The notes under the pieces were generated by a model. That model saw only the letters and a program-made list of their open reading frames with translations, was not told where the DNA came from and did no database searches. Source: Metallosphaera tengchongensis (lineage in GTDB: Archaea > Thermoproteota > Thermoprotei_A > Sulfolobales > Sulfolobaceae). From it: a DNA stretch of 64,000 nt. The position numbers were made by a program, and so were the translations under genes. The DNA lies in the NCBI RefSeq assembly GCF_013343295.1, contig NZ_CP049074.1, positions 787,501 through 851,500 on the forward strand. Direction: 5' to 3'. Positions 1 to 64,000 of the stretch are shown here, piece by piece; position 1 is the stretch's first letter; every line of letters starts with the position of its first letter.

Positions 1-2
1 AA

Positions 3-1310
3 GATGTTAGTCTTAAGTCAATTCTTGACGCTGACACCAGCGTAGCGGTTCTCTTCGGGAAGACCTGGACGCTACACGTTAAGGAAGTTCTTAGGACTAC
101 GTTAGAAGACAATCTTCAAATAATATCTGATAGTGTTCAGTTCTTGAGGGATCACGGCATAGAAGTGATATTCGATGCTGAACATTTTTACCAGGGGTTT
201 AAGGAAGATAAGGAATATGCGCTGAAAGTTGTAAATACAGCTTACGAGGCTGGAGCAAAGGTAGTGGCTCTTGCAGATACTAACGGCGGAACATTACCGC
301 ATGAAGTGTTAGAAATAACTAGATACATCGCTGAAAGGACAAAGGCTAAACTGGGTGTTCATATGCATAACGATACAGGTAACGCAGTGGCCAATTCGCT
401 TATGGGAGTGGTAGCGGGAGCAAGGCATGTTCAAGGCACCATAAATGGTATAGGAGAAAGAACAGGAAATGCTGATCTGATTCAAATAATTCCAAGCCTG
501 TTGCTGAAAATGGGGTTCAAAGTTCTTAGGAACCCAGATGGGCTAAAGCGGTTGAAAGAAGTGTCCTCCGCTCTCTATGAACTCGCTGGTATCCATCCTA
601 ATCCATACCAGCCATACGTTGGTGACAATGCCTTCACACATAAGGCAGGGGTACATGCGGACGCAGTAATGAAAAATACAAGGGCTTACGAACACATAGA
701 TCCTTCAATTATTGGAAATCAAAGAAAGATCGTAATCTCCGAACTATCAGGTACAGCGAATCTGGTAAATTACCTTGACAGATTGGGGTTAAAGTTAGAG
801 AAGAAAGAAGAGAAACTAAAAAGGGCTCTACAAACCATCAAGGAACTTGAGGCTAAGGGGTATAGCTTTGATTTGGCTCCCGAATCTGCGCTGTTAGTTG
901 TTTTGAAAGAGCTTGGATACTACGAGAAGTTAATAGACATGAAGTATTGGAAAGTCATAAACGAAAACGGACTAGCTTTAGCTGTTGTGAAGGTTAACTC
1001 CAGGATAGAGGCTGCGGAGGGTGATGGACCGGTAAATGCAGTGGATAACGCTCTCAGAAGGTGTTTAGTTAAGGACTTTCCAGAGTTGGAGAGCGTTAAA
1101 TTAACGGACTATAGAGTTGTCCTTCCAGGGGAGATAAAGAATACTGAGAGCGTGGTCAGAGTAACCATAGAGTTCACTGATGGTAAAAACACTTGGAGAA
1201 CCGAAGGAGTTTCGCAGAGCGTCATAGAAGCCTCAATTATGGCTCTTGTGGATGGTCTGGACTACTATCTCCAGATTAATAAGAAATTAAAACCTCTGCT
1301 TACTATCTGA
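3..1310 (+). CDS. cimA: Citramalate / 2-isopropylmalate synthase family protein (5' end outside window)
   Basis: The reading frame is open from base 3, so the start lies upstream of the window; 435 residues are visible of an expected 500-530. The family condenses acetyl-CoA with a 2-oxoacid; the CimA type uses pyruvate to make citramalate for isoleucine synthesis. The TIM-barrel signature VHMHNDTGNAVAN (near 357-396) carries metal-binding histidines, and GTINGIGERTGNADL follows. The remaining C-terminal third fits the regulatory (LeuA dimer) domain. The N-terminal wording ADTSVAVLFGKTWTLHV is typical of the CimA type rather than LeuA or homocitrate synthase, but substrate choice is inferred. 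It ends 5 bp before the next gene. Confidence 0.8.
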   Translation, partial: DVSLKSILDADTSVAVLFGKTWTLHVKEVLRTTLEDNLQIISDSVQFLRDHGIEVIFDAEHFYQGFKEDKEYALKVVNTAYEAGAKVVALADTNGGTLPHEVLEITRYIAERTKAKLGVHMHNDTGNAVANSLMGVVAGARHVQGTINGIGERTGNADLIQIIPSLLLKMGFKVLRNPDGLKRLKEVSSALYELAGIHPNPYQPYVGDNAFTHKAGVHADAVMKNTRAYEHIDPSIIGNQRKIVISELSGTANLVNYLDRLGLKLEKKEEKLKRALQTIKELEAKGYSFDLAPESALLVVLKELGYYEKLIDMKYWKVINENGLALAVVKVNSRIEAAEGDGPVNAVDNALRRCLVKDFPELESVKLTDYRVVLPGEIKNTESVVRVTIEFTDGKNTWRTEGVSQSVIEASIMALVDGLDYYLQINKKLKPLLTI

Positions 1311-1315
1311 TACTC

Positions 1316-2221
1316 GTGTCTTGGGATCCTGGAGGAGCAACTTCAAGCCAGAGTAAACTTTACATTTACCTAAAATTCCTTAGGATGGAGCAGACGTTCT
1401 TCAGCCTTCCTATGGCCTATTTAGGTGCTTTCATAGCAATAAGGGGAATTCCGAGCCCTTACGTCCTTATCCTTATATTCTTCGCCCTGTTTTTCTTGCG
1501 AATTGCTGGGATGACTAACGATAACTTAGCCGATAGGGAAATAGATGCTGTTAATCCTAGAACCAGAACCAGACCTCTTGTGACTGGCGCAATTTCCAGT
1601 AGAGAGGCTAAAATCCTTATAATCGTTGGGCTTACAGGATTCTTCGTTTCGGCATTCCTTGTTAATAGATGGGCCTTCTTGTTCTCCCCTATTGTTGCCC
1701 TTGTAACCATGACTTACCCTTATATGAAGAGGTTTACCGCATTTGCTAACTATCAGATTGCAACAGTTCAAGGGCTGGCTGTGTTTAGTGGGGCAGTTGC
1801 AAGCGCGGGGGTAGGTGACGTATCGCTAATCAAAGTTATAACTTCAGTACCTTGGCTATTTGTGATTGCCACAATCCTCTGGGCCGTTGGATTTGATTTG
1901 TACAATCATATACCAGATGCAGAATTCGACAGAAAAAGCGGCCTTCATAGCTTTGCCGTGCTATTAGGTAGTAAAGCCCTATTGTTTGCAGGTCTTAACC
2001 AACTCTTCTCAGTAATTTTAGACCTTTTAGCGGACTCGGTTTATAACTTAGGTCCCGTAGCATACGCATCTACAATATTACACGGACTTGTCATGGCAGT
2101 GGCCTTCTATTATGCCACTAAAAACATGTTTGGTAAAGCTTTCTATTACAATATCTACTCTTCCATAGTGCTCGGGCTTGGAATTGACCTAGACATATTG
2201 TTGGGAATACCATTCACTTAG
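1316..2221 (+). CDS. ubiA: UbiA-family polyprenyltransferase
   Basis: Integral membrane prenyltransferase that transfers a polyprenyl chain to an aromatic or polar acceptor. The first Asp-rich motif NDNLADREID is at residues 68-77 and the second, DLYNHIPDAEFD, near 193-204; both bind Mg-diphosphate. About eight to nine hydrophobic segments are visible. The N-terminal pattern FLRMEQTFFSLPMAYLGA resembles the putative 4-hydroxybenzoate prenyltransferase subgroup (TIGR01475 type) more than DGGGP synthase. The start is GTG, 5 bp after the preceding stop; an in-frame ATG at 1385 would remove 23 residues. A role in quinone prenylation (caldariella- or sulfolobusquinone) is inference. Confidence 0.8.
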   Translation: MSWDPGGATSSQSKLYIYLKFLRMEQTFFSLPMAYLGAFIAIRGIPSPYVLILIFFALFFLRIAGMTNDNLADREIDAVNPRTRTRPLVTGAISSREAKILIIVGLTGFFVSAFLVNRWAFLFSPIVALVTMTYPYMKRFTAFANYQIATVQGLAVFSGAVASAGVGDVSLIKVITSVPWLFVIATILWAVGFDLYNHIPDAEFDRKSGLHSFAVLLGSKALLFAGLNQLFSVILDLLADSVYNLGPVAYASTILHGLVMAVAFYYATKNMFGKAFYYNIYSSIVLGLGIDLDILLGIPFT

Positions 2222-2463
2222 ATTCAAGATCGTTAACGTAGAATCTTAGCTCGTTACTTGAAAATTCCATTGAACCTCGAACCGTAAAAGCTCCTTTTCC
2301 TGTTTGATACCGATAAGAAAGATTTCAGACCTATGCCCTTCAGGACAAGGAGGAATCAGAACTAGATAAAACTTTTTCCTTACAAAGTACGTTTGCAGAA
2401 TATTACCCAAATAATGTAAGGGTTTCGGTAAGTAAATAAACCCCTTTAATTAGTTTTATATAT
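2222..2463. other. Intergenic stretch, no gene seen
   Basis: AT-rich spacer between the ubiA stop and the hairpin-forming sequence at 2464. I read both strands and found no credible reading frame, tRNA or repeat. A TATA-like TTTTATATA occurs at about 2454-2462 on the plus strand, just before the hairpin. Confidence 0.6.
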
Positions 2464-2528
2464 GGACTCTCAGGGACCTATCGAGAGCGGTGATTCCCCC
2501 AGAATGCCCCCCAGGTCCCTGGGTGTCC
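2464..2528. ncRNA. Candidate structured RNA or hairpin element
   Basis: Nested inverted repeats: GGAC (2464-2467) with GTCC (2525-2528), then a perfect 9-bp stem CAGGGACCT (2471-2479) with AGGTCCCTG (2513-2521). Inside is a second hairpin, roughly GGTGATTC with GAATGCC around CCCCA (2489-2507). It lies downstream of plus-strand ubiA and immediately after the stop of the minus-strand FAD gene, so it could be a small RNA (H/ACA-like layout), a shared processing or termination structure, or a relic. The strand is undecided; TATA spacing does not settle it. Confidence 0.35.
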
Positions 2529-3418
2529 TAAACTTTTAGAAGGAACCCCATGTTACCTTTTCTCCAGATGTAATACCTCTCAATGAACCGTTTGAAAACC
2601 GACCTCACCCAAGACCTCCTCACCGTCACGTAACTACCACCCCAGGGTATATTTGACCTTATGTGAAGCCCGATATTTTTTCCATTGTCTAGAATATATA
2701 TAAAAATAGGCTTAAAGGATCCACTGAACCCATTGATGGAGGCGCCTACGTATTTTCCGCTTCTCATAGCAAGCTCTCCGAGCTTGGGCCAGCCCCTTAT
2801 GATGTCTCCTGCAACGTACACGTTATCCTTTGTTTGAAGGAATTGATTGGCTTGATAGAACTCAAACGGACTTTCAGGTGTGCATGAATCCAATACATCC
2901 TCTGGATTTTCAGTGTATCCTATCCCAACTTCATCGAGCATTCTCTTAACCTCATTTTCGACTGGCTCTCCTAACCAACTGAGGTATGACGTATAAACCT
3001 TAACGTTTTTTCCCAATTTCCTTAGATAAAATGACAATTGCAAGATCAAATATTCGTCATATTGATCTTGAGCCCCGAGGGAAACATCAGAGGACTTCCT
3101 TGCATTTTCCAGTACCCGTAACAGATTAGGTCTTACGCACCCAGGCGAAAGGACAAGACTTTTTGCACGGATTATGCCATTATCCACCCTTACAGTTAAG
3201 GATGAGAAATCCAGATCCTTCACAGATTTGGTTTCCACGAATCCCAATTCCGTCTCGCTCCGAAGTTTAGGATCCACAAGTTTTCGAAGTTCAGCCGTCC
3301 AAAATTTGAAAGTCTTGGAATTTGACACTAGCAGCGCCTTTCCTTTAAGTGAATAAAACGCGTTGAGCCCTGCGTAGCCGCTACCCACAATGAGAGTATC
3401 TACTGACCTATCCTCCAT
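2528..3418 (-). CDS. Short FAD-dependent pyridine-nucleotide-disulfide-type oxidoreductase
   Basis: The N-terminus has a Rossmann FAD-binding fingerprint (GSGYAG, residues 12-17). Near 196-203 there is a YVAGD block as in NADH dehydrogenase II, sulfide:quinone oxidoreductase and related flavoproteins. At 296 residues it is shorter than those enzymes (350-430), and I do not see the second glycine-rich NAD(P)-binding motif or a redox-active CxxC pair. The electron donor and acceptor are therefore unknown. It is divergent from the MqnA-like gene at 3457, sharing a 38-bp promoter gap. A quinone-linked role is only a contextual guess. Confidence 0.6.
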   Translation of the reverse strand: MEDRSVDTLIVGSGYAGLNAFYSLKGKALLVSNSKTFKFWTAELRKLVDPKLRSETELGFVETKSVKDLDFSSLTVRVDNGIIRAKSLVLSPGCVRPNLLRVLENARKSSDVSLGAQDQYDEYLILQLSFYLRKLGKNVKVYTSYLSWLGEPVENEVKRMLDEVGIGYTENPEDVLDSCTPESPFEFYQANQFLQTKDNVYVAGDIIRGWPKLGELAMRSGKYVGASINGFSGSFKPIFIYILDNGKNIGLHIRSNIPWGGSYVTVRRSWVRSVFKRFIERYYIWRKGNMGFLLKV

Positions 3419-3456
3419 CTAAGCTTAATAGATCAGAGCTAGTTAAATGTCTAATC

Positions 3457-4092
3457 GTGAAATTTACTCTAGCCTATTCTGATGATAAGGATCTCGTACC
3501 TCTTAGACCCTTGTTGGAAGGAGCTGTCGACAGAGATATAGTACTTGAACCCATAAGGATAAAGGAGGATAATCTCAAGTTTGAGTTCTACAGGTACGAT
3601 CTAGTTTACCTACCATTACCATTGCTGAATTACATAAAAGACGTTAAGTTCATCTCCAATGGGGCAAAAATAGCCGATAGGATAGGGTTAGTAGGGCAGT
3701 GTAGTGGCCTTAAAGTTTGCGTACAGAACTCGAATTCCACTGAGTACTATTATATGAAGATATTTAATCAAAAATACTCAGTTACAATTGGACAAAACTG
3801 CGAGTGCTCCGTCGGGGTTGATAACGTAAATGTGGACTTGACCCAGTCTTGGCATGAGAGATGCGGGAGTTTACCGGTTGTACTAAAAATGATAGCTGTA
3901 AACGTTAATGATGATGTAATACCTAAGATCAAAATTGCGATTAGGGAGTCAGCCTCGATTGTGGCTAACACCGGATATACAAGCCAACTTTCCAAAGAGC
4001 TAGGATTGAAAGGCAGACAGGCTGTGGAATGTTTTATTACTAAATGCCGAGAGGCTGAACTATGCTCTAAAAACTCCTTTTCCATTTTTTAG
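3457..4092 (+). CDS. MqnA/MqnD-like (periplasmic-binding-fold) protein
   Basis: 211 residues from a GTG start. Weak resemblance to the menaquinone-biosynthesis MqnA/MqnD family: a YDLVYLPLPLL segment in the place of the family's usual D-x-G-L-V/I-P stretch, then SNSTEYYYMKIF, and SWHERCGSLPVVLKMIAVN resembling the EWYxxTGLPFVFA block. Members act on chorismate-derived futalosine intermediates, but Sulfolobales do not make menaquinone, so the substrate would differ. The protein is shorter than typical MqnA (about 270) and Cys-rich toward the end. Neighbours are an FAD protein and, further left, a UbiA prenyltransferase. Family assignment is moderate and function unknown. Confidence 0.4.
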   Translation: MKFTLAYSDDKDLVPLRPLLEGAVDRDIVLEPIRIKEDNLKFEFYRYDLVYLPLPLLNYIKDVKFISNGAKIADRIGLVGQCSGLKVCVQNSNSTEYYYMKIFNQKYSVTIGQNCECSVGVDNVNVDLTQSWHERCGSLPVVLKMIAVNVNDDVIPKIKIAIRESASIVANTGYTSQLSKELGLKGRQAVECFITKCREAELCSKNSFSIF

Positions 4093-4256
4093 AGATCTTC
4101 CTAGAGGATAAAGTAATTCTAAGAATTTTTATTAGAAAATACACCGAAGGAATATATAGCAAATCGACTAACGAAGACCCCTTAAAAAGGAAAATAAAAC
4201 CCATACATGCTAGTAAGGCGAGCTCGTCCTTCATTGTATGTTATTAACTTATGACG

Positions 4257-4264
4257 TTTTATAG
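4257..4264 (+). promoter_or_regulatory. TATA box upstream of cbiC operon
   Basis: TTTTATAG predicts transcription starting near 4286-4290, about 10 nt before ATG 4297. I looked for a cobalamin riboswitch in the 200 bp leader region and saw none. Confidence 0.5.
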
Positions 4265-4296
4265 TAGACAGTCATTAAGATGGATATGATCCCATC

Positions 4297-4860
4297 ATGG
4301 GAGACGTAGATAATATCAGCAAAGAAGGAGATATGAAAATAGACTTTCTACTTGGAGATTTTCTAAGTTTATTGAACCCTAGAGAGGCTCACGTCATGAG
4401 GAGAGTCATTAGGAGCATAGGAGACCTTGACCTCGTTGGTACGCTTAGGTTCTCAAAAAATGCCCTTACTGTAGGACCGGAATTGGTAAGGAAAGGTGTT
4501 CTTGTTGATACCCGAATGGCGAAAGCGGGTTTAGGCAATCTTGGGATATATGTAGAGCCTAGAACCAGGACTAATAAGTACTTCTCGCAAGACATTGTTG
4601 AGTCTTGGAGGGAAGTTATGAATGGAAAAGCGGTAATGATTGGAACTAGCCCTTTGGCTTTGGGGAAGTTGCTAGAACTGATCAACGAGGGGTTTCGGCC
4701 AGGACTTGTAATAGGTGTACCTGTGGGATTTGTTAATGCTTTAAGATTAAAATATATGCTATCAAAAAATAATTCGGTGGAGTATATCACAAACATAAGC
4801 GTTAAAGGCGGAGTTTCCCTAGGAGTAAGCTTAGTAAAGGCTTTGATGGAAATTGAATGA
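4297..4860 (+). CDS. cbiC: Precorrin-8X methylmutase-like protein (cobalt-precorrin-8 methylmutase)
   Basis: CbiC/CobH moves a methyl group from C11 to C12 to give (cobalt-)precorrin hydrogenobyrinate in cobalamin synthesis. The family block VIGVPVGFVNA and the KGG motif near the C-terminus are clear, as is IGTSPLALGKLLEL. Odd point: the segment aligned with the catalytic VIHxxxD reads VIRSIGDLD, placing Arg39 where the family has an essential His. ATG 4297 lies just below the TATA box; ATG 4333 has a Shine-Dalgarno-like AAGGAG 2-7 nt upstream and could be used instead (175 residues). It overlaps the next gene by 8 bp. Confidence 0.8.
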   Translation: MGDVDNISKEGDMKIDFLLGDFLSLLNPREAHVMRRVIRSIGDLDLVGTLRFSKNALTVGPELVRKGVLVDTRMAKAGLGNLGIYVEPRTRTNKYFSQDIVESWREVMNGKAVMIGTSPLALGKLLELINEGFRPGLVIGVPVGFVNALRLKYMLSKNNSVEYITNISVKGGVSLGVSLVKALMEIE

Positions 4861-5941
4861 GATTGATTTTCTTTCTACGGTATTGTTTTACGTGGAAGAT
4901 GGATATCCTCTCCCTGTAGCGTTCTCAAAAGCCAAGTCTACTAAGAGAGTAAAATCTAATTATGACGATCTGTATGAAATCTCAAGGAAACTGGTTCTAA
5001 GCTACTTTAGTTTAAATGGAAAGACTAGAAGGAAAAAGGTGAAGGAATTTTTGAGCATGGATGGGGTAAACGTTGGACTTCCAGCATGGATGGAGAGGGA
5101 ACTTAATACTCTGATCGACATCGAGAAGTATAAAAAGAGTCTAGTGAATGGAAAGGCGCAGTGGTTCCGGGTAAATCGAATTTTAGCTGACGAAGATAAG
5201 ATCCTAAAGAGTCTCGAGATGAAGGGTCTAGAATTCGCGAGGGATCCAGATTTCCCTTATATATACAGATCTCTTTCTAAAGATGTAAGTAAAACAGAAG
5301 AATTTCAAAATTTTAAGATAATAATCCAGGACAAAGCGAGTGTTGCCGTCGTAGAGGCGTTAAAACCGAAAGAGTATGAGAAGATATATGAGATGGCATC
5401 CTCCCCTGGGCTCAAATCTCAGTTAATATACGAGAAGACTGAAGGAAAAGTAGAGCTGTTCCTTGCGGAGATCGACAGGCGTAGACTTGATAAAGAAGTA
5501 GACCTTTTGAAAAAATTTGGTGTCGACTTTAAGAACGTTCACTTCGTTAACCAGGACTCAAGATACGGTAGCATAAGATACGCTGACGCTGTATTGATCG
5601 ATGCTCCTTGCTCAACTTCAGGAGTTATATCAATTGACCCAAGTATTTTGCTATCCCTTAGAAATAAGTCGAAAGTAAAACAATATTCAAGAGTTCAACA
5701 ATCACTTTTAGAGGATTTGTTCTCCATTAAATTTAAGAGGGCAGTGTACTCCGTTTGCTCTATTTTCCCTGAGGAAGCTGAAATGCTTTTGGATAAACTT
5801 AAAGATATGCTTCTCCCCACCGACATACCTGGATCCAAAGGGTACACTAGTTTTGAGTCAGGTAGATTGGGGGTAAGATATTTTAATTTCGTGCATAAGA
5901 CAGAAGACTTTTTTATAGGAAAACTAAAGGGAAATGAGTGA
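4853..5941 (+). CDS. RsmB/NSUN-type m5C RNA methyltransferase
   Basis: S-adenosylmethionine-dependent RNA cytosine-C5 methyltransferase of the Sun/NOP2 family. Motif IV DAPCSTSG and motif VI VYSVCSIFPEE supply the two cysteines used in catalysis; motif I reads ASSPGLKSQ, with Leu in place of the usual second Gly. A 150-residue N-terminal region precedes the Rossmann domain. The start is TTG, overlapping the end of cbiC by 8 bp, and its stop overlaps cbiD by 8 bp, so it is translationally coupled inside the cobalamin operon. Target (tRNA or rRNA) is not evident. Confidence 0.75.
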   Translation: MNEIDFLSTVLFYVEDGYPLPVAFSKAKSTKRVKSNYDDLYEISRKLVLSYFSLNGKTRRKKVKEFLSMDGVNVGLPAWMERELNTLIDIEKYKKSLVNGKAQWFRVNRILADEDKILKSLEMKGLEFARDPDFPYIYRSLSKDVSKTEEFQNFKIIIQDKASVAVVEALKPKEYEKIYEMASSPGLKSQLIYEKTEGKVELFLAEIDRRRLDKEVDLLKKFGVDFKNVHFVNQDSRYGSIRYADAVLIDAPCSTSGVISIDPSILLSLRNKSKVKQYSRVQQSLLEDLFSIKFKRAVYSVCSIFPEEAEMLLDKLKDMLLPTDIPGSKGYTSFESGRLGVRYFNFVHKTEDFFIGKLKGNE

Positions 5942-7091
5942 GTTGAGCGTAAGAATTCCCTTGACTTACCAGCCCTCCTCCCCATCCCTCTCCAACGCAA
6001 AATCGGCTCGCCGAAAAATAATGAAAATGGGCTTCACTACAGGTACTGCCGTGGCAGCAGCTGCTAAAGCTTGTGCCATCACGTTCAAGCGAGGTACTAT
6101 TAGCTCTGTGGTTGTCTCTACACCCATAGGATTGAGAATAGAAGTACCTTTGAATTACGTCAAGAGGATTGGAGAGTGGTGTGAAGCGTCAATTACCAAG
6201 TATGGAGGAGACGATCCAGATGATACGAATGGGATGGAGATCATTGTTAGGATGAAGCTCAATAATGATATTGGTTTCTTGACTTTAAAAGCAGGGAAGG
6301 GTATGGGGGTTGCGACCAATCACGGTCTCCCGGTATCAAAAGGGGAACCTGCCATTAACCCAGTTCCTAGAAAACAATTAATAGATAATCTAAAGGAAGT
6401 TTTAGGAAATGAGTTCGGTGCAGAGCTCGAGATCATTATACCGGAAGGCGAAAAGATCTCCAAAAGAACGTTTAACCCTAAACTTGGAATTGAAGGAGGA
6501 GTTTCAGTCCTAGGGACAAGCGGAATAGTGAAGCCAATGAGCTTAGTTTCCTGGTACGCCTCTATGGTAGAACAACTAGATATCGTGAAAAGTTACGGAC
6601 TTGACTATGTAGTTTTGGTTCCAGGAAATATAGGCGAGACGAGTGCAAGGAAAAAGCTAGCTGTGGATAAGAGATCAATTGTCCAAATGGCTATATTCAC
6701 TGGTGGAATGTTGAAGGCGTCGGCTAAGAGAGGATTTAAGGAAATTCTTTTGTATGGTCACGTAGGAAAACTCATAAAGAGTGCGATTGGAATATGGAAT
6801 ACCCATTATAAATATGGGGACGGGAGATTAGAGACCATCACCGCATATGCTGCCAAGCATGGAATAGATCCTCAGGATCTGCAAAAAATATTCAGCGCTA
6901 AAACTACTGACGATGCAATACAAATTTTAAGTAAATATGACTATTTCTCAATTTTTAATGATATAGCTAATAGGATTGTAAAAAACTCTCGCGAATTAAT
7001 AAGCAATAAATCCGACATATATTGTATTTTAATTAATATGGAGGGGGAAATTGTTGGTGAGTCAGAAGGTGCAAAGAAATTTCTGGCCTAA
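5934..7091 (+). CDS. cbiD: Cobalt-precorrin-5B C1-methyltransferase
   Basis: CbiD methylates C1 in the anaerobic (early cobalt insertion) branch of cobalamin synthesis. The family opening GFTTGTAVAAAAKA is at about residues 32-45, followed by DDPDDTNG, the GxGxGVATNHGL stretch and GTSGIVKPMS. About 25 residues precede the usual family start, so initiation at the in-frame ATG for MKMGFTTG is possible. The listed ATG overlaps the methyltransferase stop. Together with cbiE and cbiT this marks the anaerobic pathway. Confidence 0.9.
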   Translation: MSELSVRIPLTYQPSSPSLSNAKSARRKIMKMGFTTGTAVAAAAKACAITFKRGTISSVVVSTPIGLRIEVPLNYVKRIGEWCEASITKYGGDDPDDTNGMEIIVRMKLNNDIGFLTLKAGKGMGVATNHGLPVSKGEPAINPVPRKQLIDNLKEVLGNEFGAELEIIIPEGEKISKRTFNPKLGIEGGVSVLGTSGIVKPMSLVSWYASMVEQLDIVKSYGLDYVVLVPGNIGETSARKKLAVDKRSIVQMAIFTGGMLKASAKRGFKEILLYGHVGKLIKSAIGIWNTHYKYGDGRLETITAYAAKHGIDPQDLQKIFSAKTTDDAIQILSKYDYFSIFNDIANRIVKNSRELISNKSDIYCILINMEGEIVGESEGAKKFLA

Positions 7092-7698
7092 GGTACTGGG
7101 TGCAGGTCCGGGCAGTTCCAAGTACTTTACAACGATCCTTTTAAGTAGTTTGAAGGACGCAGAGACGGTAGTGGCGTCGTCTAGAATTCTCCAAGAGATC
7201 AAGAAAATTAGTGCTACGGATGCAGAACTGATAGAACTGCCTAAGGGAGGAGAGCTTTACGAGTTCCTTAATACTATCAAAAGTAAGGAACGTACTTACG
7301 TTTTATCTACAGGGGATCCTATGGTCTCAGGTCTAGGAAAATTCTTTCCCGAGTCAGAGATAGAGCCTGGTATAAGTTCAATACAGAAATGCGCCTCATT
7401 GATTCACAAGCCCATAAATGACTCAGCTATTATTTCATCGAGATATAAGAACAACTATGGTAAAATTTCGCATTTAATAGCTTTAGGATTGAACGTGTAC
7501 CTTCTGCCAGAGCCTGAACTTACTGTCTCAGAGGTTGTAAAAAAGATTGCCTCAAATGTTGGATACAAACTGAGACTTCACATATGCATTGACGTCTCTT
7601 TGGATACAGAGAGAGTTTACGTTGGCTCTGTCGAAGATTTCATGAACCTTGACGATAATGGTCTAAAGGTAATTTTCGTGGAACCCTCTCCGTCTTAA
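7051..7698 (+). CDS. cbiE: Cobalt-precorrin-7 C5-methyltransferase
   Basis: Tetrapyrrole methylase fold: the SAM-binding VLGAGPGSSKYFT is at residues 15-27, and STGDPMVSGLG is the second glycine-rich loop. CbiE methylates C5; the C15 methylation and decarboxylation partner is CbiT, found here as a separate gene at 13549. The listed start is TTG, 41 bp inside cbiD; a GTG at 7057 is equally likely, with a GAGGGG ribosome-binding-like stretch at 7041-7046. It ends 17 bp before upsX. Confidence 0.85.
   Translation: MLVSQKVQRNFWPKVLGAGPGSSKYFTTILLSSLKDAETVVASSRILQEIKKISATDAELIELPKGGELYEFLNTIKSKERTYVLSTGDPMVSGLGKFFPESEIEPGISSIQKCASLIHKPINDSAIISSRYKNNYGKISHLIALGLNVYLLPEPELTVSEVVKKIASNVGYKLRLHICIDVSLDTERVYVGSVEDFMNLDDNGLKVIFVEPSPS
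7672..7677 (+). promoter_or_regulatory. Possible UV-responsive hexamer upstream of upsX
   Basis: ATTTTC matches the ANTTTC motif reported for UV-inducible Sulfolobus acidocaldarius promoters. It starts 22 bp before a weak TATA-like CTTAATC (7694-7700). It lies inside the end of cbiE. A similar arrangement occurs before upsA. Confidence 0.3.
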
Positions 7699-7715
7699 TC
7701 AGTTCTCCTTATCAC

Positions 7716-9698
7716 GTGAAAGTCCCTAGATTAGAATATTCTTCAAAGATTGATATTCCAGACGGTCTCGAAGCTACATTTAGGAAAACTACAGATCATT
7801 TTGAACTTTTAACTTCCGCCCTGATTCAACCTAAAATAAGGGTATATCCTAAGGTTGACGTAATTGGAGATTACTGGCTTTTTCAAATAGGAAGCTCCCT
7901 TATGGAAATTGAGGGCGATACTCATAGGGTAATTAAATGTGACACAAATCAGTGCAATAAGGCTTGGGGCGTGCATTATGTGAAAGTTGGAAGTGAGATT
8001 GAACGGATCTACTTTTTGAACAATAAATACGTCTTCAAAAATGACGAGTATGAGACCCTAATTTCATATTTCGGTACAACCTGCCTCATGAATAAAGGGA
8101 AAGGGATTATTTTCAAAAATGGAAAGATATTTGACTTCGAGGATCTAAAATTGATAGGCACCTCAAGGGCTGGCTTATCGTTGATAAGAGAGGGGGAAAC
8201 AACGCTATTGGGCTGGGACAATTCAGTTCAAAAGTTTAAGATAGAGGGAATTATTCTGTATCATAATATTAATGATATTATCTTCAAGGATCCAGAGGAT
8301 AAATTAGTTATTAATGATCGAACCATAGGCACTTGCAAGGAGAACGCAGATGTTATAGCTGGAGGCCATGGTTGGTATTTAATCTCTTGTGGGAATTTGG
8401 TTCGGCAGTATTTCTGGGATGGATGGAGATCAGTCAGAACTGGAATATATCCAACAAAAAGTGACGGTAGCGAAAACTACGTGGCTCTAGTCTCAGAAGG
8501 GAAAACGGAAATTTTTGACAACAACTTTAAACTATTATATGAGCTTAAGCCCGCTACGGTAGGAGTTGGGAGAAGAAAGGTTGTTATATACAGGAAAAAG
8601 ACCGTATCAATTATAGATCTCAGCGATCTGTTAGAGGTCAAGATAGAAGAAAACCGACCCGAGAACATTATCTCAATAAGAGTTCCTGAAGGCTACGTTA
8701 TTGAGACCGATAAATTTTTACCTAAAGTAAGCAGTCGTAAGGTAAATGGATATGTTGTGGAACAATTTGAATATTTAGGGAATTACCCTCGAATGAGTTT
8801 TAACCTGCTTTCTGAATTCATTTCTTCTGAAATACCTATCTCATTAAACGAGGAGCCCATCATTTTACGATTTAAGGGGAATCTTTTAGTAGCAGATAGT
8901 TTCGGACGAACTAAGGACAACAATGGTAACGCAATACTTAGCGGGGAACTTTTAATAAACAGAAACATAAGATCAGAGGCTGTTTTAAGAATTTCTCTCG
9001 ATTCACTGCATAAAGAAATAAAGGCTAAGTTTTCCGACAAGAGATTTGTATTCAACGAGAGTTTACGTGTCCCTGCATGGGAGAAAAGCCATAAGGAGAT
9101 ACGCTTTAGCCTATTTGTCAATGATATGGAGATAAGCAGTTTACAAGCGTTAGTGCCAGTTGTCAAAATTGAAAAACCAAAGGAAACTAAAAAACTCTTT
9201 ATTGATAAGGGTCACATATTTCTTGAAATTTTACGATCAGAGGATAAAAACTTTATTTTTGACACGGTAAAGGTGCATCCAAAATATAAGCAACCGGTTG
9301 AAATAATAGTTAACAGTGTACTAGATAATTCAAAGAAAAGCAGGGTCAGATTCGATTACAAATATTCCAATAATACTGTTGTCATGAGGATGTTTTTATA
9401 TAAATTAATAAGAAATCCTAAAATATGGATAGAGGGAAATTATCTCAATGTAGACCCAAACATTTCCTTATCCGTTCCTGTTCAAATATTTTATGGGACT
9501 TCGGCTTACTTCGGGCTACCAATACGTGTCCTCTTTCCTTTTGATCCAATATACGATTTAATTGTGATCAGGGTTTTCGTTGGTAATACCGAAATTGAAG
9601 AAAGGTACAGAATAGACTCCTTAAATCTAGGTTTCATTATCGCAAATGCCTCTTCAATGAAAATCAAGGAAGTGACCGAAAGTGTTGGCGTACTCTGA
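7716..9698 (+). CDS. upsX: UpsX, first gene of the UV-inducible pilus operon
   Basis: 660-residue protein, named from its position in front of upsE-upsF-upsA-upsB and its length, close to that of UpsX in other Sulfolobales. No catalytic motif, signal peptide or membrane span is obvious. The first 330 residues contain many short beta-strand-like repeats with W/G spacing that could form a propeller, and the rest is also beta-rich. In Sulfolobus acidocaldarius UpsX is needed for efficient DNA exchange but not for pilus assembly, and its function is not settled. GTG start. Codon use is more AT-rich than in the cob genes. Confidence 0.75.
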   Translation: MKVPRLEYSSKIDIPDGLEATFRKTTDHFELLTSALIQPKIRVYPKVDVIGDYWLFQIGSSLMEIEGDTHRVIKCDTNQCNKAWGVHYVKVGSEIERIYFLNNKYVFKNDEYETLISYFGTTCLMNKGKGIIFKNGKIFDFEDLKLIGTSRAGLSLIREGETTLLGWDNSVQKFKIEGIILYHNINDIIFKDPEDKLVINDRTIGTCKENADVIAGGHGWYLISCGNLVRQYFWDGWRSVRTGIYPTKSDGSENYVALVSEGKTEIFDNNFKLLYELKPATVGVGRRKVVIYRKKTVSIIDLSDLLEVKIEENRPENIISIRVPEGYVIETDKFLPKVSSRKVNGYVVEQFEYLGNYPRMSFNLLSEFISSEIPISLNEEPIILRFKGNLLVADSFGRTKDNNGNAILSGELLINRNIRSEAVLRISLDSLHKEIKAKFSDKRFVFNESLRVPAWEKSHKEIRFSLFVNDMEISSLQALVPVVKIEKPKETKKLFIDKGHIFLEILRSEDKNFIFDTVKVHPKYKQPVEIIVNSVLDNSKKSRVRFDYKYSNNTVVMRMFLYKLIRNPKIWIEGNYLNVDPNISLSVPVQIFYGTSAYFGLPIRVLFPFDPIYDLIVIRVFVGNTEIEERYRIDSLNLGFIIANASSMKIKEVTESVGVL

Positions 9699-9702
9699 GA
9701 TC

Positions 9703-9711
9703 TTTTATAAC
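9703..9711 (+). promoter_or_regulatory. TATA box upstream of upsE
   Basis: CTTTTATAA lies 15 bp before the upsE ATG, closer than usual for a leaderless gene. GAAAGT at 9679-9684, the reverse complement of ACTTTC, begins 24 bp before it. Confidence 0.45.
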
Positions 9712-9725
9712 TAGGATCCAAATTA

Positions 9726-11153
9726 ATGAGAACTGTTGTAGAAGAGTACTATATACTGGGAAACAAGGTATCTATTATAGACGATGATGGAAGAGGGTTA
9801 TACATAATTGAAGAGCCTAAAGTCCTAGATGAGGAAAGAGATATTATTAACAGAGTTCTAGATGAGGTATTCCTATCTTCTAATGCTGCAGGAGATATAG
9901 AAAACAAATTTCACGAAATTATTAAGAAACGAAATATTAATCAAGATACAGCTGAAAAGATTGAAAATATTTTAAAAAAGAGACTATTTTTTGAACAAAT
10001 TACTATCCCCCTCCTCGATCCTGACGTCGAAGAAATAGAGTGCACTGGACCGAACTTTCCGCTTACTGTTATTCATCGGAAACACTCAAAATATCTAAGG
10101 CTTTATACAAACATTATATTAGGAAAAGAAGAGGACATCATTAAAATTATTGAGAAATTAGCTATAAAAAGTAATAAATCTGTAAACATTGCGAGACCTT
10201 ACATGGAGTTCTCCCTCCCTGAAGGTCACAGGGTTGCGGCAACCATATCCAACGAAATCTCGAGCCCCGGTTCAACCTTCGACATAAGGAAGTTCCCCTT
10301 ATCTCCCATATCCCTAGTAAAATTAATCATGTCAGGATCCATAAGTGTTGAAGCAGCCTCATATCTATGGTTCTTGTTGGATTATAGACCTTTCTTTCTT
10401 GTAGTGGGCTCCACTGGGTCTGGCAAGACCACGTTCTTAAACGCATTACTAAATTTTACCAACCCAGATTCAAAGATCTTAAGTATAGAGGACACTCCAG
10501 AATTAAACTTGGCTGGGAAAAATTGGATAAGGTTTTTCACGAGATCTACAGGGACTAATTCATACGACGTCACTCTAAATGATTTATCCAGGTTGGCTCT
10601 AAGATATAGACCAGACTACTTAATAATCGGAGAAGTTAGAGGCAAGGAAATTGAAACTTTAATTCACGCCTCTGCTTCAGGCCATGCGTCTTTGAGTACT
10701 TTCCATGGTGGGAGGCCCTCAGACGTTGTGACCAGAATTATAAGCCTTTTACCTAAGGAGCAAGCCCTAATGTTCTTAAATAACATCTGGGGTTTTATCA
10801 TGGTCGGAAGAAGAGTCGACGATAGTGGAAGGGTAGTGAAGGCTGTGAGTTCAATATATGAGACTGTAAGAGTGGATAATAGAACGAAATTCAAAAAAGT
10901 CATATGGTGGTCTAATAGGCAGAAAAGATATGAACCTGTTGATATATCCTTTATCATTAAGAATTCTATAAAAATAAGATATTTATCGCAACTTTATGAA
11001 ATAGATATCAAAGATATAATAAATAATTTAGAATTAAGAGTCAATTTTTTAAAAAATCTATTACTAAATAATATCGTAGATAATCAGTCTATACAAAAGT
11101 TTATTGGAGATTTTTATAGGAAAGGTGATATTCATGTACAAACGAGTATCTAG
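9726..11153 (+). CDS. upsE: UpsE, type IV pilus assembly / secretion ATPase
   Basis: GspE/TadA-type hexameric ATPase driving assembly of the UV-induced pilus. The N-terminal domain ends near residue 200; Walker A GSTGSGKTT is at about 227-235, the Asp box EDTPEL at 256-261, Walker B IIGEVRG near 300-306 and the His box STFHGGRP at 323-330. At 475 residues it is of normal length. Position between upsX and upsF identifies it as UpsE rather than the archaellum or Aap pilus ATPase. Its 3' end overlaps upsF. Confidence 0.9.
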   Translation: MRTVVEEYYILGNKVSIIDDDGRGLYIIEEPKVLDEERDIINRVLDEVFLSSNAAGDIENKFHEIIKKRNINQDTAEKIENILKKRLFFEQITIPLLDPDVEEIECTGPNFPLTVIHRKHSKYLRLYTNIILGKEEDIIKIIEKLAIKSNKSVNIARPYMEFSLPEGHRVAATISNEISSPGSTFDIRKFPLSPISLVKLIMSGSISVEAASYLWFLLDYRPFFLVVGSTGSGKTTFLNALLNFTNPDSKILSIEDTPELNLAGKNWIRFFTRSTGTNSYDVTLNDLSRLALRYRPDYLIIGEVRGKEIETLIHASASGHASLSTFHGGRPSDVVTRIISLLPKEQALMFLNNIWGFIMVGRRVDDSGRVVKAVSSIYETVRVDNRTKFKKVIWWSNRQKRYEPVDISFIIKNSIKIRYLSQLYEIDIKDIINNLELRVNFLKNLLLNNIVDNQSIQKFIGDFYRKGDIHVQTSI

Positions 11154-12705
11154 GTATAGTAAACTATATCATTCAATTTTAAAATTTTTAGATAGATTTG
11201 GTAGTTTAGCTATTTTAACAAAGATTTCTCCTTATTCTTTATTTTACTCTAGAATAAAGAGTGTTCATGAATTCATAGGAGAAAATCCACTCTATTTAGA
11301 AAACTACTCTAGAAGAATGTGGATTTTCCTTATAATATCAGGAGCGTTCGCAATTTTTCTAACTATCAGAAACTTGTACTTCTCGTCTCTAGCCATAATA
11401 CCGGTAGCCATCTATCTTTATCCACTTTTTGTTACTGAGCTCAGAAAACAAGAGTATATTAACGAGTTAAAAAACGAATATGTGCCTTTCTCTATTCTAG
11501 TGTACCTTAACGCCACTTTGGGAAGGGGGCTTAAAGAGGCTTTTGATGATGTGGCAAATAGTAATTTTTTCAATAAAATAAGAAAAGAGTACGAGATTAT
11601 TCAAAGAAGTGGTATCTTCAAAGGACATAGCTTCATGGAAGGCGTTCAAGGGAGATTTAAATCCCTAGGGAACCATCCTTTAGCCAAAGTATATTCAGGC
11701 ACGATTTCTGCACAGTACCTTGGGGTTTCCCTAGCTCAGAGATCACATGAGTTAATTAACAATATACTGTCCTCTATAAAAGAGGAATATCAAAACTTTG
11801 TTAATAAGTCTTCTGAAATAGTAGAGGTGACCTTTTCAATTTTCCTCTTGTTCCCTTTGGTAGCCATAAGCTTCCAGATTTTAGAGAAGAATAATAACTA
11901 CTCCATTCTTATTGCCCCTTTGCTACTAACTCCACTCATGATTCTCTGGGTGTCAACATCTCAACCTAATATGGGAATTCGGATACATATGAGCAAGTAC
12001 CAAGCAATAGGAATTTTAGCGTCGTTACCTTTGCTGATTGTCCCAATAAACATGGAAGAGAAGCTAGCCATACTACTTTTATGGGGCCTAGCTTGTCTCA
12101 TCCCGTCCTATTTAGAAATTAGAGATCAGGAGATCATATTGAACGATATACCTAAGGTCTTATCCGAGATCGCTGATTATAGTAAGTTAGGTTACGGGGT
12201 AAGGACTGCCATTCAGAAAATTGACTTTAATAGCATAGGAATACATAAACAAACTATTAGAGTATTCGACAAGATCAGAGTTTCTATACAGCTCGGACTA
12301 GAAATTCCTTCAAATATCGCTAGATTAAATCTGCTAAATTCATTTTTCGAAATTTTGAACATACTGGATAAGAAAGGTGTTGAGGGAGCTAATGTAATTC
12401 ATGACCTTACGCTTGTAATAAATAATATTATAACAAGCAGACAAAAACTGATCAGTGAACTAAGAACGTTTACTGTTTTAGCTCTAATTTCACCTGTACT
12501 ATTCTGGTTTGCAACAACGTCTATATCTTCAATTTCAGGGGTTCATAGTGAATATCTTAACCTTGTGAATTTAGGATATAGTTTAGCTATTTCCACTATT
12601 TATTCAAGGATATATAAATTCACATTATTAAACCCTATTCTATATATGGTTGTGATAGCCTTATCATTAATACTTTCAATAGTCCCCCCTTCCTTGATAT
12701 TTTGA
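11134..12705 (+). CDS. upsF: UpsF, pilus assembly membrane platform protein (TadC-like)
   Basis: Polytopic membrane protein with two similar halves, each with hydrophobic helices flanking a cytoplasmic segment, as in TadC/FlaJ-type platforms (about 7-9 spans). ATG 11134 is preferred over the upstream TTG 11104 because AAGGTGAT precedes it with good spacing. That gives 523 residues and a 20-bp overlap with upsE, implying coupling. It anchors UpsE and receives the pilins from the membrane. Confidence 0.88.
   Translation: MYKRVSRYSKLYHSILKFLDRFGSLAILTKISPYSLFYSRIKSVHEFIGENPLYLENYSRRMWIFLIISGAFAIFLTIRNLYFSSLAIIPVAIYLYPLFVTELRKQEYINELKNEYVPFSILVYLNATLGRGLKEAFDDVANSNFFNKIRKEYEIIQRSGIFKGHSFMEGVQGRFKSLGNHPLAKVYSGTISAQYLGVSLAQRSHELINNILSSIKEEYQNFVNKSSEIVEVTFSIFLLFPLVAISFQILEKNNNYSILIAPLLLTPLMILWVSTSQPNMGIRIHMSKYQAIGILASLPLLIVPINMEEKLAILLLWGLACLIPSYLEIRDQEIILNDIPKVLSEIADYSKLGYGVRTAIQKIDFNSIGIHKQTIRVFDKIRVSIQLGLEIPSNIARLNLLNSFFEILNILDKKGVEGANVIHDLTLVINNIITSRQKLISELRTFTVLALISPVLFWFATTSISSISGVHSEYLNLVNLGYSLAISTIYSRIYKFTLLNPILYMVVIALSLILSIVPPSLIF
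12672..12677 (+). promoter_or_regulatory. Possible UV-responsive hexamer upstream of upsA
   Basis: ACTTTC fits ANTTTC and starts 24 bp before a TATA-like GATATTTT (12696-12703), which lies about 24 bp before ATG 12723. The spacing is nearly the same as at upsX (22 bp). Located within the end of upsF. Confidence 0.3.
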
Positions 12706-12722
12706 GATATTATTTGAGGAAA

Positions 12723-13148
12723 ATGAGGTCAAAAAAGGCGGTTTCATCCATACTGGGAACAATTCTTATTATTTCAATAACGCTAGCTCTGGGGGGATTA
12801 CTGTACGGTTACAGCAAGGGTCTCTTCGGTAACCTAAGCACCAATGAAGACTTAACAACTAATTTCCAGTTACAGGTGACTCCAGCTGGAAGTTACTTGC
12901 TATACTCTTTGAAAGATGATGGTAATGTAGCGCTTCACCTGGAATATATTGTTTTAAATGGTTCAAATCTTCCCAAACCTTACAAGATCAATATAAATGA
13001 GACTCTCCAGCCAGGCCAGCAGATTCAGAACGTTACGTGGATTCCAGGAACTTTAGTCTCAGGTAACTACTACACAGTGATTGTTTACGCTATTTTACAA
13101 AACGGGCAAATCTATGATACCATCTCTTCAGTTTTGGCGGCGAGTTAA
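12723..13148 (+). CDS. upsA: UpsA, major pilin subunit
   Basis: Pilin with a class III signal peptide: a basic N-terminus (MRSKKA) then VSSILGTILIISITLALGG, to be cleaved by the PibD peptidase after KKA. The remainder is a beta-rich globular pilin domain of about 115 residues with several N-x-S/T sequons for glycosylation. ATG 12723 is preferred over the upstream TTG 12702, as it has a TATA-like box at the right distance and gives the usual short pre-sequence. In Sulfolobus these pili form after UV damage and hold cells together for DNA exchange. Confidence 0.87.
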   Translation: MRSKKAVSSILGTILIISITLALGGLLYGYSKGLFGNLSTNEDLTTNFQLQVTPAGSYLLYSLKDDGNVALHLEYIVLNGSNLPKPYKININETLQPGQQIQNVTWIPGTLVSGNYYTVIVYAILQNGQIYDTISSVLAAS

Positions 13149-13150
13149 TC

Positions 13151-13546
13151 ATGAGGAGTTGGTATGTAAAAGGCATTTCAGAAATTTTTTCTGCACTCCT
13201 AGTTACCCTAATCGTTCTCTCTCTCACGGGTCCCCTATTATACTACGTTTATAGCACAGAGACTCAGCAAAGGGGGACAGTAAGTTACGAAGTAAACTCA
13301 TATTTAGCTTTAACAGAAATAGATATAAAGGTGATTAAAATAAATAATAATTCTTTCTATATTTTTCTTTATAATTATGGACAACAGAAAGATAATATCC
13401 AAGAAATTATAATAGGAAATAAAACCTTTAGTGTCGACAGACCATTATATCCAGGAAATATCGTAAGGCTATCGAATTTCGTTGGAAATATAACAGTTAA
13501 TAGTACAATAATATTAAAGGTAAACAATCTATACTACCTTGGTTAG
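13151..13546 (+). CDS. upsB: UpsB, second pilin subunit
   Basis: 131 residues with a class III signal: MRSWYVKG followed by the hydrophobic ISEIFSALLVTLIVLSLTG, cleavage expected after Gly8. Asn-rich C-terminal half with several N-x-S/T sites. It starts 2 bp after upsA, so the two pilins are co-expressed. cbiT begins 2 bp after its stop. Confidence 0.87.
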   Translation: MRSWYVKGISEIFSALLVTLIVLSLTGPLLYYVYSTETQQRGTVSYEVNSYLALTEIDIKVIKINNNSFYIFLYNYGQQKDNIQEIIIGNKTFSVDRPLYPGNIVRLSNFVGNITVNSTIILKVNNLYYLG

Positions 13547-13548
13547 AA

Positions 13549-14100
13549 ATGTTCCCTCTCCTAGATGATAGGATCTTCGAAAGCCATGAGATTCCTGGAC
13601 CAACCAAACAGGAAATTAGAGCCATCGTGTTGTCCAAGATGAGGATATTCCCTGGATGTAAAATTTTAGAGATCGGAACTGGGACGGGCTCCCTGACTGC
13701 AGAGATTGAGAGATTAGGTTGCTACGTTGTAAGTATCGATATAGAGGATTACATAGAACGAGCACCAGGCAGAAGAATCACATCTTACTCTGATTACATT
13801 CAGGCTTCATCCGAGTATTTTAATTGTAGGCAATCTCAGTTCAACTCTGTATTCATTGGAGGAACCAAGCATCTAGAGCAAAGTGTAAGACTTTCTAGAG
13901 ATCTACTAACTATAGAAGGGCGCCTTGTAGTAAACGCATTTACTATTGAAAGCATAGGAAATATAGGGCATGTCATCCAAAAATATTTCGGAAGTTACAA
14001 CGTGTTGCAAGTTCAAATTTCCGTCGGAGAGAGAAGAGGAGATAGCACCCTTATGATAGCGAGGAATCCAATTTTCATTTTCTATACGACAAAGACTTAA
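13549..14100 (+). CDS. cbiT: Cobalt-precorrin-6B C15-methyltransferase (decarboxylating)
   Basis: Class I SAM methyltransferase: the EIPGPTKQEIRAIVLSKMR opening and the SAM-binding ILEIGTGTGSLTAEI are at residues 17-55, followed by FIGG and GRLVVNAFTIES, and RNPIFIF at the end, all typical of CbiT. It performs C15 methylation and C12-acetate decarboxylation after CbiE. It is separated from cbiE by the whole ups operon and starts only 2 bp after upsB, so read-through from the UV-induced pilin promoter is likely. AT-rich spacer follows. Confidence 0.85.
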   Translation: MFPLLDDRIFESHEIPGPTKQEIRAIVLSKMRIFPGCKILEIGTGTGSLTAEIERLGCYVVSIDIEDYIERAPGRRITSYSDYIQASSEYFNCRQSQFNSVFIGGTKHLEQSVRLSRDLLTIEGRLVVNAFTIESIGNIGHVIQKYFGSYNVLQVQISVGERRGDSTLMIARNPIFIFYTTKT

Positions 14101-14216
14101 TTTAAAACAAACTTGTAAAATAAGAGCAAACTCAGCAGACATGTCACAGCCTTTGTTTTAATTCTGCAATTGAATAGTCTAGTTTCTAAGTTTTAGGATA
14201 ATTTTAGAATTATCCG

Positions 14217-14480
14217 TTAAGCCGTAACAGGCTCGGTTCTGGTTCTTACTTCCAGAACCTCTCCCCTTTCGAGTCCATCCAGAACCTGCTTTCCTCTCTC
14301 CGTCAGTTTATATACTTTGTGAGATCCTTTTGAGTAAATCGTCTCCACGAGACCCAATCCTTCCAAAACATGAAATATAGCTAAGACCTCATATCTAGGC
14401 AATCGTGTCTTAACCACTACCTCCCCTGGGTTTAGCGCACCTTCAGATATAGCCTCAAGAACCAGTTTTAGCTCGTACAT
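14217..14480 (-). CDS. Small winged-helix DNA-binding protein
   Basis: 87 residues forming a single winged helix: the helix-turn-helix is around 15-45 (GEVVVKTRLPRYEVLAIFHV) and the wing around 47-70 (TIYSKGSHKVYKLTERGKQV). No ligand domain. It sits between cbiT and nth, opposite to both. A TATA-like CTTAAAAG at 14506-14513 lies 26-33 bp before its start; the sequence is nearly palindromic, so it may also serve the rightward nth gene. A local regulator of the ups cluster would be attractive but is not shown. Confidence 0.65.
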   Translation of the reverse strand: MYELKLVLEAISEGALNPGEVVVKTRLPRYEVLAIFHVLEGLGLVETIYSKGSHKVYKLTERGKQVLDGLERGEVLEVRTRTEPVTA

Positions 14481-14548
14481 CAGTTTTAGATTTTATTTAA
14501 AGCGCTTTTAAGCCCCATGGCTCTTAGACTAGTAGGGTCAACAAAGGC

Positions 14549-15244
14549 ATGGAATCTTGTGATCCTTCAGATATAATATCGAAGTTAGATCAAGCTTACA
14601 AGGTAGTCCCTGAGGACTTTCTGTCTCTAGAGGTGTGGCTGAAGACATCTGATCCCTTCAAGGTTCTAATTGCTACTATCCTGACCCAGAACACTTCTGA
14701 CAAGGGAGCTAAGAGGGCCTATGAAAAATTGGAAAATACCATAGGAGTTACACCTCTTAAACTGTCCAGCGCCTCCTTAGAGTCTATTAAAGAATGCTTG
14801 AAGGAAATAGGGCTTTATAACAGCAAGTCCAAAACCATAAAGGCAATATCTTCCTTTATCCAAGAAAAATACCGTGGAAATATAGAAGAGATCTTGAACC
14901 TAGGTGTGGAAGAAGCTCGTAAATCTTTGACCTCTGTACCCGGAATAGGGAAAAAAACTGCTGACGTTGTTTTATTGACCTGTAAGAACTATGAGGTTTT
15001 CCCTGTAGACACCCATATCTTCAGGATCTCCGAAAGACTTGGTATTGTAGGTAATTACGACAAGGTGAGTAAGTTCTGGCTAAAAGTCTCAAACAAGAAA
15101 AACATGCTGAGCCATCTTCTCCTTATTACTCACGGGAGGAAAACATGTAAAGCCAATAAGCCGCTTTGTAACATATGTGTCATTAATGGATGCTGCAAAT
15201 ATTACGCTAGATTACATGGATCCGTCGGATCTACTTCCTCATGA
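14549..15244 (+). CDS. nth: Endonuclease III (DNA glycosylase/AP lyase)
   Basis: Base-excision repair enzyme for oxidised pyrimidines. The helix-hairpin-helix VPGIGKKTADVV (about 129-140) carries the catalytic Lys, and VDTHIFR (about 152-158) the catalytic Asp. A C-x6-C-x2-C-x5-C [4Fe-4S] motif closes the protein (about 200-216). In Sulfolobales the genes following ups include an endonuclease III (saci_1497 type), and this gene occupies that place. It overlaps the ParB-like gene. Confidence 0.92.
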   Translation: MESCDPSDIISKLDQAYKVVPEDFLSLEVWLKTSDPFKVLIATILTQNTSDKGAKRAYEKLENTIGVTPLKLSSASLESIKECLKEIGLYNSKSKTIKAISSFIQEKYRGNIEEILNLGVEEARKSLTSVPGIGKKTADVVLLTCKNYEVFPVDTHIFRISERLGIVGNYDKVSKFWLKVSNKKNMLSHLLLITHGRKTCKANKPLCNICVINGCCKYYARLHGSVGSTSS

Positions 15245-15770
15245 GGATGTATTGAGGCGTAAAATGAACAATACGCTTATAGCAGTAAAGGAGACCAGAT
15301 CAGTCATCCCGATATTGATAGATGAGAAGTCCTTATTGGTTATAGATGGACATCATCGAAGGGAAGCTATGATGCAGCTAGGGTTCAAGAGGATACCTGT
15401 TTATGCTGTTGACTATCAAGACAGTAGCATTACAGTGGATGTGTGGTATAGAAAAGTTGAGCTTAACCCTGTTTCACGTTTATTCCTAAACTCATTGAAA
15501 AGTGAAGGAAAGATATGTTTCTCGATTTCGGAATTCAAGATATGCTCTGAAAGTGTGTACTCAGCGTACTGGAAATTACAATGGCTTGAACAAAAATTGA
15601 AGCTCTTTGGGTCGGCAATGGAAAGAAATCCGAGCGAGGGATTTTCGCCACCTCATCTAGATAAGGATGTAATACTTGATATCGCAAAGAAGGGGCTAAG
15701 GCTGCCGCCCAAAACGAGCAGACATACGTATGATTTTATTATCCCTAAGGAAAGAGTAAAACTACAATGA
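15186..15770 (+). CDS. ParB/Srx-domain protein of the ups cluster
   Basis: ParB-like nuclease domain at the N-terminus: SDLLPHE, then VIPILIDEK and VIDGHHRREA (about 52-61), the typical ParB/sulfiredoxin fold signature. The C-terminal half is unlike ParB and shows no DNA-binding HTH of the plasmid type. Starts at 15177 (GTG), 15186 (ATG) or 15216 (ATG) all overlap nth by 29-68 bp; I chose the first ATG. It corresponds to saci_1498, studied with the UV stress response of S. acidocaldarius. It overlaps the glycosyltransferase by 4 bp (ATGA). Confidence 0.75.
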   Translation: MDAANITLDYMDPSDLLPHEDVLRRKMNNTLIAVKETRSVIPILIDEKSLLVIDGHHRREAMMQLGFKRIPVYAVDYQDSSITVDVWYRKVELNPVSRLFLNSLKSEGKICFSISEFKICSESVYSAYWKLQWLEQKLKLFGSAMERNPSEGFSPPHLDKDVILDIAKKGLRLPPKTSRHTYDFIIPKERVKLQ

Positions 15771-17152
15771 TTTCGTTTATCGCTGCACTCTTTCAAATTG
15801 CCATTTTGCTAGTACCCAGCGCCGTCTTGATGTATCAATATGTTCTTTTCAAACAGGGGGTCAGAAGGAAGGATAGCCTCTTTCCTATTTACGACAGCCA
15901 ACTTCCTACTCTTTCAGTATTAGTCCCTACACGAGGAGAAAAAGTAGAGGTAATACAGGGTTTGCTGAACAACTTGAGCTCAGTACAATGGGATAAGGAT
16001 AGATTAGAAGTGGTAATTGTTTCAGATGATTCCCCAGAACAGTTCCTTTATATTACTAAAAATCTTCAAATACCTCCTAACTTAAACGTGAAAATTGTAA
16101 GAAGAGAGAGGAACGTAGGTTATAAGAGTGGAGCTTTAGCTCACGCGTTCTCTATTTCCAAGGGGGAACTGGTGATAACCCTTGACGTTGACGCTAGGCT
16201 AGACAAGGATTCTTTGGTAAAAGCCTACAATCATATGAGGGCGTTCGGCTGCGACGCAGTTACAATGAATTGGGTAGGATACACTAACAATAAACATTCG
16301 ACACTAGCCAAGGGCCTAGCCATATCAACGTCGATAGCGGATAAGTCGTTACTTAGGGGTAGAGACGCTATTGGACTAAAAATATTTCCAGTAGGTTGTG
16401 GAACTATGTTCTCCAGAAGGGCAATCGAGGAGGTAGGTCCCTGGGATCCAAGAATGATTCAGGACGATTTAGAAATTGGGGCTAGACTTTTGAGCAAAGG
16501 TAAGAGGGTTTGCTCTTCCTCGTCGTCTGTTTACGTAGAAGTGCCGGATAACCTGGTAGCGTTCTACGTCCAACAGACTAGATGGGCTATGGGAAGTATA
16601 GAGGTTCTTACAAGGCGTTTTAAAGAAATAATGAGCAAAAATCTTTCCGTAAGGCAGAAAATTGATATCCTTCTTTTCCTTTTACAGTATATACCTATAG
16701 CCTTAACATTCGTGGCCGCGGCAGGATTAGTCATCACTCCTTTGGTCATAGGAAAATGGTATGACTACTTGGAATCTCCCTTAATATTGGTCTGGATCAC
16801 AGCCCTTAGCCTGTATGGTTACAATTTCATCAAACAAGCAAAGGATTTGGGATTAAAAACAGTGGAAGCTTTCAGGGCTCTCGGTAAGATATCCTCCTAT
16901 ACCGTTGCCATATCTCCATTTATCCTTATTGGCCTATTGTCAGGGTTAAGAAGAACTAGGAAATACGTGGTTACTCCAAAGGGGGTTAAGGTTACCACCT
17001 GGATACAATATCCTATTCTATTCTTTGGCTTAGCTTTTATCTCGTCCTCACTAATATACTTCCTACACCACTCCTACATAACATCCCTATGGCTCCTGTA
17101 CTATTCTATGGGTTTCCTCTTCACGTTCTTCACATTCAAAAGAGAACTTTAG
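15767..17152 (+). CDS. Membrane glycosyltransferase, family 2
   Basis: GT-A glycosyltransferase of the processive/cellulose-synthase-like kind. One N-terminal membrane span (residues 1-23), then SVLVPTRGE, VVIVSDD, the metal-binding TLDVDAR (about 137-143), MIQDDLEIG (about 229-237) and QQTRWAMG (about 267-274), then four to five C-terminal spans. It corresponds to the glycosyltransferase (saci_1499 type) found after ups genes. A role in S-layer or pilin glycosylation, which in Sulfolobales governs species-specific cell contact, is inference. Confidence 0.82.
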   Translation: MISFIAALFQIAILLVPSAVLMYQYVLFKQGVRRKDSLFPIYDSQLPTLSVLVPTRGEKVEVIQGLLNNLSSVQWDKDRLEVVIVSDDSPEQFLYITKNLQIPPNLNVKIVRRERNVGYKSGALAHAFSISKGELVITLDVDARLDKDSLVKAYNHMRAFGCDAVTMNWVGYTNNKHSTLAKGLAISTSIADKSLLRGRDAIGLKIFPVGCGTMFSRRAIEEVGPWDPRMIQDDLEIGARLLSKGKRVCSSSSSVYVEVPDNLVAFYVQQTRWAMGSIEVLTRRFKEIMSKNLSVRQKIDILLFLLQYIPIALTFVAAAGLVITPLVIGKWYDYLESPLILVWITALSLYGYNFIKQAKDLGLKTVEAFRALGKISSYTVAISPFILIGLLSGLRRTRKYVVTPKGVKVTTWIQYPILFFGLAFISSSLIYFLHHSYITSLWLLYYSMGFLFTFFTFKREL

Positions 17153-17161
17153 AACTCAAGC

Positions 17162-17170
17162 TTTTTTTAA
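17162..17170 (+). promoter_or_regulatory. TATA box deciding the helicase start
   Basis: TTTTTTTAA centred 25 bp upstream of ATG 17191 predicts a leaderless transcript. It argues against the in-frame start at 17089, which lies inside the glycosyltransferase gene. Confidence 0.6.
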
Positions 17171-17190
17171 GCGGATTTCACTCATCTCCA

Positions 17191-19815
17191 ATGATTACAG
17201 AGGCCAAACAATTTTCAGACAACGAGATCTACGAGCTCTTAAGACCTTACGTAGCAGATTGGTTTAAGGAAAAATATGGTTCGTTCACTCCCCCTCAACG
17301 TGCATCAATACCTGCCATAAAGGATGGTCATAATGTCCTTATTTCTAGCCCCACTGGAAGCGGAAAGACTATGGCCGCATTCATAGGTATTTTAGACACT
17401 CTTCTCCATTACGCCGAGACCGGAAACCTTGAGGATAAGGTTTACGCCATTTACATCTCTCCTTTGAGGGCGCTAAATAACGATATGTACAAGAATCTGT
17501 TTTTACCTTTGGAGGAGATTAGGGCAAGGGTTAAATTACCAAAGGAAGTACGTGTAGGAATAAGAACTAGCGACACAACTTCTTACGAAAAGCAGAAAAT
17601 GCTGAAAACCCCTCCACATATCCTCATCACAACTCCTGAATCCTTTGCAATTTCGATAGTTTCGCCCAAATTCAGCCAAAACTTGAAGGAGGTGGAATGG
17701 CTGGTAGTGGACGAGATCCATGAATTAGCCGGAAGCAAAAGGGGAGCGTTTCTGTCTGGATTCCTAGAGCTGTACGACTCATTCCTTTCAAAGAAAAGTC
17801 CTGTTAGAATTGGGCTAAGCGCTACCATATCCCCACTGGACGAAGTGGCTAAGTTTCTAGTGGGCGAGAAGAGAGACTGTAAAATAATCGACGCTCGTTT
17901 TATGAAAAGTGTAGATCTCAAGGTTATATCTCCTGTGAGGGATCTAATTCACTCAACCGAGGACGAGGTCAGTAATGGGATTTACAGGACTCTCGTAGAA
18001 GAAATAAAGAAGCATAGGACTACCCTCATCTTTACCAACACTAGAAGTGCAGCTGAAAGGGTTTCATACAAGCTCAGAAAAATTGTAGAACAAGAAAAAC
18101 TATTTGATGCGGATTTGGTGGGGGCCCATCACAGCAGTCTGAGTAGAGATGTCAGACTGGAAATTGAAAATAAACTGAAAAATGGGGAGTTAAAGGTCGT
18201 AGTATCGTCAACTAGCCTAGAGCTGGGAATAGACATAGGCTATATTGACGTTGTAATCCTGTTAAGCAGTCCTAAGAGTGTCTCAAGAATGCTTCAACGA
18301 ATTGGGCGAGCAGGACATCACATACGACAGATAAGCAAAGGGAGGGTCATTGTTGTTGATAGGGACGATCTTCTGGAATGTTCAATGCTTACCAAGTTAG
18401 CCAAGGATAGGAAGATAGACAACGTTCACATCCCGAAGTCACCTTTGGACGTTTTAACTCAATTGATTTTAGCTTCGGCACTTATGGGAGAGCCGCAACC
18501 AGACCTTCTTTATGAGACCGTTAGAAGATCTTATTCCTTCTCAAACCTAAGGAGAGAGGACTTCGATTCAGTCCTCAATTATTTACTGGGGAAATATGGT
18601 CTTGATTCTCGCAATGTCTATCCCAAGTTAAGAGAAGGTGAGAAAGGGCTGAAGCCAAAAAAAGGGAGTCGAATGATATTTTACATGAACAGTGGGACTA
18701 TACCAGACGAGCCTTTAATCCCTGTATTTACGGAGAGTAATCAATATGTTGGAAACTTAGAGGAGGAGTTCGTGGAGATCCTATCGCCTGGGGATATTTT
18801 CATCCTAGGCGGGAAGACCTTCGAATACCTAACATCAAGAGGGAATAGGATCTTAGTTAGGCCAGCTGAGGGTCAAAGGCCTACCGTTCCTAGCTGGTTC
18901 TCAGAAATGTTACCGTTATCCATAGAGTCTGCTAGAAGAATATCTGAATTTAGAGGTGTAATAGCTGAGATGATTAGAAGAGGTAATAAAGCTGAGGAAA
19001 TTGTGGACTTCATAAAGGAATACTTTGATATATCAAAGACAGCAGCTAGATCCCTTTTTGAATACATCAGAGAGCAATACTACTTTACAGACGGGTTAGT
19101 TCCAAGTGACAGAGAGATTCTAGTTGAAATATACGATGATGAAGAGGGAAGGAGAAACTTCATTTTCCACGCCCTTTTTGGAAGAAGGGCTCTTGACGCC
19201 TTATCCAGAGTAATAGCGTGGAAATTAGGAAAAGATCTGAACATGGACGTAAGAACCTCAATAAGTGACAATGGATTTATCCTCACGGTGGAGAACGCAG
19301 TCAATTATGATGTGACAAGGGCCGTAAAAGATATCGACCCAGATGAAGTCTATTCCCTCCTTTCCGACATTATATTACATACTGAAATGGTTAAGCGGCG
19401 CTTCAGACATACAGCGGAGAGATCATTTATGCTACTGAAAAGATACAAGGGAAGGGAAACTAACGTCGATAGGAGGCAGTTAAACTCGGAAGTTCTCATG
19501 AATGTCATAAGAGAAATTCCAGGATTCCCTATCCTTAAGGAGACAGTTAGGGAAATCCTAGAAGACTACATGGATATCTTTAGTGCAACTGAAATCTTAA
19601 GGGATATCAGAACGGACAAGATTAAGCTTACGGTTATAGGACCTACTAAGGTTCCCAGCCCGTTTGCCCATCAACTCCTGGCTAGAGAATACAGCGACAT
19701 AGTGTTGGCTAGCGATAAAAGGGAGTTCTTAATGAAGATGCACGAAAAAGTCCTTCAGTTTCTTAAGGAGAAGGGGATCAATCTTGATCTCAGTTACACG
19801 AGAGTCAACGAATGA
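17191..19815 (+). CDS. Lhr-type superfamily 2 DNA helicase of the ups cluster
   Basis: 874 residues from ATG 17191. Motif I SSPTGSGKT is at about 49-57, motif II DEIH near 174, motif V SLELGIDIG near 340-348 and motif VI QRIGRAGHH near 369-377, followed by the winged-helix and Lhr-core C-terminal region. ATP-driven 3'-5' unwinding is expected. Sulfolobales carry this helicase (SSO0112/Hel112, saci_1500) next to the ups genes, and Hel112 was shown to unwind and anneal DNA. With EndoIII and the ParB-like protein it probably processes DNA during UV-induced repair and exchange. Its 3' end runs 87 bp into the opposite JAMM gene. Confidence 0.87.
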   Translation: MITEAKQFSDNEIYELLRPYVADWFKEKYGSFTPPQRASIPAIKDGHNVLISSPTGSGKTMAAFIGILDTLLHYAETGNLEDKVYAIYISPLRALNNDMYKNLFLPLEEIRARVKLPKEVRVGIRTSDTTSYEKQKMLKTPPHILITTPESFAISIVSPKFSQNLKEVEWLVVDEIHELAGSKRGAFLSGFLELYDSFLSKKSPVRIGLSATISPLDEVAKFLVGEKRDCKIIDARFMKSVDLKVISPVRDLIHSTEDEVSNGIYRTLVEEIKKHRTTLIFTNTRSAAERVSYKLRKIVEQEKLFDADLVGAHHSSLSRDVRLEIENKLKNGELKVVVSSTSLELGIDIGYIDVVILLSSPKSVSRMLQRIGRAGHHIRQISKGRVIVVDRDDLLECSMLTKLAKDRKIDNVHIPKSPLDVLTQLILASALMGEPQPDLLYETVRRSYSFSNLRREDFDSVLNYLLGKYGLDSRNVYPKLREGEKGLKPKKGSRMIFYMNSGTIPDEPLIPVFTESNQYVGNLEEEFVEILSPGDIFILGGKTFEYLTSRGNRILVRPAEGQRPTVPSWFSEMLPLSIESARRISEFRGVIAEMIRRGNKAEEIVDFIKEYFDISKTAARSLFEYIREQYYFTDGLVPSDREILVEIYDDEEGRRNFIFHALFGRRALDALSRVIAWKLGKDLNMDVRTSISDNGFILTVENAVNYDVTRAVKDIDPDEVYSLLSDIILHTEMVKRRFRHTAERSFMLLKRYKGRETNVDRRQLNSEVLMNVIREIPGFPILKETVREILEDYMDIFSATEILRDIRTDKIKLTVIGPTKVPSPFAHQLLAREYSDIVLASDKREFLMKMHEKVLQFLKEKGINLDLSYTRVNE

Positions 19816-20052
19816 AAACCCTCTAATGCAATTTCCTGAAAGAATTATCCAAGGGACTCTCCAAATTTTCATTCCAAGTACATCTTTATAACTAGGTGCG
19901 CAAGTGCTCTCATGAGTGTGCACTATTGCCTCAATTTCGTCTATATACTTCAATAACTCTTCAGGTTCCATTACAAACTCGCTATCTTCCTCTGCGATGT
20001 TAGTTATCTCCACTACCTCTCCGTTAACAATAAGTGCGCATCTCTCCCTCAA
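19729..20052 (-). CDS. JAMM (Mov34/MPN)-domain metalloprotease-like protein
   Basis: 107 residues with the zinc site of prokaryotic JAB proteins: His45, His47, Ser54 and Asp57 in HTHESTCAPSYKD. Such proteins remove ubiquitin-like modifiers or process sulfur carriers. TTG start overlapping the CBS gene stop by 4 bp, so it is co-translated with that regulator. The last 87 bp are antisense to the helicase 3' end. The substrate is unknown; archaeal Urm1/SAMP-like proteins are possible partners. Confidence 0.65.
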   Translation of the reverse strand: MRERCALIVNGEVVEITNIAEEDSEFVMEPEELLKYIDEIEAIVHTHESTCAPSYKDVLGMKIWRVPWIILSGNCIRGFSFVDSRVTEIKIDPLLLKKLKDFFVHLH

Positions 20053-20951
20053 GTGGACCAGAGTCCCTCTAAACCTGCTATCGACTTCAGGATGTCAGTT
20101 CTGGTTACCATACCGCTAACCCTATTCACTGGATCCATTACTAAAAGTCTTCCCACGTTATAGGTAACCATTTTCTTTACTGCCTCCATTATATCGTCGT
20201 CCTCCCTTATAGTGATCACTTCCTTCTTCATATATTCAGTTACTTTAGCGTCAAAGTTGCCCTCATAAAAGGCCCTCATTAGATCAGCCGTAGTAATTAT
20301 TCCAGCAACATTTCCTGCATCATCCAGAACCGGTGCACCCCTAATACCCTCCTTATATAGAGTTCTAGCAGCTTCCCTAACTGTCATGATAGTTTTGAGC
20401 GATATAAGTCTCTTACTAATTATATTCTTAACGCGTTCCTTGGGTATGCTTATCATCCTCTTGACGTCTATGATAATTTCCCGCCTTTCTTCCTCAGTGT
20501 TCAAAACAACGCCTTCTATTACCAATCTGCTGTAAGGAGTCGGACCTAGCCTTACGGAGTCTCCAGGCCTTATTTTCTTTGGATCACCAGAAATTTTTAG
20601 GATTACTCTATTACCTGAGGGATTAGTTATATCCAGAAGTTCAATATTTTCAACTTTCACGTCAGTCTCTATGTTTCCCCTATAAAGGCTCAACTTATCA
20701 AGTAAAGGGAGAATTGTAGGATTCTTGACGAACTCGTAAGCCTTCAATGTCGGTAGATATCCGCCATTAGGTCCTGGTTTTGAATCCACTAAGCCTAAGA
20801 CCTTGAGGCTCAGTATAATGTTCCTTACCGTTCCTTCATCCTTACTTATCATGTCGGCTACTTCTTTACTCTTTATCATTTTCTTCTCTCTGTTGTAAAG
20901 TTCTATGAGAGCTAGGAGGATCTCTCTTTGTGTAGATGATAAATTCTGCAT
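20049..20951 (-). CDS. Winged-helix/CBS-domain transcriptional regulator
   Basis: An N-terminal winged HTH (residues 5-60, with STQREILLALIELYNREKK) is followed by a beta-rich linker (to about 170) and a C-terminal pair of CBS domains (about 180-235 and 240-298; VAGIITTADLM and VSGMVTRTDIL end the two repeats). CBS pairs usually sense adenosine nucleotides or SAM. A TATA-like TTTTTAAAC lies about 26 bp upstream of the start. First gene of an operon with the JAMM protein. Confidence 0.78.
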   Translation of the reverse strand: MQNLSSTQREILLALIELYNREKKMIKSKEVADMISKDEGTVRNIILSLKVLGLVDSKPGPNGGYLPTLKAYEFVKNPTILPLLDKLSLYRGNIETDVKVENIELLDITNPSGNRVILKISGDPKKIRPGDSVRLGPTPYSRLVIEGVVLNTEEERREIIIDVKRMISIPKERVKNIISKRLISLKTIMTVREAARTLYKEGIRGAPVLDDAGNVAGIITTADLMRAFYEGNFDAKVTEYMKKEVITIREDDDIMEAVKKMVTYNVGRLLVMDPVNRVSGMVTRTDILKSIAGLEGLWST

Positions 20952-20985
20952 ACTAAATTATCATTTAATCAGTGTTTAAAAATAT

Positions 20986-21714
20986 CTATGGTTGCACTGA
21001 GACCTCAAGGACTTTTCGTATAATCTTTGGACTAACGTTGAAAACTTCTTTTGAAATTAATGCTACATAACTGGATTTAGGCAAAGGATATTCTATTCCA
21101 ATACTAATAGAAATAGCTTTTTTCATCGCTATATAGTTCATTTTATCCCTAATTAATCCTTCAGCTAGACTTTCGGCCAGCTTAAAGGCAGTGTAGAAAC
21201 GGGAGAAGCTCCGTGCTGTATGTTTTACTGCGTCGTTGGGAGAGCTCTCCAATGTTCTTAGAGCCTGAATAAGCTTAGACTCCGATGAAAACGAGAAGAC
21301 GACCTCAGTGAATATTAAACGTAAAGCCCTGGCTAAAATGTCCTTGTCGTTATTAGATAAATTGTACGCCTCGTCTGGTCCTTTCTCTATTATTGTGGAG
21401 GCTATCTCGTGAAATTTTTCTTCTTGAGGTAATAATTTATCAAATACTTGCTTATGCTCTTCATATAACCCAAGTCCCTCCTTCCCAACTACGAACAAAC
21501 TGATCAGTTCCTTCTCGTAGAGATTGGTGGATTTAAACCCTCTAAACGGTCTGATCTCCCTTTCCTCATACGCTTGCTGAACCATAGAAAGTAAGCTGTT
21601 TCTGTCAAGGCTCTCCCACATATCCAAAACCTTTCCCCAGAGATCCGTAAGCACTTTCATTCTCTCTCTATAGAGCTCCTTAACCATCCTATGCCACGGA
21701 GATTTAATATGCAT
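20986..21714 (-). CDS. Conserved crenarchaeal protein of unknown function
   Basis: 242-residue mostly helical protein without signal peptide, membrane span or recognisable catalytic motif. It looks like a DUF known from crenarchaeal genomes (I think DUF2192, unverified). The first two candidate starts are ATG 21714 and ATG 21687; the former shares its ATGCAT with the divergent gene on the other strand. Confidence 0.5.
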
Positions 21715-21750
21715 TCAGCCTTAAAAAGGATACACAATAAGCTAAGAAAC

Positions 21751-22143
21751 ATGAGCGTAGAAGAAAACCTCAAACCAAGCATTTTATTGATATCTCCTTC
21801 CGATATAGAGTCTGATATTAAAAAAATAGAGGAAGAACTGAAAATTATTCATAATGATAGTGATGACAAGATATTAAAACTTAAGGAAGACGTGCAAAGG
21901 CTCTGGAACTTTGTGGAATGGCTGAAGATAGCTCAAGTTCAGGGAATATGGAAATCGAAGACTTGTAGGTACTCAGATAACGGGAAGTGCAACGCGTGGA
22001 ACGTGAATGAACCCGAGAAACTGGGATTGCCGAGCGAAGTCATAGAAGTGGATAGTAACAGTTCAAAACATGTAATTGTGGATAAGTTTCCCAATTTCTG
22101 TATCGCGTGTCCGCTATACGAAGCTAAGGCCAAGAGAAGTTAA
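21751..22143 (+). CDS. Small protein with coiled coil and cysteine motifs
   Basis: About 130 residues. An acidic/basic helical stretch (SDIESDIKKIEEELKIIH onward) predicted as a coiled coil is followed by C-x7-C and, near the end, C-x2-C (FCIACPLY), a possible metal site. ATG 21751 is chosen because CTTAAAAAGG at 21720-21729 is a TATA box at leaderless distance; ATG 21691 and 21709 are alternatives overlapping the divergent gene. Function unknown. Its last 30 bp overlap the opposite HTH gene. Confidence 0.5.
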   Translation: MSVEENLKPSILLISPSDIESDIKKIEEELKIIHNDSDDKILKLKEDVQRLWNFVEWLKIAQVQGIWKSKTCRYSDNGKCNAWNVNEPEKLGLPSEVIEVDSNSSKHVIVDKFPNFCIACPLYEAKAKRS

Positions 22144-22476
22144 TATCTTTCTCTTATCCCTTTCTTCTAGGACCTTTCTAAGCAAATCTAGTTTCTTGGT
22201 GTCGATATTGGGATAGTTCTCAAATATTTCTAATAAACTGTCAATAAGATCCTCTACCATAATTTGCGCAATCTCCTCCTTTTCTTTCTCATCTGCTATT
22301 TTTATGGCCCTTACTATGGTTTCATCGCTTGGGTGAGTTTTCCCCTTATAGAACTTCACTATGGAGGCAGCGGATACTCCTAGATCTCTAGCTAGCTCAG
22401 ATTTGTTTCTCCTTTCTAGAAGGGTCAAAACTATCTTTTCTCTACTCTCTTTGCTGAGATTGTGTACCGCCCTCAT
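22114..22476 (-). CDS. HTH DNA-binding protein
   Basis: 120 residues. A helix-turn-helix at about 8-45 (SELARDLGVSAASIVKFYKG) resembles XRE/resolvase-type HTHs; the rest is charged and helical, probably for dimerisation. No sensor domain. It converges with the coiled-coil gene and is divergent from the dehydrogenase-like gene at 22530, 53 bp away, which it might regulate. Confidence 0.6.
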   Translation of the reverse strand: MRAVHNLSKESREKIVLTLLERRNKSELARDLGVSAASIVKFYKGKTHPSDETIVRAIKIADEKEKEEIAQIMVEDLIDSLLEIFENYPNIDTKKLDLLRKVLEERDKRKILTSLGLSFV

Positions 22477-22529
22477 TATATAGAATATATACCCAAAATC
22501 TATTAACTTCTCTACTACTTTAATCCTAA

Positions 22530-23408
22530 ATGAAGTCGATAGTTTTTAACCAAGGTATTATCGTTTCTGAACAGCCAGAGACCCCCATAGGATCTAAAAG
22601 TGTCGAGATATTACCTGAAAAAGTCCTCGTTGATGGAATTGAAAACTCCATATTTTTAGGTCTATTATGGGTAAAGCCAGGTACAATACTAGGATCTATA
22701 GGGATAGGGAAAATAAGGGACGTTGGGGTCGACTTACCTCAATCAATGATAGGGAAGAGGTCCTTGGTCTTCCCATTATCTGAAGCCATAGGTGGAATAG
22801 GAACTGAAGTTAATGGTCTCCTTTGCGAGAGAGCGGTGGTTCCTGTCGATTCAGTAATTACATTTTCAGAAAATATTGATGATAGGTACCTGATTCTCCC
22901 ACATTTATCAGTAGCCTTGGATATAATGGAGAAAATAGGTGATGGGTCAACTCTCATAATTGGATCAGGTCTTACTGCAGTCCTTATACATATTTTTGGT
23001 AGAGATATGGACATAAATATCATGTATGACGATGGGAGTTTTAGATTATCCAATAACAACAAAGTCGTTAACATCGATAAGCAATGGGATAACATTGTAA
23101 TATCCACCATGAGGGGTTGGGCTAGGCATTTAGCTCAAAGATTAGTGAAGCCCAGCGGACATATATTTATTCCTAAGTTCGTAAATTCGTGGCCATCTTT
23201 TATACCGCAAAGGTCGTTCCTCGTTAGACCTAGGTATAGAAGCGAACTGCTAGAATACCTCAACAGCAAAGAAGTAGAACATGTTATAAAGACCTACTTA
23301 GGGTATTCGGAGGACGCACTGTCATCGATTCCTACCACAAAGCCTGGAATAATCGTGGATGTAAAGAAGGTATGGGATAAAATAAATATCTCTGCAATTA
23401 TAGAATAA
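22530..23408 (+). CDS. Divergent zinc-free MDR (alcohol dehydrogenase-like) protein
   Basis: The N-terminal half resembles the GroES-like domain of medium-chain dehydrogenases (SIGIGKIRDVGVDLP, RSLVFPLSEAIGGIGT); the second half has a Rossmann-like start STLIIGSGLTAVLIH. Catalytic and structural zinc cysteines are absent, and at 292 residues it is shorter than the usual 330-350. Either a zinc-independent reductase or a non-catalytic descendant. It converges with the aminotransferase, 3 bp apart. Confidence 0.45.
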   Translation: MKSIVFNQGIIVSEQPETPIGSKSVEILPEKVLVDGIENSIFLGLLWVKPGTILGSIGIGKIRDVGVDLPQSMIGKRSLVFPLSEAIGGIGTEVNGLLCERAVVPVDSVITFSENIDDRYLILPHLSVALDIMEKIGDGSTLIIGSGLTAVLIHIFGRDMDINIMYDDGSFRLSNNNKVVNIDKQWDNIVISTMRGWARHLAQRLVKPSGHIFIPKFVNSWPSFIPQRSFLVRPRYRSELLEYLNSKEVEHVIKTYLGYSEDALSSIPTTKPGIIVDVKKVWDKINISAIIE

Positions 23409-23411
23409 ATT

Positions 23412-24617
23412 CTATATCTTAGATTTGATTAGATTGCCCAGTATCTCTATTCCCTTGTTTATTTCTTCTTTCGATGGGAAGCTGTAGTTTATTCTCATGG
23501 TATTAGTGCCAGAATAATCGTAGTAGAAGCTATTTCCAGGGACGTAGGCTACACCCTGCATCATTGCTTGTTGGAGTAATTGCGTGGTGTTTAAGTTACC
23601 TGGAAGCCATACAAACACGAACATTCCTCCCACTGGTCTCGTTCTTTTTACATTGGAGGGGAAGTATACATCCATTGCACTTAACATCTGATTTCTTTTC
23701 TCCTTATACAATGACTTTACTTTAGGTAAATTGTTTTGTATTACGCCCTTCCTAATGGCTTCGGCTGCTATGAATTGATTAAAGGATGGTGTATGAAGAT
23801 CTACGTTCTGTTTGAACAGTTCAACCTCCCTGATTATCTCTTCATCTGCAACGATCCACCCCAACCTTAGACCTGGGGAGAGTATCTTGCTAAAAGTTCC
23901 CAGATATATCACTCTACCCTCCTTATCCAGAGCTTTAAGTGGTGGGGGATTATCACCATCGAAAACCAGAAATCCATAGGCGTCATCCTCAACCACTAGA
24001 AAATCGTACTTGGAAGCCAATTCCATGACATATTTTCGGTCTTCCATATACATTGTTGTACCTGCGGGATTCTGAGCTGTAGGAATTATGTACAGAAGCT
24101 TGACTTTCTTACCCTCACTTTGAAGATTCTTCAACTGCCTTTCCATTTCGTGAAGATCTGGACCCCTCTCGCTAATAGGAACGCCATGGAACTCAGGCCT
24201 CCTGGTTCTGAGCACGTTAAGGGCAGTCAAATATGTGGGTTTCTCTACAAAGACATGATCTCCTGGGTTTACAAGAACATTGAAAAGAATATAAAGAGCC
24301 TCTTGGCTACCTACGCTAACGAAAATGTTATTCTGGGTGATATTTGATATCCCTCGGAGATTTGAGAAGGAAACTAGTTGTTCTCTGAGTTCAGATACTC
24401 CTGCCGTCGCAGTATACTGAAGGGCTTGCGAGGACTTTGACTCAAGGATTTCGTTGGTTATTTTCTTTATATCTTCAACAGGAAAAGTGGAAGGATCTGG
24501 CAGTCCTCCGGCAAAACTTATTACGTTTCTTCCCTCAGTGAGCTTAAGCAAATCCCTTATTTCCGACGACTTTAGTAACTGAGTATCTTTTGAGAAGAAA
24601 CTTTCCCATTTACCCAT
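23412..24617 (-). CDS. PLP-dependent aminotransferase, class I (2-aminoadipate/aromatic type)
   Basis: 401 residues, fold type [13 protein letters not shown] near the N-terminus, VVEDDAYGF with the PLP-pyridine Asp, and [17 protein letters not shown] with the Schiff-base Lys (about 237). This is the LysN/MocR-related subgroup, which in Sulfolobales and Thermus transfers amino groups to 2-oxoadipate, leucine or aromatic keto acids. Substrate cannot be fixed from sequence. Divergent from the CinA-like gene over a 32-bp gap. Confidence 0.85.
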
Positions 24618-24649
24618 GATAGCTATATTACAACTTAGTTTTTATTATT
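24618..24649. promoter_or_regulatory. Divergent promoter between aminotransferase and cinA-like gene
   Basis: Only 32 bp separate the two starts. AGCTATATTA (24621-24630) is a TATA box about 24 bp before plus-strand ATG 24650; read leftward, TAATAAAAAC near 24638-24647 serves the aminotransferase. The two promoters therefore overlap each other's start regions. Confidence 0.5.
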
Positions 24650-25438
24650 ATGTGTAAGATGTATAACGCCGAGATCCTCACAATAGGAAATGAGCTATTA
24701 AATGGAAGGACAGTCAACACTAATGCTACCCACATAGCATCTAAGTTAACACTGTTGGGATTCACAGTCAGGAGGATAACCACAGTGGGAGACAACTTGA
24801 AGGACATTCATGACGCGGTAAAGGAAATTTTAAGCAGGAACCCAATGCTCCTAGTTACCAGTGGAGGATTGGGCCCTACATATGACGATATGACAGTGGA
24901 AGGTGTTGCGAACGCGTTAAACCTGAAAATAGAACTGAATAAGGAAGCCTATTCAGAGATTTTGGAAAAGTATAGGAGTAGAGGACTACAGTTGACAGAA
25001 GAAAGGTTAAAAATGGCAATGTTACCAGTCGGTGCTATTGCAATTAGAAATGAAGTTGGAATAGCCCCTGGAGTTTTGATCTCCTTACCTGGCACAGATA
25101 TACTACTCACTCCAGGTGTTCCTAGGGAAATGGAGAGTATCTTGGAGAAATACCTAAAGGAGTATCTCAGATTCAAACCCGACATATATTACTACGAGGA
25201 GTTCTTCACAGTTAAGGGGGTAATGGAGTCTGAACTTGCCCCTTTTATCAAAAGGTTAGTTAAGGAAACCAACATTTACATCAAAACTCATCCCAAAGGT
25301 CACGAGACACTTAGTCCTAGCTTGGAAATTCAAGTGAGCGCAAACGGAAAAACAAAGGACGAGGCAGTTTACAAGGTCAAAAGTGCGATAGAGGAAATTA
25401 AAAATAAGGTAAAGTCTATGGGAGGAGTCGTTGTCTAA
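24650..25438 (+). CDS. CinA N-terminal (MoaB/MogA-fold) domain protein
   Basis: 262 residues of the molybdopterin-binding-like fold: ILTIGNELLNGRTVNTN, then TSGGLGPTYDDMT and LLTPGVPREME. This stand-alone COG1058 form lacks the C-terminal amidohydrolase of bacterial CinA. Some relatives hydrolyse ADP-ribose or FAD-type pyrophosphates; an archaeal role is not fixed. ATG 24650 agrees with the TATA box; ATG 24659 is an alternative. Confidence 0.8.
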   Translation: MCKMYNAEILTIGNELLNGRTVNTNATHIASKLTLLGFTVRRITTVGDNLKDIHDAVKEILSRNPMLLVTSGGLGPTYDDMTVEGVANALNLKIELNKEAYSEILEKYRSRGLQLTEERLKMAMLPVGAIAIRNEVGIAPGVLISLPGTDILLTPGVPREMESILEKYLKEYLRFKPDIYYYEEFFTVKGVMESELAPFIKRLVKETNIYIKTHPKGHETLSPSLEIQVSANGKTKDEAVYKVKSAIEEIKNKVKSMGGVVV

Positions 25439-25453
25439 AAGACGTTTCGAGGT

Positions 25454-26212
25454 TCACTTGGCTTGAAGGTTTATGATAGATGCTAGATCAACCGGAGACT
25501 CCAAGTTTACGAAGTGACCAATACCTTCCAGTTCTTTGTATATATACCTCTTTGCTTTAGAAAAAACCTCACTGTTGCCCTTTAATCTGTCCTCACTTCC
25601 GTAGACGAGAGTTACCTTATCTAACTGAGGTATTAAGGACTCGTAATTTTTAGCCGATAATAGACCTTTCACTGCATTCACGTATCCTAAAACGCTGGTC
25701 TCCTTATAGAGTTCGACTAAATCTCTCCACATATAGTAGTTGGTCGAAAGTAACTCAGAAAACTCTCCCCTAATCTTTCTGTAATATGCCAATCCCTCCA
25801 TACCATATCTTAACGCGACATCCATATATGACTGGTAGGGTATAGGGTCGGGTGCCTTGTAAAGGGCGCCCACGAGGACTAGAGAATCCGATCCCCTTCT
25901 TAGGCTGGTCTCAAGAGCTACCAGGGAACCCAACGAATGCCCTACTAGCGTTTCATCCCTCACATTGAGGTACTCAAGTAAGCTCACAAGGTCAACTGCA
26001 ATATCCTCTATCGTGTAACCATAGTTTGGAACAGAAGACCTGCCGTGCCCCCTCAGATCGAAGGAAATCACAGTATATCGTGAGGCTAGTAGAGGCTTAA
26101 CGTACTTCCAGCTCTTGGTAGATCCAGCTAAATGGTGGATAAGTACAACAGGAGACCCGCTCCCTTCAACTTCATAGTAAATGTCTACGTCTTTAAGCTC
26201 TAGAATAGGCAA
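25454..26212 (-). CDS. Alpha/beta-fold hydrolase
   Basis: 252 residues with a complete catalytic triad: nucleophile Ser in GHSLGS (about 92), Asp in YGSEDRL (about 205) and His in GIGHFVNLE (about 233). HHLAGSTKSW supplies the oxyanion loop. Resembles esterases and enol-lactonases; substrate unknown. Downstream of pheT, 1 bp apart, so probably at the end of the pheST operon. Confidence 0.85.
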   Translation of the reverse strand: MPILELKDVDIYYEVEGSGSPVVLIHHLAGSTKSWKYVKPLLASRYTVISFDLRGHGRSSVPNYGYTIEDIAVDLVSLLEYLNVRDETLVGHSLGSLVALETSLRRGSDSLVLVGALYKAPDPIPYQSYMDVALRYGMEGLAYYRKIRGEFSELLSTNYYMWRDLVELYKETSVLGYVNAVKGLLSAKNYESLIPQLDKVTLVYGSEDRLKGNSEVFSKAKRYIYKELEGIGHFVNLESPVDLASIINLQAK

Positions 26213-26213
26213 T

Positions 26214-27842
26214 TTAGACCATCCCCATTATTTTATCTAAGTAAAGCTCGGCAAGAACCACGGGATAGAGAACTCCATAATTCGACAAGATCTCTGGGCT
26301 AACCTCTCCTAGAATTCCAATTTGCTGACCTTCCATGTATATGTTTGCACACCTACCCTTTATAAAGAGTTTATCTTCAACTGCTTGATAACTTGGAGTT
26401 CTCCCAGTAAGGTTAGAGATAACCTCATGTAAAGGAGCTTGTAAGCCTTCATAGCTAACCTTACTATCCATTATTCCTAAGGAAACCCTAAGTTCGTTCA
26501 AATAAGAGGTGTCACTCTCAGCCTTAGCCTTCACCGTCTCACCAATCTCAAACACTCTAATTGGAAACCTTGAGTGTTGATTATTAGCTAGGAAAAGCAG
26601 AACATTCCACATGAGGGAGTTTCTAACAGAATCATAATCCACTGATATGGGATTCTCAACTTTAACGTAGTCCCCTGCAAGCTGATATGAGGATTTCATC
26701 AAAACTAAGGTGTAGATCTCCTGAAATTGGGCACCTATCAGTAACGACCTCAATTTCCTGTAGAATGAGCTTCTCTCCGAAAGCGTCCCTAACCCTTGAC
26801 TGCTACCCTGGGTAAGAGAAAAGTTATCGTACCCTACTGCCATTGCCACGTCCTCAGCCAAGTCGGCATAAGTCATAATATCGACCCTGTATGGTGGAAC
26901 TATTACTCTTATTTCGTCTCCGTCTAAACTTGCGTCCATCCTCATTTTCTGAATTAACCTAACAATTTCTCCTCCATCAAGGTCAGTACCCAATCGGCGA
27001 TTAATATTGGATACATTTGCTGACACGTTGACGTGATTTAATAAAGGAGACTTAAACTCCTTGGTTCCCTTGACCACTACTGATCCTATCTCCGCTCCCA
27101 ATTCGGCAAGATTTGTGGATAGAAGATCCAAGGTTTGATAAACCGCATCAAAATTGGTTCCAGTGACGTCAATCAGTAGTGAGGTAGTTTCTCCACTGAT
27201 CCTTGTTCTTTCTGAATTTATAACAGGAGGGATACTTAGTACCCCCTCCACGTCAACTATTGCCGGTGTCATTCCATTTCTCACAGAGATATTCCCATAT
27301 ATCCTTCCTTGTTCTGTCTCTTTAAGAACCTCAGCCACACTCATTTCTCTACTCTGATTCAGCGGTACGAAAGTGGATGACAGTGGAAGGTTAATGTACT
27401 TTATAATTTTCCCCTTCACTTTCTTCAAGTCGTGTATACCTATGGCAACCTTTTTCCTTCTTCTACCTATAGTATCGTGAAGCTTTTCTTGGAATTGTAT
27501 CAATTCTTTGAGATAAAATTCTGGGTTAAGTCTGACGTTATAGATCACGCAAGCCAAAGCGAAGGGTCTTGAAGGTACATCACCGACCTCTAATACATAT
27601 TCGGTCTCATTTACCGAGTATTTTCTCTCTCCCTTCTCCTTTCCGCTTATTCCCTTCAGGGCCCTAACTATCCCTCCTAGACCTAACATATCAAGTCTAT
27701 CTGCGTTGACTTCTACAGAAATTGTGTCCTGGTCTATCTCATTAACCTCAGATTTAAGCTTAAACAGATAATCGGATATTTCCTCTTTACTCAATCCTGT
27801 CATGGACTGAAGGATCCACTTATTGAGGTTCACAGTTGGCAT
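26214..27842 (-). CDS. pheT: Phenylalanyl-tRNA synthetase beta subunit
   Basis: 542 residues, the archaeal/eukaryotic short form without the bacterial EMAP tRNA-binding domain. Conserved VEVNADRLDMLG near the N-terminus and VPPYRVDIMTYADLAEDVA in the B5 region, then a class II-like core lacking catalytic motifs. Partner of PheS; its ATG overlaps the pheS stop (TAATG). Confidence 0.93.
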   Translation of the reverse strand: MPTVNLNKWILQSMTGLSKEEISDYLFKLKSEVNEIDQDTISVEVNADRLDMLGLGGIVRALKGISGKEKGERKYSVNETEYVLEVGDVPSRPFALACVIYNVRLNPEFYLKELIQFQEKLHDTIGRRRKKVAIGIHDLKKVKGKIIKYINLPLSSTFVPLNQSREMSVAEVLKETEQGRIYGNISVRNGMTPAIVDVEGVLSIPPVINSERTRISGETTSLLIDVTGTNFDAVYQTLDLLSTNLAELGAEIGSVVVKGTKEFKSPLLNHVNVSANVSNINRRLGTDLDGGEIVRLIQKMRMDASLDGDEIRVIVPPYRVDIMTYADLAEDVAMAVGYDNFSLTQGSSQGLGTLSERSSFYRKLRSLLIGAQFQEIYTLVLMKSSYQLAGDYVKVENPISVDYDSVRNSLMWNVLLFLANNQHSRFPIRVFEIGETVKAKAESDTSYLNELRVSLGIMDSKVSYEGLQAPLHEVISNLTGRTPSYQAVEDKLFIKGRCANIYMEGQQIGILGEVSPEILSNYGVLYPVVLAELYLDKIMGMV

Positions 27843-29239
27843 TAGACTACCCTCCTAGATCTCAGATACTCAATATTTGTCGAGTAGAGATCCCTAATGT
27901 CTTTAACTCCAAGGAAAAGCATAGCTAACCTGTCTATTCCAATACCCCACGCACCAGCTGGCGCATAGACCCCTGAAGGATTGGTCACCTCTTCCCTAAG
28001 AAGACCTGCTCCGGCCATTTCTACCCAACCCAACGGGTCTACAAAACCGTATACCTCTACGCTGGGCTCTGTGAATGGGAAGTAAGCTGGCTTAAACTTA
28101 ATCTGCTTTACTCCAAGTCCTGAAAAAATATCACGTAAGGTGCTAAGCAAGTCCCTGAAGGTAAACTCATCTTCTATAACTAGGCCATCCATCTGATGAA
28201 ACTCAACCAGGTGAGTAGCGTCAATAGAGTCTGGCCTAAATACCTTACCGATTGTGAATACCCTCGCGTTCTTTGGGGATTTAGAGAGAACTCTAGCTGT
28301 AACTGCAGTGGTCTGACTCCTTAGCACCAACCTCTTGGCATTCTCTTCACTCCAAGAGTATTTCCACCACTTTTCATGCGTATCTTTGACTCGCCTCACT
28401 AACTCTTCATTGGGAAGGCTTCCGTGTCCATTAACAATAAACGAGTCATGTATTTCCCTTGCTGGGTGATCTTGTGGCTGGAATAGCATGTCAAAATTGT
28501 AGAACTCCATTTCCACGTAATCGCTGACCACTTCCTTAAATCCTAGACTTATCATAAGATCTTTCACTTTTTCAATAAAATCTCTAAAATAATGGGATTT
28601 TCCTATAGGATAGAAAGGTGGCAATGCCTCAACGTTATACGGTTTAAACTCCTTACCTCTCCATGATCCACTTACAAGCATCTCATGGGTAAGATACAGC
28701 TCTTGTGGTTTCGATACTGCATCTTGGGTAAGCTCGACCTCAACTAGTCGACGCTCTTTGCGTTCAACTAATTTCCTTTTCATTAGCGTTTGAATTTCAT
28801 TTTCGTTCAGTGAGTCTCCATTTCTGAGTTTTAAGAGCAACGTATTCTCAGGCGACGAATAATCCTTAACAAGAGGCTTGATTTCTTCTCCGTTAAGCTC
28901 AACCAACCCCTTTCTCTTAGCCCAGCCCAGAGCGATCTCGAAGTCCGAACCCATCTTAGACCTTAACTCTTGTAAGTTTCCCACATTCCCGTTCAAGAGC
29001 CTTAACAATTTGTCCTCAGGCATTCCGTCCCTTAGCCTGCTCTCCCCCTCAGATGTTAGGGATATATACTGTATTTTTTTATCAGAAATTACTTTAACAA
29101 TGCCTTTGGACTCCAGTAGTGCCAGATTACTAAAAACCGTGCTTAGGGGTAATCCAGTCTCTTTAGATATTTCATCAGATGTGGCGACCTTTTTTGACTT
29201 TAAGAAAGAAATAATCTTTAGCTCTGAATCGCTTAACAT
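27842..29239 (-). CDS. pheS: Phenylalanyl-tRNA synthetase alpha subunit
   Basis: 465 residues. N-terminal winged-helix repeats (about 1-150) precede the class II catalytic core: motif 2 around FRPDSIDATHLVEFHQ, and motif 3 GAWGIGIDRLAMLFLG near the C-terminus. Charges tRNA-Phe as an (alpha-beta)2 complex. Lies 4 bp after the UPF0173 gene, whose operon it may join. Confidence 0.94.
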   Translation of the reverse strand: MLSDSELKIISFLKSKKVATSDEISKETGLPLSTVFSNLALLESKGIVKVISDKKIQYISLTSEGESRLRDGMPEDKLLRLLNGNVGNLQELRSKMGSDFEIALGWAKRKGLVELNGEEIKPLVKDYSSPENTLLLKLRNGDSLNENEIQTLMKRKLVERKERRLVEVELTQDAVSKPQELYLTHEMLVSGSWRGKEFKPYNVEALPPFYPIGKSHYFRDFIEKVKDLMISLGFKEVVSDYVEMEFYNFDMLFQPQDHPAREIHDSFIVNGHGSLPNEELVRRVKDTHEKWWKYSWSEENAKRLVLRSQTTAVTARVLSKSPKNARVFTIGKVFRPDSIDATHLVEFHQMDGLVIEDEFTFRDLLSTLRDIFSGLGVKQIKFKPAYFPFTEPSVEVYGFVDPLGWVEMAGAGLLREEVTNPSGVYAPAGAWGIGIDRLAMLFLGVKDIRDLYSTNIEYLRSRRVV

Positions 29240-29243
29240 TACT

Positions 29244-29924
29244 CTACAACTCTATGGACTGGCCTGGTTGAAGAAGGATTGCCTCATAACCCCTCTCTTT
29301 AACTCCTTTTATGAAAATTTGTGGATCTACCTTTATCATATCCCAGGTGTTGAAGTGAATGGGAATTGCCGCTTTCTTGGGCTTTAGCATCTCAACAGAT
29401 TTAATGGCCTGGACAGGATCCATTGTAAACCTCCCTCCAATAGGTAAAAGTACGTAATCGGGTCTGAAAGTTTCCCCAATTAGCTCCATATCCTTAAACA
29501 GTCCTGTATCTCCTGCGTGATATATTGTTCTATTTCCATCAGAAACTATAATACCTGATGGGTCACTATGCTCGCTTGAATGTACAGCCTTAGTTAAAGC
29601 TAAGCGTATACCCTCGTGTTCTACATACCCACCTATGTTAGCTGGAATTATTTGACTTTCTGGAATTTTAAACTGGTTTGCAACATACATTGCCAAGTCA
29701 AAGGTTGTGTATAAGACAGCGTTTTTGTTCATGTTAAGAATCTCCACTGTGTCCCCTAGGTGATCATAATGGTCATGGGTTACACCGACGATATTAACTC
29801 CTTGGAAATAACCAAGCTTTACTGGAGATAACGGGTTGTTCTTAATGAGGGGATCTATCACAATCCTTTTCCCCATTAAAGTAATTTCCACAGCCGCATG
29901 GCCTAGCCATCTTAATTGAGGCAT
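29244..29924 (-). CDS. UPF0173 metallo-beta-lactamase-fold hydrolase
   Basis: 226 residues. Metal ligands [10 protein letters not shown] (HxHxDH) near residues 53-62, a further His in AVHSSEHSD, and Asp in YHAGDTG. UPF0173/YtkL-type proteins are metal-dependent hydrolases of unknown substrate. Divergent from map with a 53-bp shared promoter region containing an A/T-rich block at 29943-29956 usable as TATA by both sides. Confidence 0.85.
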
Positions 29925-29977
29925 GTTTAAGATGTAATGAGACTAAAAATAAAAATTTCGTCAATCATATTCTCCAT

Positions 29978-30871
29978 ATGACTGAGGAAGAACTTAAACT
30001 GATAATAAGGGCCGGACAGATAGCTGCTAAAGCAAGAGATGCTGGAGCCAAGATGATAAGACCCTCTGAAAAGGTCATAAATGTCTGTGAGACCGTAGAG
30101 AAAATCATCATTGATGAGGGAGCTAAACCTGCGTTCCCTTGTAATCTATCCATTAACAATGAGGCAGCACATTATAGCCCAGTTATAGGAGACGAGAAGG
30201 TCATCCCAGAGAACGCCGTTGTGAAACTTGATATAGGAGCTCACATAGATGGTTACATTACAGATACTGCAGTTACGGTTTACTTAGACGAAAAGATGGA
30301 AAAACTAGCGATGGCGGCCAAGGACGCTCTAACTGCTGCTATTGCAAATTTCAGATCAGGGGTACAGCTCTCAGAGATAGGTAAGGTAATAGAAAAGACG
30401 ATAAAGATGTACGGATTCAAACCTGTAAGGAATCTGGGTGGACATTTGGTCCGAAGATATGAGCTTCATGCGGGAATTTTCGTCCCCAACGTTTACGAAA
30501 GAATTCCTGGGAAAATAACTAGTGGTTACACCTATGCCATTGAACCTTTTGCAACCGACGGTGGCGGAGAAGTGGTGGAAGGCAAAGATGTTACCATATA
30601 TGCCCTCAGATCAAGGACGTCGAAAGGCCTTACTGAGATCGAAAAAAAGTTCATAGAAGAAATAGATAAACGTTTTAAAACCCTTCCCTTCTCAGAAAGA
30701 TGGCTAAAAGATCTAGGGAGCAAGGAGGAAGTGGAAGTAACCCTTAAGACACTTAGCAAAAGAGGAGTTCTTCATTCATATCCTGTCCTAATGGAGGTTA
30801 AAAAGGGAATGGTATCTCAGTTTGAGCATACTGTCTACGTTAGCGAAAAGGAAACCACGGTTTTAACATGA
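29978..30871 (+). CDS. map: Methionine aminopeptidase, type II
   Basis: Removes N-terminal Met. Metal ligands appear in order: [15 protein letters not shown] (two Asp), [13 protein letters not shown] (His), [10 protein letters not shown] (Glu) and [11 protein letters not shown] (Glu). The about 60-residue insert near 190-255 marks type II enzymes. 297 residues, normal length. Leaderless start expected from the A/T block 26 bp upstream. Confidence 0.95.
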
Positions 30872-30930
30872 GCTTTTGGATACTTTGATAAAAGTTTAAT
30901 TTCTCACAATCGCGACTCTATACGAAGATT

Positions 30931-32076
30931 ATGAACAGTCTGATAATTGCTCTCGCGCAAACTAGCAGTCAAGGCCAGAGCGGCGCTGCCTTGGCGTTCT
31001 CATACATATTCTACATATTTTTCATTGCTTTATTAGCAATATCTTTCTTCCCTGGAGTACAGCAGAAGACTCAAATAATGTTTTTGAGCAGAGATGTGGA
31101 ACAAAAGCTACAAATGATAGAGGGTTTCCTTAAGGATTCGAGGGGTTTAACAGAGAAGTTATTGAAGGATAAAGGATTTTCAGATCCTAAGGCTTTCATT
31201 GATAGAGTTATAGATAGATTTGTTATAGACCCAGTAAGCGTGGAGCCAACTGACATAATAAATCGAATGAAACTTCTAATGAGAAGTAACGAGGACGCTG
31301 TTAGAGAGATGATAACTACAGTTTCCCCTAATATCGATCCAATGACGAGAAGTCAGATTGAGATCTCGGCTGAAGTTGTGAACGCTCTAAACTTAATTTA
31401 CAAAGTCATAAGGCATTATCTAATAATGGCTAAGAAGCTAAACAGTATAATGATAATGTATCAGTTACAGATGGTTGCCCCAATTTACGTTAAGTATGCC
31501 GAGGCATATGCTAAGGCACAGAAGGTATTCCTCCAAGGCATACCTATAGGAGACGGCTTAGGTCCACTAGTGGCTTCTAGATTTTTGATGAAGGCTGATC
31601 AAAAGTTTACAGTAAGCAAAGACACAGTTGCTGGAACCCTAGAATTCGAGGGAAGAAAGTTAATCATAGTTAAAGCCGAGGGACCTATGGCTACCGTTGG
31701 AACGCCCGGGGAGGGTGTTCAGAACGTCATTGAGAGGGAGAATGGCAGGATATCGAGGATTATCACAGTGGACGCTGCACTAAAATTAGAAGGGGAGGAG
31801 ACGGGAAGCGTTGCGGAGGGTATGGGTGTTGCGATGGGCGACCCTGGACCCGAAAAGATAGCCATAGAGAGAGTAGCAGTAAAGTACGGAATACCTATAG
31901 ATGCAGTTATAGTCAAGATGAGTATGGAAGAGGCAATCACTGAAATGAGGAAAGAAGTTTACCAGGCAGCGGACAAAGCAATAGAGTTCGTAAAGAGGAT
32001 AATACTTGAGAGAACCAAACCAGGTAGCACAGTAGTGTTGGTCGGCGTTGGAAATACTGCCGGGATAGCCCAGTGA
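30931..32076 (+). CDS. DUF1512-family membrane-anchored protein
   Basis: 381 residues. One N-terminal hydrophobic span (about 22-42; [18 protein letters not shown]) after a short extracytoplasmic-like leader, then a long soluble alpha/beta domain with Gly-rich [14 protein letters not shown]. It matches what I recall of archaeal DUF1512 proteins. Many charged helical stretches; no enzymatic motif identified. Lies 6 bp before the small zinc-ribbon gene, probably one operon. Confidence 0.7.
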
Positions 32077-32082
32077 TATTTT

Positions 32083-32277
32083 ATGGCAATTAGTGTTGAT
32101 TCCAAACAAACCCTCAAGGTAAAAACAGTGATAAAGTGTACTCAGTGCGACTATACTCAAGAAAGGGAGTTTCAGGTAGGGGACTTTGTGTTAAAACTGG
32201 TTGGGAATTGCCCCAAGGATAATGGACCGTTGTACATAGCAGGAATATATGCTGAGTCCGTAACACCTAAGAAATAA
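32083..32277 (+). CDS. Small zinc-ribbon-like protein
   Basis: 64 residues with KCTQCDY (CxxC) and a third Cys in GNCPKD, fitting a small Zn-binding or rubredoxin-like knuckle with an incomplete second pair. Probably co-transcribed with the DUF1512 gene. Function unknown. Confidence 0.6.
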   Translation: MAISVDSKQTLKVKTVIKCTQCDYTQEREFQVGDFVLKLVGNCPKDNGPLYIAGIYAESVTPKK

Positions 32278-32286
32278 TTTTTTAAG
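32278..32286 (+). promoter_or_regulatory. TATA box of 5S rRNA gene
   Basis: A TTTTTTAAG stretch about 26 bp upstream of the mature 5S start. Confidence 0.5.
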
Positions 32287-32307
32287 AAGGTAGCCCAATA
32301 TATAATT

Positions 32308-32430
32308 GTCCACCCGGTCATAGCGGGGGAGCAACACCCGGTCTCATCTCGAACCCGGAAGTTAAGTCCTCCGCGTTGGAGGTGCTGTGGGATCCGAAAG
32401 GGCCCGTAGCTACTCCAAACTGGGATGGAC
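32308..32430 (+). rRNA. rrf: 5S ribosomal RNA
   Basis: 123 nt. Terminal helix from GTCCACCC with GGGATGGAC; the conserved core CACCCGGTCTCATCTCGAAC and CCGGAAGTTAAG are present. Free-standing, without 16S/23S nearby, as is usual in crenarchaea. The gene for the HD protein begins 29 bp downstream; a longer reading frame starting inside the 5S is an artefact. Confidence 0.96.
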
Positions 32431-32459
32431 TTATTATTTTGTGTTTAGATTTTCGGTAC

Positions 32460-33623
32460 ATGAAAAGGATTTTTGATGAGGTTTATGGAACTATTGAGCT
32501 TGACGATGCCTCGGTAAACCTAATAGATTTGCCAGAGTTCCAGAGACTGAGAAGAATAAGGCAGACTAGCCTTGCTTATATAGTATACCCTGGGGCTACT
32601 CACACCCGATTTAGCCACTCTTTGGGGACCTATTATTTAACCAACAAAATAGGACAAAGACTAGTGCATGAGGGGATAATAAACCAGGACGAATTAAACG
32701 TAGTGAAAGTTGCCTCCCTAATCCACGATATAGGTCAGTTTCCCTTTAGTCATGCCATAGAGGCCTACTACTTGAAGCAAGGTTTGGGAAATAAGGAAGT
32801 TAGGGACCTGCTACTACGTGGGTCGTTTGGTGACTCACTTTCAAATTATGGATTTGATCCAAGAGAAATATCTGACATTTTTTCCGGATCGAGTTTATTG
32901 ACATCCATCATAGATGGAGACGTAGACGTCGATAGAATGGATTATTTAGTTAGAGATTCCACTCACACAGGAATACAGCTGGGAAGGATAGATCTAGACA
33001 GACTGATTTTCACCATCATGTATAAGGAAAAAGGGATCTCGGTGAGAGATAAAGGGATAATAAGTCTTGAAAATTTTTACCTGTCAAGGTTACATATGTA
33101 CCAAGCCGTTTATTATCATAAAACTATACTTGGTTACGAATTATTTCTGACGAACCTCTACTCTAGGTTGTTGGAGGAGTGCGAAAGCATAGAAGTCAAA
33201 GACGTGAGAGAAACCATTTCCAATCAGACGTTTCCCTATTGGGATGACGAATGGGTCTTTGGATCACTTTACAAATGCTATAGAGAGAACCCCAACAGCG
33301 ATTTCGCAGAGAGGATAAAGGACTTCTTAGACAGGAGGGGCCCAAAAGTAGTATTCGATGAAATATCCTATAACGAAAAGGATGACAGTAAATTTAGGGA
33401 GGCTACAGAAACACTAAACAGAGTAATTCCAGAGGATTTCCTTTATCCGTATGAGGAGTCAATAACTATCTTTGACAAGAGTAGGATCTCAATTATCTCT
33501 AAGGAAGTTGAGGTGACAGTTGATAGATACCCTACTCTCTTGCAGTCTATTCCAGAAAAGCTAGTAATCAGAAGGATTTATGTGGATAGAAGATTTGTAG
33601 ATAGAGCTAGGGAATTCATGTGA
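32460..33623 (+). CDS. HD-domain phosphohydrolase (dGTPase-like)
   Basis: 387 residues from ATG 32460, chosen because the upstream extension runs into 5S rRNA. HD signature: HTRFSHSLG, LIHDIGQFPFSHAIE and DVDVDRMDYLVRDS provide the metal-binding His and Asp residues. Related to COG1078 proteins such as SAMHD1-like dNTP triphosphohydrolases. Overlaps the next gene by 4 bp (GTGA). Confidence 0.87.
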   Translation: MKRIFDEVYGTIELDDASVNLIDLPEFQRLRRIRQTSLAYIVYPGATHTRFSHSLGTYYLTNKIGQRLVHEGIINQDELNVVKVASLIHDIGQFPFSHAIEAYYLKQGLGNKEVRDLLLRGSFGDSLSNYGFDPREISDIFSGSSLLTSIIDGDVDVDRMDYLVRDSTHTGIQLGRIDLDRLIFTIMYKEKGISVRDKGIISLENFYLSRLHMYQAVYYHKTILGYELFLTNLYSRLLEECESIEVKDVRETISNQTFPYWDDEWVFGSLYKCYRENPNSDFAERIKDFLDRRGPKVVFDEISYNEKDDSKFREATETLNRVIPEDFLYPYEESITIFDKSRISIISKEVEVTVDRYPTLLQSIPEKLVIRRIYVDRRFVDRAREFM

Positions 33624-34288
33624 TAGAGCTAATTCTAACAGATCTAGACGGAACCTTAACCATGGATAGGGGCACGTACTTGTTGGACACGAGAGCGATT
33701 GAGGCCCTTAGAAGGGCTGAGAGAGCTGGAATAAGGGTCGCATTGGTAAGCGGAAACTCATACCCAGTTCTAAGGGGGCTCTACAACTATTTAGGAATAA
33801 CAGGAGGGATAGTAGCCGAGAATGGGTGTTTCGTGTATTATAACTTTCAGACTGAAAGGGTGTGCGAAACAATTCCCAGGAGTGTAGTGGAGGATTTTCG
33901 CAATAAATTCAATTTAAGGGAAAGTTGGCAGAACGAGTTCAGGAAGTCAGACTTCGGTTTCACTCCAGCTCAAATAACCCCGGAGATTAAGGCCTGGGCT
34001 GATGAGAGAGGCCTTGTTGTTCAAAGTAGCGGGTATGCCCTACATTTAGCGGGAAAACCTGGAGGAAAGGGAGCTGGTGTGAAAAGGCTCCTAGAGTTAG
34101 TAGGAGTACAAAGTGAGAAAGTTGGTGCAATTGGGGACTCAAGGACCGACATAGAGATGTTTACGTATGCCAAAGTAAAAGCTGCGGTAGGCAACGCTGA
34201 TCCAGATCTTGTTAAAGAAGCTAACGTAAAGCTCAAATTAAAAAGCGGGGCCGGCTTTACGGAATTCATTGAAATGATTTTGGGATGA
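33620..34288 (+). CDS. Phosphoglycolate phosphatase, archaeal HAD type
   Basis: 222 residues, HAD superfamily with a type C2 cap. Motif I DLDGTLT (nucleophile Asp), motif II SGNS, Lys in GGKGAGV and motif IV GDSRTDIEMF. Matches the archaeal phosphoglycolate phosphatase family (TIGR01487); sucrose-phosphate-type relatives are the alternative. GTG start coupled to the HD gene. Confidence 0.82.
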   Translation: MIELILTDLDGTLTMDRGTYLLDTRAIEALRRAERAGIRVALVSGNSYPVLRGLYNYLGITGGIVAENGCFVYYNFQTERVCETIPRSVVEDFRNKFNLRESWQNEFRKSDFGFTPAQITPEIKAWADERGLVVQSSGYALHLAGKPGGKGAGVKRLLELVGVQSEKVGAIGDSRTDIEMFTYAKVKAAVGNADPDLVKEANVKLKLKSGAGFTEFIEMILG

Positions 34289-36004
34289 GTGGAAATGGAT
34301 CTAGAAGAAACTATATATAAGTACGCTCTAGCCAATGCTGTAAAACATGAAGGGAAGGCCCAGGTAGGACCTGTTGTCAGCAAAGTTTTTGCAGAGCATC
34401 CTGAGCTTAAGTCGAGAGCGAAAGAAATTGTTCAGCTTGCTAACAAAATAGTCCAACAAGTCAACTCCATGGTTCCTGAGGACCAAAGAAGGGAGCTAGA
34501 AAAGAAATATCCTGAACTTTTGGAGGAGAGAAGAGTCGAGGAGAAAAAGACCCTTCCAGAACTTCCCAACGTTAAGGGGACGGTCGTTACTAGGTTTGCC
34601 CCAAATCCTGATGGCCCAATTCACTTAGGGAACGCAAGGGCTGCAGTCCTCTCCTTCGAATATGCTAAAATGTATAAGGGCAAATTCATATTGAGGTTCG
34701 ATGACACCGACCCTAAAATAAAGAAACCATTAAAGGAAGCCTACAACTGGATAGAGGAGGATCTTGCATGGTTGGGAATAAAGTGGGATTACAAGTTCTC
34801 TGCCTCCAGTAGAATGGATAGATACTATGAAGTAGCTAAGATGCTAATTGAGAAAGGTCACGCCTACATTGACACTGGAAGTGACAAGGACTTTAAGAAG
34901 TGGAGAGATAATTTGGCGAAAAAAGGGGACCCATACAAGCCTAGAAATAACTCTGTAGAGGAGAACTTGGAATTATGGGAGAAGATGCTGAAAGGGGCCT
35001 TCCAGGAAGGGGAAGCTGTAGTAAGAATAAAGACCGATCCCAATGATCCAGATCCCTCACAAATAGATTGGGTTATGCTTCGAGTGATAAACACAAAGAA
35101 GAACCCACATCCCATAACTGGAGATAAATATGTAGTGTGGCCAACTTACAATTTCGCAACAGCAGTGGACGATCATGATTACGAGATTTCCCACATATTG
35201 AGGGCGAAAGAGCACATGTCAAATACCGAGAAACAGAAGTGGGTCTATAAATACTTGGGATGGAACGTCCCAGAGATCCTCCAGTTCGGCAGATTGAAGC
35301 TAGAGGGATTTATGATGAGCAAGTCGAAGATAAGGGGTATGATGGAGACTGGAAGCCAGAGGGACGATCCAAGACTTCCTACCATTGCGGGACTTAGAAG
35401 AAGGGGCATCATTCCTGAGACGATCAGAGAACTGATTATTCAAGTGGGGCTTAAGGTTACAGACGCAACGATTAGCTTCATGAATGTTGCCTCCCTAAAC
35501 AGGAAGCTTTTAGACCCAGTTGCCAAGAGGGTGATGTTTGTAGTTCCGTCTAACTCACTTAAATTGAACATACCCCAACCCATGAGGGCAGTTATACCGT
35601 TAACCCCATCAAAACAGGAAGTCAGAGAGATTACTGTAAATCCTGGAGATGAAATTTACTTAGATGAGAGGGATCTCAAAGAAGGAGAAGGAAAGATTGT
35701 CAGATTGATGGATTTGTGTAATGTCAAAATAATGGGTAACTCATTGGAATACGTCAGCCAAGACTTAGACTCGGCCAAGAAGTTGGGAGCCAATATTGTG
35801 CAATGGGTTAAGGTAAGCGAGAGTGTCAAAGTCAGACTTTTGAGAGCTGAGCCTAATTCCAATACTGAAGTTAAGGAAGGATACGGTGAGGGTTATTTCA
35901 GGAGGCTTAAAGATGGGGATATAGTACAACTAATTAGATACGGCTTCGCTCGGGTTGACAAAGCTGATCAAGATAAGTATGAGATGATATTCTCACATGA
36001 GTAA
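34289..36004 (+). CDS. gltX: Glutamyl-tRNA synthetase, archaeal type
   Basis: 571 residues. A 100-residue helical N-terminus precedes the class I core: HIGH variant [12 protein letters not shown] at about 107-118 and KMSKS variant MMSKSKIRG near 341-349; the C-terminal part is the beta-barrel anticodon domain of the GlnRS-like archaeal GluRS. Archaea use it to charge both tRNA-Glu and tRNA-Gln, the latter corrected by GatDE. GTG 34289 or ATG 34295 are both plausible starts. Confidence 0.95.
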
Positions 36005-36065
36005 CTTTTTAACTCCATACTATTAATCCACCTAGCGTGACGACACAAGAAGGAGGATGAACGCA

Positions 36066-36443
36066 ATGTCCAAACCATCTTATGTAAAATTTGAGGTACC
36101 GCCCGAGTTGGCGGAGAAAGCGCTTGAAGCGTTGAAAAAGGCAAAGGAAACCGGGAAAATTAGGAAAGGAACTAACGAAGCTACCAAAGCAATAGAAAGG
36201 GGGCAAGCTAAACTAGTACTGATAGCCGAAGACGTTCAACCGGAGGAGATAGTAGCACATCTACCCCCTCTGTGCGAGGAAAAGAAAATACCATACATCT
36301 ACGTCCCCTCCAAGAAGGGAATTGGTGAAGCCTGCGGACTCCAGGTTGGAGCCTCAGCAGCCGCCATAGTTGATCCCGGGCAAGGAAAGGATGTATTGGA
36401 TGAAGTACTAAGAAGAGTTTCAGAAATAGTAGGAAAATCTTGA
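36066..36443 (+). CDS. rpl7ae: Ribosomal protein L7Ae (eL8 family)
   Basis: 125 residues; binds kink-turns in rRNA, box C/D and H/ACA RNAs and RNase [21 protein letters not shown] and the [14 protein letters not shown] segment are diagnostic. The start is fixed by the Shine-Dalgarno GGAGG (36052-36056), 9 nt before ATG 36066 but directly abutting ATG 36057. A TATA-like ACTTTTTAA lies near 36004-36010. Confidence 0.95.
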
Positions 36444-36594
36444 TTTTTTAGAATATTATAACTCCTCTAGAATTCTAAGGCACTGTATAATTTTTTATAG
36501 TTGAATCGTCTTCTTTAGCTAGAAAATTACAATAACATAAAATTTACTAGACTATAATACTTAAGACCAGAAGTCGGATCGGATACATATTATG

Positions 36595-36683
<89 letters not shown>

Positions 36684-36691
36684 GCATATAA

Positions 36692-36700
36692 CTACGGGTC
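36692..36700. repeat. Short direct repeat of tRNA-Arg 5' end
   Basis: CTACGGGTC here repeats 36672-36680, the plus-strand image of the first bases of tRNA-Arg, 20 bp further upstream of the gene. Possibly a chance or slippage duplication. Confidence 0.4.
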
Positions 36701-36858
36701 TATCAAAAAAGATTTACTCTTTTATTTTGGCTATAGCCCAACGCGGGAATCTAAATATAACTTGATTGCTTGCCCCTTGACGCGACCCTTAGATGTACTC
36801 AGGGAAAAGGATTGACCTAATCTCTGTACTTGGACTCCTCCATTTTCAAGGGAATAAG

Positions 36859-36866
36859 TTTATAAT
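36859..36866 (+). promoter_or_regulatory. TATA box of tRNA-Pro
   Basis: TTTATAAT centred about 32 bp before the mature tRNA end, the same distance as at tRNA-Asn. Confidence 0.55.
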
Positions 36867-36893
36867 GCGAGAGGCTATGTAGTCTTACAATAA

Positions 36894-36969
36894 GGGGCCG
36901 TCGTCTAGTCTGGGCCAGGACGCCAGGCTTGGGCCCTGGTAATCGGGGGTTCAAATCCCCTCGGCCCCA
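36894..36969 (+). tRNA. tRNA-Pro (anticodon UGG)
   Basis: 76 nt, no intron. Acceptor GGGGCCG/CGGCCCC, anticodon stem CCAGG/CCTGG with loop CTTGGGC (anticodon TGG), T arm with TTCAAAT, discriminator A, CCA not encoded. Confidence 0.95.
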
Positions 36970-37232
36970 TTCTTAGGAGCTCCATGGAAAGGGAAGAACG
37001 TCCTTATTATCGAATCAGGAATTGATATTCCATGAATTCCTATCAATATTCAAGAGCACTTATGATCTTTTAAGACATATGATTAATGAGTTATGTTTCT
37101 AATTAAAGTTATTAATACAATATAAATTGCCTTCTAGCCCAAAATTTAAAGAAAAGGTAGGATTGATTTTTAGGGTGTGATCAACTTAGATGCTTCTCGA
37201 GATGGTCAGATTTCTCGCATCTGTGGGGAAAG
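36970..37232. other. Spacer between tRNA-Pro and tRNA-Asn
   Basis: AT-rich. No reading frame of interest. A weak hairpin AGATGC/GCATCT lies near 37188-37225, without convincing C/D or H/ACA boxes. Confidence 0.5.
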
Positions 37233-37240
37233 TTTTAAAT
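37233..37240 (+). promoter_or_regulatory. TATA box of tRNA-Asn
   Basis: TTTTAAAT centred 32 bp upstream of the mature tRNA start. Confidence 0.55.
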
Positions 37241-37268
37241 GGGATTTGTAGTTATGATAATTGCCTAT

Positions 37269-37354
37269 GCCGCGGTAGCTCAGTCGGCAGAGCGCCCGGC
37301 TGTTAACTAAATGCAGACACCGGGCGGTCGACGGTTCGAGTCCGTCCCGCGGCG
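37269..37354 (+). tRNA. tRNA-Asn (anticodon GUU) with 13-nt intron
   Basis: 86 nt. Acceptor GCCGCGG/CCGCGGC, D stem GCTC/GAGC, anticodon stem CCCGG/CCGGG, T arm GACGG-TTCGAGT-CCGTC, discriminator G. The bulge-helix-bulge (CTGT with GCAG, bulges TAA and ACA) predicts the 13-nt intron ACTAAATGCAGAC after base 37, leaving the loop CTGTTAA. Confidence 0.93.
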
Positions 37355-37356
37355 TT

Positions 37357-37377
37357 GTGGGGTTTCCCCACATTTTT
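37357..37377 (+). terminator. Hairpin plus T-run after tRNA-Asn
   Basis: GTGGGG-TTT-CCCCAC (37357-37371) followed by ATTTTT, starting 2 nt after the tRNA. Looks like a bacterial-type intrinsic terminator; archaeal termination mainly needs the T-run. Confidence 0.55.
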
Positions 37378-37500
37378 AATGCAACGTTTTAACGTCAAGT
37401 TCATAGACCTTTTAATTTTTATAAAACATTGAAAGCTACGGTTTAACTGCGTTCCAAAAGATTTCAGTAAAAGTGTTTTTATATCCTCGATAAGGAGAAC

Positions 37501-37536
37501 GACAAGCCTCTCCCTTTAGGGCGGGGAGGAGGTCAG
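37501..37536 (+). mobile_element. Remnant resembling IS200/IS605-family right end
   Basis: A hairpin CCTCTCC (37507-37513) with GGGGAGG (37523-37529) around CTTTAGGGC, followed by AGGTCAG, resembles the conserved subterminal end of archaeal TnpB-carrying elements, which also forms the 3' part of the omega (guide) RNA. No tnpA or tnpB gene is adjacent. A TATA-like GTTTTTATA sits upstream near 37475-37483. Confidence 0.4.
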
Positions 37537-37659
37537 TTACATTTCGAGAAGGGAAAATCAAGAGAGGAAAAGGGCTACTACCATGGAAGACTGAACCATA
37601 ACCACAAGGTATCATGAGGAGGTTGATGAATAGTTACTCCTAAATTCAATGTAAGGTAT

Positions 37660-37830
37660 GATGGTTCAACTAAAACACTTCAGCATCCATGGGACTACTG
37701 AGGGGTGTATAGGATTTAACGGTATTACCGGTGAGGTACTTCTTGAGCAATGTGTGAGACTAACGTAAAGGGTGATAAATTAGAAAAAGTCTTGAAATCA
37801 TCCAATAACTTAATAAAACAAATAAAGTGA
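37660..37830 (+). pseudogene. Short decayed reading frames
   Basis: Two short overlapping frames with protein-like composition: one from the ATG near 37661 ending after EVLLEQCVRLT, and one in another frame from ATG 37750 (MCETNVKGDKLEKVLK onward) to the stop at 37828-37830. A frameshift would join them. No similarity recognised; possibly the relic of a transposon gene beside the element end at 37501. Confidence 0.3.
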
Positions 37831-37831
37831 C

Positions 37832-38794
37832 TCAGATCCTAATAACTACTGTCTGTAATACGTAAGCTAATACGGCAAAGATTATCTCGACGCTCCATAG
37901 AACTACAACTATTTGGTACTCCCTAAATTTCCCCATTTTCATTACAACATGAGTCAAAGAGTTTGGGATAGTGTCCCAATATAGTGCTCCGTCACTCCCT
38001 ACCTTACCGAATGATACGCCCTTAAATTTCGTCCTGGCCTTTAATATAAACTCAGCGACGTACGGAAGATATAGCACAGCTAAGGCTGTATACATGTAGC
38101 CCGATATTCCAATAGAGCCAATAGCGGCCCCTATAAGATAAGTACCAATATTCCCTAAAAATGCCTTAGCAGGATACTTGTTAAAGTAAAGGAATACCGC
38201 TAGTACAACTGCTAATATAAGCGCGATCTCGCCAGCTTCTGCTGTTACACCTGCTCTAGTTAAACCTATTACAGCCAGTGTAGAAGCCATTATGAGACCC
38301 ATTCCTGTACCTAGACCGTTAAGTCCTTCCAACATGTTAAATGCGTTAGATGAGATAGTAAGAGACATGGGAATTATTAGAACGTAGTAGAGAAGACCAA
38401 AATTCACTAATCCAACAAAAGGAATGGAAATGACTGAGTGTCCTACGCTATATATTGCCAAGGGAACTGAAGCGAAAATCGGCATTACCGCACGGGCTGA
38501 CTGCTTAAGGTTAAGGATGTCATCTAATAGACCTAAAAATCCTATTATGAGAGACGACAACAGAACTGAAGTTATTATTCCTGCGAACTCTTGATCCAAC
38601 ACTAAAAGCGCGAAGTTACCTGCAATGAAGCCAGATAGAATACCCACTCCGCCCAGAATCGGGACTTCCGGTTTATCCGGTTTGTTTACGTCCTTACCTA
38701 CTAATCCTCTATTTGCAGAGGCCTTGATTACCCACTTGGTTGATAAAAAGGTGACCACTATTGCCACTACGACTGGTATTATTACATCCATCAA
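37832..38794 (-). CDS. UDP-GlcNAc (or similar) : polyprenyl-phosphate sugar-1-phosphate transferase
   Basis: 320 residues, about 9-10 membrane spans, GT4/MraY-GPT superfamily. Conserved FLGLLDDILNLKQ (metal-binding Asp pair), NAFNMLEGLNGLG and NKYPAKAFLGNIG. In archaea this enzyme (AglH type) starts N-glycan assembly on dolichyl phosphate. Follows the GGPP synthase gene directly, linking isoprenoid supply to lipid-linked glycan synthesis. Confidence 0.85.
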   Translation of the reverse strand: MMDVIIPVVVAIVVTFLSTKWVIKASANRGLVGKDVNKPDKPEVPILGGVGILSGFIAGNFALLVLDQEFAGIITSVLLSSLIIGFLGLLDDILNLKQSARAVMPIFASVPLAIYSVGHSVISIPFVGLVNFGLLYYVLIIPMSLTISSNAFNMLEGLNGLGTGMGLIMASTLAVIGLTRAGVTAEAGEIALILAVVLAVFLYFNKYPAKAFLGNIGTYLIGAAIGSIGISGYMYTALAVLYLPYVAEFILKARTKFKGVSFGKVGSDGALYWDTIPNSLTHVVMKMGKFREYQIVVVLWSVEIIFAVLAYVLQTVVIRI

Positions 38795-39777
38795 TTATTT
38801 TCGCCTTTTTATTACCAAGTCTGCTATCTCCTTTAGACCTTCCAGAGCCTTCGTGTTCTTAGCTTCTACACTATTTAGTGCACTCAAAGCCTTATTATAA
38901 TAGTGAGAAGCTAGAGATTGAGCATAGGTTAAGGATATGGATGAAAGTACCTGTGCTGTCTCCTTTATCTTTACTGGATCGTTGGAACCGAGTCCTTCTA
39001 GTATTACCTCCCTCTCCTTCTTGTTAGCTACTTCCAGTGCCCTTATAACTAAGATCGTTTTCTTACCTTCCCTTATATCACTGAACACTGGTTTCCCAAG
39101 CTCCTTTTCGTCAGCAGTCAGGCCTAAAATATCATCGACAATTTGAAATGCTATACCTATATTTTCTCCATACTCATATAAATTCCTCAAGTTCTCCTCA
39201 GATCCACCTGCCACCAGCCCTCCCAGATAGGCTGAACATGCGAAAAGTTGTGCTGTCTTCTTCCTTATCATCTCTATGTATTCCTCCTCCTTGACGTCCC
39301 ACCTCTTTTCAAAATCCATGTCCATAGCTTGCCCCTCCGAAACTATTATTACTGATTTCGAGAAACAGCTGAAAGCTTTGTAGATTCTGTCCGAATCCAG
39401 TCCCTTTACGGACTCAGTTAAAATCTCAAAGGCCTTAGCGTGGAGGAGGTCTCCAGCTAATATGGCTGTGGGTACACCCCACTTCACGTGAACGGTGGGC
39501 AAGCCTCTCCTTAGGGCGTCCTGGTCCATAATATCATCGTGAATCAGGGTGAAGTTATGTAAAACTTCCACCGCTGCACCTGCTAGCAGGGCTCTGGTCT
39601 GGTCGCCCCCTAAGATGTCGGCTGCTAGAACTACCATTATAGGCCTAAGCCTTTTCCCTCCAGCTTCGATTAGATACCTGGAGGCCCCATAAAGCTCTTG
39701 GATATTCCCTTGCAGAAAAGATAACATTACACTATTAACTTTTGTCGCTATGTCCTCAAAATATTCCTTTAATCCCA

Positions 39778-39778
<1 letters not shown>
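38795..39778 (-). CDS. Geranylgeranyl diphosphate synthase (trans-prenyltransferase)
   Basis: 327 residues. First Asp-rich motif HDDIMDQDALRRG, second FQIVDDILG; GGKRLRPIM near the N-terminus binds IPP. Makes C20 (possibly longer) chains for archaeal ether lipids. Its ATG overlaps the stop of fni and it abuts the sugar-phosphate transferase gene. Confidence 0.92.
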
Positions 39779-41549
<1,771 letters not shown>

Positions 41550-42149
41550 ATAGAATCCCATATCCATTTCCATTTTCCAAAGTATGGGGTAGGTAGACCA
41601 TAAATTACGTGCCATAAGCCGTTCTCTGATCTGATCAGATCATCACTCAACCCCTCACTCATTTTCACTGTGATCAAGCCCGCAAAGTGAGTGAGAGCGT
41701 TATCTAAGGAGAGTGCCTCGGGTAATGGGTACTTGAACAAGAACTTAACGCGGGGGAGTTTAATCCTTACTTCGATGGGATCCTCACCCTCTCTGTATAA
41801 AATTGACGTCGATTCTCTCTGCACTTTTCTCATTCCTCTCAGGACGCCCAAGTCAAATAATGCCTGGTCGATCAAGTCAAGGACATCCCAGATCTCGTTC
41901 TTAGCCAATGAGATCTTGTTGGCTAGGTCTTCCATTGCAATGAGGGATCCGTAAACATATTGGGAGAGCATGGGAATCTGGGGGAGCTTTACCTCAAGCG
42001 GGGAGAAACCCGTAGCCTCCTTAAACGTGTCTCTGAACCTTTCCCACCAACTAGGTTTCTCCACTCTTTCTGAAATGAATTTTGATTTCACAATCAGGAA
42101 AGGGTTATTTATACCCTGTATACCTAACCCTGAAAGAAGAAGTGGCGCT

Positions 42150-42998
42150 TCAATCTCCAAATCTGACCGCAAGATAACCTACCACAGAGGACTTATCACC
42201 AGAAGTATCCCCAGAAGTCGCGTGCTTTAGGATATGAGGTTTCTTTCCCATCTTCTTGGATAGAATTAAAGATGCCATTATGGGAGCGTACCCGCAGACA
42301 GTAACATCGTCCTCTTCCACAACCCTATAGAGCTCCTTGTAGTTCAGGTCAACGATCTGATTTATCACCAACTGGTCCTTCTCTAAGGTCTGCTCGTGAG
42401 GGTCGTAATGATTTAAATCCGAACTCGCCAACACTACTATATCCATATCAGGATGTGCTTTGATAAATCTCCATATGCCTTCTGCTACGAAACTAGCTAT
42501 CTCAGGAGTTTGCATCAGGATGGTAATTGGAAGGATATTCAAGTCAAAGAAATATTGCATAAACGGTAGCTGGACTTCTATGGAGTGTTCATAAAGGTGA
42601 GCTTTCTCGTCAATATCCACTACTTCCGAAAGGGAGACCAATTCCTTGACTAAAGACCGTTGTACCCTGGCTGAGCCCAGAGGAGTTTCCCAATCTCCTT
42701 CAGGCCATATTGAAACCTCAGAACCGTAACCCGTATGGTTTGGACCTAATATTATAACAAGGTCTGGCTTTCCCTCAGAGACAAGGTAGTAGTAAGAATG
42801 AGCTGCCACGGGTCCACTATAAATGTAGCCTGCGTGAGGTACGATAAATATCGGGTTCTCTCTAGGACCGGATCTGGAGCCTAGTTGTGGGATCTTTCCT
42901 GGACCCACAGGATGCAAAAAGGACCATTTTATTCTCTCTCTCAGCTTTAGGGGATCGTCTTCATAAAAAGATCCAGCGACAGCAGGCCTCCTAATCAC
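42150..42998 (-). CDS. MEMO family protein
   Basis: 282 residues. [15 protein letters not shown] at the N-terminus, [27 protein letters not shown] and [11 protein letters not shown] are the usual MEMO/AmmeMemoRadiSam-B blocks with conserved His and Asp. Function unresolved; archaeal copies sit between rps2 and mevalonate pathway genes, as here. Overlaps rps2 by 4 bp. Confidence 0.9.
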
Positions 42999-43681
42999 TG
43001 AGATAATTTCACCTCGAATTCTTCAACCTTTACAGGTATGTCTCCATCTAATGGGATCTCCTTCCTCTCCCTAAGTATTTGCCTAGCCAATATCCAGTAT
43101 AACAGAGCTAGAGATTTCCTACCCTTGTTATTGGATGGTATTACCAGATCAACGTAGTCTATTTTAGCATCAGTATCTGAAAACGCCACTACCGGTATTC
43201 CCACATCTGCTGCCTCCTTTATCGCCTGAAGGTCGGTTCTGGGATCCGAAACTAACAGAACCTCAGGTTCAATATAGTCTTCTAGATAGGGATTCGTAAG
43301 CATACCAGGAACCATCCTACCTACTACAGATCTTCCGCCTATTACCTCGGCGAATTTCTGGACTGGAGTAAAGGCATAAGGACGGGACGCTACTGCGAGT
43401 ATTGACTGAGGCTGGAACCTTGCCAAAAACTTCGCAGCGACCCTTAATCGCTCGTCTATTTTCCTTACGTCCAAGACATAAAGACCTTCTGGCCTTACTC
43501 TGTAGATGAACCTCTCCATATACCTTGTACAAGTATGGGTCCCTATGTGGACACCTGCAGAGAGATAGTTATCTAAATGGACAAGAAGCTCTATTGTTGC
43601 TCCTCTTTCACCTCTCTGCATCTCTTCTTTTTCTTCCTCGGTTAATTGAGTACCCCTTTCGTTCTCGCTCATCAAAACCAC
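42995..43681 (-). CDS. rps2: Ribosomal protein S2 (uS2)
   Basis: 228 residues. [39 protein letters not shown] and [10 protein letters not shown] are typical of archaeal uS2. An acidic N-terminal extension of about 35 residues is present. In the long minus-strand operon directly after rpoN. Confidence 0.95.
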
Positions 43682-44295
<614 letters not shown>

Positions 44296-44306
<11 letters not shown>

Positions 44307-44739
44307 TTCCTTTCCACCCCAGAACTTTGGATAACTCACCCACTGTTACGTATTTCCCGTTTAACCTTTCCACGCTTGCATCGTGGAACTTTATAGCTTG
44401 CTTACCCTTAAACTCATCTGGAACACCAACGTAAACTTTAACCGCCTTAAGCATAGTCCTACCCTTATTACTCTTAGGAAGCATGCCCCTTATGGTTCTC
44501 TTGACTATATTTATAGGGCTTCTTGGCCTCCTCATTCCTAACTTGTAAGGATTGAAAAGAGTGCCAATGCCAAAAAGTAAGCTATAACCCTGCACCACTC
44601 TTGCCTTAGGCCCACTTATTACAATCTTTTCCCCATTAATTATGACCACCTTCTTTCCCTCCTTTATATATCTGACCACTTTGGAAGCAAGACGACCTAG
44701 TATCTGATTTTCCCCGTCAATGATTACAACTTCACTCAT
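44296..44739 (-). CDS. rpl13: Ribosomal protein L13 (uL13)
   Basis: 147 residues. [14 protein letters not shown] at the N-terminus and [14 protein letters not shown] in the middle are typical. Overlaps rpl18e by 4 bp and rps9 by 11 bp. Confidence 0.95.
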
Positions 44740-45089
44740 CCTTTCATCAACCTCACATTTTTCTTGCCTTCCAACTCCTTGAGTCCTTCAACAAGAGAAA
44801 GAGCTTTACCCCCACTATTGAGGATTTTCTTTAAAGCTGATTGCGAAAAATCTAATGCGACAACTGTGACTTTGTGATTGATGTTACCAATACCCAGCAC
44901 CTTACCTGGCACTACCACAAAGTCGCCTTCCTTCGTATACTTATTTATTTTATATAAGTTGATGTAACTCCTTTTCCTCGACGGAGCTTCTAGCTCCTCC
45001 GCAACTGCTCTCCATATTGGTCTCCCTTGCTTATGCAAGGCCCTAATTAACTTCCTCACTTCCACGTTAGTACTTCCGGTCCTCTTCAC
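44736..45089 (-). CDS. rpl18e: Ribosomal protein L18e (eL18)
   Basis: 117 residues. [41 protein letters not shown] and the [10 protein letters not shown] segment match archaeal eL18. Overlaps rpoD by 4 bp. Confidence 0.94.
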
Positions 45090-45874
45090 AGAGACTTCAC
45101 CTTCTCTCTCAACTCCTCAAACTTGCTGAGTATACTTTTAGTTGCCTCTATTAAAATTCTCCTCGTGTCGAGAGTACCTACAGACTCTAATTCCAGTATG
45201 TACTCATTCTCTACAGGGCTTACCTTTACCCCCTCGCAGTGCTTCATACACTCCTCACATAGGGTACAAGCTAGTTCATTAATGACCTTTAATTTGTTAC
45301 CTTCAAAGCTAAAAACATGCTCAGGGCAAACTTCAACTGCTTTGGCGCAATCCTCCCTAACCTCAACTTTAGGCTTGTACCTAACCACTGAAGTGGAAAC
45401 AGGGTTAAATTTAGAGTGTTCCTTACCGTAACCTAGCCTCATTTTCATCTCTAGTGAGACCCGTTGATTCTTCCCGAGAAGCACTATGGGAATATCTTTA
45501 CTAATTGGTACTACGTGAGGGTCTTCTGTCCTAATTTCCCTGGAATACACCATTTTCTGGGCCTCCTCAGAACTAACGTCAATGTAAGCTTTACTGAAAC
45601 ATCTATCACAGTTATCTACACAATTAATACACTCTTCAGGACGTCTGTAATAATCTAGGGCATCCCTGCTATCAAAGGGAATCATTCCTAGCCTATGGGC
45701 TAAAACTTCATCATAAAGGGGACTATTATTTTCAACGACGTAAATCTCATCAACAGCCATAACGGGGACATAAAGCATCGATGCTCTCCTGACTGCGTTA
45801 ACGAAATCCAAGGGATAATTTTTTGTTAATATAGAGATAAAATTGTCTGTCTTATTTATAACTTCTATGGACAT
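45086..45874 (-). CDS. rpoD: RNA polymerase subunit D (Rpb3/alpha homologue) with ferredoxin-like domain
   Basis: 262 residues from the Met of MSIEVINKT; a 9-codon longer frame would run into rps11. [19 protein letters not shown] is the alpha-like dimerisation motif. Cys-rich segments [11 protein letters not shown] and EVCPEHVF...[11 protein letters not shown] form the Fe-S-carrying insert described for Sulfolobus RpoD. Needed for the D-L platform of RNA polymerase. Confidence 0.94.
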
Positions 45875-45875
45875 T

Positions 45876-46274
45876 TCAAACTCTCCTTCCTCTCCTTCCA
45901 CCAGGCCTTCGTATAGTATCGTGAGGTATAGGCGTTACATCCTCAATTCTTCCTATAATGAAGCCGGATCTAGCTAAAGATCTGATTGCAGGCTGAGCAC
46001 CCGGACCTGGGGTCTTCGGTCCGGCTCCACCAGGTGCTCTAACTTTTATGTGAATGGCCATGAGACCCTTATCTAAAGCCTCTCCGGCTGCCTTTCCGGC
46101 AGCTAACATGGCCGCATAAGGAGATGGTTTCTCCCTATCGGCCTTCACCATCATTCCACCAGATGCCCTGGATATTATTTCAGCCCCAGTAATATCAGTA
46201 ATAGTGATTATAGTGTTATTCTGGGAGGCGTAGATCCTAGCAAGACCCCATCTAATTTCCCTTTTGCTCGACAT
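45876..46274 (-). CDS. rps11: Ribosomal protein S11 (uS11)
   Basis: 132 residues. [41 protein letters not shown] and the C-terminal [18 protein letters not shown] are diagnostic. Overlaps rps4 by 23 bp; 1 bp from rpoD. Confidence 0.96.
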
Positions 46275-46794
46275 TCATTTCACCTTCAACATTTGTTGGA
46301 GGATGAGTCTTAAATGGCGATATGGGATAAAAGTCTATTGAATCCTCCTCATCTCTTCTTACAATATAACCAGGGGACGTAACTCTCTTACCACCTATCG
46401 CAATGTGTCCATGAACAATTAGTTGCCTAGCTTGATATATCGTTCTGGCCAGACCTTTCCTGTGAACTATAGTTTGTAGCCTTCTTTCAAGCAAGTCCTC
46501 TTCCTTCAGCCCTAGAATATCATCTACTGAGGATTGCTCTGATTTGAGAAGCCCAATCCTGTATAACTTGCTCAATAACTGCTTCTCCCTAAGGGCCCTC
46601 TCGGCTGGAGGTAGGGCTAAAAGAGACCTAGCCATATGTCTATAGCCCGTTACAATTGTTCTAGCTAGCCAGATCTCCCTCTTGTTTCTAAGACCGTATC
46701 TCCCTATAATTTCCTGTTCAGACTTGAGGGTTGGGGAAAGCCATGGCATTCCTGGACCTTCCCATTTCCTCCTGCTTTTCTTAGGATCTCCCAT
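46252..46794 (-). CDS. rps4: Ribosomal protein S4 (uS4)
   Basis: 180 residues. [17 protein letters not shown] at the N-terminus, then the S4 RNA-binding domain with [21 protein letters not shown]. Normal archaeal length. Confidence 0.96.
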
Positions 46795-46803
46795 TTAATC
46801 ACC

Positions 46804-47292
46804 TCACTTCTTCTGAGCCTGCTGACCTCCAGCAGGTTGAGCACCCTTTGATCTCTTAACACCTATTGTAGTCCCGGTTCTTCCGGTGGTTCTAGTTCTC
46901 TGACCTCTAACTTTTAGACCCAAAGAGTGTCTAACTCCACGCCAACTCTTAAGCTTCTTTTCCCTTTCAATATCGTTTCTCACTGCAAAGACCAAATCTG
47001 ATGTTACATAGTGCAAGTCCAATCCGCTCTCCACATCTTTCCTCCTATTATAAACCCATGTGGGGAGAGACTCTATTGACTTATTGGAAAGCATCTCCTC
47101 CACCTTCTTCAGCTCACTGTCTGTCAACTCACCTAACCTCCTGTCCTTATCTATGCCTAACCTCATCAATATGAGCCTCGCTGTGTTGTAACCTATTCCC
47201 TTTACCATGGCGAGTCCATAAGGGGCTTTCATGGTACCATCTACATCTTGCCCGAACAGCCTAACTATGTACCTGAACTGATATTCAGACAT
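46804..47292 (-). CDS. rps13: Ribosomal protein S13 (uS13)
   Basis: 162 residues. [18 protein letters not shown] is the HhH-like region; the C-terminus has [19 protein letters not shown] followed by a Gln/Gly-rich tail. First gene of the long minus-strand ribosomal/RNA polymerase/isoprenoid run; its 17-bp distance from the PurM-like gene suggests read-through or a tight promoter. Confidence 0.95.
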
Positions 47293-47309
47293 TAATATCG
47301 TCTAATGCA

Positions 47310-48590
47310 CTAACCAGTCCCCGTTTTTAAGTTTTTCAATACCTTCTCTTTCTTTTTTTGGGCCTGTAGGAAGGCTTCCTGTACCTTCTCCCTTATTTGA
47401 TCTAGGGAGAATGGGGACGTGTTACCTATAATAGATTTAACTGGAGTATATGGGCTTTCCCTAAAGGAAGGTCTCATCTCCTTACCGGCTTTAGTGACAA
47501 TAGGATAACTCTTCCCAGATTGAACTTCTCCTATAACATCAGCCTTTATTCCATGGTTTTTCAAGGCTTCTAAAATCTTGTCCGGTTCATTCGTGAATAT
47601 CAAAATTGAGTCCACAGATAAACCAAAAGGATCCAAGCCCAGTTCTTCCAGAGCAGACCTAACCTTAGGGTTAATTAAGCTAAGAAAGGCCTCCTCATCT
47701 ATAACTAGGCTCAAATTGGTTACCTCGGCTATCTCTAGGGCATCAGCCCTTATTCCACCGTTGGTCACGTCTGTCATCGATACGATATACTTTTCTAAAT
47801 CCTTCACAGCCATGCAGGCTTCAAGATCCTTGATCTTGAGAGTTTCCTCCACTATCCCGTCAATTCCATGGAAAATTCCCATAGCTGATATGGTACCACC
47901 TCCATTTCCCTCGGTCATTATTATCTTGTTCCCTTTACTTATCCTAGACCTAGAGAGAACCTGACCCCGAAGTTTTCCAACCGACGCTATTCCCCCACTT
48001 ATTCTTTCACCAAGAACAAGGTCCCCACCGATCCTGAGAGTACTCCCAGCCAAGATTGGTACACCTATAGCTTCCGCCACGGTGGAAACACCTGCCTCGA
48101 AATCAAAGAGCATAGATATGTCACTATCATCAGAAAGGTGAATGTCGACCATTAGACCAATGGGATCGGCTCCCTTAACCATAATATCTCTCAAAGTGGC
48201 CTTAGTGGCATGAAAACCGGCTAAATAAGGGAAAAAAGACAGCCGAGAATGAATACCATCAACCGACACTATAATGTCTCCGGAAACACCGGCGTCATCA
48301 AAACTTTCAATTGCCCTTTTGCTGAGTTCGAACAGCTTCAGATGAATGATATTATCTCCCAGCCCTCTAGAGCCCAAGCCTCCATCCCCGGCACTTAGTC
48401 CAACCTTGGAGAACCCCAAATTTGAGAACATCATGGAGTTCTCTACTTCCTTTATCACGTGCTCTGCTACCGACGAGTTGAGATTCCTCTTCCCCTTATA
48501 GAACTCCAGCCACTCGATTAACCTTTGTCTCACAATATTACGTTCTATACCTTTCTCCAACATTTTTCTAGCTAAACCCTCAAGATCCAT
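47310..48590 (-). CDS. PurM-like (AIR synthase-related / selenophosphate synthetase-related) protein
   Basis: 426 residues. After a helical N-terminus (about 1-65) come GDGGLGSRGLGDN, VDGIHSRLSFFP, KATLRDIMVKGADPIGLMVDIHLSDD and ITMTDVTNGGIRADALEIA-like blocks of the PurM/HypE/SelD ATP-binding fold (COG2144 type). No Sec/Cys catalytic residue as in SelD is visible at the start. Function unknown; related to archaeal methanogenesis-marker-2-like proteins. Confidence 0.75.
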   Translation of the reverse strand: MDLEGLARKMLEKGIERNIVRQRLIEWLEFYKGKRNLNSSVAEHVIKEVENSMMFSNLGFSKVGLSAGDGGLGSRGLGDNIIHLKLFELSKRAIESFDDAGVSGDIIVSVDGIHSRLSFFPYLAGFHATKATLRDIMVKGADPIGLMVDIHLSDDSDISMLFDFEAGVSTVAEAIGVPILAGSTLRIGGDLVLGERISGGIASVGKLRGQVLSRSRISKGNKIIMTEGNGGGTISAMGIFHGIDGIVEETLKIKDLEACMAVKDLEKYIVSMTDVTNGGIRADALEIAEVTNLSLVIDEEAFLSLINPKVRSALEELGLDPFGLSVDSILIFTNEPDKILEALKNHGIKADVIGEVQSGKSYPIVTKAGKEMRPSFRESPYTPVKSIIGNTSPFSLDQIREKVQEAFLQAQKKKEKVLKNLKTGTG

Positions 48591-48632
48591 AATCCTAAAT
48601 ATGGTGAGCCAACTGATAAGATTAGACCAGTC

Positions 48633-49037
48633 ATGAAAGTTGTCACCAAAGAGATAGAAGTCAGAACGACATCAAAGTTTCAGAGTATGGATATAACAGA
48701 TTTAGTTGAAGCTGAGATAGGTTCAGTCAAAGAGGGGGTAGCATACATATTCGTAAAGCATACCACTTGTTCCATAATCGTTAATGAGCCCGAAAGCGGA
48801 CTCATGGAAGACTACTTGAACTGGATGAGAAAAATCGTACCGCCTGATGGTGAATTTAAGCATAACATTATTGACAATAATGGTCATGCTCACATATCTG
48901 CCATGCTCATAGGTAATTCTAGGGTTATTCCAGTTGCTGGGGGAAAGCTAGACCTCGGAACTTGGCAGAGAGTAATACTGCTGGAGTTTGACGGACCCAG
49001 AGTTAGAAAAGTTCAGGTGAAGGTAATCGGTGAATAA
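48633..49037 (+). CDS. YjbQ/UPF0047 family protein
   Basis: 134 residues. VKHTTCSIIVNEPESGLMED with His, Thr and Cys, NNGHAHISAML, and GTWQRVILLEFDGPR are the family landmarks. Bacterial members have weak thiamine-phosphate synthase activity; the true role is open. Divergent from the PurM-like gene over 42 bp. Confidence 0.9.
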   Translation: MKVVTKEIEVRTTSKFQSMDITDLVEAEIGSVKEGVAYIFVKHTTCSIIVNEPESGLMEDYLNWMRKIVPPDGEFKHNIIDNNGHAHISAMLIGNSRVIPVAGGKLDLGTWQRVILLEFDGPRVRKVQVKVIGE

Positions 49038-49067
49038 TAACTTTTATTCTAGTATGTCGTTATTAAC

Positions 49068-49394
49068 TTGATTATATTGCCTCCAATCACTCTTTCTCCA
49101 CTAGAAAAATTAAGTTACTGCGACACAAGGGAGTGTATCCAGAAAGTGGTTGATGAATATCTAAAACTTTTCGCTTCGGGCAGAGGAAATTTTTCACTAT
49201 TCAGAGAGGAATACATGGCAACGGATGAAAAGATGGTGGCAAACTCTTACCTGTTCACGGAAGCCCTACTGCATAGAATTTCAGAAGCTGAAATTGATCC
49301 ATCCATCATTATTGAGGATCTTAAAAGTAGACTCGGCAACAACCATCCTGTAGTTCTTTTCTTAAAGCAATTTATGAACGAATGGACTTTTTAG
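49068..49394 (+). CDS. Small uncharacterised helical protein
   Basis: 108 residues from a TTG start that fits a leaderless transcript (AACTTTTATT about 26 bp upstream). Mostly helical, with Cys in SYCDTRECIQ. No family recognised. It lies between yjbQ and tyrS, ending 35 bp before the preferred tyrS start. Confidence 0.5.
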   Translation: MIILPPITLSPLEKLSYCDTRECIQKVVDEYLKLFASGRGNFSLFREEYMATDEKMVANSYLFTEALLHRISEAEIDPSIIIEDLKSRLGNNHPVVLFLKQFMNEWTF

Positions 49395-49429
49395 TCTTCA
49401 TTTCTCCTTTTTATGCAGGGGATAATTAC

Positions 49430-50506
49430 ATGGAGAGTAAGCTCTCGCTGATAACCAGAAATACAGCTGAAGTTGTAACTTACGAGGAATTAAAACAAAA
49501 ACTGGATGAGGGGACTAAGTTGAAAGGTTACCTCGGCTTTGAGCCTAGCGGTCTTTTCCATATAGGTTGGCTGATTTGGGCTCAGAAAGTGAAGGATCTT
49601 CTACAAGCAGGTGTTGAGATGAACATCCTTGTGGCTACCTGGCACGCATGGATAAACGACAAGTTGGGAGGAGACCTAGACAAGATAAAACTTGCTGGAG
49701 AGTACGCTATAAGCGTTCTAGAAGCTTTCGGGATTAGCAGAAGCGCCATAAACGTTGTCGATGCGGAAGAAATGGTAAAGGATAAGGATTATTGGTCCCT
49801 TGTCATCAAGGTGGCCAAGAACACCAGTCTTGCCAGAATGAAGAGGGCCTTAACTATAATGGGGAGGAAATCTGACGAGGCAGAATTGGATTCTTCCAAG
49901 CTCATCTATCCAGCAATGCAAGTGAGCGACATCTTTTACATGGACTTGGACATAGCACTTGGTGGGACTGACCAGAGAAAGGCACATATGTTAGCAAGAG
50001 ACGTCGCGGATAAATTGGGTAAAAAGAAAGTCGTAGCTATCCACACTCCGCTTTTGGTTGGGCTTCAAGGGGGGCAAAGGATGAACGTTGGGGCAGACGA
50101 GGACGAGATAATGGCGGACATAAAGATGAGTAAGTCTAAACCTGAGACTGCAATATTCATAAATGATGAGGCAGAGGAGGTTGACGCCAAAATAATGATG
50201 GCCTATTGCCCCAGAGGCGTAATTGAAAATAACCCTATATTACAAATAAATAAATTCATACTGTTTCCCTCAGACAATTCAGGGCTAAAAGTTGAGAGAG
50301 AGGCGAAGTTCGGCGGGGACATCCAATTCCAGACCTACGATGAACTTGAGAAGGCTTTCGCTGAGGGTAAGTTGCACCCAAAGGATCTGAAGGCGGCCAC
50401 GGCAAGGAAGCTCAATAGGGTAATTGAACCTTTGAGAAATGCTATTAAGTCTAAACCCGAATATGATAAACTAGTAAAAGAAATAACGAAAAGCGTCAGT
50501 AGGTGA
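49430..50506 (+). CDS. tyrS: Tyrosyl-tRNA synthetase
   Basis: 358 residues from ATG 49430, preferred because TTTTTATGC lies about 22 bp upstream; the frame extends back to 49382 within the preceding gene. Class I core: HIGH variant GLFHIGWLIWAQ and KMSKS in IKMSKSKPET, with LDIALGGTDQRKAHMLARD for tyrosine and ATP contacts. Archaeal/eukaryotic TyrRS type without S4 domain. Overlaps dnaG by 4 bp. Confidence 0.94.
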   Translation: MESKLSLITRNTAEVVTYEELKQKLDEGTKLKGYLGFEPSGLFHIGWLIWAQKVKDLLQAGVEMNILVATWHAWINDKLGGDLDKIKLAGEYAISVLEAFGISRSAINVVDAEEMVKDKDYWSLVIKVAKNTSLARMKRALTIMGRKSDEAELDSSKLIYPAMQVSDIFYMDLDIALGGTDQRKAHMLARDVADKLGKKKVVAIHTPLLVGLQGGQRMNVGADEDEIMADIKMSKSKPETAIFINDEAEEVDAKIMMAYCPRGVIENNPILQINKFILFPSDNSGLKVEREAKFGGDIQFQTYDELEKAFAEGKLHPKDLKAATARKLNRVIEPLRNAIKSKPEYDKLVKEITKSVSR

Positions 50507-51738
50507 CAACGTTGAAATATATTGTAAAGCTAAACTTTGAGGTAGATGGCTCGGTTGATAAGCCCGATGTAATAGGAGCTATATTCGGGCAAACTGAGAA
50601 CCTCTTCGGTCAAGAGTTCGACCTGAGGGAGTTACAAGATAAAGGAAGATTAGGGAGGATAATTGTAGACATTAAGAACAAAGGAGGTAAGATAGAAGGT
50701 TACATAGAAATCCCATCGAACCTAGACAGAGTAGAAACGGTTTTGATTGCATCCATGGTAGAGAGTGTAGAGAAAGTAGGGCCTTATAACGCCAAGTTCG
50801 AACTTAAGGAGATAGAAGACGTAAGAGCTGAAAAGTTAAAGAAGATTATAGATAGGGCAAAGGAGATACTTACAACCTGGACTAAGGAGAAGAACCTTGA
50901 TATTAAAGAGGTAATCAATGAAATAAGCGGTGCTGTAAAAACTGGTGAAATAATAGAGTTTGGACCCGAGAGACTTCCTGCTGGGCCCGATGTATATAGT
51001 GATCCTAACCTAATTATAGTAGAGGGAAGAGCTGACATAATAAACTTGCTAAGATATGGTTATAAGAACACGGTGGCTGTGGAGGGAGCCAGCGGGAAAA
51101 TCCCACATTCAGTGGTAGAGCTCTCAAAGAGTAAAAAGACCGTCATAGCATTCCTCGATGGAGATCACGGCGGTGATATGATACTCAAGGATTTGATAAA
51201 TGCTAACGTCAAGATCGATTTCGTTGCTCGGGCTCCTGTAGGGAGGGAAGTGGAAGAGCTCACAGGGAAGGAGATAGCTAAATCGTTATCAAACATGGTT
51301 CCCTTCTCACAATATCTTAAAAAACAGCAAGAGTCTACAATCTCAGTCCAACCACGTGTTGAAAGTGTAATAACTGAAGCAAAGGAGCAGCAGGCTGTTC
51401 AAGTTATAGAACAACCAAGGAAGGAAATTGAGATTAAAATACCGAGCACTGTCATGGAGGAGATAAAGAAGTTGCCTGGAACCCTTGAAGGGATAATATT
51501 TGACGAAACGTGGAATCCAGTGGAAAGAGTTCAAGTACGGGATATTATTTCAAAGCTGGAGACTATAACCAACGGAAATGCCTCCTTCATAATTTTCGAC
51601 GGCGTAATCACCCAAAGGCTCCTAGAGCTAGCTGCATCAAAAAACGTGAAGTTAGTTGTAGGTGTGAGGATTGGAGGGATAAATAAGAAACCAGAGAACG
51701 TTAAAATACTAACCCTAGCAGACGTTATTGGTCCCTAA
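50503..51738 (+). CDS. dnaG: Archaeal DnaG primase-like protein
   Basis: 411 residues. Central TOPRIM domain with Glu in IIVEGRADIINLLRYG (about 167-182) and the DxD-like AFLDGDHGGD (about 212-221). The N- and C-terminal parts are the archaeal DnaG-specific regions. In Sulfolobus DnaG makes primers and also associates with the exosome. GTG start coupled to tyrS. Its 3' end overlaps polB3 by 14 bp tail to tail. Confidence 0.93.
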   Translation: MTTLKYIVKLNFEVDGSVDKPDVIGAIFGQTENLFGQEFDLRELQDKGRLGRIIVDIKNKGGKIEGYIEIPSNLDRVETVLIASMVESVEKVGPYNAKFELKEIEDVRAEKLKKIIDRAKEILTTWTKEKNLDIKEVINEISGAVKTGEIIEFGPERLPAGPDVYSDPNLIIVEGRADIINLLRYGYKNTVAVEGASGKIPHSVVELSKSKKTVIAFLDGDHGGDMILKDLINANVKIDFVARAPVGREVEELTGKEIAKSLSNMVPFSQYLKKQQESTISVQPRVESVITEAKEQQAVQVIEQPRKEIEIKIPSTVMEEIKKLPGTLEGIIFDETWNPVERVQVRDIISKLETITNGNASFIIFDGVITQRLLELAASKNVKLVVGVRIGGINKKPENVKILTLADVIGP

Positions 51739-54073
51739 AGTAGCTCATTATATCTATTCCTCCAGTCCTCAAACTGTTTTCTTTTACCCCAAATGGTTCT
51801 AATATCCTCATTACTGCTGGAATGATCTGTCTATCGACGTAGTAATCAATGTCTAATCTGTTCTTATCCTTGATATTAAAGTATGGCTCGGCTCTGTCCG
51901 ATATTTTTCCTTGTCCCTTCACTATTACATATCCTATTTTACCGCCCTTAAAGATGGTAAATCCGGCACTCAAGGCTTTTTTTGCTGCGGATACGTGAGG
52001 AGCGTCAACCTCATATTCCTCCAAGCTCTTATCCAAGGATTTCCAAATCACAAAATCCTCAATTCTGAATTCCCTTCTCTTTACCTTCATTATTACCTCC
52101 TTCACTGCACGAATTGCCTCGTCCAGATTGAATAGCAGTATTTTCTCTATAACTAGTCTTTGGGTATCCTTAGCGAGTTCGCACCAATCCCCTCTTATTG
52201 CCTCAAACCCAACTATGTCAATTTTTCCATCCTCTGTTAGCCCCGCATATCTTTTCTTATTTTCAGTAAAGAACACTTTTTTATATTTCTTATCGATTTT
52301 TATTTCTAAACCAAGTTCCTTCGTTATTCTTTCGACCAACGTGTTTAACAAACTACGATCTCCTCTCACAAAAATGGAGTCTGTGTCCCCATAAATCACA
52401 TCGAAACCGAGTCTGGAAGCTATATTAGCAGCCTCAGTTATTGTCTGTCTTCCCCATGAAGTTACCGCTTCTGCTCCCTCCTTGCTGTACCATCTGGCAT
52501 TCAGCCAGCCCATATATCCATACATGGCATTGGCCATGACTTTAAGAGCTTTCTGCCTCTCTTCTAGTCTTCTTCTTTCATATTCATCCTTAGCCATCTT
52601 AAGCTGTTCCTTTACCTTAGCCCTTTCTTCCAAAAGGGTCTTCAATATTGTCTTATAGAATCCGTCTACGTCCTTTCTGAACTTAAAACCGACCTCTGGA
52701 GCTACCCAGCAGTCGCTACAGTCTCCTTTGACCAGGGTGTCCGGGCCTATGTTATACTTTATCATTATTGAAGGGTACATTGAAGAGAAGTCCAACACGG
52801 CCACGTTCTCGTGAATCCCAGGTTTTGGCTCTATGACTAATCCTCCCTTGTAACTTTCGTATTCCTTGTTAACCCTGTTCGGTATCAACTCGTTATACTT
52901 CTTTGATTCCCTCATCAGGAGCCACTCGACCCTATAACCTACGCTTGCCATGGACAGTTGATCTAGAGGGAGGCCAGATATCTCTGTTAGTTGTTCACCA
53001 AATGGGAAAAATACGTCCTTTAGCAGGTAAGTAGTTTTCACATCGTCTAGATTATACTTGAGCACTAAGTCTCTTTTTTCTGGATTACTCCAAAATTCCG
53101 CTATCTGATACCACTCCAGGTTGACCCTTTTGTTCTTTGGTAGAACTCCTAGATAATCGGCTATGTTATCTAGGCTCTTTACCTTGACCTCTTCTACACT
53201 CTGGGCGAAACCGTAAAGATCCACGTTCAACCTACCTATAACGGAGTAATGCCCGTAAGTTCCTTGATTGGGCACGGAATTGGCCTTCCTGCCAACATCC
53301 AATTTATAGTTCCTAGCTGAAGCTCTTTCCAAAAGGTAGGGCCAATCGAAACCATTGGAGTTATACCCTAATATAACGTCTGGATCATATTCCACCATGA
53401 ACTTAGAAAATTCCCTGATTATTTTTAGATCGTCACCTTCGGTGTTCACGAACTGCTTAGGTCCATCATCTGTCCATACTCCTATTACGATGATCTGATC
53501 TCTTCTAGGATTCGGAGAACCGTACTTATTTAGGACTTCTATATCAAAGGCTACAAACTTGAGTTTCGGTGGGTTGTCTTGATAAATATTTTCTATTTTC
53601 TTCAACTCATAGAGTTGCTTAACCCTCAAATTCCCTGCGTCTAGGGGTTCAACCTCAGCCCTAATCCACCGGAAAGGACTTATCCCTGTGTCTATGGAAT
53701 ACCTCATGTAGAACCTTATGTCGGCCTCAAGTACCTCCTTTACTTTTTTCAGTTTAGCAATTTGTTCTCTGTATATTTTCACATAGGCTGGTATAACGGT
53801 CTCCACGCGAAGTACCTTGACTGGATTTCCGAAGTATTTCATTTCTTTAATTTCAACAGAAGTTATTGGGGATTCTTGTTTACTTAACGCCTTTATCTGC
53901 TCAGCTAGATCACTATAATTTTCATCTGATGGTAATACATAGAAATATGGCCTAAAATTATTTTCAATGATAGCGACTCTCCTTCCGTCCCGGTCTATTC
54001 CCCAAATGTATATCTCTGGGCTACTTTCATCTACATCATAGGACAGATCTAAAACGTAAACGTCCACAATCAT
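51725..54073 (-). CDS. polB3: DNA polymerase family B (PolB3/Dpo3 type)
   Basis: 782 residues. Exonuclease motifs VAFDIEVLNKYG (Exo I), LGYNSNGFDWPYL (Exo II) and YNLDDVKTTYLL (Exo III); polymerase motifs DFSSMYPSIMIKYN (A), NAMYGYMG (B) and YGDTDSIF (C) are all intact, which separates it from the degenerate PolB2. Length near 760-780 and location next to dnaG, as for SSO0081, suggest PolB3 rather than the longer PolB1. Confidence 0.9.
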   Translation of the reverse strand: MIVDVYVLDLSYDVDESSPEIYIWGIDRDGRRVAIIENNFRPYFYVLPSDENYSDLAEQIKALSKQESPITSVEIKEMKYFGNPVKVLRVETVIPAYVKIYREQIAKLKKVKEVLEADIRFYMRYSIDTGISPFRWIRAEVEPLDAGNLRVKQLYELKKIENIYQDNPPKLKFVAFDIEVLNKYGSPNPRRDQIIVIGVWTDDGPKQFVNTEGDDLKIIREFSKFMVEYDPDVILGYNSNGFDWPYLLERASARNYKLDVGRKANSVPNQGTYGHYSVIGRLNVDLYGFAQSVEEVKVKSLDNIADYLGVLPKNKRVNLEWYQIAEFWSNPEKRDLVLKYNLDDVKTTYLLKDVFFPFGEQLTEISGLPLDQLSMASVGYRVEWLLMRESKKYNELIPNRVNKEYESYKGGLVIEPKPGIHENVAVLDFSSMYPSIMIKYNIGPDTLVKGDCSDCWVAPEVGFKFRKDVDGFYKTILKTLLEERAKVKEQLKMAKDEYERRRLEERQKALKVMANAMYGYMGWLNARWYSKEGAEAVTSWGRQTITEAANIASRLGFDVIYGDTDSIFVRGDRSLLNTLVERITKELGLEIKIDKKYKKVFFTENKKRYAGLTEDGKIDIVGFEAIRGDWCELAKDTQRLVIEKILLFNLDEAIRAVKEVIMKVKRREFRIEDFVIWKSLDKSLEEYEVDAPHVSAAKKALSAGFTIFKGGKIGYVIVKGQGKISDRAEPYFNIKDKNRLDIDYYVDRQIIPAVMRILEPFGVKENSLRTGGIDIMSYFRDQ

Positions 54074-54110
54074 TGTCTATTGTATATGTCAAAACCTGTT
54101 ATTATTTTGA

Positions 54111-54575
54111 TCATTCGAAGGAAGTAGATGACGAGAAAGGTTTTAGCATAACGAACGCGTGTTTATCTCTGCCGTAATAATTTTTTCTAGTCCTTACAAT
54201 GCTGTACCCATGTTTCAAGTAAAAATTTATGGCATCGCGGTTTTTTACATTCACTTCCAGATAGACATACTTGCATCCTATTTTCTCAAATCTACTCTCT
54301 AAAATTTTCAAGAGTGAGGAGCCTACACCTCGCCTTCTCTGCGTACCCCTGGTAGCTATGGACACCACGTGGCCTCTGGTTTGAAATTGCCTCATGCCAA
54401 TGGTATAGCCTAAGATGTGTTGATCCTCCCTAGCTACAAGATATAACCCGTCCGCCAGGAACAAGTAGGCCCTTAGTAGGGATAATGGGTAAGGATTTTC
54501 AAAGGATTCCTCTTCAATTTCATATATTTGTTGAAGATCCTGGGCCGTTGCGTCAGAAATAATTATTGATGACAT
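54111..54575 (-). CDS. RimI/Ard1-type N-acetyltransferase (GNAT)
   Basis: 154 residues. GNAT fold with the acetyl-CoA loop RGTQRRRGVGSSLLKILE, then YLEVNVKNRDAINFYLKHGY and a Tyr-rich KNYYGRDKHAFVM. Matches the RimI/NAA10-like group that acetylates protein N-termini. Divergent from pelota; starts are 19 bp apart. Confidence 0.85.
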   Translation of the reverse strand: MSSIIISDATAQDLQQIYEIEEESFENPYPLSLLRAYLFLADGLYLVAREDQHILGYTIGMRQFQTRGHVVSIATRGTQRRRGVGSSLLKILESRFEKIGCKYVYLEVNVKNRDAINFYLKHGYSIVRTRKNYYGRDKHAFVMLKPFSSSTSFE

Positions 54576-54594
54576 GACACTTAAGTAAGGAATA

Positions 54595-55623
54595 ATGAAG
54601 ATATTAGAATATGACGAGCGGACTAGTGCCCTTAAACTTTATGTAGAGAACGAAGATGATCTATGGTTAATACATATGATAATAGCCAAGGGAGATAGGG
54701 TAGTGGCTAGAACTACTAGAGATGTAAGCATGGGTAATGAAAGTAGGAGAGTGCCTATGGTAATCGAACTAGAGGTAGAGTTCACAGAATTTCAACCGTT
54801 CACCAGTCGCTTACGAATACACGGAATTGTAAGGGACGCTCCAGAAAAATACGGAATAAAGGGATCCCATCATACAATTAACCTCAATTTGGGGGATGAG
54901 ATAGTTATTATAAAGCCCAGTTGGCCCAAGGCAATTTTGGAGAGAATTAAAAAACATACTGAAAAGAATAGGAAAGTTATGATTGTCCTGGCGGATCAGG
55001 ACGAATTTCTAGTGGCCTTACCCATGGAGCAAGGAATCAAGGTTTTAGCAGAAAGGAACCTTCCAGGAGTTTCGAAGGAGGACGGCTCCTTTGAGGATTT
55101 AGCTAGTGTAGTAGCGAAAGAAATAGAGTTATACCTAAGTCAATATCCCGTAGAAGCGATTATCATTGCTGGTCCAGGTCCTTTCAAAGAGATTTTAAAG
55201 GGTAAATTAAAGACAAAATCTAAAATATATTTGGACAGCGTTTCCTCCGCTTCTAGATCAGGGCTAGCCGAAATAATGAAGAGGGACATTATAGACCAGG
55301 TGATCAGGGACTACGAAATATCATTGGCCACGAGGGAATTAGAAAAAGCTCTTGGTTTGCTTGCCCAAAATTCCTCCCTAGTAATATATGGGCAGGAAGA
55401 AGTTGAAAAAGCGGCTAGTTTTGGCGCTGTCGAAACTCTTTTGGTTACAGATGAAATGCTTTCGGTGCAGGATGAAGAGAGAAGGAAAAAGATAGAGATG
55501 ATAATGGAGGAGGTTGAAAATAAAGGAGGGAAAGTGATGATAGTACCCAAAGACTCCCCCATATTTCACCAACTTCAGAACCTCACGGGCTTATTGGCCA
55601 TTCTTAGGTTTAGAATAAACTAG
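54595..55623 (+). CDS. pelA: Pelota / Dom34 mRNA surveillance protein
   Basis: 342 residues. The N-terminal Sm-like domain ([13 protein letters not shown]), central RNase H-like/eRF1-2 domain and C-terminal eRF1-3 domain ([18 protein letters not shown]) are present. Acts with archaeal EF1A in ribosome rescue. Its end overlaps the opposite radical SAM gene by 33 bp. Confidence 0.95.
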
Positions 55624-56616
55624 ATTTTCTGCAATTTTCTGTCCGTAGGGTAACTCTTCAATAACCCAAACTTCATCTATGCTCTTCATGCCCAGGAGTT
55701 CATTTACCATTGAAGGGGATACAAGATAAATGTCTCCCTTCCTCTCCCCGTAGTCGGTTAGATCCTCAGACGTTTTAACAACAGCCCTCACTAAAGTACC
55801 TTCGCCTGTAACCTCATCAAAGGGCTTTCCACTAGCCCTCATGGTTCTTATAAACCTTGTTCTGGTCTCCACCAAGTCCTTATAAACTGAGCTACAGTAA
55901 TGTAGTGAGATTTCCGTTTCTGAAAATTCCTTTAGAACCCTTAAAGACGTATCAAAGCTACCCTTAACCCCAGCTAAGCCGTGGGAAACACGGAACCCTT
56001 TGGAGTTAAGGTTGAAAGAGTTCCTTTCTGTGAGCTCGAGTTCGTTTATGTTGACGAAATTCACTCCCTTATCTTTAGCCCACTTAATTAGTGAGGAAAG
56101 CCAACTTTCCTCGCCGGGTATTGCCGGAACCTCTATTCCGACGTTCATGCCTAACTTCACGGCTAATTCCACTGCAGAGAGATATTCAGTCTTCACCGGA
56201 TGAAATCTAATCTCATCCAGTCCAGCCTTCATCAGCTCCGTTAAGGAATCTCTAGTCGCATATCGTCCAGAGGTGTATAGGTGTATGTGATATGTGCTCC
56301 CAAATTCTTTCTTTAGAAGATGTATTAATTCCACGACCCTGTCCAAGTGCAGAATTGGATCCCCTCCCGTAATGCCCGCTCCCATTGCGTTCATTCTATA
56401 GGACTCATAGATGAAGTCATATAGGTTCTCGACCTTGAACTCGTTGGCGTATAGATTATCCTTACCAAACCTTCCCTCGCTCACTGGACAGTAGTAACAA
56501 GAGTCCCCGCACTCTCCCGAAACAAATACTACCATTTTACCTCCCAAACGACACAGCTCGCATCCCTTAGGTAGAGCCCTATTATACAGCCCTATGTCTG
56601 GATTACCCTTGAGCAA
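55591..56616 (-). CDS. Radical SAM protein (COG2108 type)
   Basis: 341 residues. The [4Fe-4S]-binding triad is in [14 protein letters not shown] (C-x3-C-x2-C), followed by [14 protein letters not shown] (SAM-binding GGDP) and a (beta/alpha) barrel; an additional CELC precedes the cluster. Resembles uncharacterised archaeal relatives of pyruvate formate-lyase activase. Last gene of an operon with DUF1122 and nucleotidyltransferase genes, overlapping the former by 14 bp. Confidence 0.82.
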
Positions 56617-57127
56617 TCAAATCAGTTACAATCTTCTTCCCATTGGGGGTTTTAACTTCTGCTAGTAATTCTTCAAGTTGTCTCAGCCTTTCTGATCTAG
56701 AGAGTGTCTTATTTGCCTGAACTTTCATTCCTCCCTCATTCCCACCTTCCGGAAAGTACCAGTTCTTAAACCATGTAAAGCCAGAGGTCAAAAGCGAAAC
56801 GCCTAGGGGCGTATCAGCTACCGACAGACCGTTCATTATACCTCTTAAAGTATCTTCGTCTCTATAATAGGTTACGAAGAACCTTCCTCCATCTGGCAGT
56901 CTCTCATAAATTACCCTAAACAGATCTATTTCAAGACCCTCTTCCCTAGGCCATGGGTTATAGTCAAGCTCTATCCAAGGCGGGTAATAATCCCTTCCAG
57001 TAAAGTAGTGACACTTACCTACAAGCCTATCATCTAGCTTGAGATCGAAAACCTTGAGCTCCTTGATGTGAGTAGAACTGATATTATCCGAGCGAATTCG
57101 TTTACCCCTTATATTACCCTCTATCAA
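56603..57127 (-). CDS. DUF1122-like protein
   Basis: 174 residues. I recognise it as the archaeal DUF1122 family (from memory): aromatic/proline-rich [23 protein letters not shown], then [11 protein letters not shown] and [17 protein letters not shown]. The fold might be GNAT-like but no acetyl-CoA loop is clear. Overlaps the upstream and downstream genes by 14 bp each, so all three are translationally coupled. Confidence 0.65.
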
Positions 57128-57773
57128 TAGACCTCTTGAAGAATTTGTTCTCCTTCATCAAATCTCTTACTGCTGTTTGGACGCTCTCCTCAGAGGAGAG
57201 TTCATACCTCAAAAACGTGCCTGTCCTTCCCTGTTCTCTCCTCCTTGTCAGTAACTTTTCCCTCTGATCTAAAGTCATGGGTGATATTTTGAGGTACTTA
57301 ATGGCTATGTCCTCGTTGCCCTTCAAGGGTATTTGGTCGTGCCCCTCCTTATTGGGAACTATAAGGTCCAAGTTTTTATTTACGCCAACAACCCTTAAGC
57401 CTCTCTCTAAGTCTTCCATTCCTATCATCCCCCCAAATTTGTAAAATTCCTCCTCCATTCCCCTTAGCTTCACCAAAGGGAAGGAAATGACCTCTTTCTC
57501 ATCTCTGTCTAAAGCAAGATAAACTTTAGGCGTTGATGTGGGAGTTGCCTGGATTATGAATTTGTGATCCACGTGGATTAGATCCAACAAAACCACGTTT
57601 GGATTCAGTACAACGATGTCAATATCGCTAGTAGGATTTACGTCTCCCCTAGCTACAGATCCGTAAACGTAACCTACCATTGAGAGCTCATTTAACCTCT
57701 TTAGTATTCCTATTGCCCGCTCTCTTAATTTTCCTAAGGTTTTCCAGCGAACCTCATCGTAGACTATTTGCAC
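57114..57773 (-). CDS. Nucleotidyltransferase of pol-beta fold
   Basis: 219 residues. GSVARGDVNPTSDIDIVVLN is the GSx10DxD active-site motif (about 37-53) of minimal-type nucleotidyltransferases; a helical C-terminal half with RRREQGRTGTFLRYEL follows (COG1665 type). First gene of the three-gene operon. CTTAAATT read leftward at 57796-57803 is a TATA box at leaderless distance. Confidence 0.78.
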   Translation of the reverse strand: MQIVYDEVRWKTLGKLRERAIGILKRLNELSMVGYVYGSVARGDVNPTSDIDIVVLNPNVVLLDLIHVDHKFIIQATPTSTPKVYLALDRDEKEVISFPLVKLRGMEEEFYKFGGMIGMEDLERGLRVVGVNKNLDLIVPNKEGHDQIPLKGNEDIAIKYLKISPMTLDQREKLLTRRREQGRTGTFLRYELSSEESVQTAVRDLMKENKFFKRSIDRG

Positions 57774-57810
57774 AAGATTTTTTTAAACGCAGTACAATTT
57801 AAGCGAGTCG
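57774..57810. promoter_or_regulatory. Divergent promoter between nucleotidyltransferase and M50 genes
   Basis: TTTTTTTAAA (57778-57787) lies 28 bp before the plus-strand ATG 57811; AATTTAAG (57796-57803), read leftward, lies about 26 bp before the minus-strand start. Both genes look leaderless. Confidence 0.55.
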
Positions 57811-58872
57811 ATGTCAGCTATAGAGTTCTTTGTGGGATTATTAGTATTCTGGGCACTCGTGCTGCTATTCAGGAGTTACCTTGCCAAAAAGGGGTTCACA
57901 GTGTATCCTTTGCTTCTCATGTGGAGAAAAGAAACTAGAACAAGCTGGTTTCCAAGGGTAGCCAATTCCAGAACGTTCAAAATTTTCGAGGTTCTAGCAA
58001 TAGTATTGGCAATAGTTTCAATGTTTGGGGGGATATATCTCATCATGACCGCGCTGACGTCAATTTTAACTCCATCGAAGCCCTCAGCTGTAAAGCTGGA
58101 GCCGATTATCCCAGGAGTTACAGTTAACATAGACCAAGCCCCATATATTCTGTTGAGCATTGGAATTTCTGTGGTGCTCCACGAGCTAATGCACGCCATA
58201 TCTTCTACCTCAAATAAAATTCCTGTTAGAAGTGGGGGGTTCATTCTTCTGTTCTTCTTTCCTGGAGCGTTCGTGGAGCCAGAGGAATCTCAATTTAAGG
58301 AGTCCCCTCTTTCATCTAAATTGAAAGTTATCTCAGCAGGGATAGCCATTAACCTTGTGTTGGCAGGAATTTTCCTTCCTTTAGCGATATACCTACCGCC
58401 TATCCTATCTCAAGGTATTTTAATAGAGGGAACTGTTCCCAACACGGTAGCCTACAACTCCTCTATACATCCTGGATACGTAATAGAGTCGGTTAATGGC
58501 ATTAAGGTCACGACGCCTACCCAGCTTAAGAACGTATTGGATAGTACTACCCAATATCACCTGAAACTCCTAACTCCAAACGGTGTAGTAAATCTTAACC
58601 TCACTTCACCCTCTCACTTTTTGGGAGTGTACATAACTTACTATCTTCCTTCTTACGTATCTCCATTCGTCACTTTCTTCGTGTGGATGTTTATTGTAAA
58701 CTTTAGCTTAGCTCTTTTAAACGGCGCTCCACTTATAATTACAGATGGTGGTAAAATATTTACTGAAATTCTTAAGAAAATACATATAAATGAAAACATT
58801 TCAATGGCAATCCAGGGGCTACTTGTCCTTTTACTAATAATTGCTATATCCTTTTCATTTATTCCTCAGTAA
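57811..58872 (+). CDS. Site-2-protease-like membrane metalloprotease (M50)
   Basis: 353 residues. An N-terminal span, then the zinc motif [11 protein letters not shown] (HExxH) in a membrane helix, a PDZ-like domain (about 205-275, with [14 protein letters not shown]) and the third metal ligand in [13 protein letters not shown]. Several further spans. Cleaves substrates within the membrane. Convergent with lysS, overlapping by 14 bp. Confidence 0.85.
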
Positions 58873-60340
58873 GCTTAGAGCTAATCATGGGGAAAGGTAT
58901 GACCTCTTTTATGCTCTGATTATCCGTGAAGAGCATCACAAGCCGATCTATCCCTATCCCTAGACCTCCTGTTGGAGGCATACCGTAACTTAATGCGGTA
59001 ATAAAGTCCTTGTCGTAAGGATGCGCTTCCTGGTCGCCTCTCTTCATCATCTCTTGCTCCTCCCTGAACAACTTGTCCTGCATGATTGGGTCGTTTAGCT
59101 CCGTGTAAGCGTTGGCAAACTCAACACCGGCTATGTAGAGCTCGAACCTCTCAACTAGACCTGGCTTAGTTCTATGCGGTTTGCAAAGGGGGGTGGTCTC
59201 CAACGGGTAATCCATAACGAAGGTTGGTTGTATCAAGTTGGGGGAAACTAACTTATCGAAGAGCTTCTCTATCATTAAGCCCCTCACGTAAAGGGATCCT
59301 CGAGGAGTTAGCCCATATTTGTCCAGATAAGCTTTCAATTCCTCATCAGATATAGTCTCGACATTCCTCCCAAGTAGATCTGAGAGCGAGTCGTACATGC
59401 TTACCCTTCTAAAGTTTGACAGGTCGATTTCGTGGGTCTTTTCCCCAATTTTATACGAAATTTTAGTCCCAGAGAGAACCTTGTCGGCTAGATGTTTGAA
59501 CAGCCTTTCTGTTAAATTCATGATGTCGATGTAGTCTGCGTAAGCCCAATAGAGCTCCATTAGAGTGAACTCAGGATTATGGGTAACGTCAATGTCCTCA
59601 TTCCTGAACACCTTTCCTATCTCAAATATTTTGTTAAATCCACCGACAATGAATCTTTTCAGGTAAAGTTCAAGAGAAATCCGTAGGTACCAGTCTTCGT
59701 TAAGGTAGTTTATGTGAGACTTAAAGGGCCTAGCTAACGCCCCACCGTACACAGGTTGCAATATTGGTGTCTCGACCTCCATGAAACCCTCGCTATTTAG
59801 AAAATTTCTTATCTCTTTGAGAATTTTAAATCTAATTTCCATGTTTTTCCTTGCCTTATCGTTGTACAGAAAATCCACATATCTGTGGGAGTACCTAAAC
59901 TCTGGGCTCATCACAGACCAGTCTGGCGGCTCTATCAATGACTTAGAGAGCATGACAAAATCCTTCACAAGGAGGGTGAGCTCTCCCTTAGCTGTGAAGA
60001 AGAGATCTCCGGTTACTCCTACAATGTCTCCCCTATCCACGTACTTGAAAAACTTCTCATATTTTTCCCCAAGTTCATTGATCCTCAGGTAAATTTGCAA
60101 TTTTTCACCATCATCAAATAAATCTACAAATGACGCTTTACCGTGTCTCCTTACATTAGCTACCCTGCCTGCCGTTTTTACTCCAGTAAGGAAAGGCTCC
60201 TTTGGTCTGTCCTCCCTGGATTTTCCAATCTCTCTAAGCTGAGTAATTGTATGGGTTAAATCGTACTTCTGAGGATAAGGGTTAATTCCCTCACTTTTCA
60301 TTTCATTTAGGAGGTTAAGCCTTCTTTCGTCCCACTTCAT
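58859..60340 (-). CDS. lysS: Lysyl-tRNA synthetase, class II
   Basis: 493 residues from the Met of [18 protein letters not shown] read leftward near 60362-60372 lies 26 bp upstream, favouring it over the Met at 60352. N-terminal OB-fold anticodon-binding domain, then class II motif 2 ([15 protein letters not shown]) and motif 3 ([16 protein letters not shown]). Sulfolobales use the class II rather than the class I enzyme. Confidence 0.94.
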
Positions 60341-60403
60341 AAGGAACCACATCAGTTTACAAAATATAAACTTAAGCTGATCGTTCAGTCCCAGTCACTT
60401 AAC

Positions 60404-60707
60404 GGTCGGCTCCATTATGCGGTCCTATACAGATGGGGAAGTTATACCCAAAGCCTCCTCGGACCGGAGACTAGCAAGCGCCGACGTCCGGGTACGACTG
60501 CTCCCTTCCGGGCCTCGTCGATTCTCCCAGCTAATGTGGTTCCTCTCCTTCCTCCGAAGGAAAGGACCACATCCGCCAGCCCTGCTAGGCGGTCTTCATC
60601 GTAATCTCTGGACTTCCTCACCTGCATATGAACCGCATAATGGTTACTGGTGCCCGCATTACGCCACGCGGGTGTATAGGCTGGCGAGACCTACACCCTA
60701 CCCGACC
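60404..60707 (-). ncRNA. ffs: SRP RNA (7S RNA)
   Basis: About 304 nt on the minus strand; the ends are set by pairing GGTCGG (5', at 60707) with CCGACC (3', at 60404). Domain IV reads GAGGCCCGGAAGGGAGCAG (near 60498-60516), with the GGAA tetraloop and the asymmetric loop bound by SRP54. Helix 6 has CCTTC-GGAG-GAAGG (60547-60560), the SRP19-binding tetraloop. A TATA-like AAATAATTA lies about 26 bp upstream (near 60728-60736). Frames predicted across it are spurious. Confidence 0.93.
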
Positions 60708-60852
60708 ATTCTTATTTAACAAGAGTAATTATTTTAGTTTATCCATTGTCATCTCGCTACATCCGGATGATGTGGATAGTCTTCTAAAAACTCTCTTCGA
60801 GAGTCAAGTTTAATTACCTAATAGACGTAATGATAATTACGTGATCGGTAAT

Positions 60853-60985
60853 GGGCCCATAGCTCAGCCAGGTTAGAGTGCTGGGCTCCAGATACGAAAC
60901 ATTGGGTCTGTCGACCCGAAAGGGGATGAAATATATCTGGAATGGAGAGACCCAGTGGTCCGGGGTCCGAATCCCCGTGGGCCCA
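60853..60985 (+). tRNA. tRNA-Trp (anticodon CCA) with 58-nt intron
   Basis: Acceptor GGGCCCA/TGGGCCC, anticodon stem CTGGG/CCCAG, T arm CGGGG-TCCGAAT-CCCCG, discriminator A. A bulge-helix-bulge with CTCC/GGAG and two AGA bulges places the intron at 60892-60949. The intron has an internal hairpin GGGTC/GACCC. CCAGATA (60888-60894) can also pair with TATCTGG (60934-60940), competing with the splicing fold. Confidence 0.93.
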
Positions 60986-61240
60986 TTAAATTTGTATGTG
61001 TTACCTCTTTACTCCATTTATTGAGGATGTTGTATGTTCTGTCTTTAGTTTGTTAGATAAACCACAACAGTATTCTCGATTTCCCTGAAATTTTGTCAGA
61101 AGAGTATTAGAGAAGTTTTAGTGTTAGACTAATTTTCGATTATATTCTCTAATAGTACTGAAATATTAAAAATGACTAAGGAAGTAAATAATACTATATG
61201 TTCCACCTTATAAGGATACCCAAGGAAGATATATAATAAC
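60986..61240. other. Spacer before cdvB paralogue
   Basis: AT-rich, no gene seen. CTTATAAGG near 61206-61214 is the likely TATA box for the ESCRT-III gene; a second A/T block (ATATATAATA) abuts its ATG. Confidence 0.5.
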
Positions 61241-61876
61241 ATGCTTGGCAAAGACTTCCAAAAGTATTGGGCTGGATCTGAAGATAGGGATACATTTGGT
61301 GGACTAAAAGGTGCATTCAAGAGTAAGGAACCTTTAAAGTACAAGATCGTTCAAGCCAGGTACAGATTAGGTTCAATGATAAACAGACTTGACGTTTATA
61401 TATCTCGTCTCCAAGAGAGGGACAGAACACTCTTCGAAAGAGTAGTCAGTGCCCAAATGGCCAAGGACACTAACAGGGCTGCGATGTACGCTAACGAAGT
61501 AGCTGAGATAAGGAAAATGAGCAAACAACTAATCACTACCCAAATAGCGCTTGAGCAAGTCCAATTGAGATTGGAGACCGTCGGAGAGCTTGGTGAAGTA
61601 TTTGTAAATCTGATACCAGTCGTTGGAGTCATCAGCGAATTGAGATCAGTGCTCAAAGGAGTTATGCCCGAGATATCAATTGAGCTCTCTGGATTGGCAG
61701 AAGACCTACAAGGTGTAGTAATCGAGGCTGGCGACTTCACTGGAGGGTACTCATACACCGGTGCAGCCTCACCAGAGGCAAGGAGGATATTGGACGAGGC
61801 CTCCGCTATCGCAGAGCAGAGAATGAAGGAAAAGTTCCCAGATTTGCCGGTCAACGCCCTGGCCCAGAGAGCGTAA
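61241..61876 (+). CDS. ESCRT-III-like cell division protein, CdvB paralogue (CdvB1/CdvB2 type)
   Basis: 211 residues. Snf7-like helical core: a basic alpha-1 region ([23 protein letters not shown]) and the long helices that follow, then a short acidic C-terminal part ending in a helix ([18 protein letters not shown]) like a MIM motif. It lacks the winged-helix CdvA-binding tail of CdvB, so it is one of the paralogues that constrict the membrane during division and vesicle release. Which paralogue is not decided. Confidence 0.88.
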
Positions 61877-61924
61877 AGGCTCTCTGGACTTAAGATATTT
61901 TATTTACCGTTTTCACTTCTTCTT

Positions 61925-63073
61925 GTGGCCGAGGATAACTTTACCGTAACCCCATGGGAAGTTAAGGGAAAGGTCGATTATGACAAATTAATTGTCCAAT
62001 TTGGAACCCAGAAGATAACTGACGAGCTTAGGAAGAGCATCGAGTCTGCCATAAACGACAAACTACACGTGATGTTGAGGAGGAATGTGTTTTTCTCCCA
62101 TAGAGATCTAGACCTGGTCCTCAACGACTACAAGAGTGGAAAGGGGTTCTTCCTTTACACAGGCAGGGCACCATCCTTAGGAATGCACATAGGACATATG
62201 ATACCCTTCCTGTTTACAGCTTGGCTTCAACGTGAGTTTGGAGTTAACGTTTACATAGAGATAACAGATGACGAGAAATTCATGCGGAACCAAGACTATA
62301 CGCTTGAACAAACTAGACAGTGGGCTTACGACAATATCCTGGATATAATAGCAGCAGGTTTTGATCCAGATAAGACTTTCATATTCCAGGACACGGAGTA
62401 CATAAAGAACATGTATACTCTGGCCATCAAGGTAGCCAAGAAGTTAACTTTCTCAGAGGTTAGAGCTACTTTTGGCCTTGACGTTTCCTCCAATATTGGA
62501 ATTATCTTCTATCCAGCCCTTCAGATAGTCCCAACTATGTTCGAAAAAAAGCGCTGTTTGATCCCTGCAGGGATAGACCAAGACCCCTACTGGAGGCTTC
62601 AGAGGGATATTGCGGAGAGCCTTGGGTATTACAAAGCGGCTCAAATACACAGCAAATTCTTACCTCCTCTTACAGGTCCTGAGGGAAAAATGAGCTCATC
62701 CAATCCTGAATCTGCAATTTACCTTGTAGATGATCCAAGGACTGTTGAAAGAAAGATCATGAAGTATGCTTTTTCTGGGGGTCAACCCACTATTGAATTA
62801 CAAAGAAAACTTGGCGCAAACATTGACATAGACGTGCCGTTCCAATGGCTATACTACTTTTTCGAGGAAGATGATGAGAGGATTAAGAAGATAGAGGAGG
62901 ATTACAGAACGGGCAAAATGTTGACAGGGGAAATTAAGCAAATACTTGCTGAAAAATTAAATCAATTCCTTGAAAAACATAGGGAAAGGAGGGAGAAGGC
63001 CAAAGAAATGGTCAAAGACTTCAAATATGAAGGAAAGCTAGCACGAAGCATGTGGGAGAAAATTCACGAATAA
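61925..63073 (+). CDS. trpS: Tryptophanyl-tRNA synthetase
   Basis: 382 residues. Archaeal/eukaryotic TrpRS: the HIGH variant is in PSLGMHIGHMIPF, the KMSKS variant GKMSSSNPESA, and AGIDQDPYWRLQRDIAE contacts tryptophan. GTG start, supported by a TATA-like TATTTTATTT about 26 bp upstream. Lies 1 kb from the tRNA-Trp gene on the same strand. Converges with the HTH gene, no gap. Confidence 0.94.
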   Translation: MAEDNFTVTPWEVKGKVDYDKLIVQFGTQKITDELRKSIESAINDKLHVMLRRNVFFSHRDLDLVLNDYKSGKGFFLYTGRAPSLGMHIGHMIPFLFTAWLQREFGVNVYIEITDDEKFMRNQDYTLEQTRQWAYDNILDIIAAGFDPDKTFIFQDTEYIKNMYTLAIKVAKKLTFSEVRATFGLDVSSNIGIIFYPALQIVPTMFEKKRCLIPAGIDQDPYWRLQRDIAESLGYYKAAQIHSKFLPPLTGPEGKMSSSNPESAIYLVDDPRTVERKIMKYAFSGGQPTIELQRKLGANIDIDVPFQWLYYFFEEDDERIKKIEEDYRTGKMLTGEIKQILAEKLNQFLEKHRERREKAKEMVKDFKYEGKLARSMWEKIHE

Positions 63074-63493
63074 CTAATTTTTAAGATGTAACTTCTTTAG
63101 ATAATACACTACTAGGTTTGTGGATATGTCAAGTTCCTTGGCAATTTTATAAATGGACGCTCCACTTTTATACATCTCAGCAATTCTCTGCACTTTATCT
63201 TGAGTTAGTTTTCTCTTTGTCTTTACAAGGTTGTGCTTCTTGAGTATTCTCAATACAGTGTTGGAATTCATATTGAGAAGTTTGCTAATTTTATTAGCGC
63301 TATACCCCTGCTTTCCGTACTCAATCACCTGTTGAATTAGTTGAGGGGGAGTCTTTCCACGGAACTGAACCCCACTATCTTTGAGTATTTTCCTAGTTCT
63401 TGAGTAGCTCATGCTGAGCTCCTTAGCGATCTCCCTTATTGACCTCCCTCTATTGTACATTTCCTTTACTTTTTCAGTAATGTCCTCTTGCAT
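63074..63493 (-). CDS. Triple helix-turn-helix protein
   Basis: 139 residues made almost entirely of three homeodomain-like/resolvase-type HTHs: about 4-38 (RSIREIAKELSMSYSRTRKI), 48-84 (YSANKISKLLNMNSNTVLRI) and 96-134 (ASIYKIAKELDISTNLVVYY). The spacing is regular, about 45 residues. No catalytic domain. Looks like an invertase/transposase DNA-binding part turned into a stand-alone DNA-binding protein. AATATAAAAAG read leftward near 63516-63525 is a likely TATA box. Confidence 0.7.
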   Translation of the reverse strand: MQEDITEKVKEMYNRGRSIREIAKELSMSYSRTRKILKDSGVQFRGKTPPQLIQQVIEYGKQGYSANKISKLLNMNSNTVLRILKKHNLVKTKRKLTQDKVQRIAEMYKSGASIYKIAKELDISTNLVVYYLKKLHLKN

Positions 63494-63778
63494 AATAGAA
63501 AGGAGTGGGTGTATCTTTTTATATTTTTTCCCAAAATCTTTTTTAATCTACTTATAACTTTTAGAGGTAGAGAGTTGTTCTTTTTCGTTTATTATAGCCG
63601 TTCTAATATTTTGGTACAATAAAAATATTTCCTGAAATTATTGAAAGCAGATCCTATGACGATATCTACACACTTTTAGAACTTTAAGAATGAGCGTAGC
63701 TTTCTGGAATTGGTTTAGATTTTTAATAGTTACATAGTTCCATGATTTAACCTCTTTGATGGAAAGAAGATGAAAACT
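63494..63778. other. Intergenic stretch, no gene seen
   Basis: A/T-rich divergent spacer between the triple-HTH and LysE genes. It holds the minus-strand TATA near 63516-63525. I saw no RNA gene or repeat. Confidence 0.5.
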
Positions 63779-63786
63779 CTTAAACC
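63779..63786 (+). promoter_or_regulatory. TATA box of lysE-like gene
   Basis: CTTAAACC centred about 25 bp before GTG 63807. Confidence 0.5.
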
Positions 63787-63806
63787 GTATAGGGTTTATT
63801 GAGTTG

Positions 63807-64000
63807 TGGAAGGTTTCCTAGTACCCCTTACTGGTCTTATTTTGGGTTTGTCTCTAGCTGCACCTCCAGGACCTGTTAATTCAGTTATTGCTTCCGAGTC
63901 CTTACGGTCGAAGCTCCACGGAATGAGCGTGGGTTTAGGGGCTATGACAGCGGATTTTACCTTTTTCCTCCTTACTTTCTTTTTCGGAAACTTCATTCCA
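63807..64000 (+). CDS. LysE/RhtB-family transporter (3' end outside window)
   Basis: Only the first 64 residues are visible. GTG start, directly after an in-frame TGA at 63801-63803, with a TATA box at leaderless distance. The LysE landmark GLSLAAPPGPVNSVIASESL is at about 13-32, followed by GMSVGLGAMTADFTFFLLTF, the second membrane helix. Exporters of this family carry amino acids or related solutes out of the cell. A minus-strand frame over the same bases is a shadow. Confidence 0.8.

Follow-up and report, generated by a model that had tools for sequence, protein, structure and literature searches.

Gene content and order of the cbi-ups locus

The window, a stretch of 64,000 nt from the genome of Metallosphaera tengchongensis, a member of a genus of archaea that thrive in heat and acid, harbours a run of ten genes on the plus strand in which neighbours either overlap or lie at most ~30 bp apart. 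It starts with cbiC (4297..4860), encoding a (cobalt-)precorrin-8 methylmutase that lacks CbiX (PF02570, E 9e-31), followed by the gene of an RsmB/NOP2-like RNA cytosine-C5 (m5C) methyltransferase (4853..5941, PF01189, E 1.5e-20), in the following termed rsmB. Then come cbiD for cobalt-precorrin-5B C1-methyltransferase (5934..7091, TIGR00312 with 358 bits, above the cut-off) and cbiE for cobalt-precorrin-7 C5-methyltransferase (7051..7698). The latter exceeds the cut-off for TP_methylase (PF00590), and CbiE models rank best in the profile search yet stay below theirs. A short spacing of 12-17 nt separates cbiE from upsX.

The ups (UV-inducible pilus) genes are present in the order upsX-E-F-A-B that characterises the operon. 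They comprise upsX (7716..9698; NF046072, E 2e-140, 469 bits, under the cut-off of 550), the pilus assembly ATPase gene upsE (9726..11153; PF00437, 61-68% to the ups-locus UpsE of the genus), upsF for the membrane platform (11104..12705), assigned from its location and from 39-47% identity to the UpsF proteins of other Metallosphaera, and the pilin genes upsA (12702..13148) and upsB (13151..13546), which exceed the cut-offs of NF046073 and NF046074, respectively. The true start of upsA is probably the TTG at 12714 rather than 12702. The run ends with cbiT (13549..14100), the predicted gene of the decarboxylating C15-methyltransferase. Its product has CbiT as top NCBIfam models (E 4.9e-26, under the cut-offs) and matches the solved CbiT structures 2yxd (E 3e-12) and 1f38 (E 1e-11), relative to which the GTGTG, FIGG and RNP motifs are retained. 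Best profiles and solved relatives are thus both CbiT. A convergent winged-helix gene (14217..14480, minus strand) follows. Most Sulfolobaceae have this gene behind upsB or cbiT, and it forms a conserved boundary of the ups locus on the downstream side.

The first-pass annotation had listed cbiC, cbiD, cbiE, upsX-E-F-A-B and cbiT in this order, which open reading frames and profiles uphold except that the RsmB-like gene between cbiC and cbiD was overlooked. The start of cbiT 2 bp past the upsB stop, as given there, is borne out by the reading frames (13546 and 13549).

Conservation in Metallosphaera and Candidatus Aramenus

The complete run including cbiT is common to five of six Metallosphaera genomes, namely that of the window, G022, G084 (M. 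javensis), G102 and G108. Since four other genomes repeat it, the order is not due to chance. Moreover, the upsB-cbiT junction measures -1 to +2 nt in all five. In the M. javensis MAG (L061, about 15190-15215) the cbiT start carries eight instead of seven T and the usual MFPL start is out of frame; the extra T may be an assembly error.

The sixth genome of the genus, G072, has an ups locus without cbi genes and a full canonical cob cluster elsewhere; a search for cbi remnants at its ups locus found none. Both genomes of Ca. Aramenus (G011, G059) contain cbiC-rsmB-cbiD-cbiE-upsX and retain a lone canonical cbiT as an orphan elsewhere. As a separate observation, upsF, upsA and upsB are lost in these two (L071, L144), leaving a divergent UpsE-like ATPase only, while upsX and its UV box are retained. 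In the comparison of the cbiE/cbiT/ups order proposed in the first-pass annotation, the order recurs in four further Metallosphaera and is missing in G072 and in all other Sulfolobaceae examined.

UV boxes and promoters

The UV promoters of the ups genes of S. acidocaldarius require the hexamer ANTTTC at -44 to -39 (PMC5817253), and upsX to upsB are linked on one transcript there (PMC3892339). In the window an ANTTTC ~39-44 nt upstream of the start is found for upsX and for upsA. The UV box of upsX, ATTTTC (7672..7677, plus strand), lies within Ile-Phe codons near the 3' end of cbiE; after 16 nt (N16) it is followed by a TATA-like element of the TTAA type (7694..7701, plus strand) that spans the cbiE stop. 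This layout matches the ups promoters of other Sulfolobaceae, and ATTTTC is located 39-44 nt before upsX, in the last cbiE codons, in 7/7 genomes (five Metallosphaera and two Aramenus). Among the 63 genes of the window only upsX shows the full module of box, N15-18 and TATA at the required position.

Synonymous shuffling of cbiE places the hexamer in that interval with P 0.12-0.21 per genome; multiplied across about five separate lineages this amounts to roughly 1e-4, a rough value since the lineages are related. The Ile-Phe pair is absent from CbiE relatives outside the ups-linked clade. Constraint on the coding of Ile-Phe may account for part of the UV-box conservation.

The UV box of upsA, ACTTTC (12672..12677, plus strand), is situated inside upsF and conserved in all four Metallosphaera examined as well as in other Sulfolobaceae. 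For upsE, the search in Metallosphaera yielded no UV box; a GAAANT in reverse orientation at this gene was considered and discarded as probably coding. tfb3 carries a UV box in 6/6 Metallosphaera and thus serves as positive control that the UV regulon exists in the genus.

With respect to gene content and order, the nth-parB-GT2 flank and the UV boxes of upsX and upsA, the locus resembles the ups operon of S. acidocaldarius (saci_1493-1497). It differs in that cbiT directly follows upsB and in that the upsX promoter resides in the 3' end of cbiE, whereas it is intergenic in S. acidocaldarius.

Upstream of cbiC a TATA-like box (TTTTATAGT, 4257..4265, plus strand) is present without a UV box upstream of it. 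TTTTATA is located at about -39 of cbiC in four of five Metallosphaera and follows a mispredicted start in G102; a motif scan of the five genomes found no placed UV box upstream of cbiC. This points to a promoter of cbiC, cbiD and cbiE that is separate and lacks a UV box. Across the five genomes, a simple motif scan of the 110 bp before cbiT revealed neither a TATA-like element nor a placed UV box; weak promoters, which do occur in archaea, may escape a scan of this kind. T-tracts occur at most about 30 nt past upsB in 8 of 10 genomes without cbiT, and inside cbiT in two of the five genomes with ups-linked cbiT. That a terminator was lost is only suggested by these tracts.

Predicted expression of cbiT

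We infer co-regulation of cbiT with the pilins from the tight junction in 5/5 genomes, the missing promoter signals of its own and the UV boxes of upsX and upsA. Most likely, judging from these sequence features, cbiT is transcribed together with ups from UV-responsive promoters and cbiC-rsmB-cbiD-cbiE from their own. The TATA promoter without UV box would drive the latter genes and the UV-box promoters of upsX and upsA would drive upsX-E-F-A-B-cbiT. CbiT would then be made at the basal level of ups, and DNA damage would raise it in parallel with the pilins. An increase of cbiT upon UV is likely. We consider it probable that this explanation holds as a whole, i.e. that cbi genes settled in the ups locus and UV promoters drive upsX through cbiT. 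Gene order and its distribution, the discordant CbiD tree, the conserved promoter motifs and the missing promoter signals before cbiT are observed parts of it; read-through into cbiT, its UV induction and any benefit are inferred ones.

A rather unlikely alternative is a neutral housekeeping operon, in which the cbi genes occupy a constitutively active site, the cbiC promoter accounts for most transcription of all ten genes and cbiT responds to UV incidentally or not at all. It would agree with genes that overlap or almost abut from cbiC through cbiT, with the strong TATA before cbiC lacking a UV box and with the expression of ups in S. acidocaldarius already without UV (PMC3892339). Against it stands the spacing of UV box and TATA at upsX and upsA, which is kept even though the genus has diverged widely, with UpsX sharing just 31-36% identity. 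A point against the favoured explanation is that the gap between cbiE and upsX is short as well, so transcription from the cbiC promoter may extend over all ten genes and dampen a UV effect. Very unlikely is a promoter of cbiT inside upsB that is regulated independently of UV: internal promoters are known in the ups operon, at upsE and upsA (PMC3892339, PMC5817253), but the 110 bp scanned before cbiT speak against one here.

Origin of the cbi genes

In the other Sulfolobaceae examined, ups is located at a shared chromosomal backbone without cbi genes, and the cob genes are clustered at another site. The upstream flank consists of an oxidoreductase gene and h3457, often also rsmB, leuA and ubiA; downstream, nth, parB and GT2 are found in nearly all. 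Several of these species have rsmB adjoining upsX with no cbi genes there, and the RsmB-like gene is an old neighbour of ups. The ancestral arrangement of the family is leuA-ubiA-oxidoreductase-h3457-[rsmB]-ups-[wHTH]-nth-parB-GT2. UpsX matches are confined to Sulfolobaceae save three remote, weak ones.

Because other Sulfolobaceae share ups and its flanks without cbi, the pilus locus is the older element, which the cbi genes joined. Insertion of ups into a pre-existing cob operon, one of two histories offered by the first-pass annotation and suggested by the look of the window by itself, is extremely unlikely and ruled out by synteny, since the same chromosomal place holds ups without cbi elsewhere in the family, where cob clusters are sited differently, in another order and with CbiD of a different clade. 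The other history, capture of cbiT, is supported and extends to cbiC, cbiD and cbiE.

The canonical cob cluster of Sulfolobaceae, cbiG-cbiE-cbiX/C-cbiH-cbiD-cbiT-cbiL-cbiF, covers the same pathway steps. In contrast, the genes are dispersed here, CbiC is devoid of CbiX, a CobN-type chelatase is encoded nearby, CbiD belongs to another clade and CbiT is only about 30-35% identical. A chelatase of the CobN type is in keeping with CbiC having lost its CbiX domain. Upstream of the window, just before leuA (L058:8028-16725), genes for a CobN and ChlI/D-type chelatase, a PibD-like prepilin peptidase and cbiG-cbiH-btuF are located.

CbiD is single-copy in every genome with a match. The seven ups-linked CbiD form a clade of their own (100/100) outside the 100/100 clade holding all other Sulfolobaceae CbiD. 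Grouping them with CbiD of G072, which the NrdJ tree places within Metallosphaera (100/100), is rejected by the AU test (p 1.6e-8). Tree and test thus disagree with vertical descent alongside Sulfolobaceae CbiD, and the position outside the family clade indicates a gene replacement from outside the family. By profile, the nearest CbiD are those of Thermoproteota families outside the class (f14, f16, f32 and f40; E about 1e-100, 40-45% identity), whose cob clusters have cbiC-cbiD-cbiE-cbiT in a row. Their clusters differ in being intact and contiguous without ups or rsmB, and their CbiT is nearer to the canonical type than the ups-linked one. Neither of the AU tests A and B on the CbiD donor led to rejection, and these Thermoproteota CbiD may or may not be the sister group; test C was set aside because Sulfolobaceae CbiD itself is not a single clade in the tree.

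The ups-linked CbiT represents a long isolated branch with no close relative among 398 genomes. Its grouping with Sulfolobaceae CbiT yields p 0.27 in the AU test, on a long branch, and it could be either foreign or a fast-evolving native gene. In the trees, CbiD and CbiT of G072 pair with those of G147 (support 100), which suggests that G072 regained its cob cluster by transfer. The canonical cob genes of G072 (L073) pair with those of the distant G147 (L145) at 100, suggesting transfer of the whole cluster.

As a scenario, the Metallosphaera/Ca. Aramenus lineage would largely have lost the usual cob cluster of the family and replaced it by cbi genes sited in and around the pre-existing ups locus. 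cbiC would have landed before rsmB, cbiD-cbiE between rsmB and upsX, and cbiT immediately behind upsB, this last step being confined to Metallosphaera. The UV-responsive upsX promoter would have survived the insertion and now lie within the last codons and the stop of cbiE.

Possible relation to B12 supply

The sole ribonucleotide reductase of the window genome is of class II and depends on adenosylcobalamin, as is that of Sulfolobus (PMC5134839); in Halobacterium nrdJ is induced by UV (PMC1224876). Further pathway genes that were sought, sumT, cbiF-cbiL, cobN/chlID, cbiG and cbiH, are present in the genome. A shortened CbiL, with open frames of 175-189 aa compared to 218-225 aa in canonical clusters, is encoded by precisely those seven genomes whose cbi genes are linked to ups (in the window genome at G000:C1, about 1648830; L238:5828-6355).

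A possible benefit of cbiT in the ups operon, though speculative, would be more adenosylcobalamin for the only, B12-dependent ribonucleotide reductase during repair. That the DNA-damage regulon recruited a cobalamin step, such that UV raises CbiT along with the mating pili and the adenosylcobalamin supply of the only, class II ribonucleotide reductase matches the demand of repair and recombination, seems quite unlikely. More of a single enzyme in the middle of the pathway does not necessarily increase the B12 flux.

No description of the cbi-ups arrangement was found in the literature searched, despite the genomes being public. The locus is a real, conserved and lineage-specific rearrangement, a new combination of known parts. 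It clearly exemplifies the invasion of a stress-inducible operon by metabolic genes, with the stress promoter surviving inside foreign coding sequence. Moreover, it makes testable whether archaeal DNA damage is coupled to the supply of B12, a cofactor that the single ribonucleotide reductase in these cells requires.
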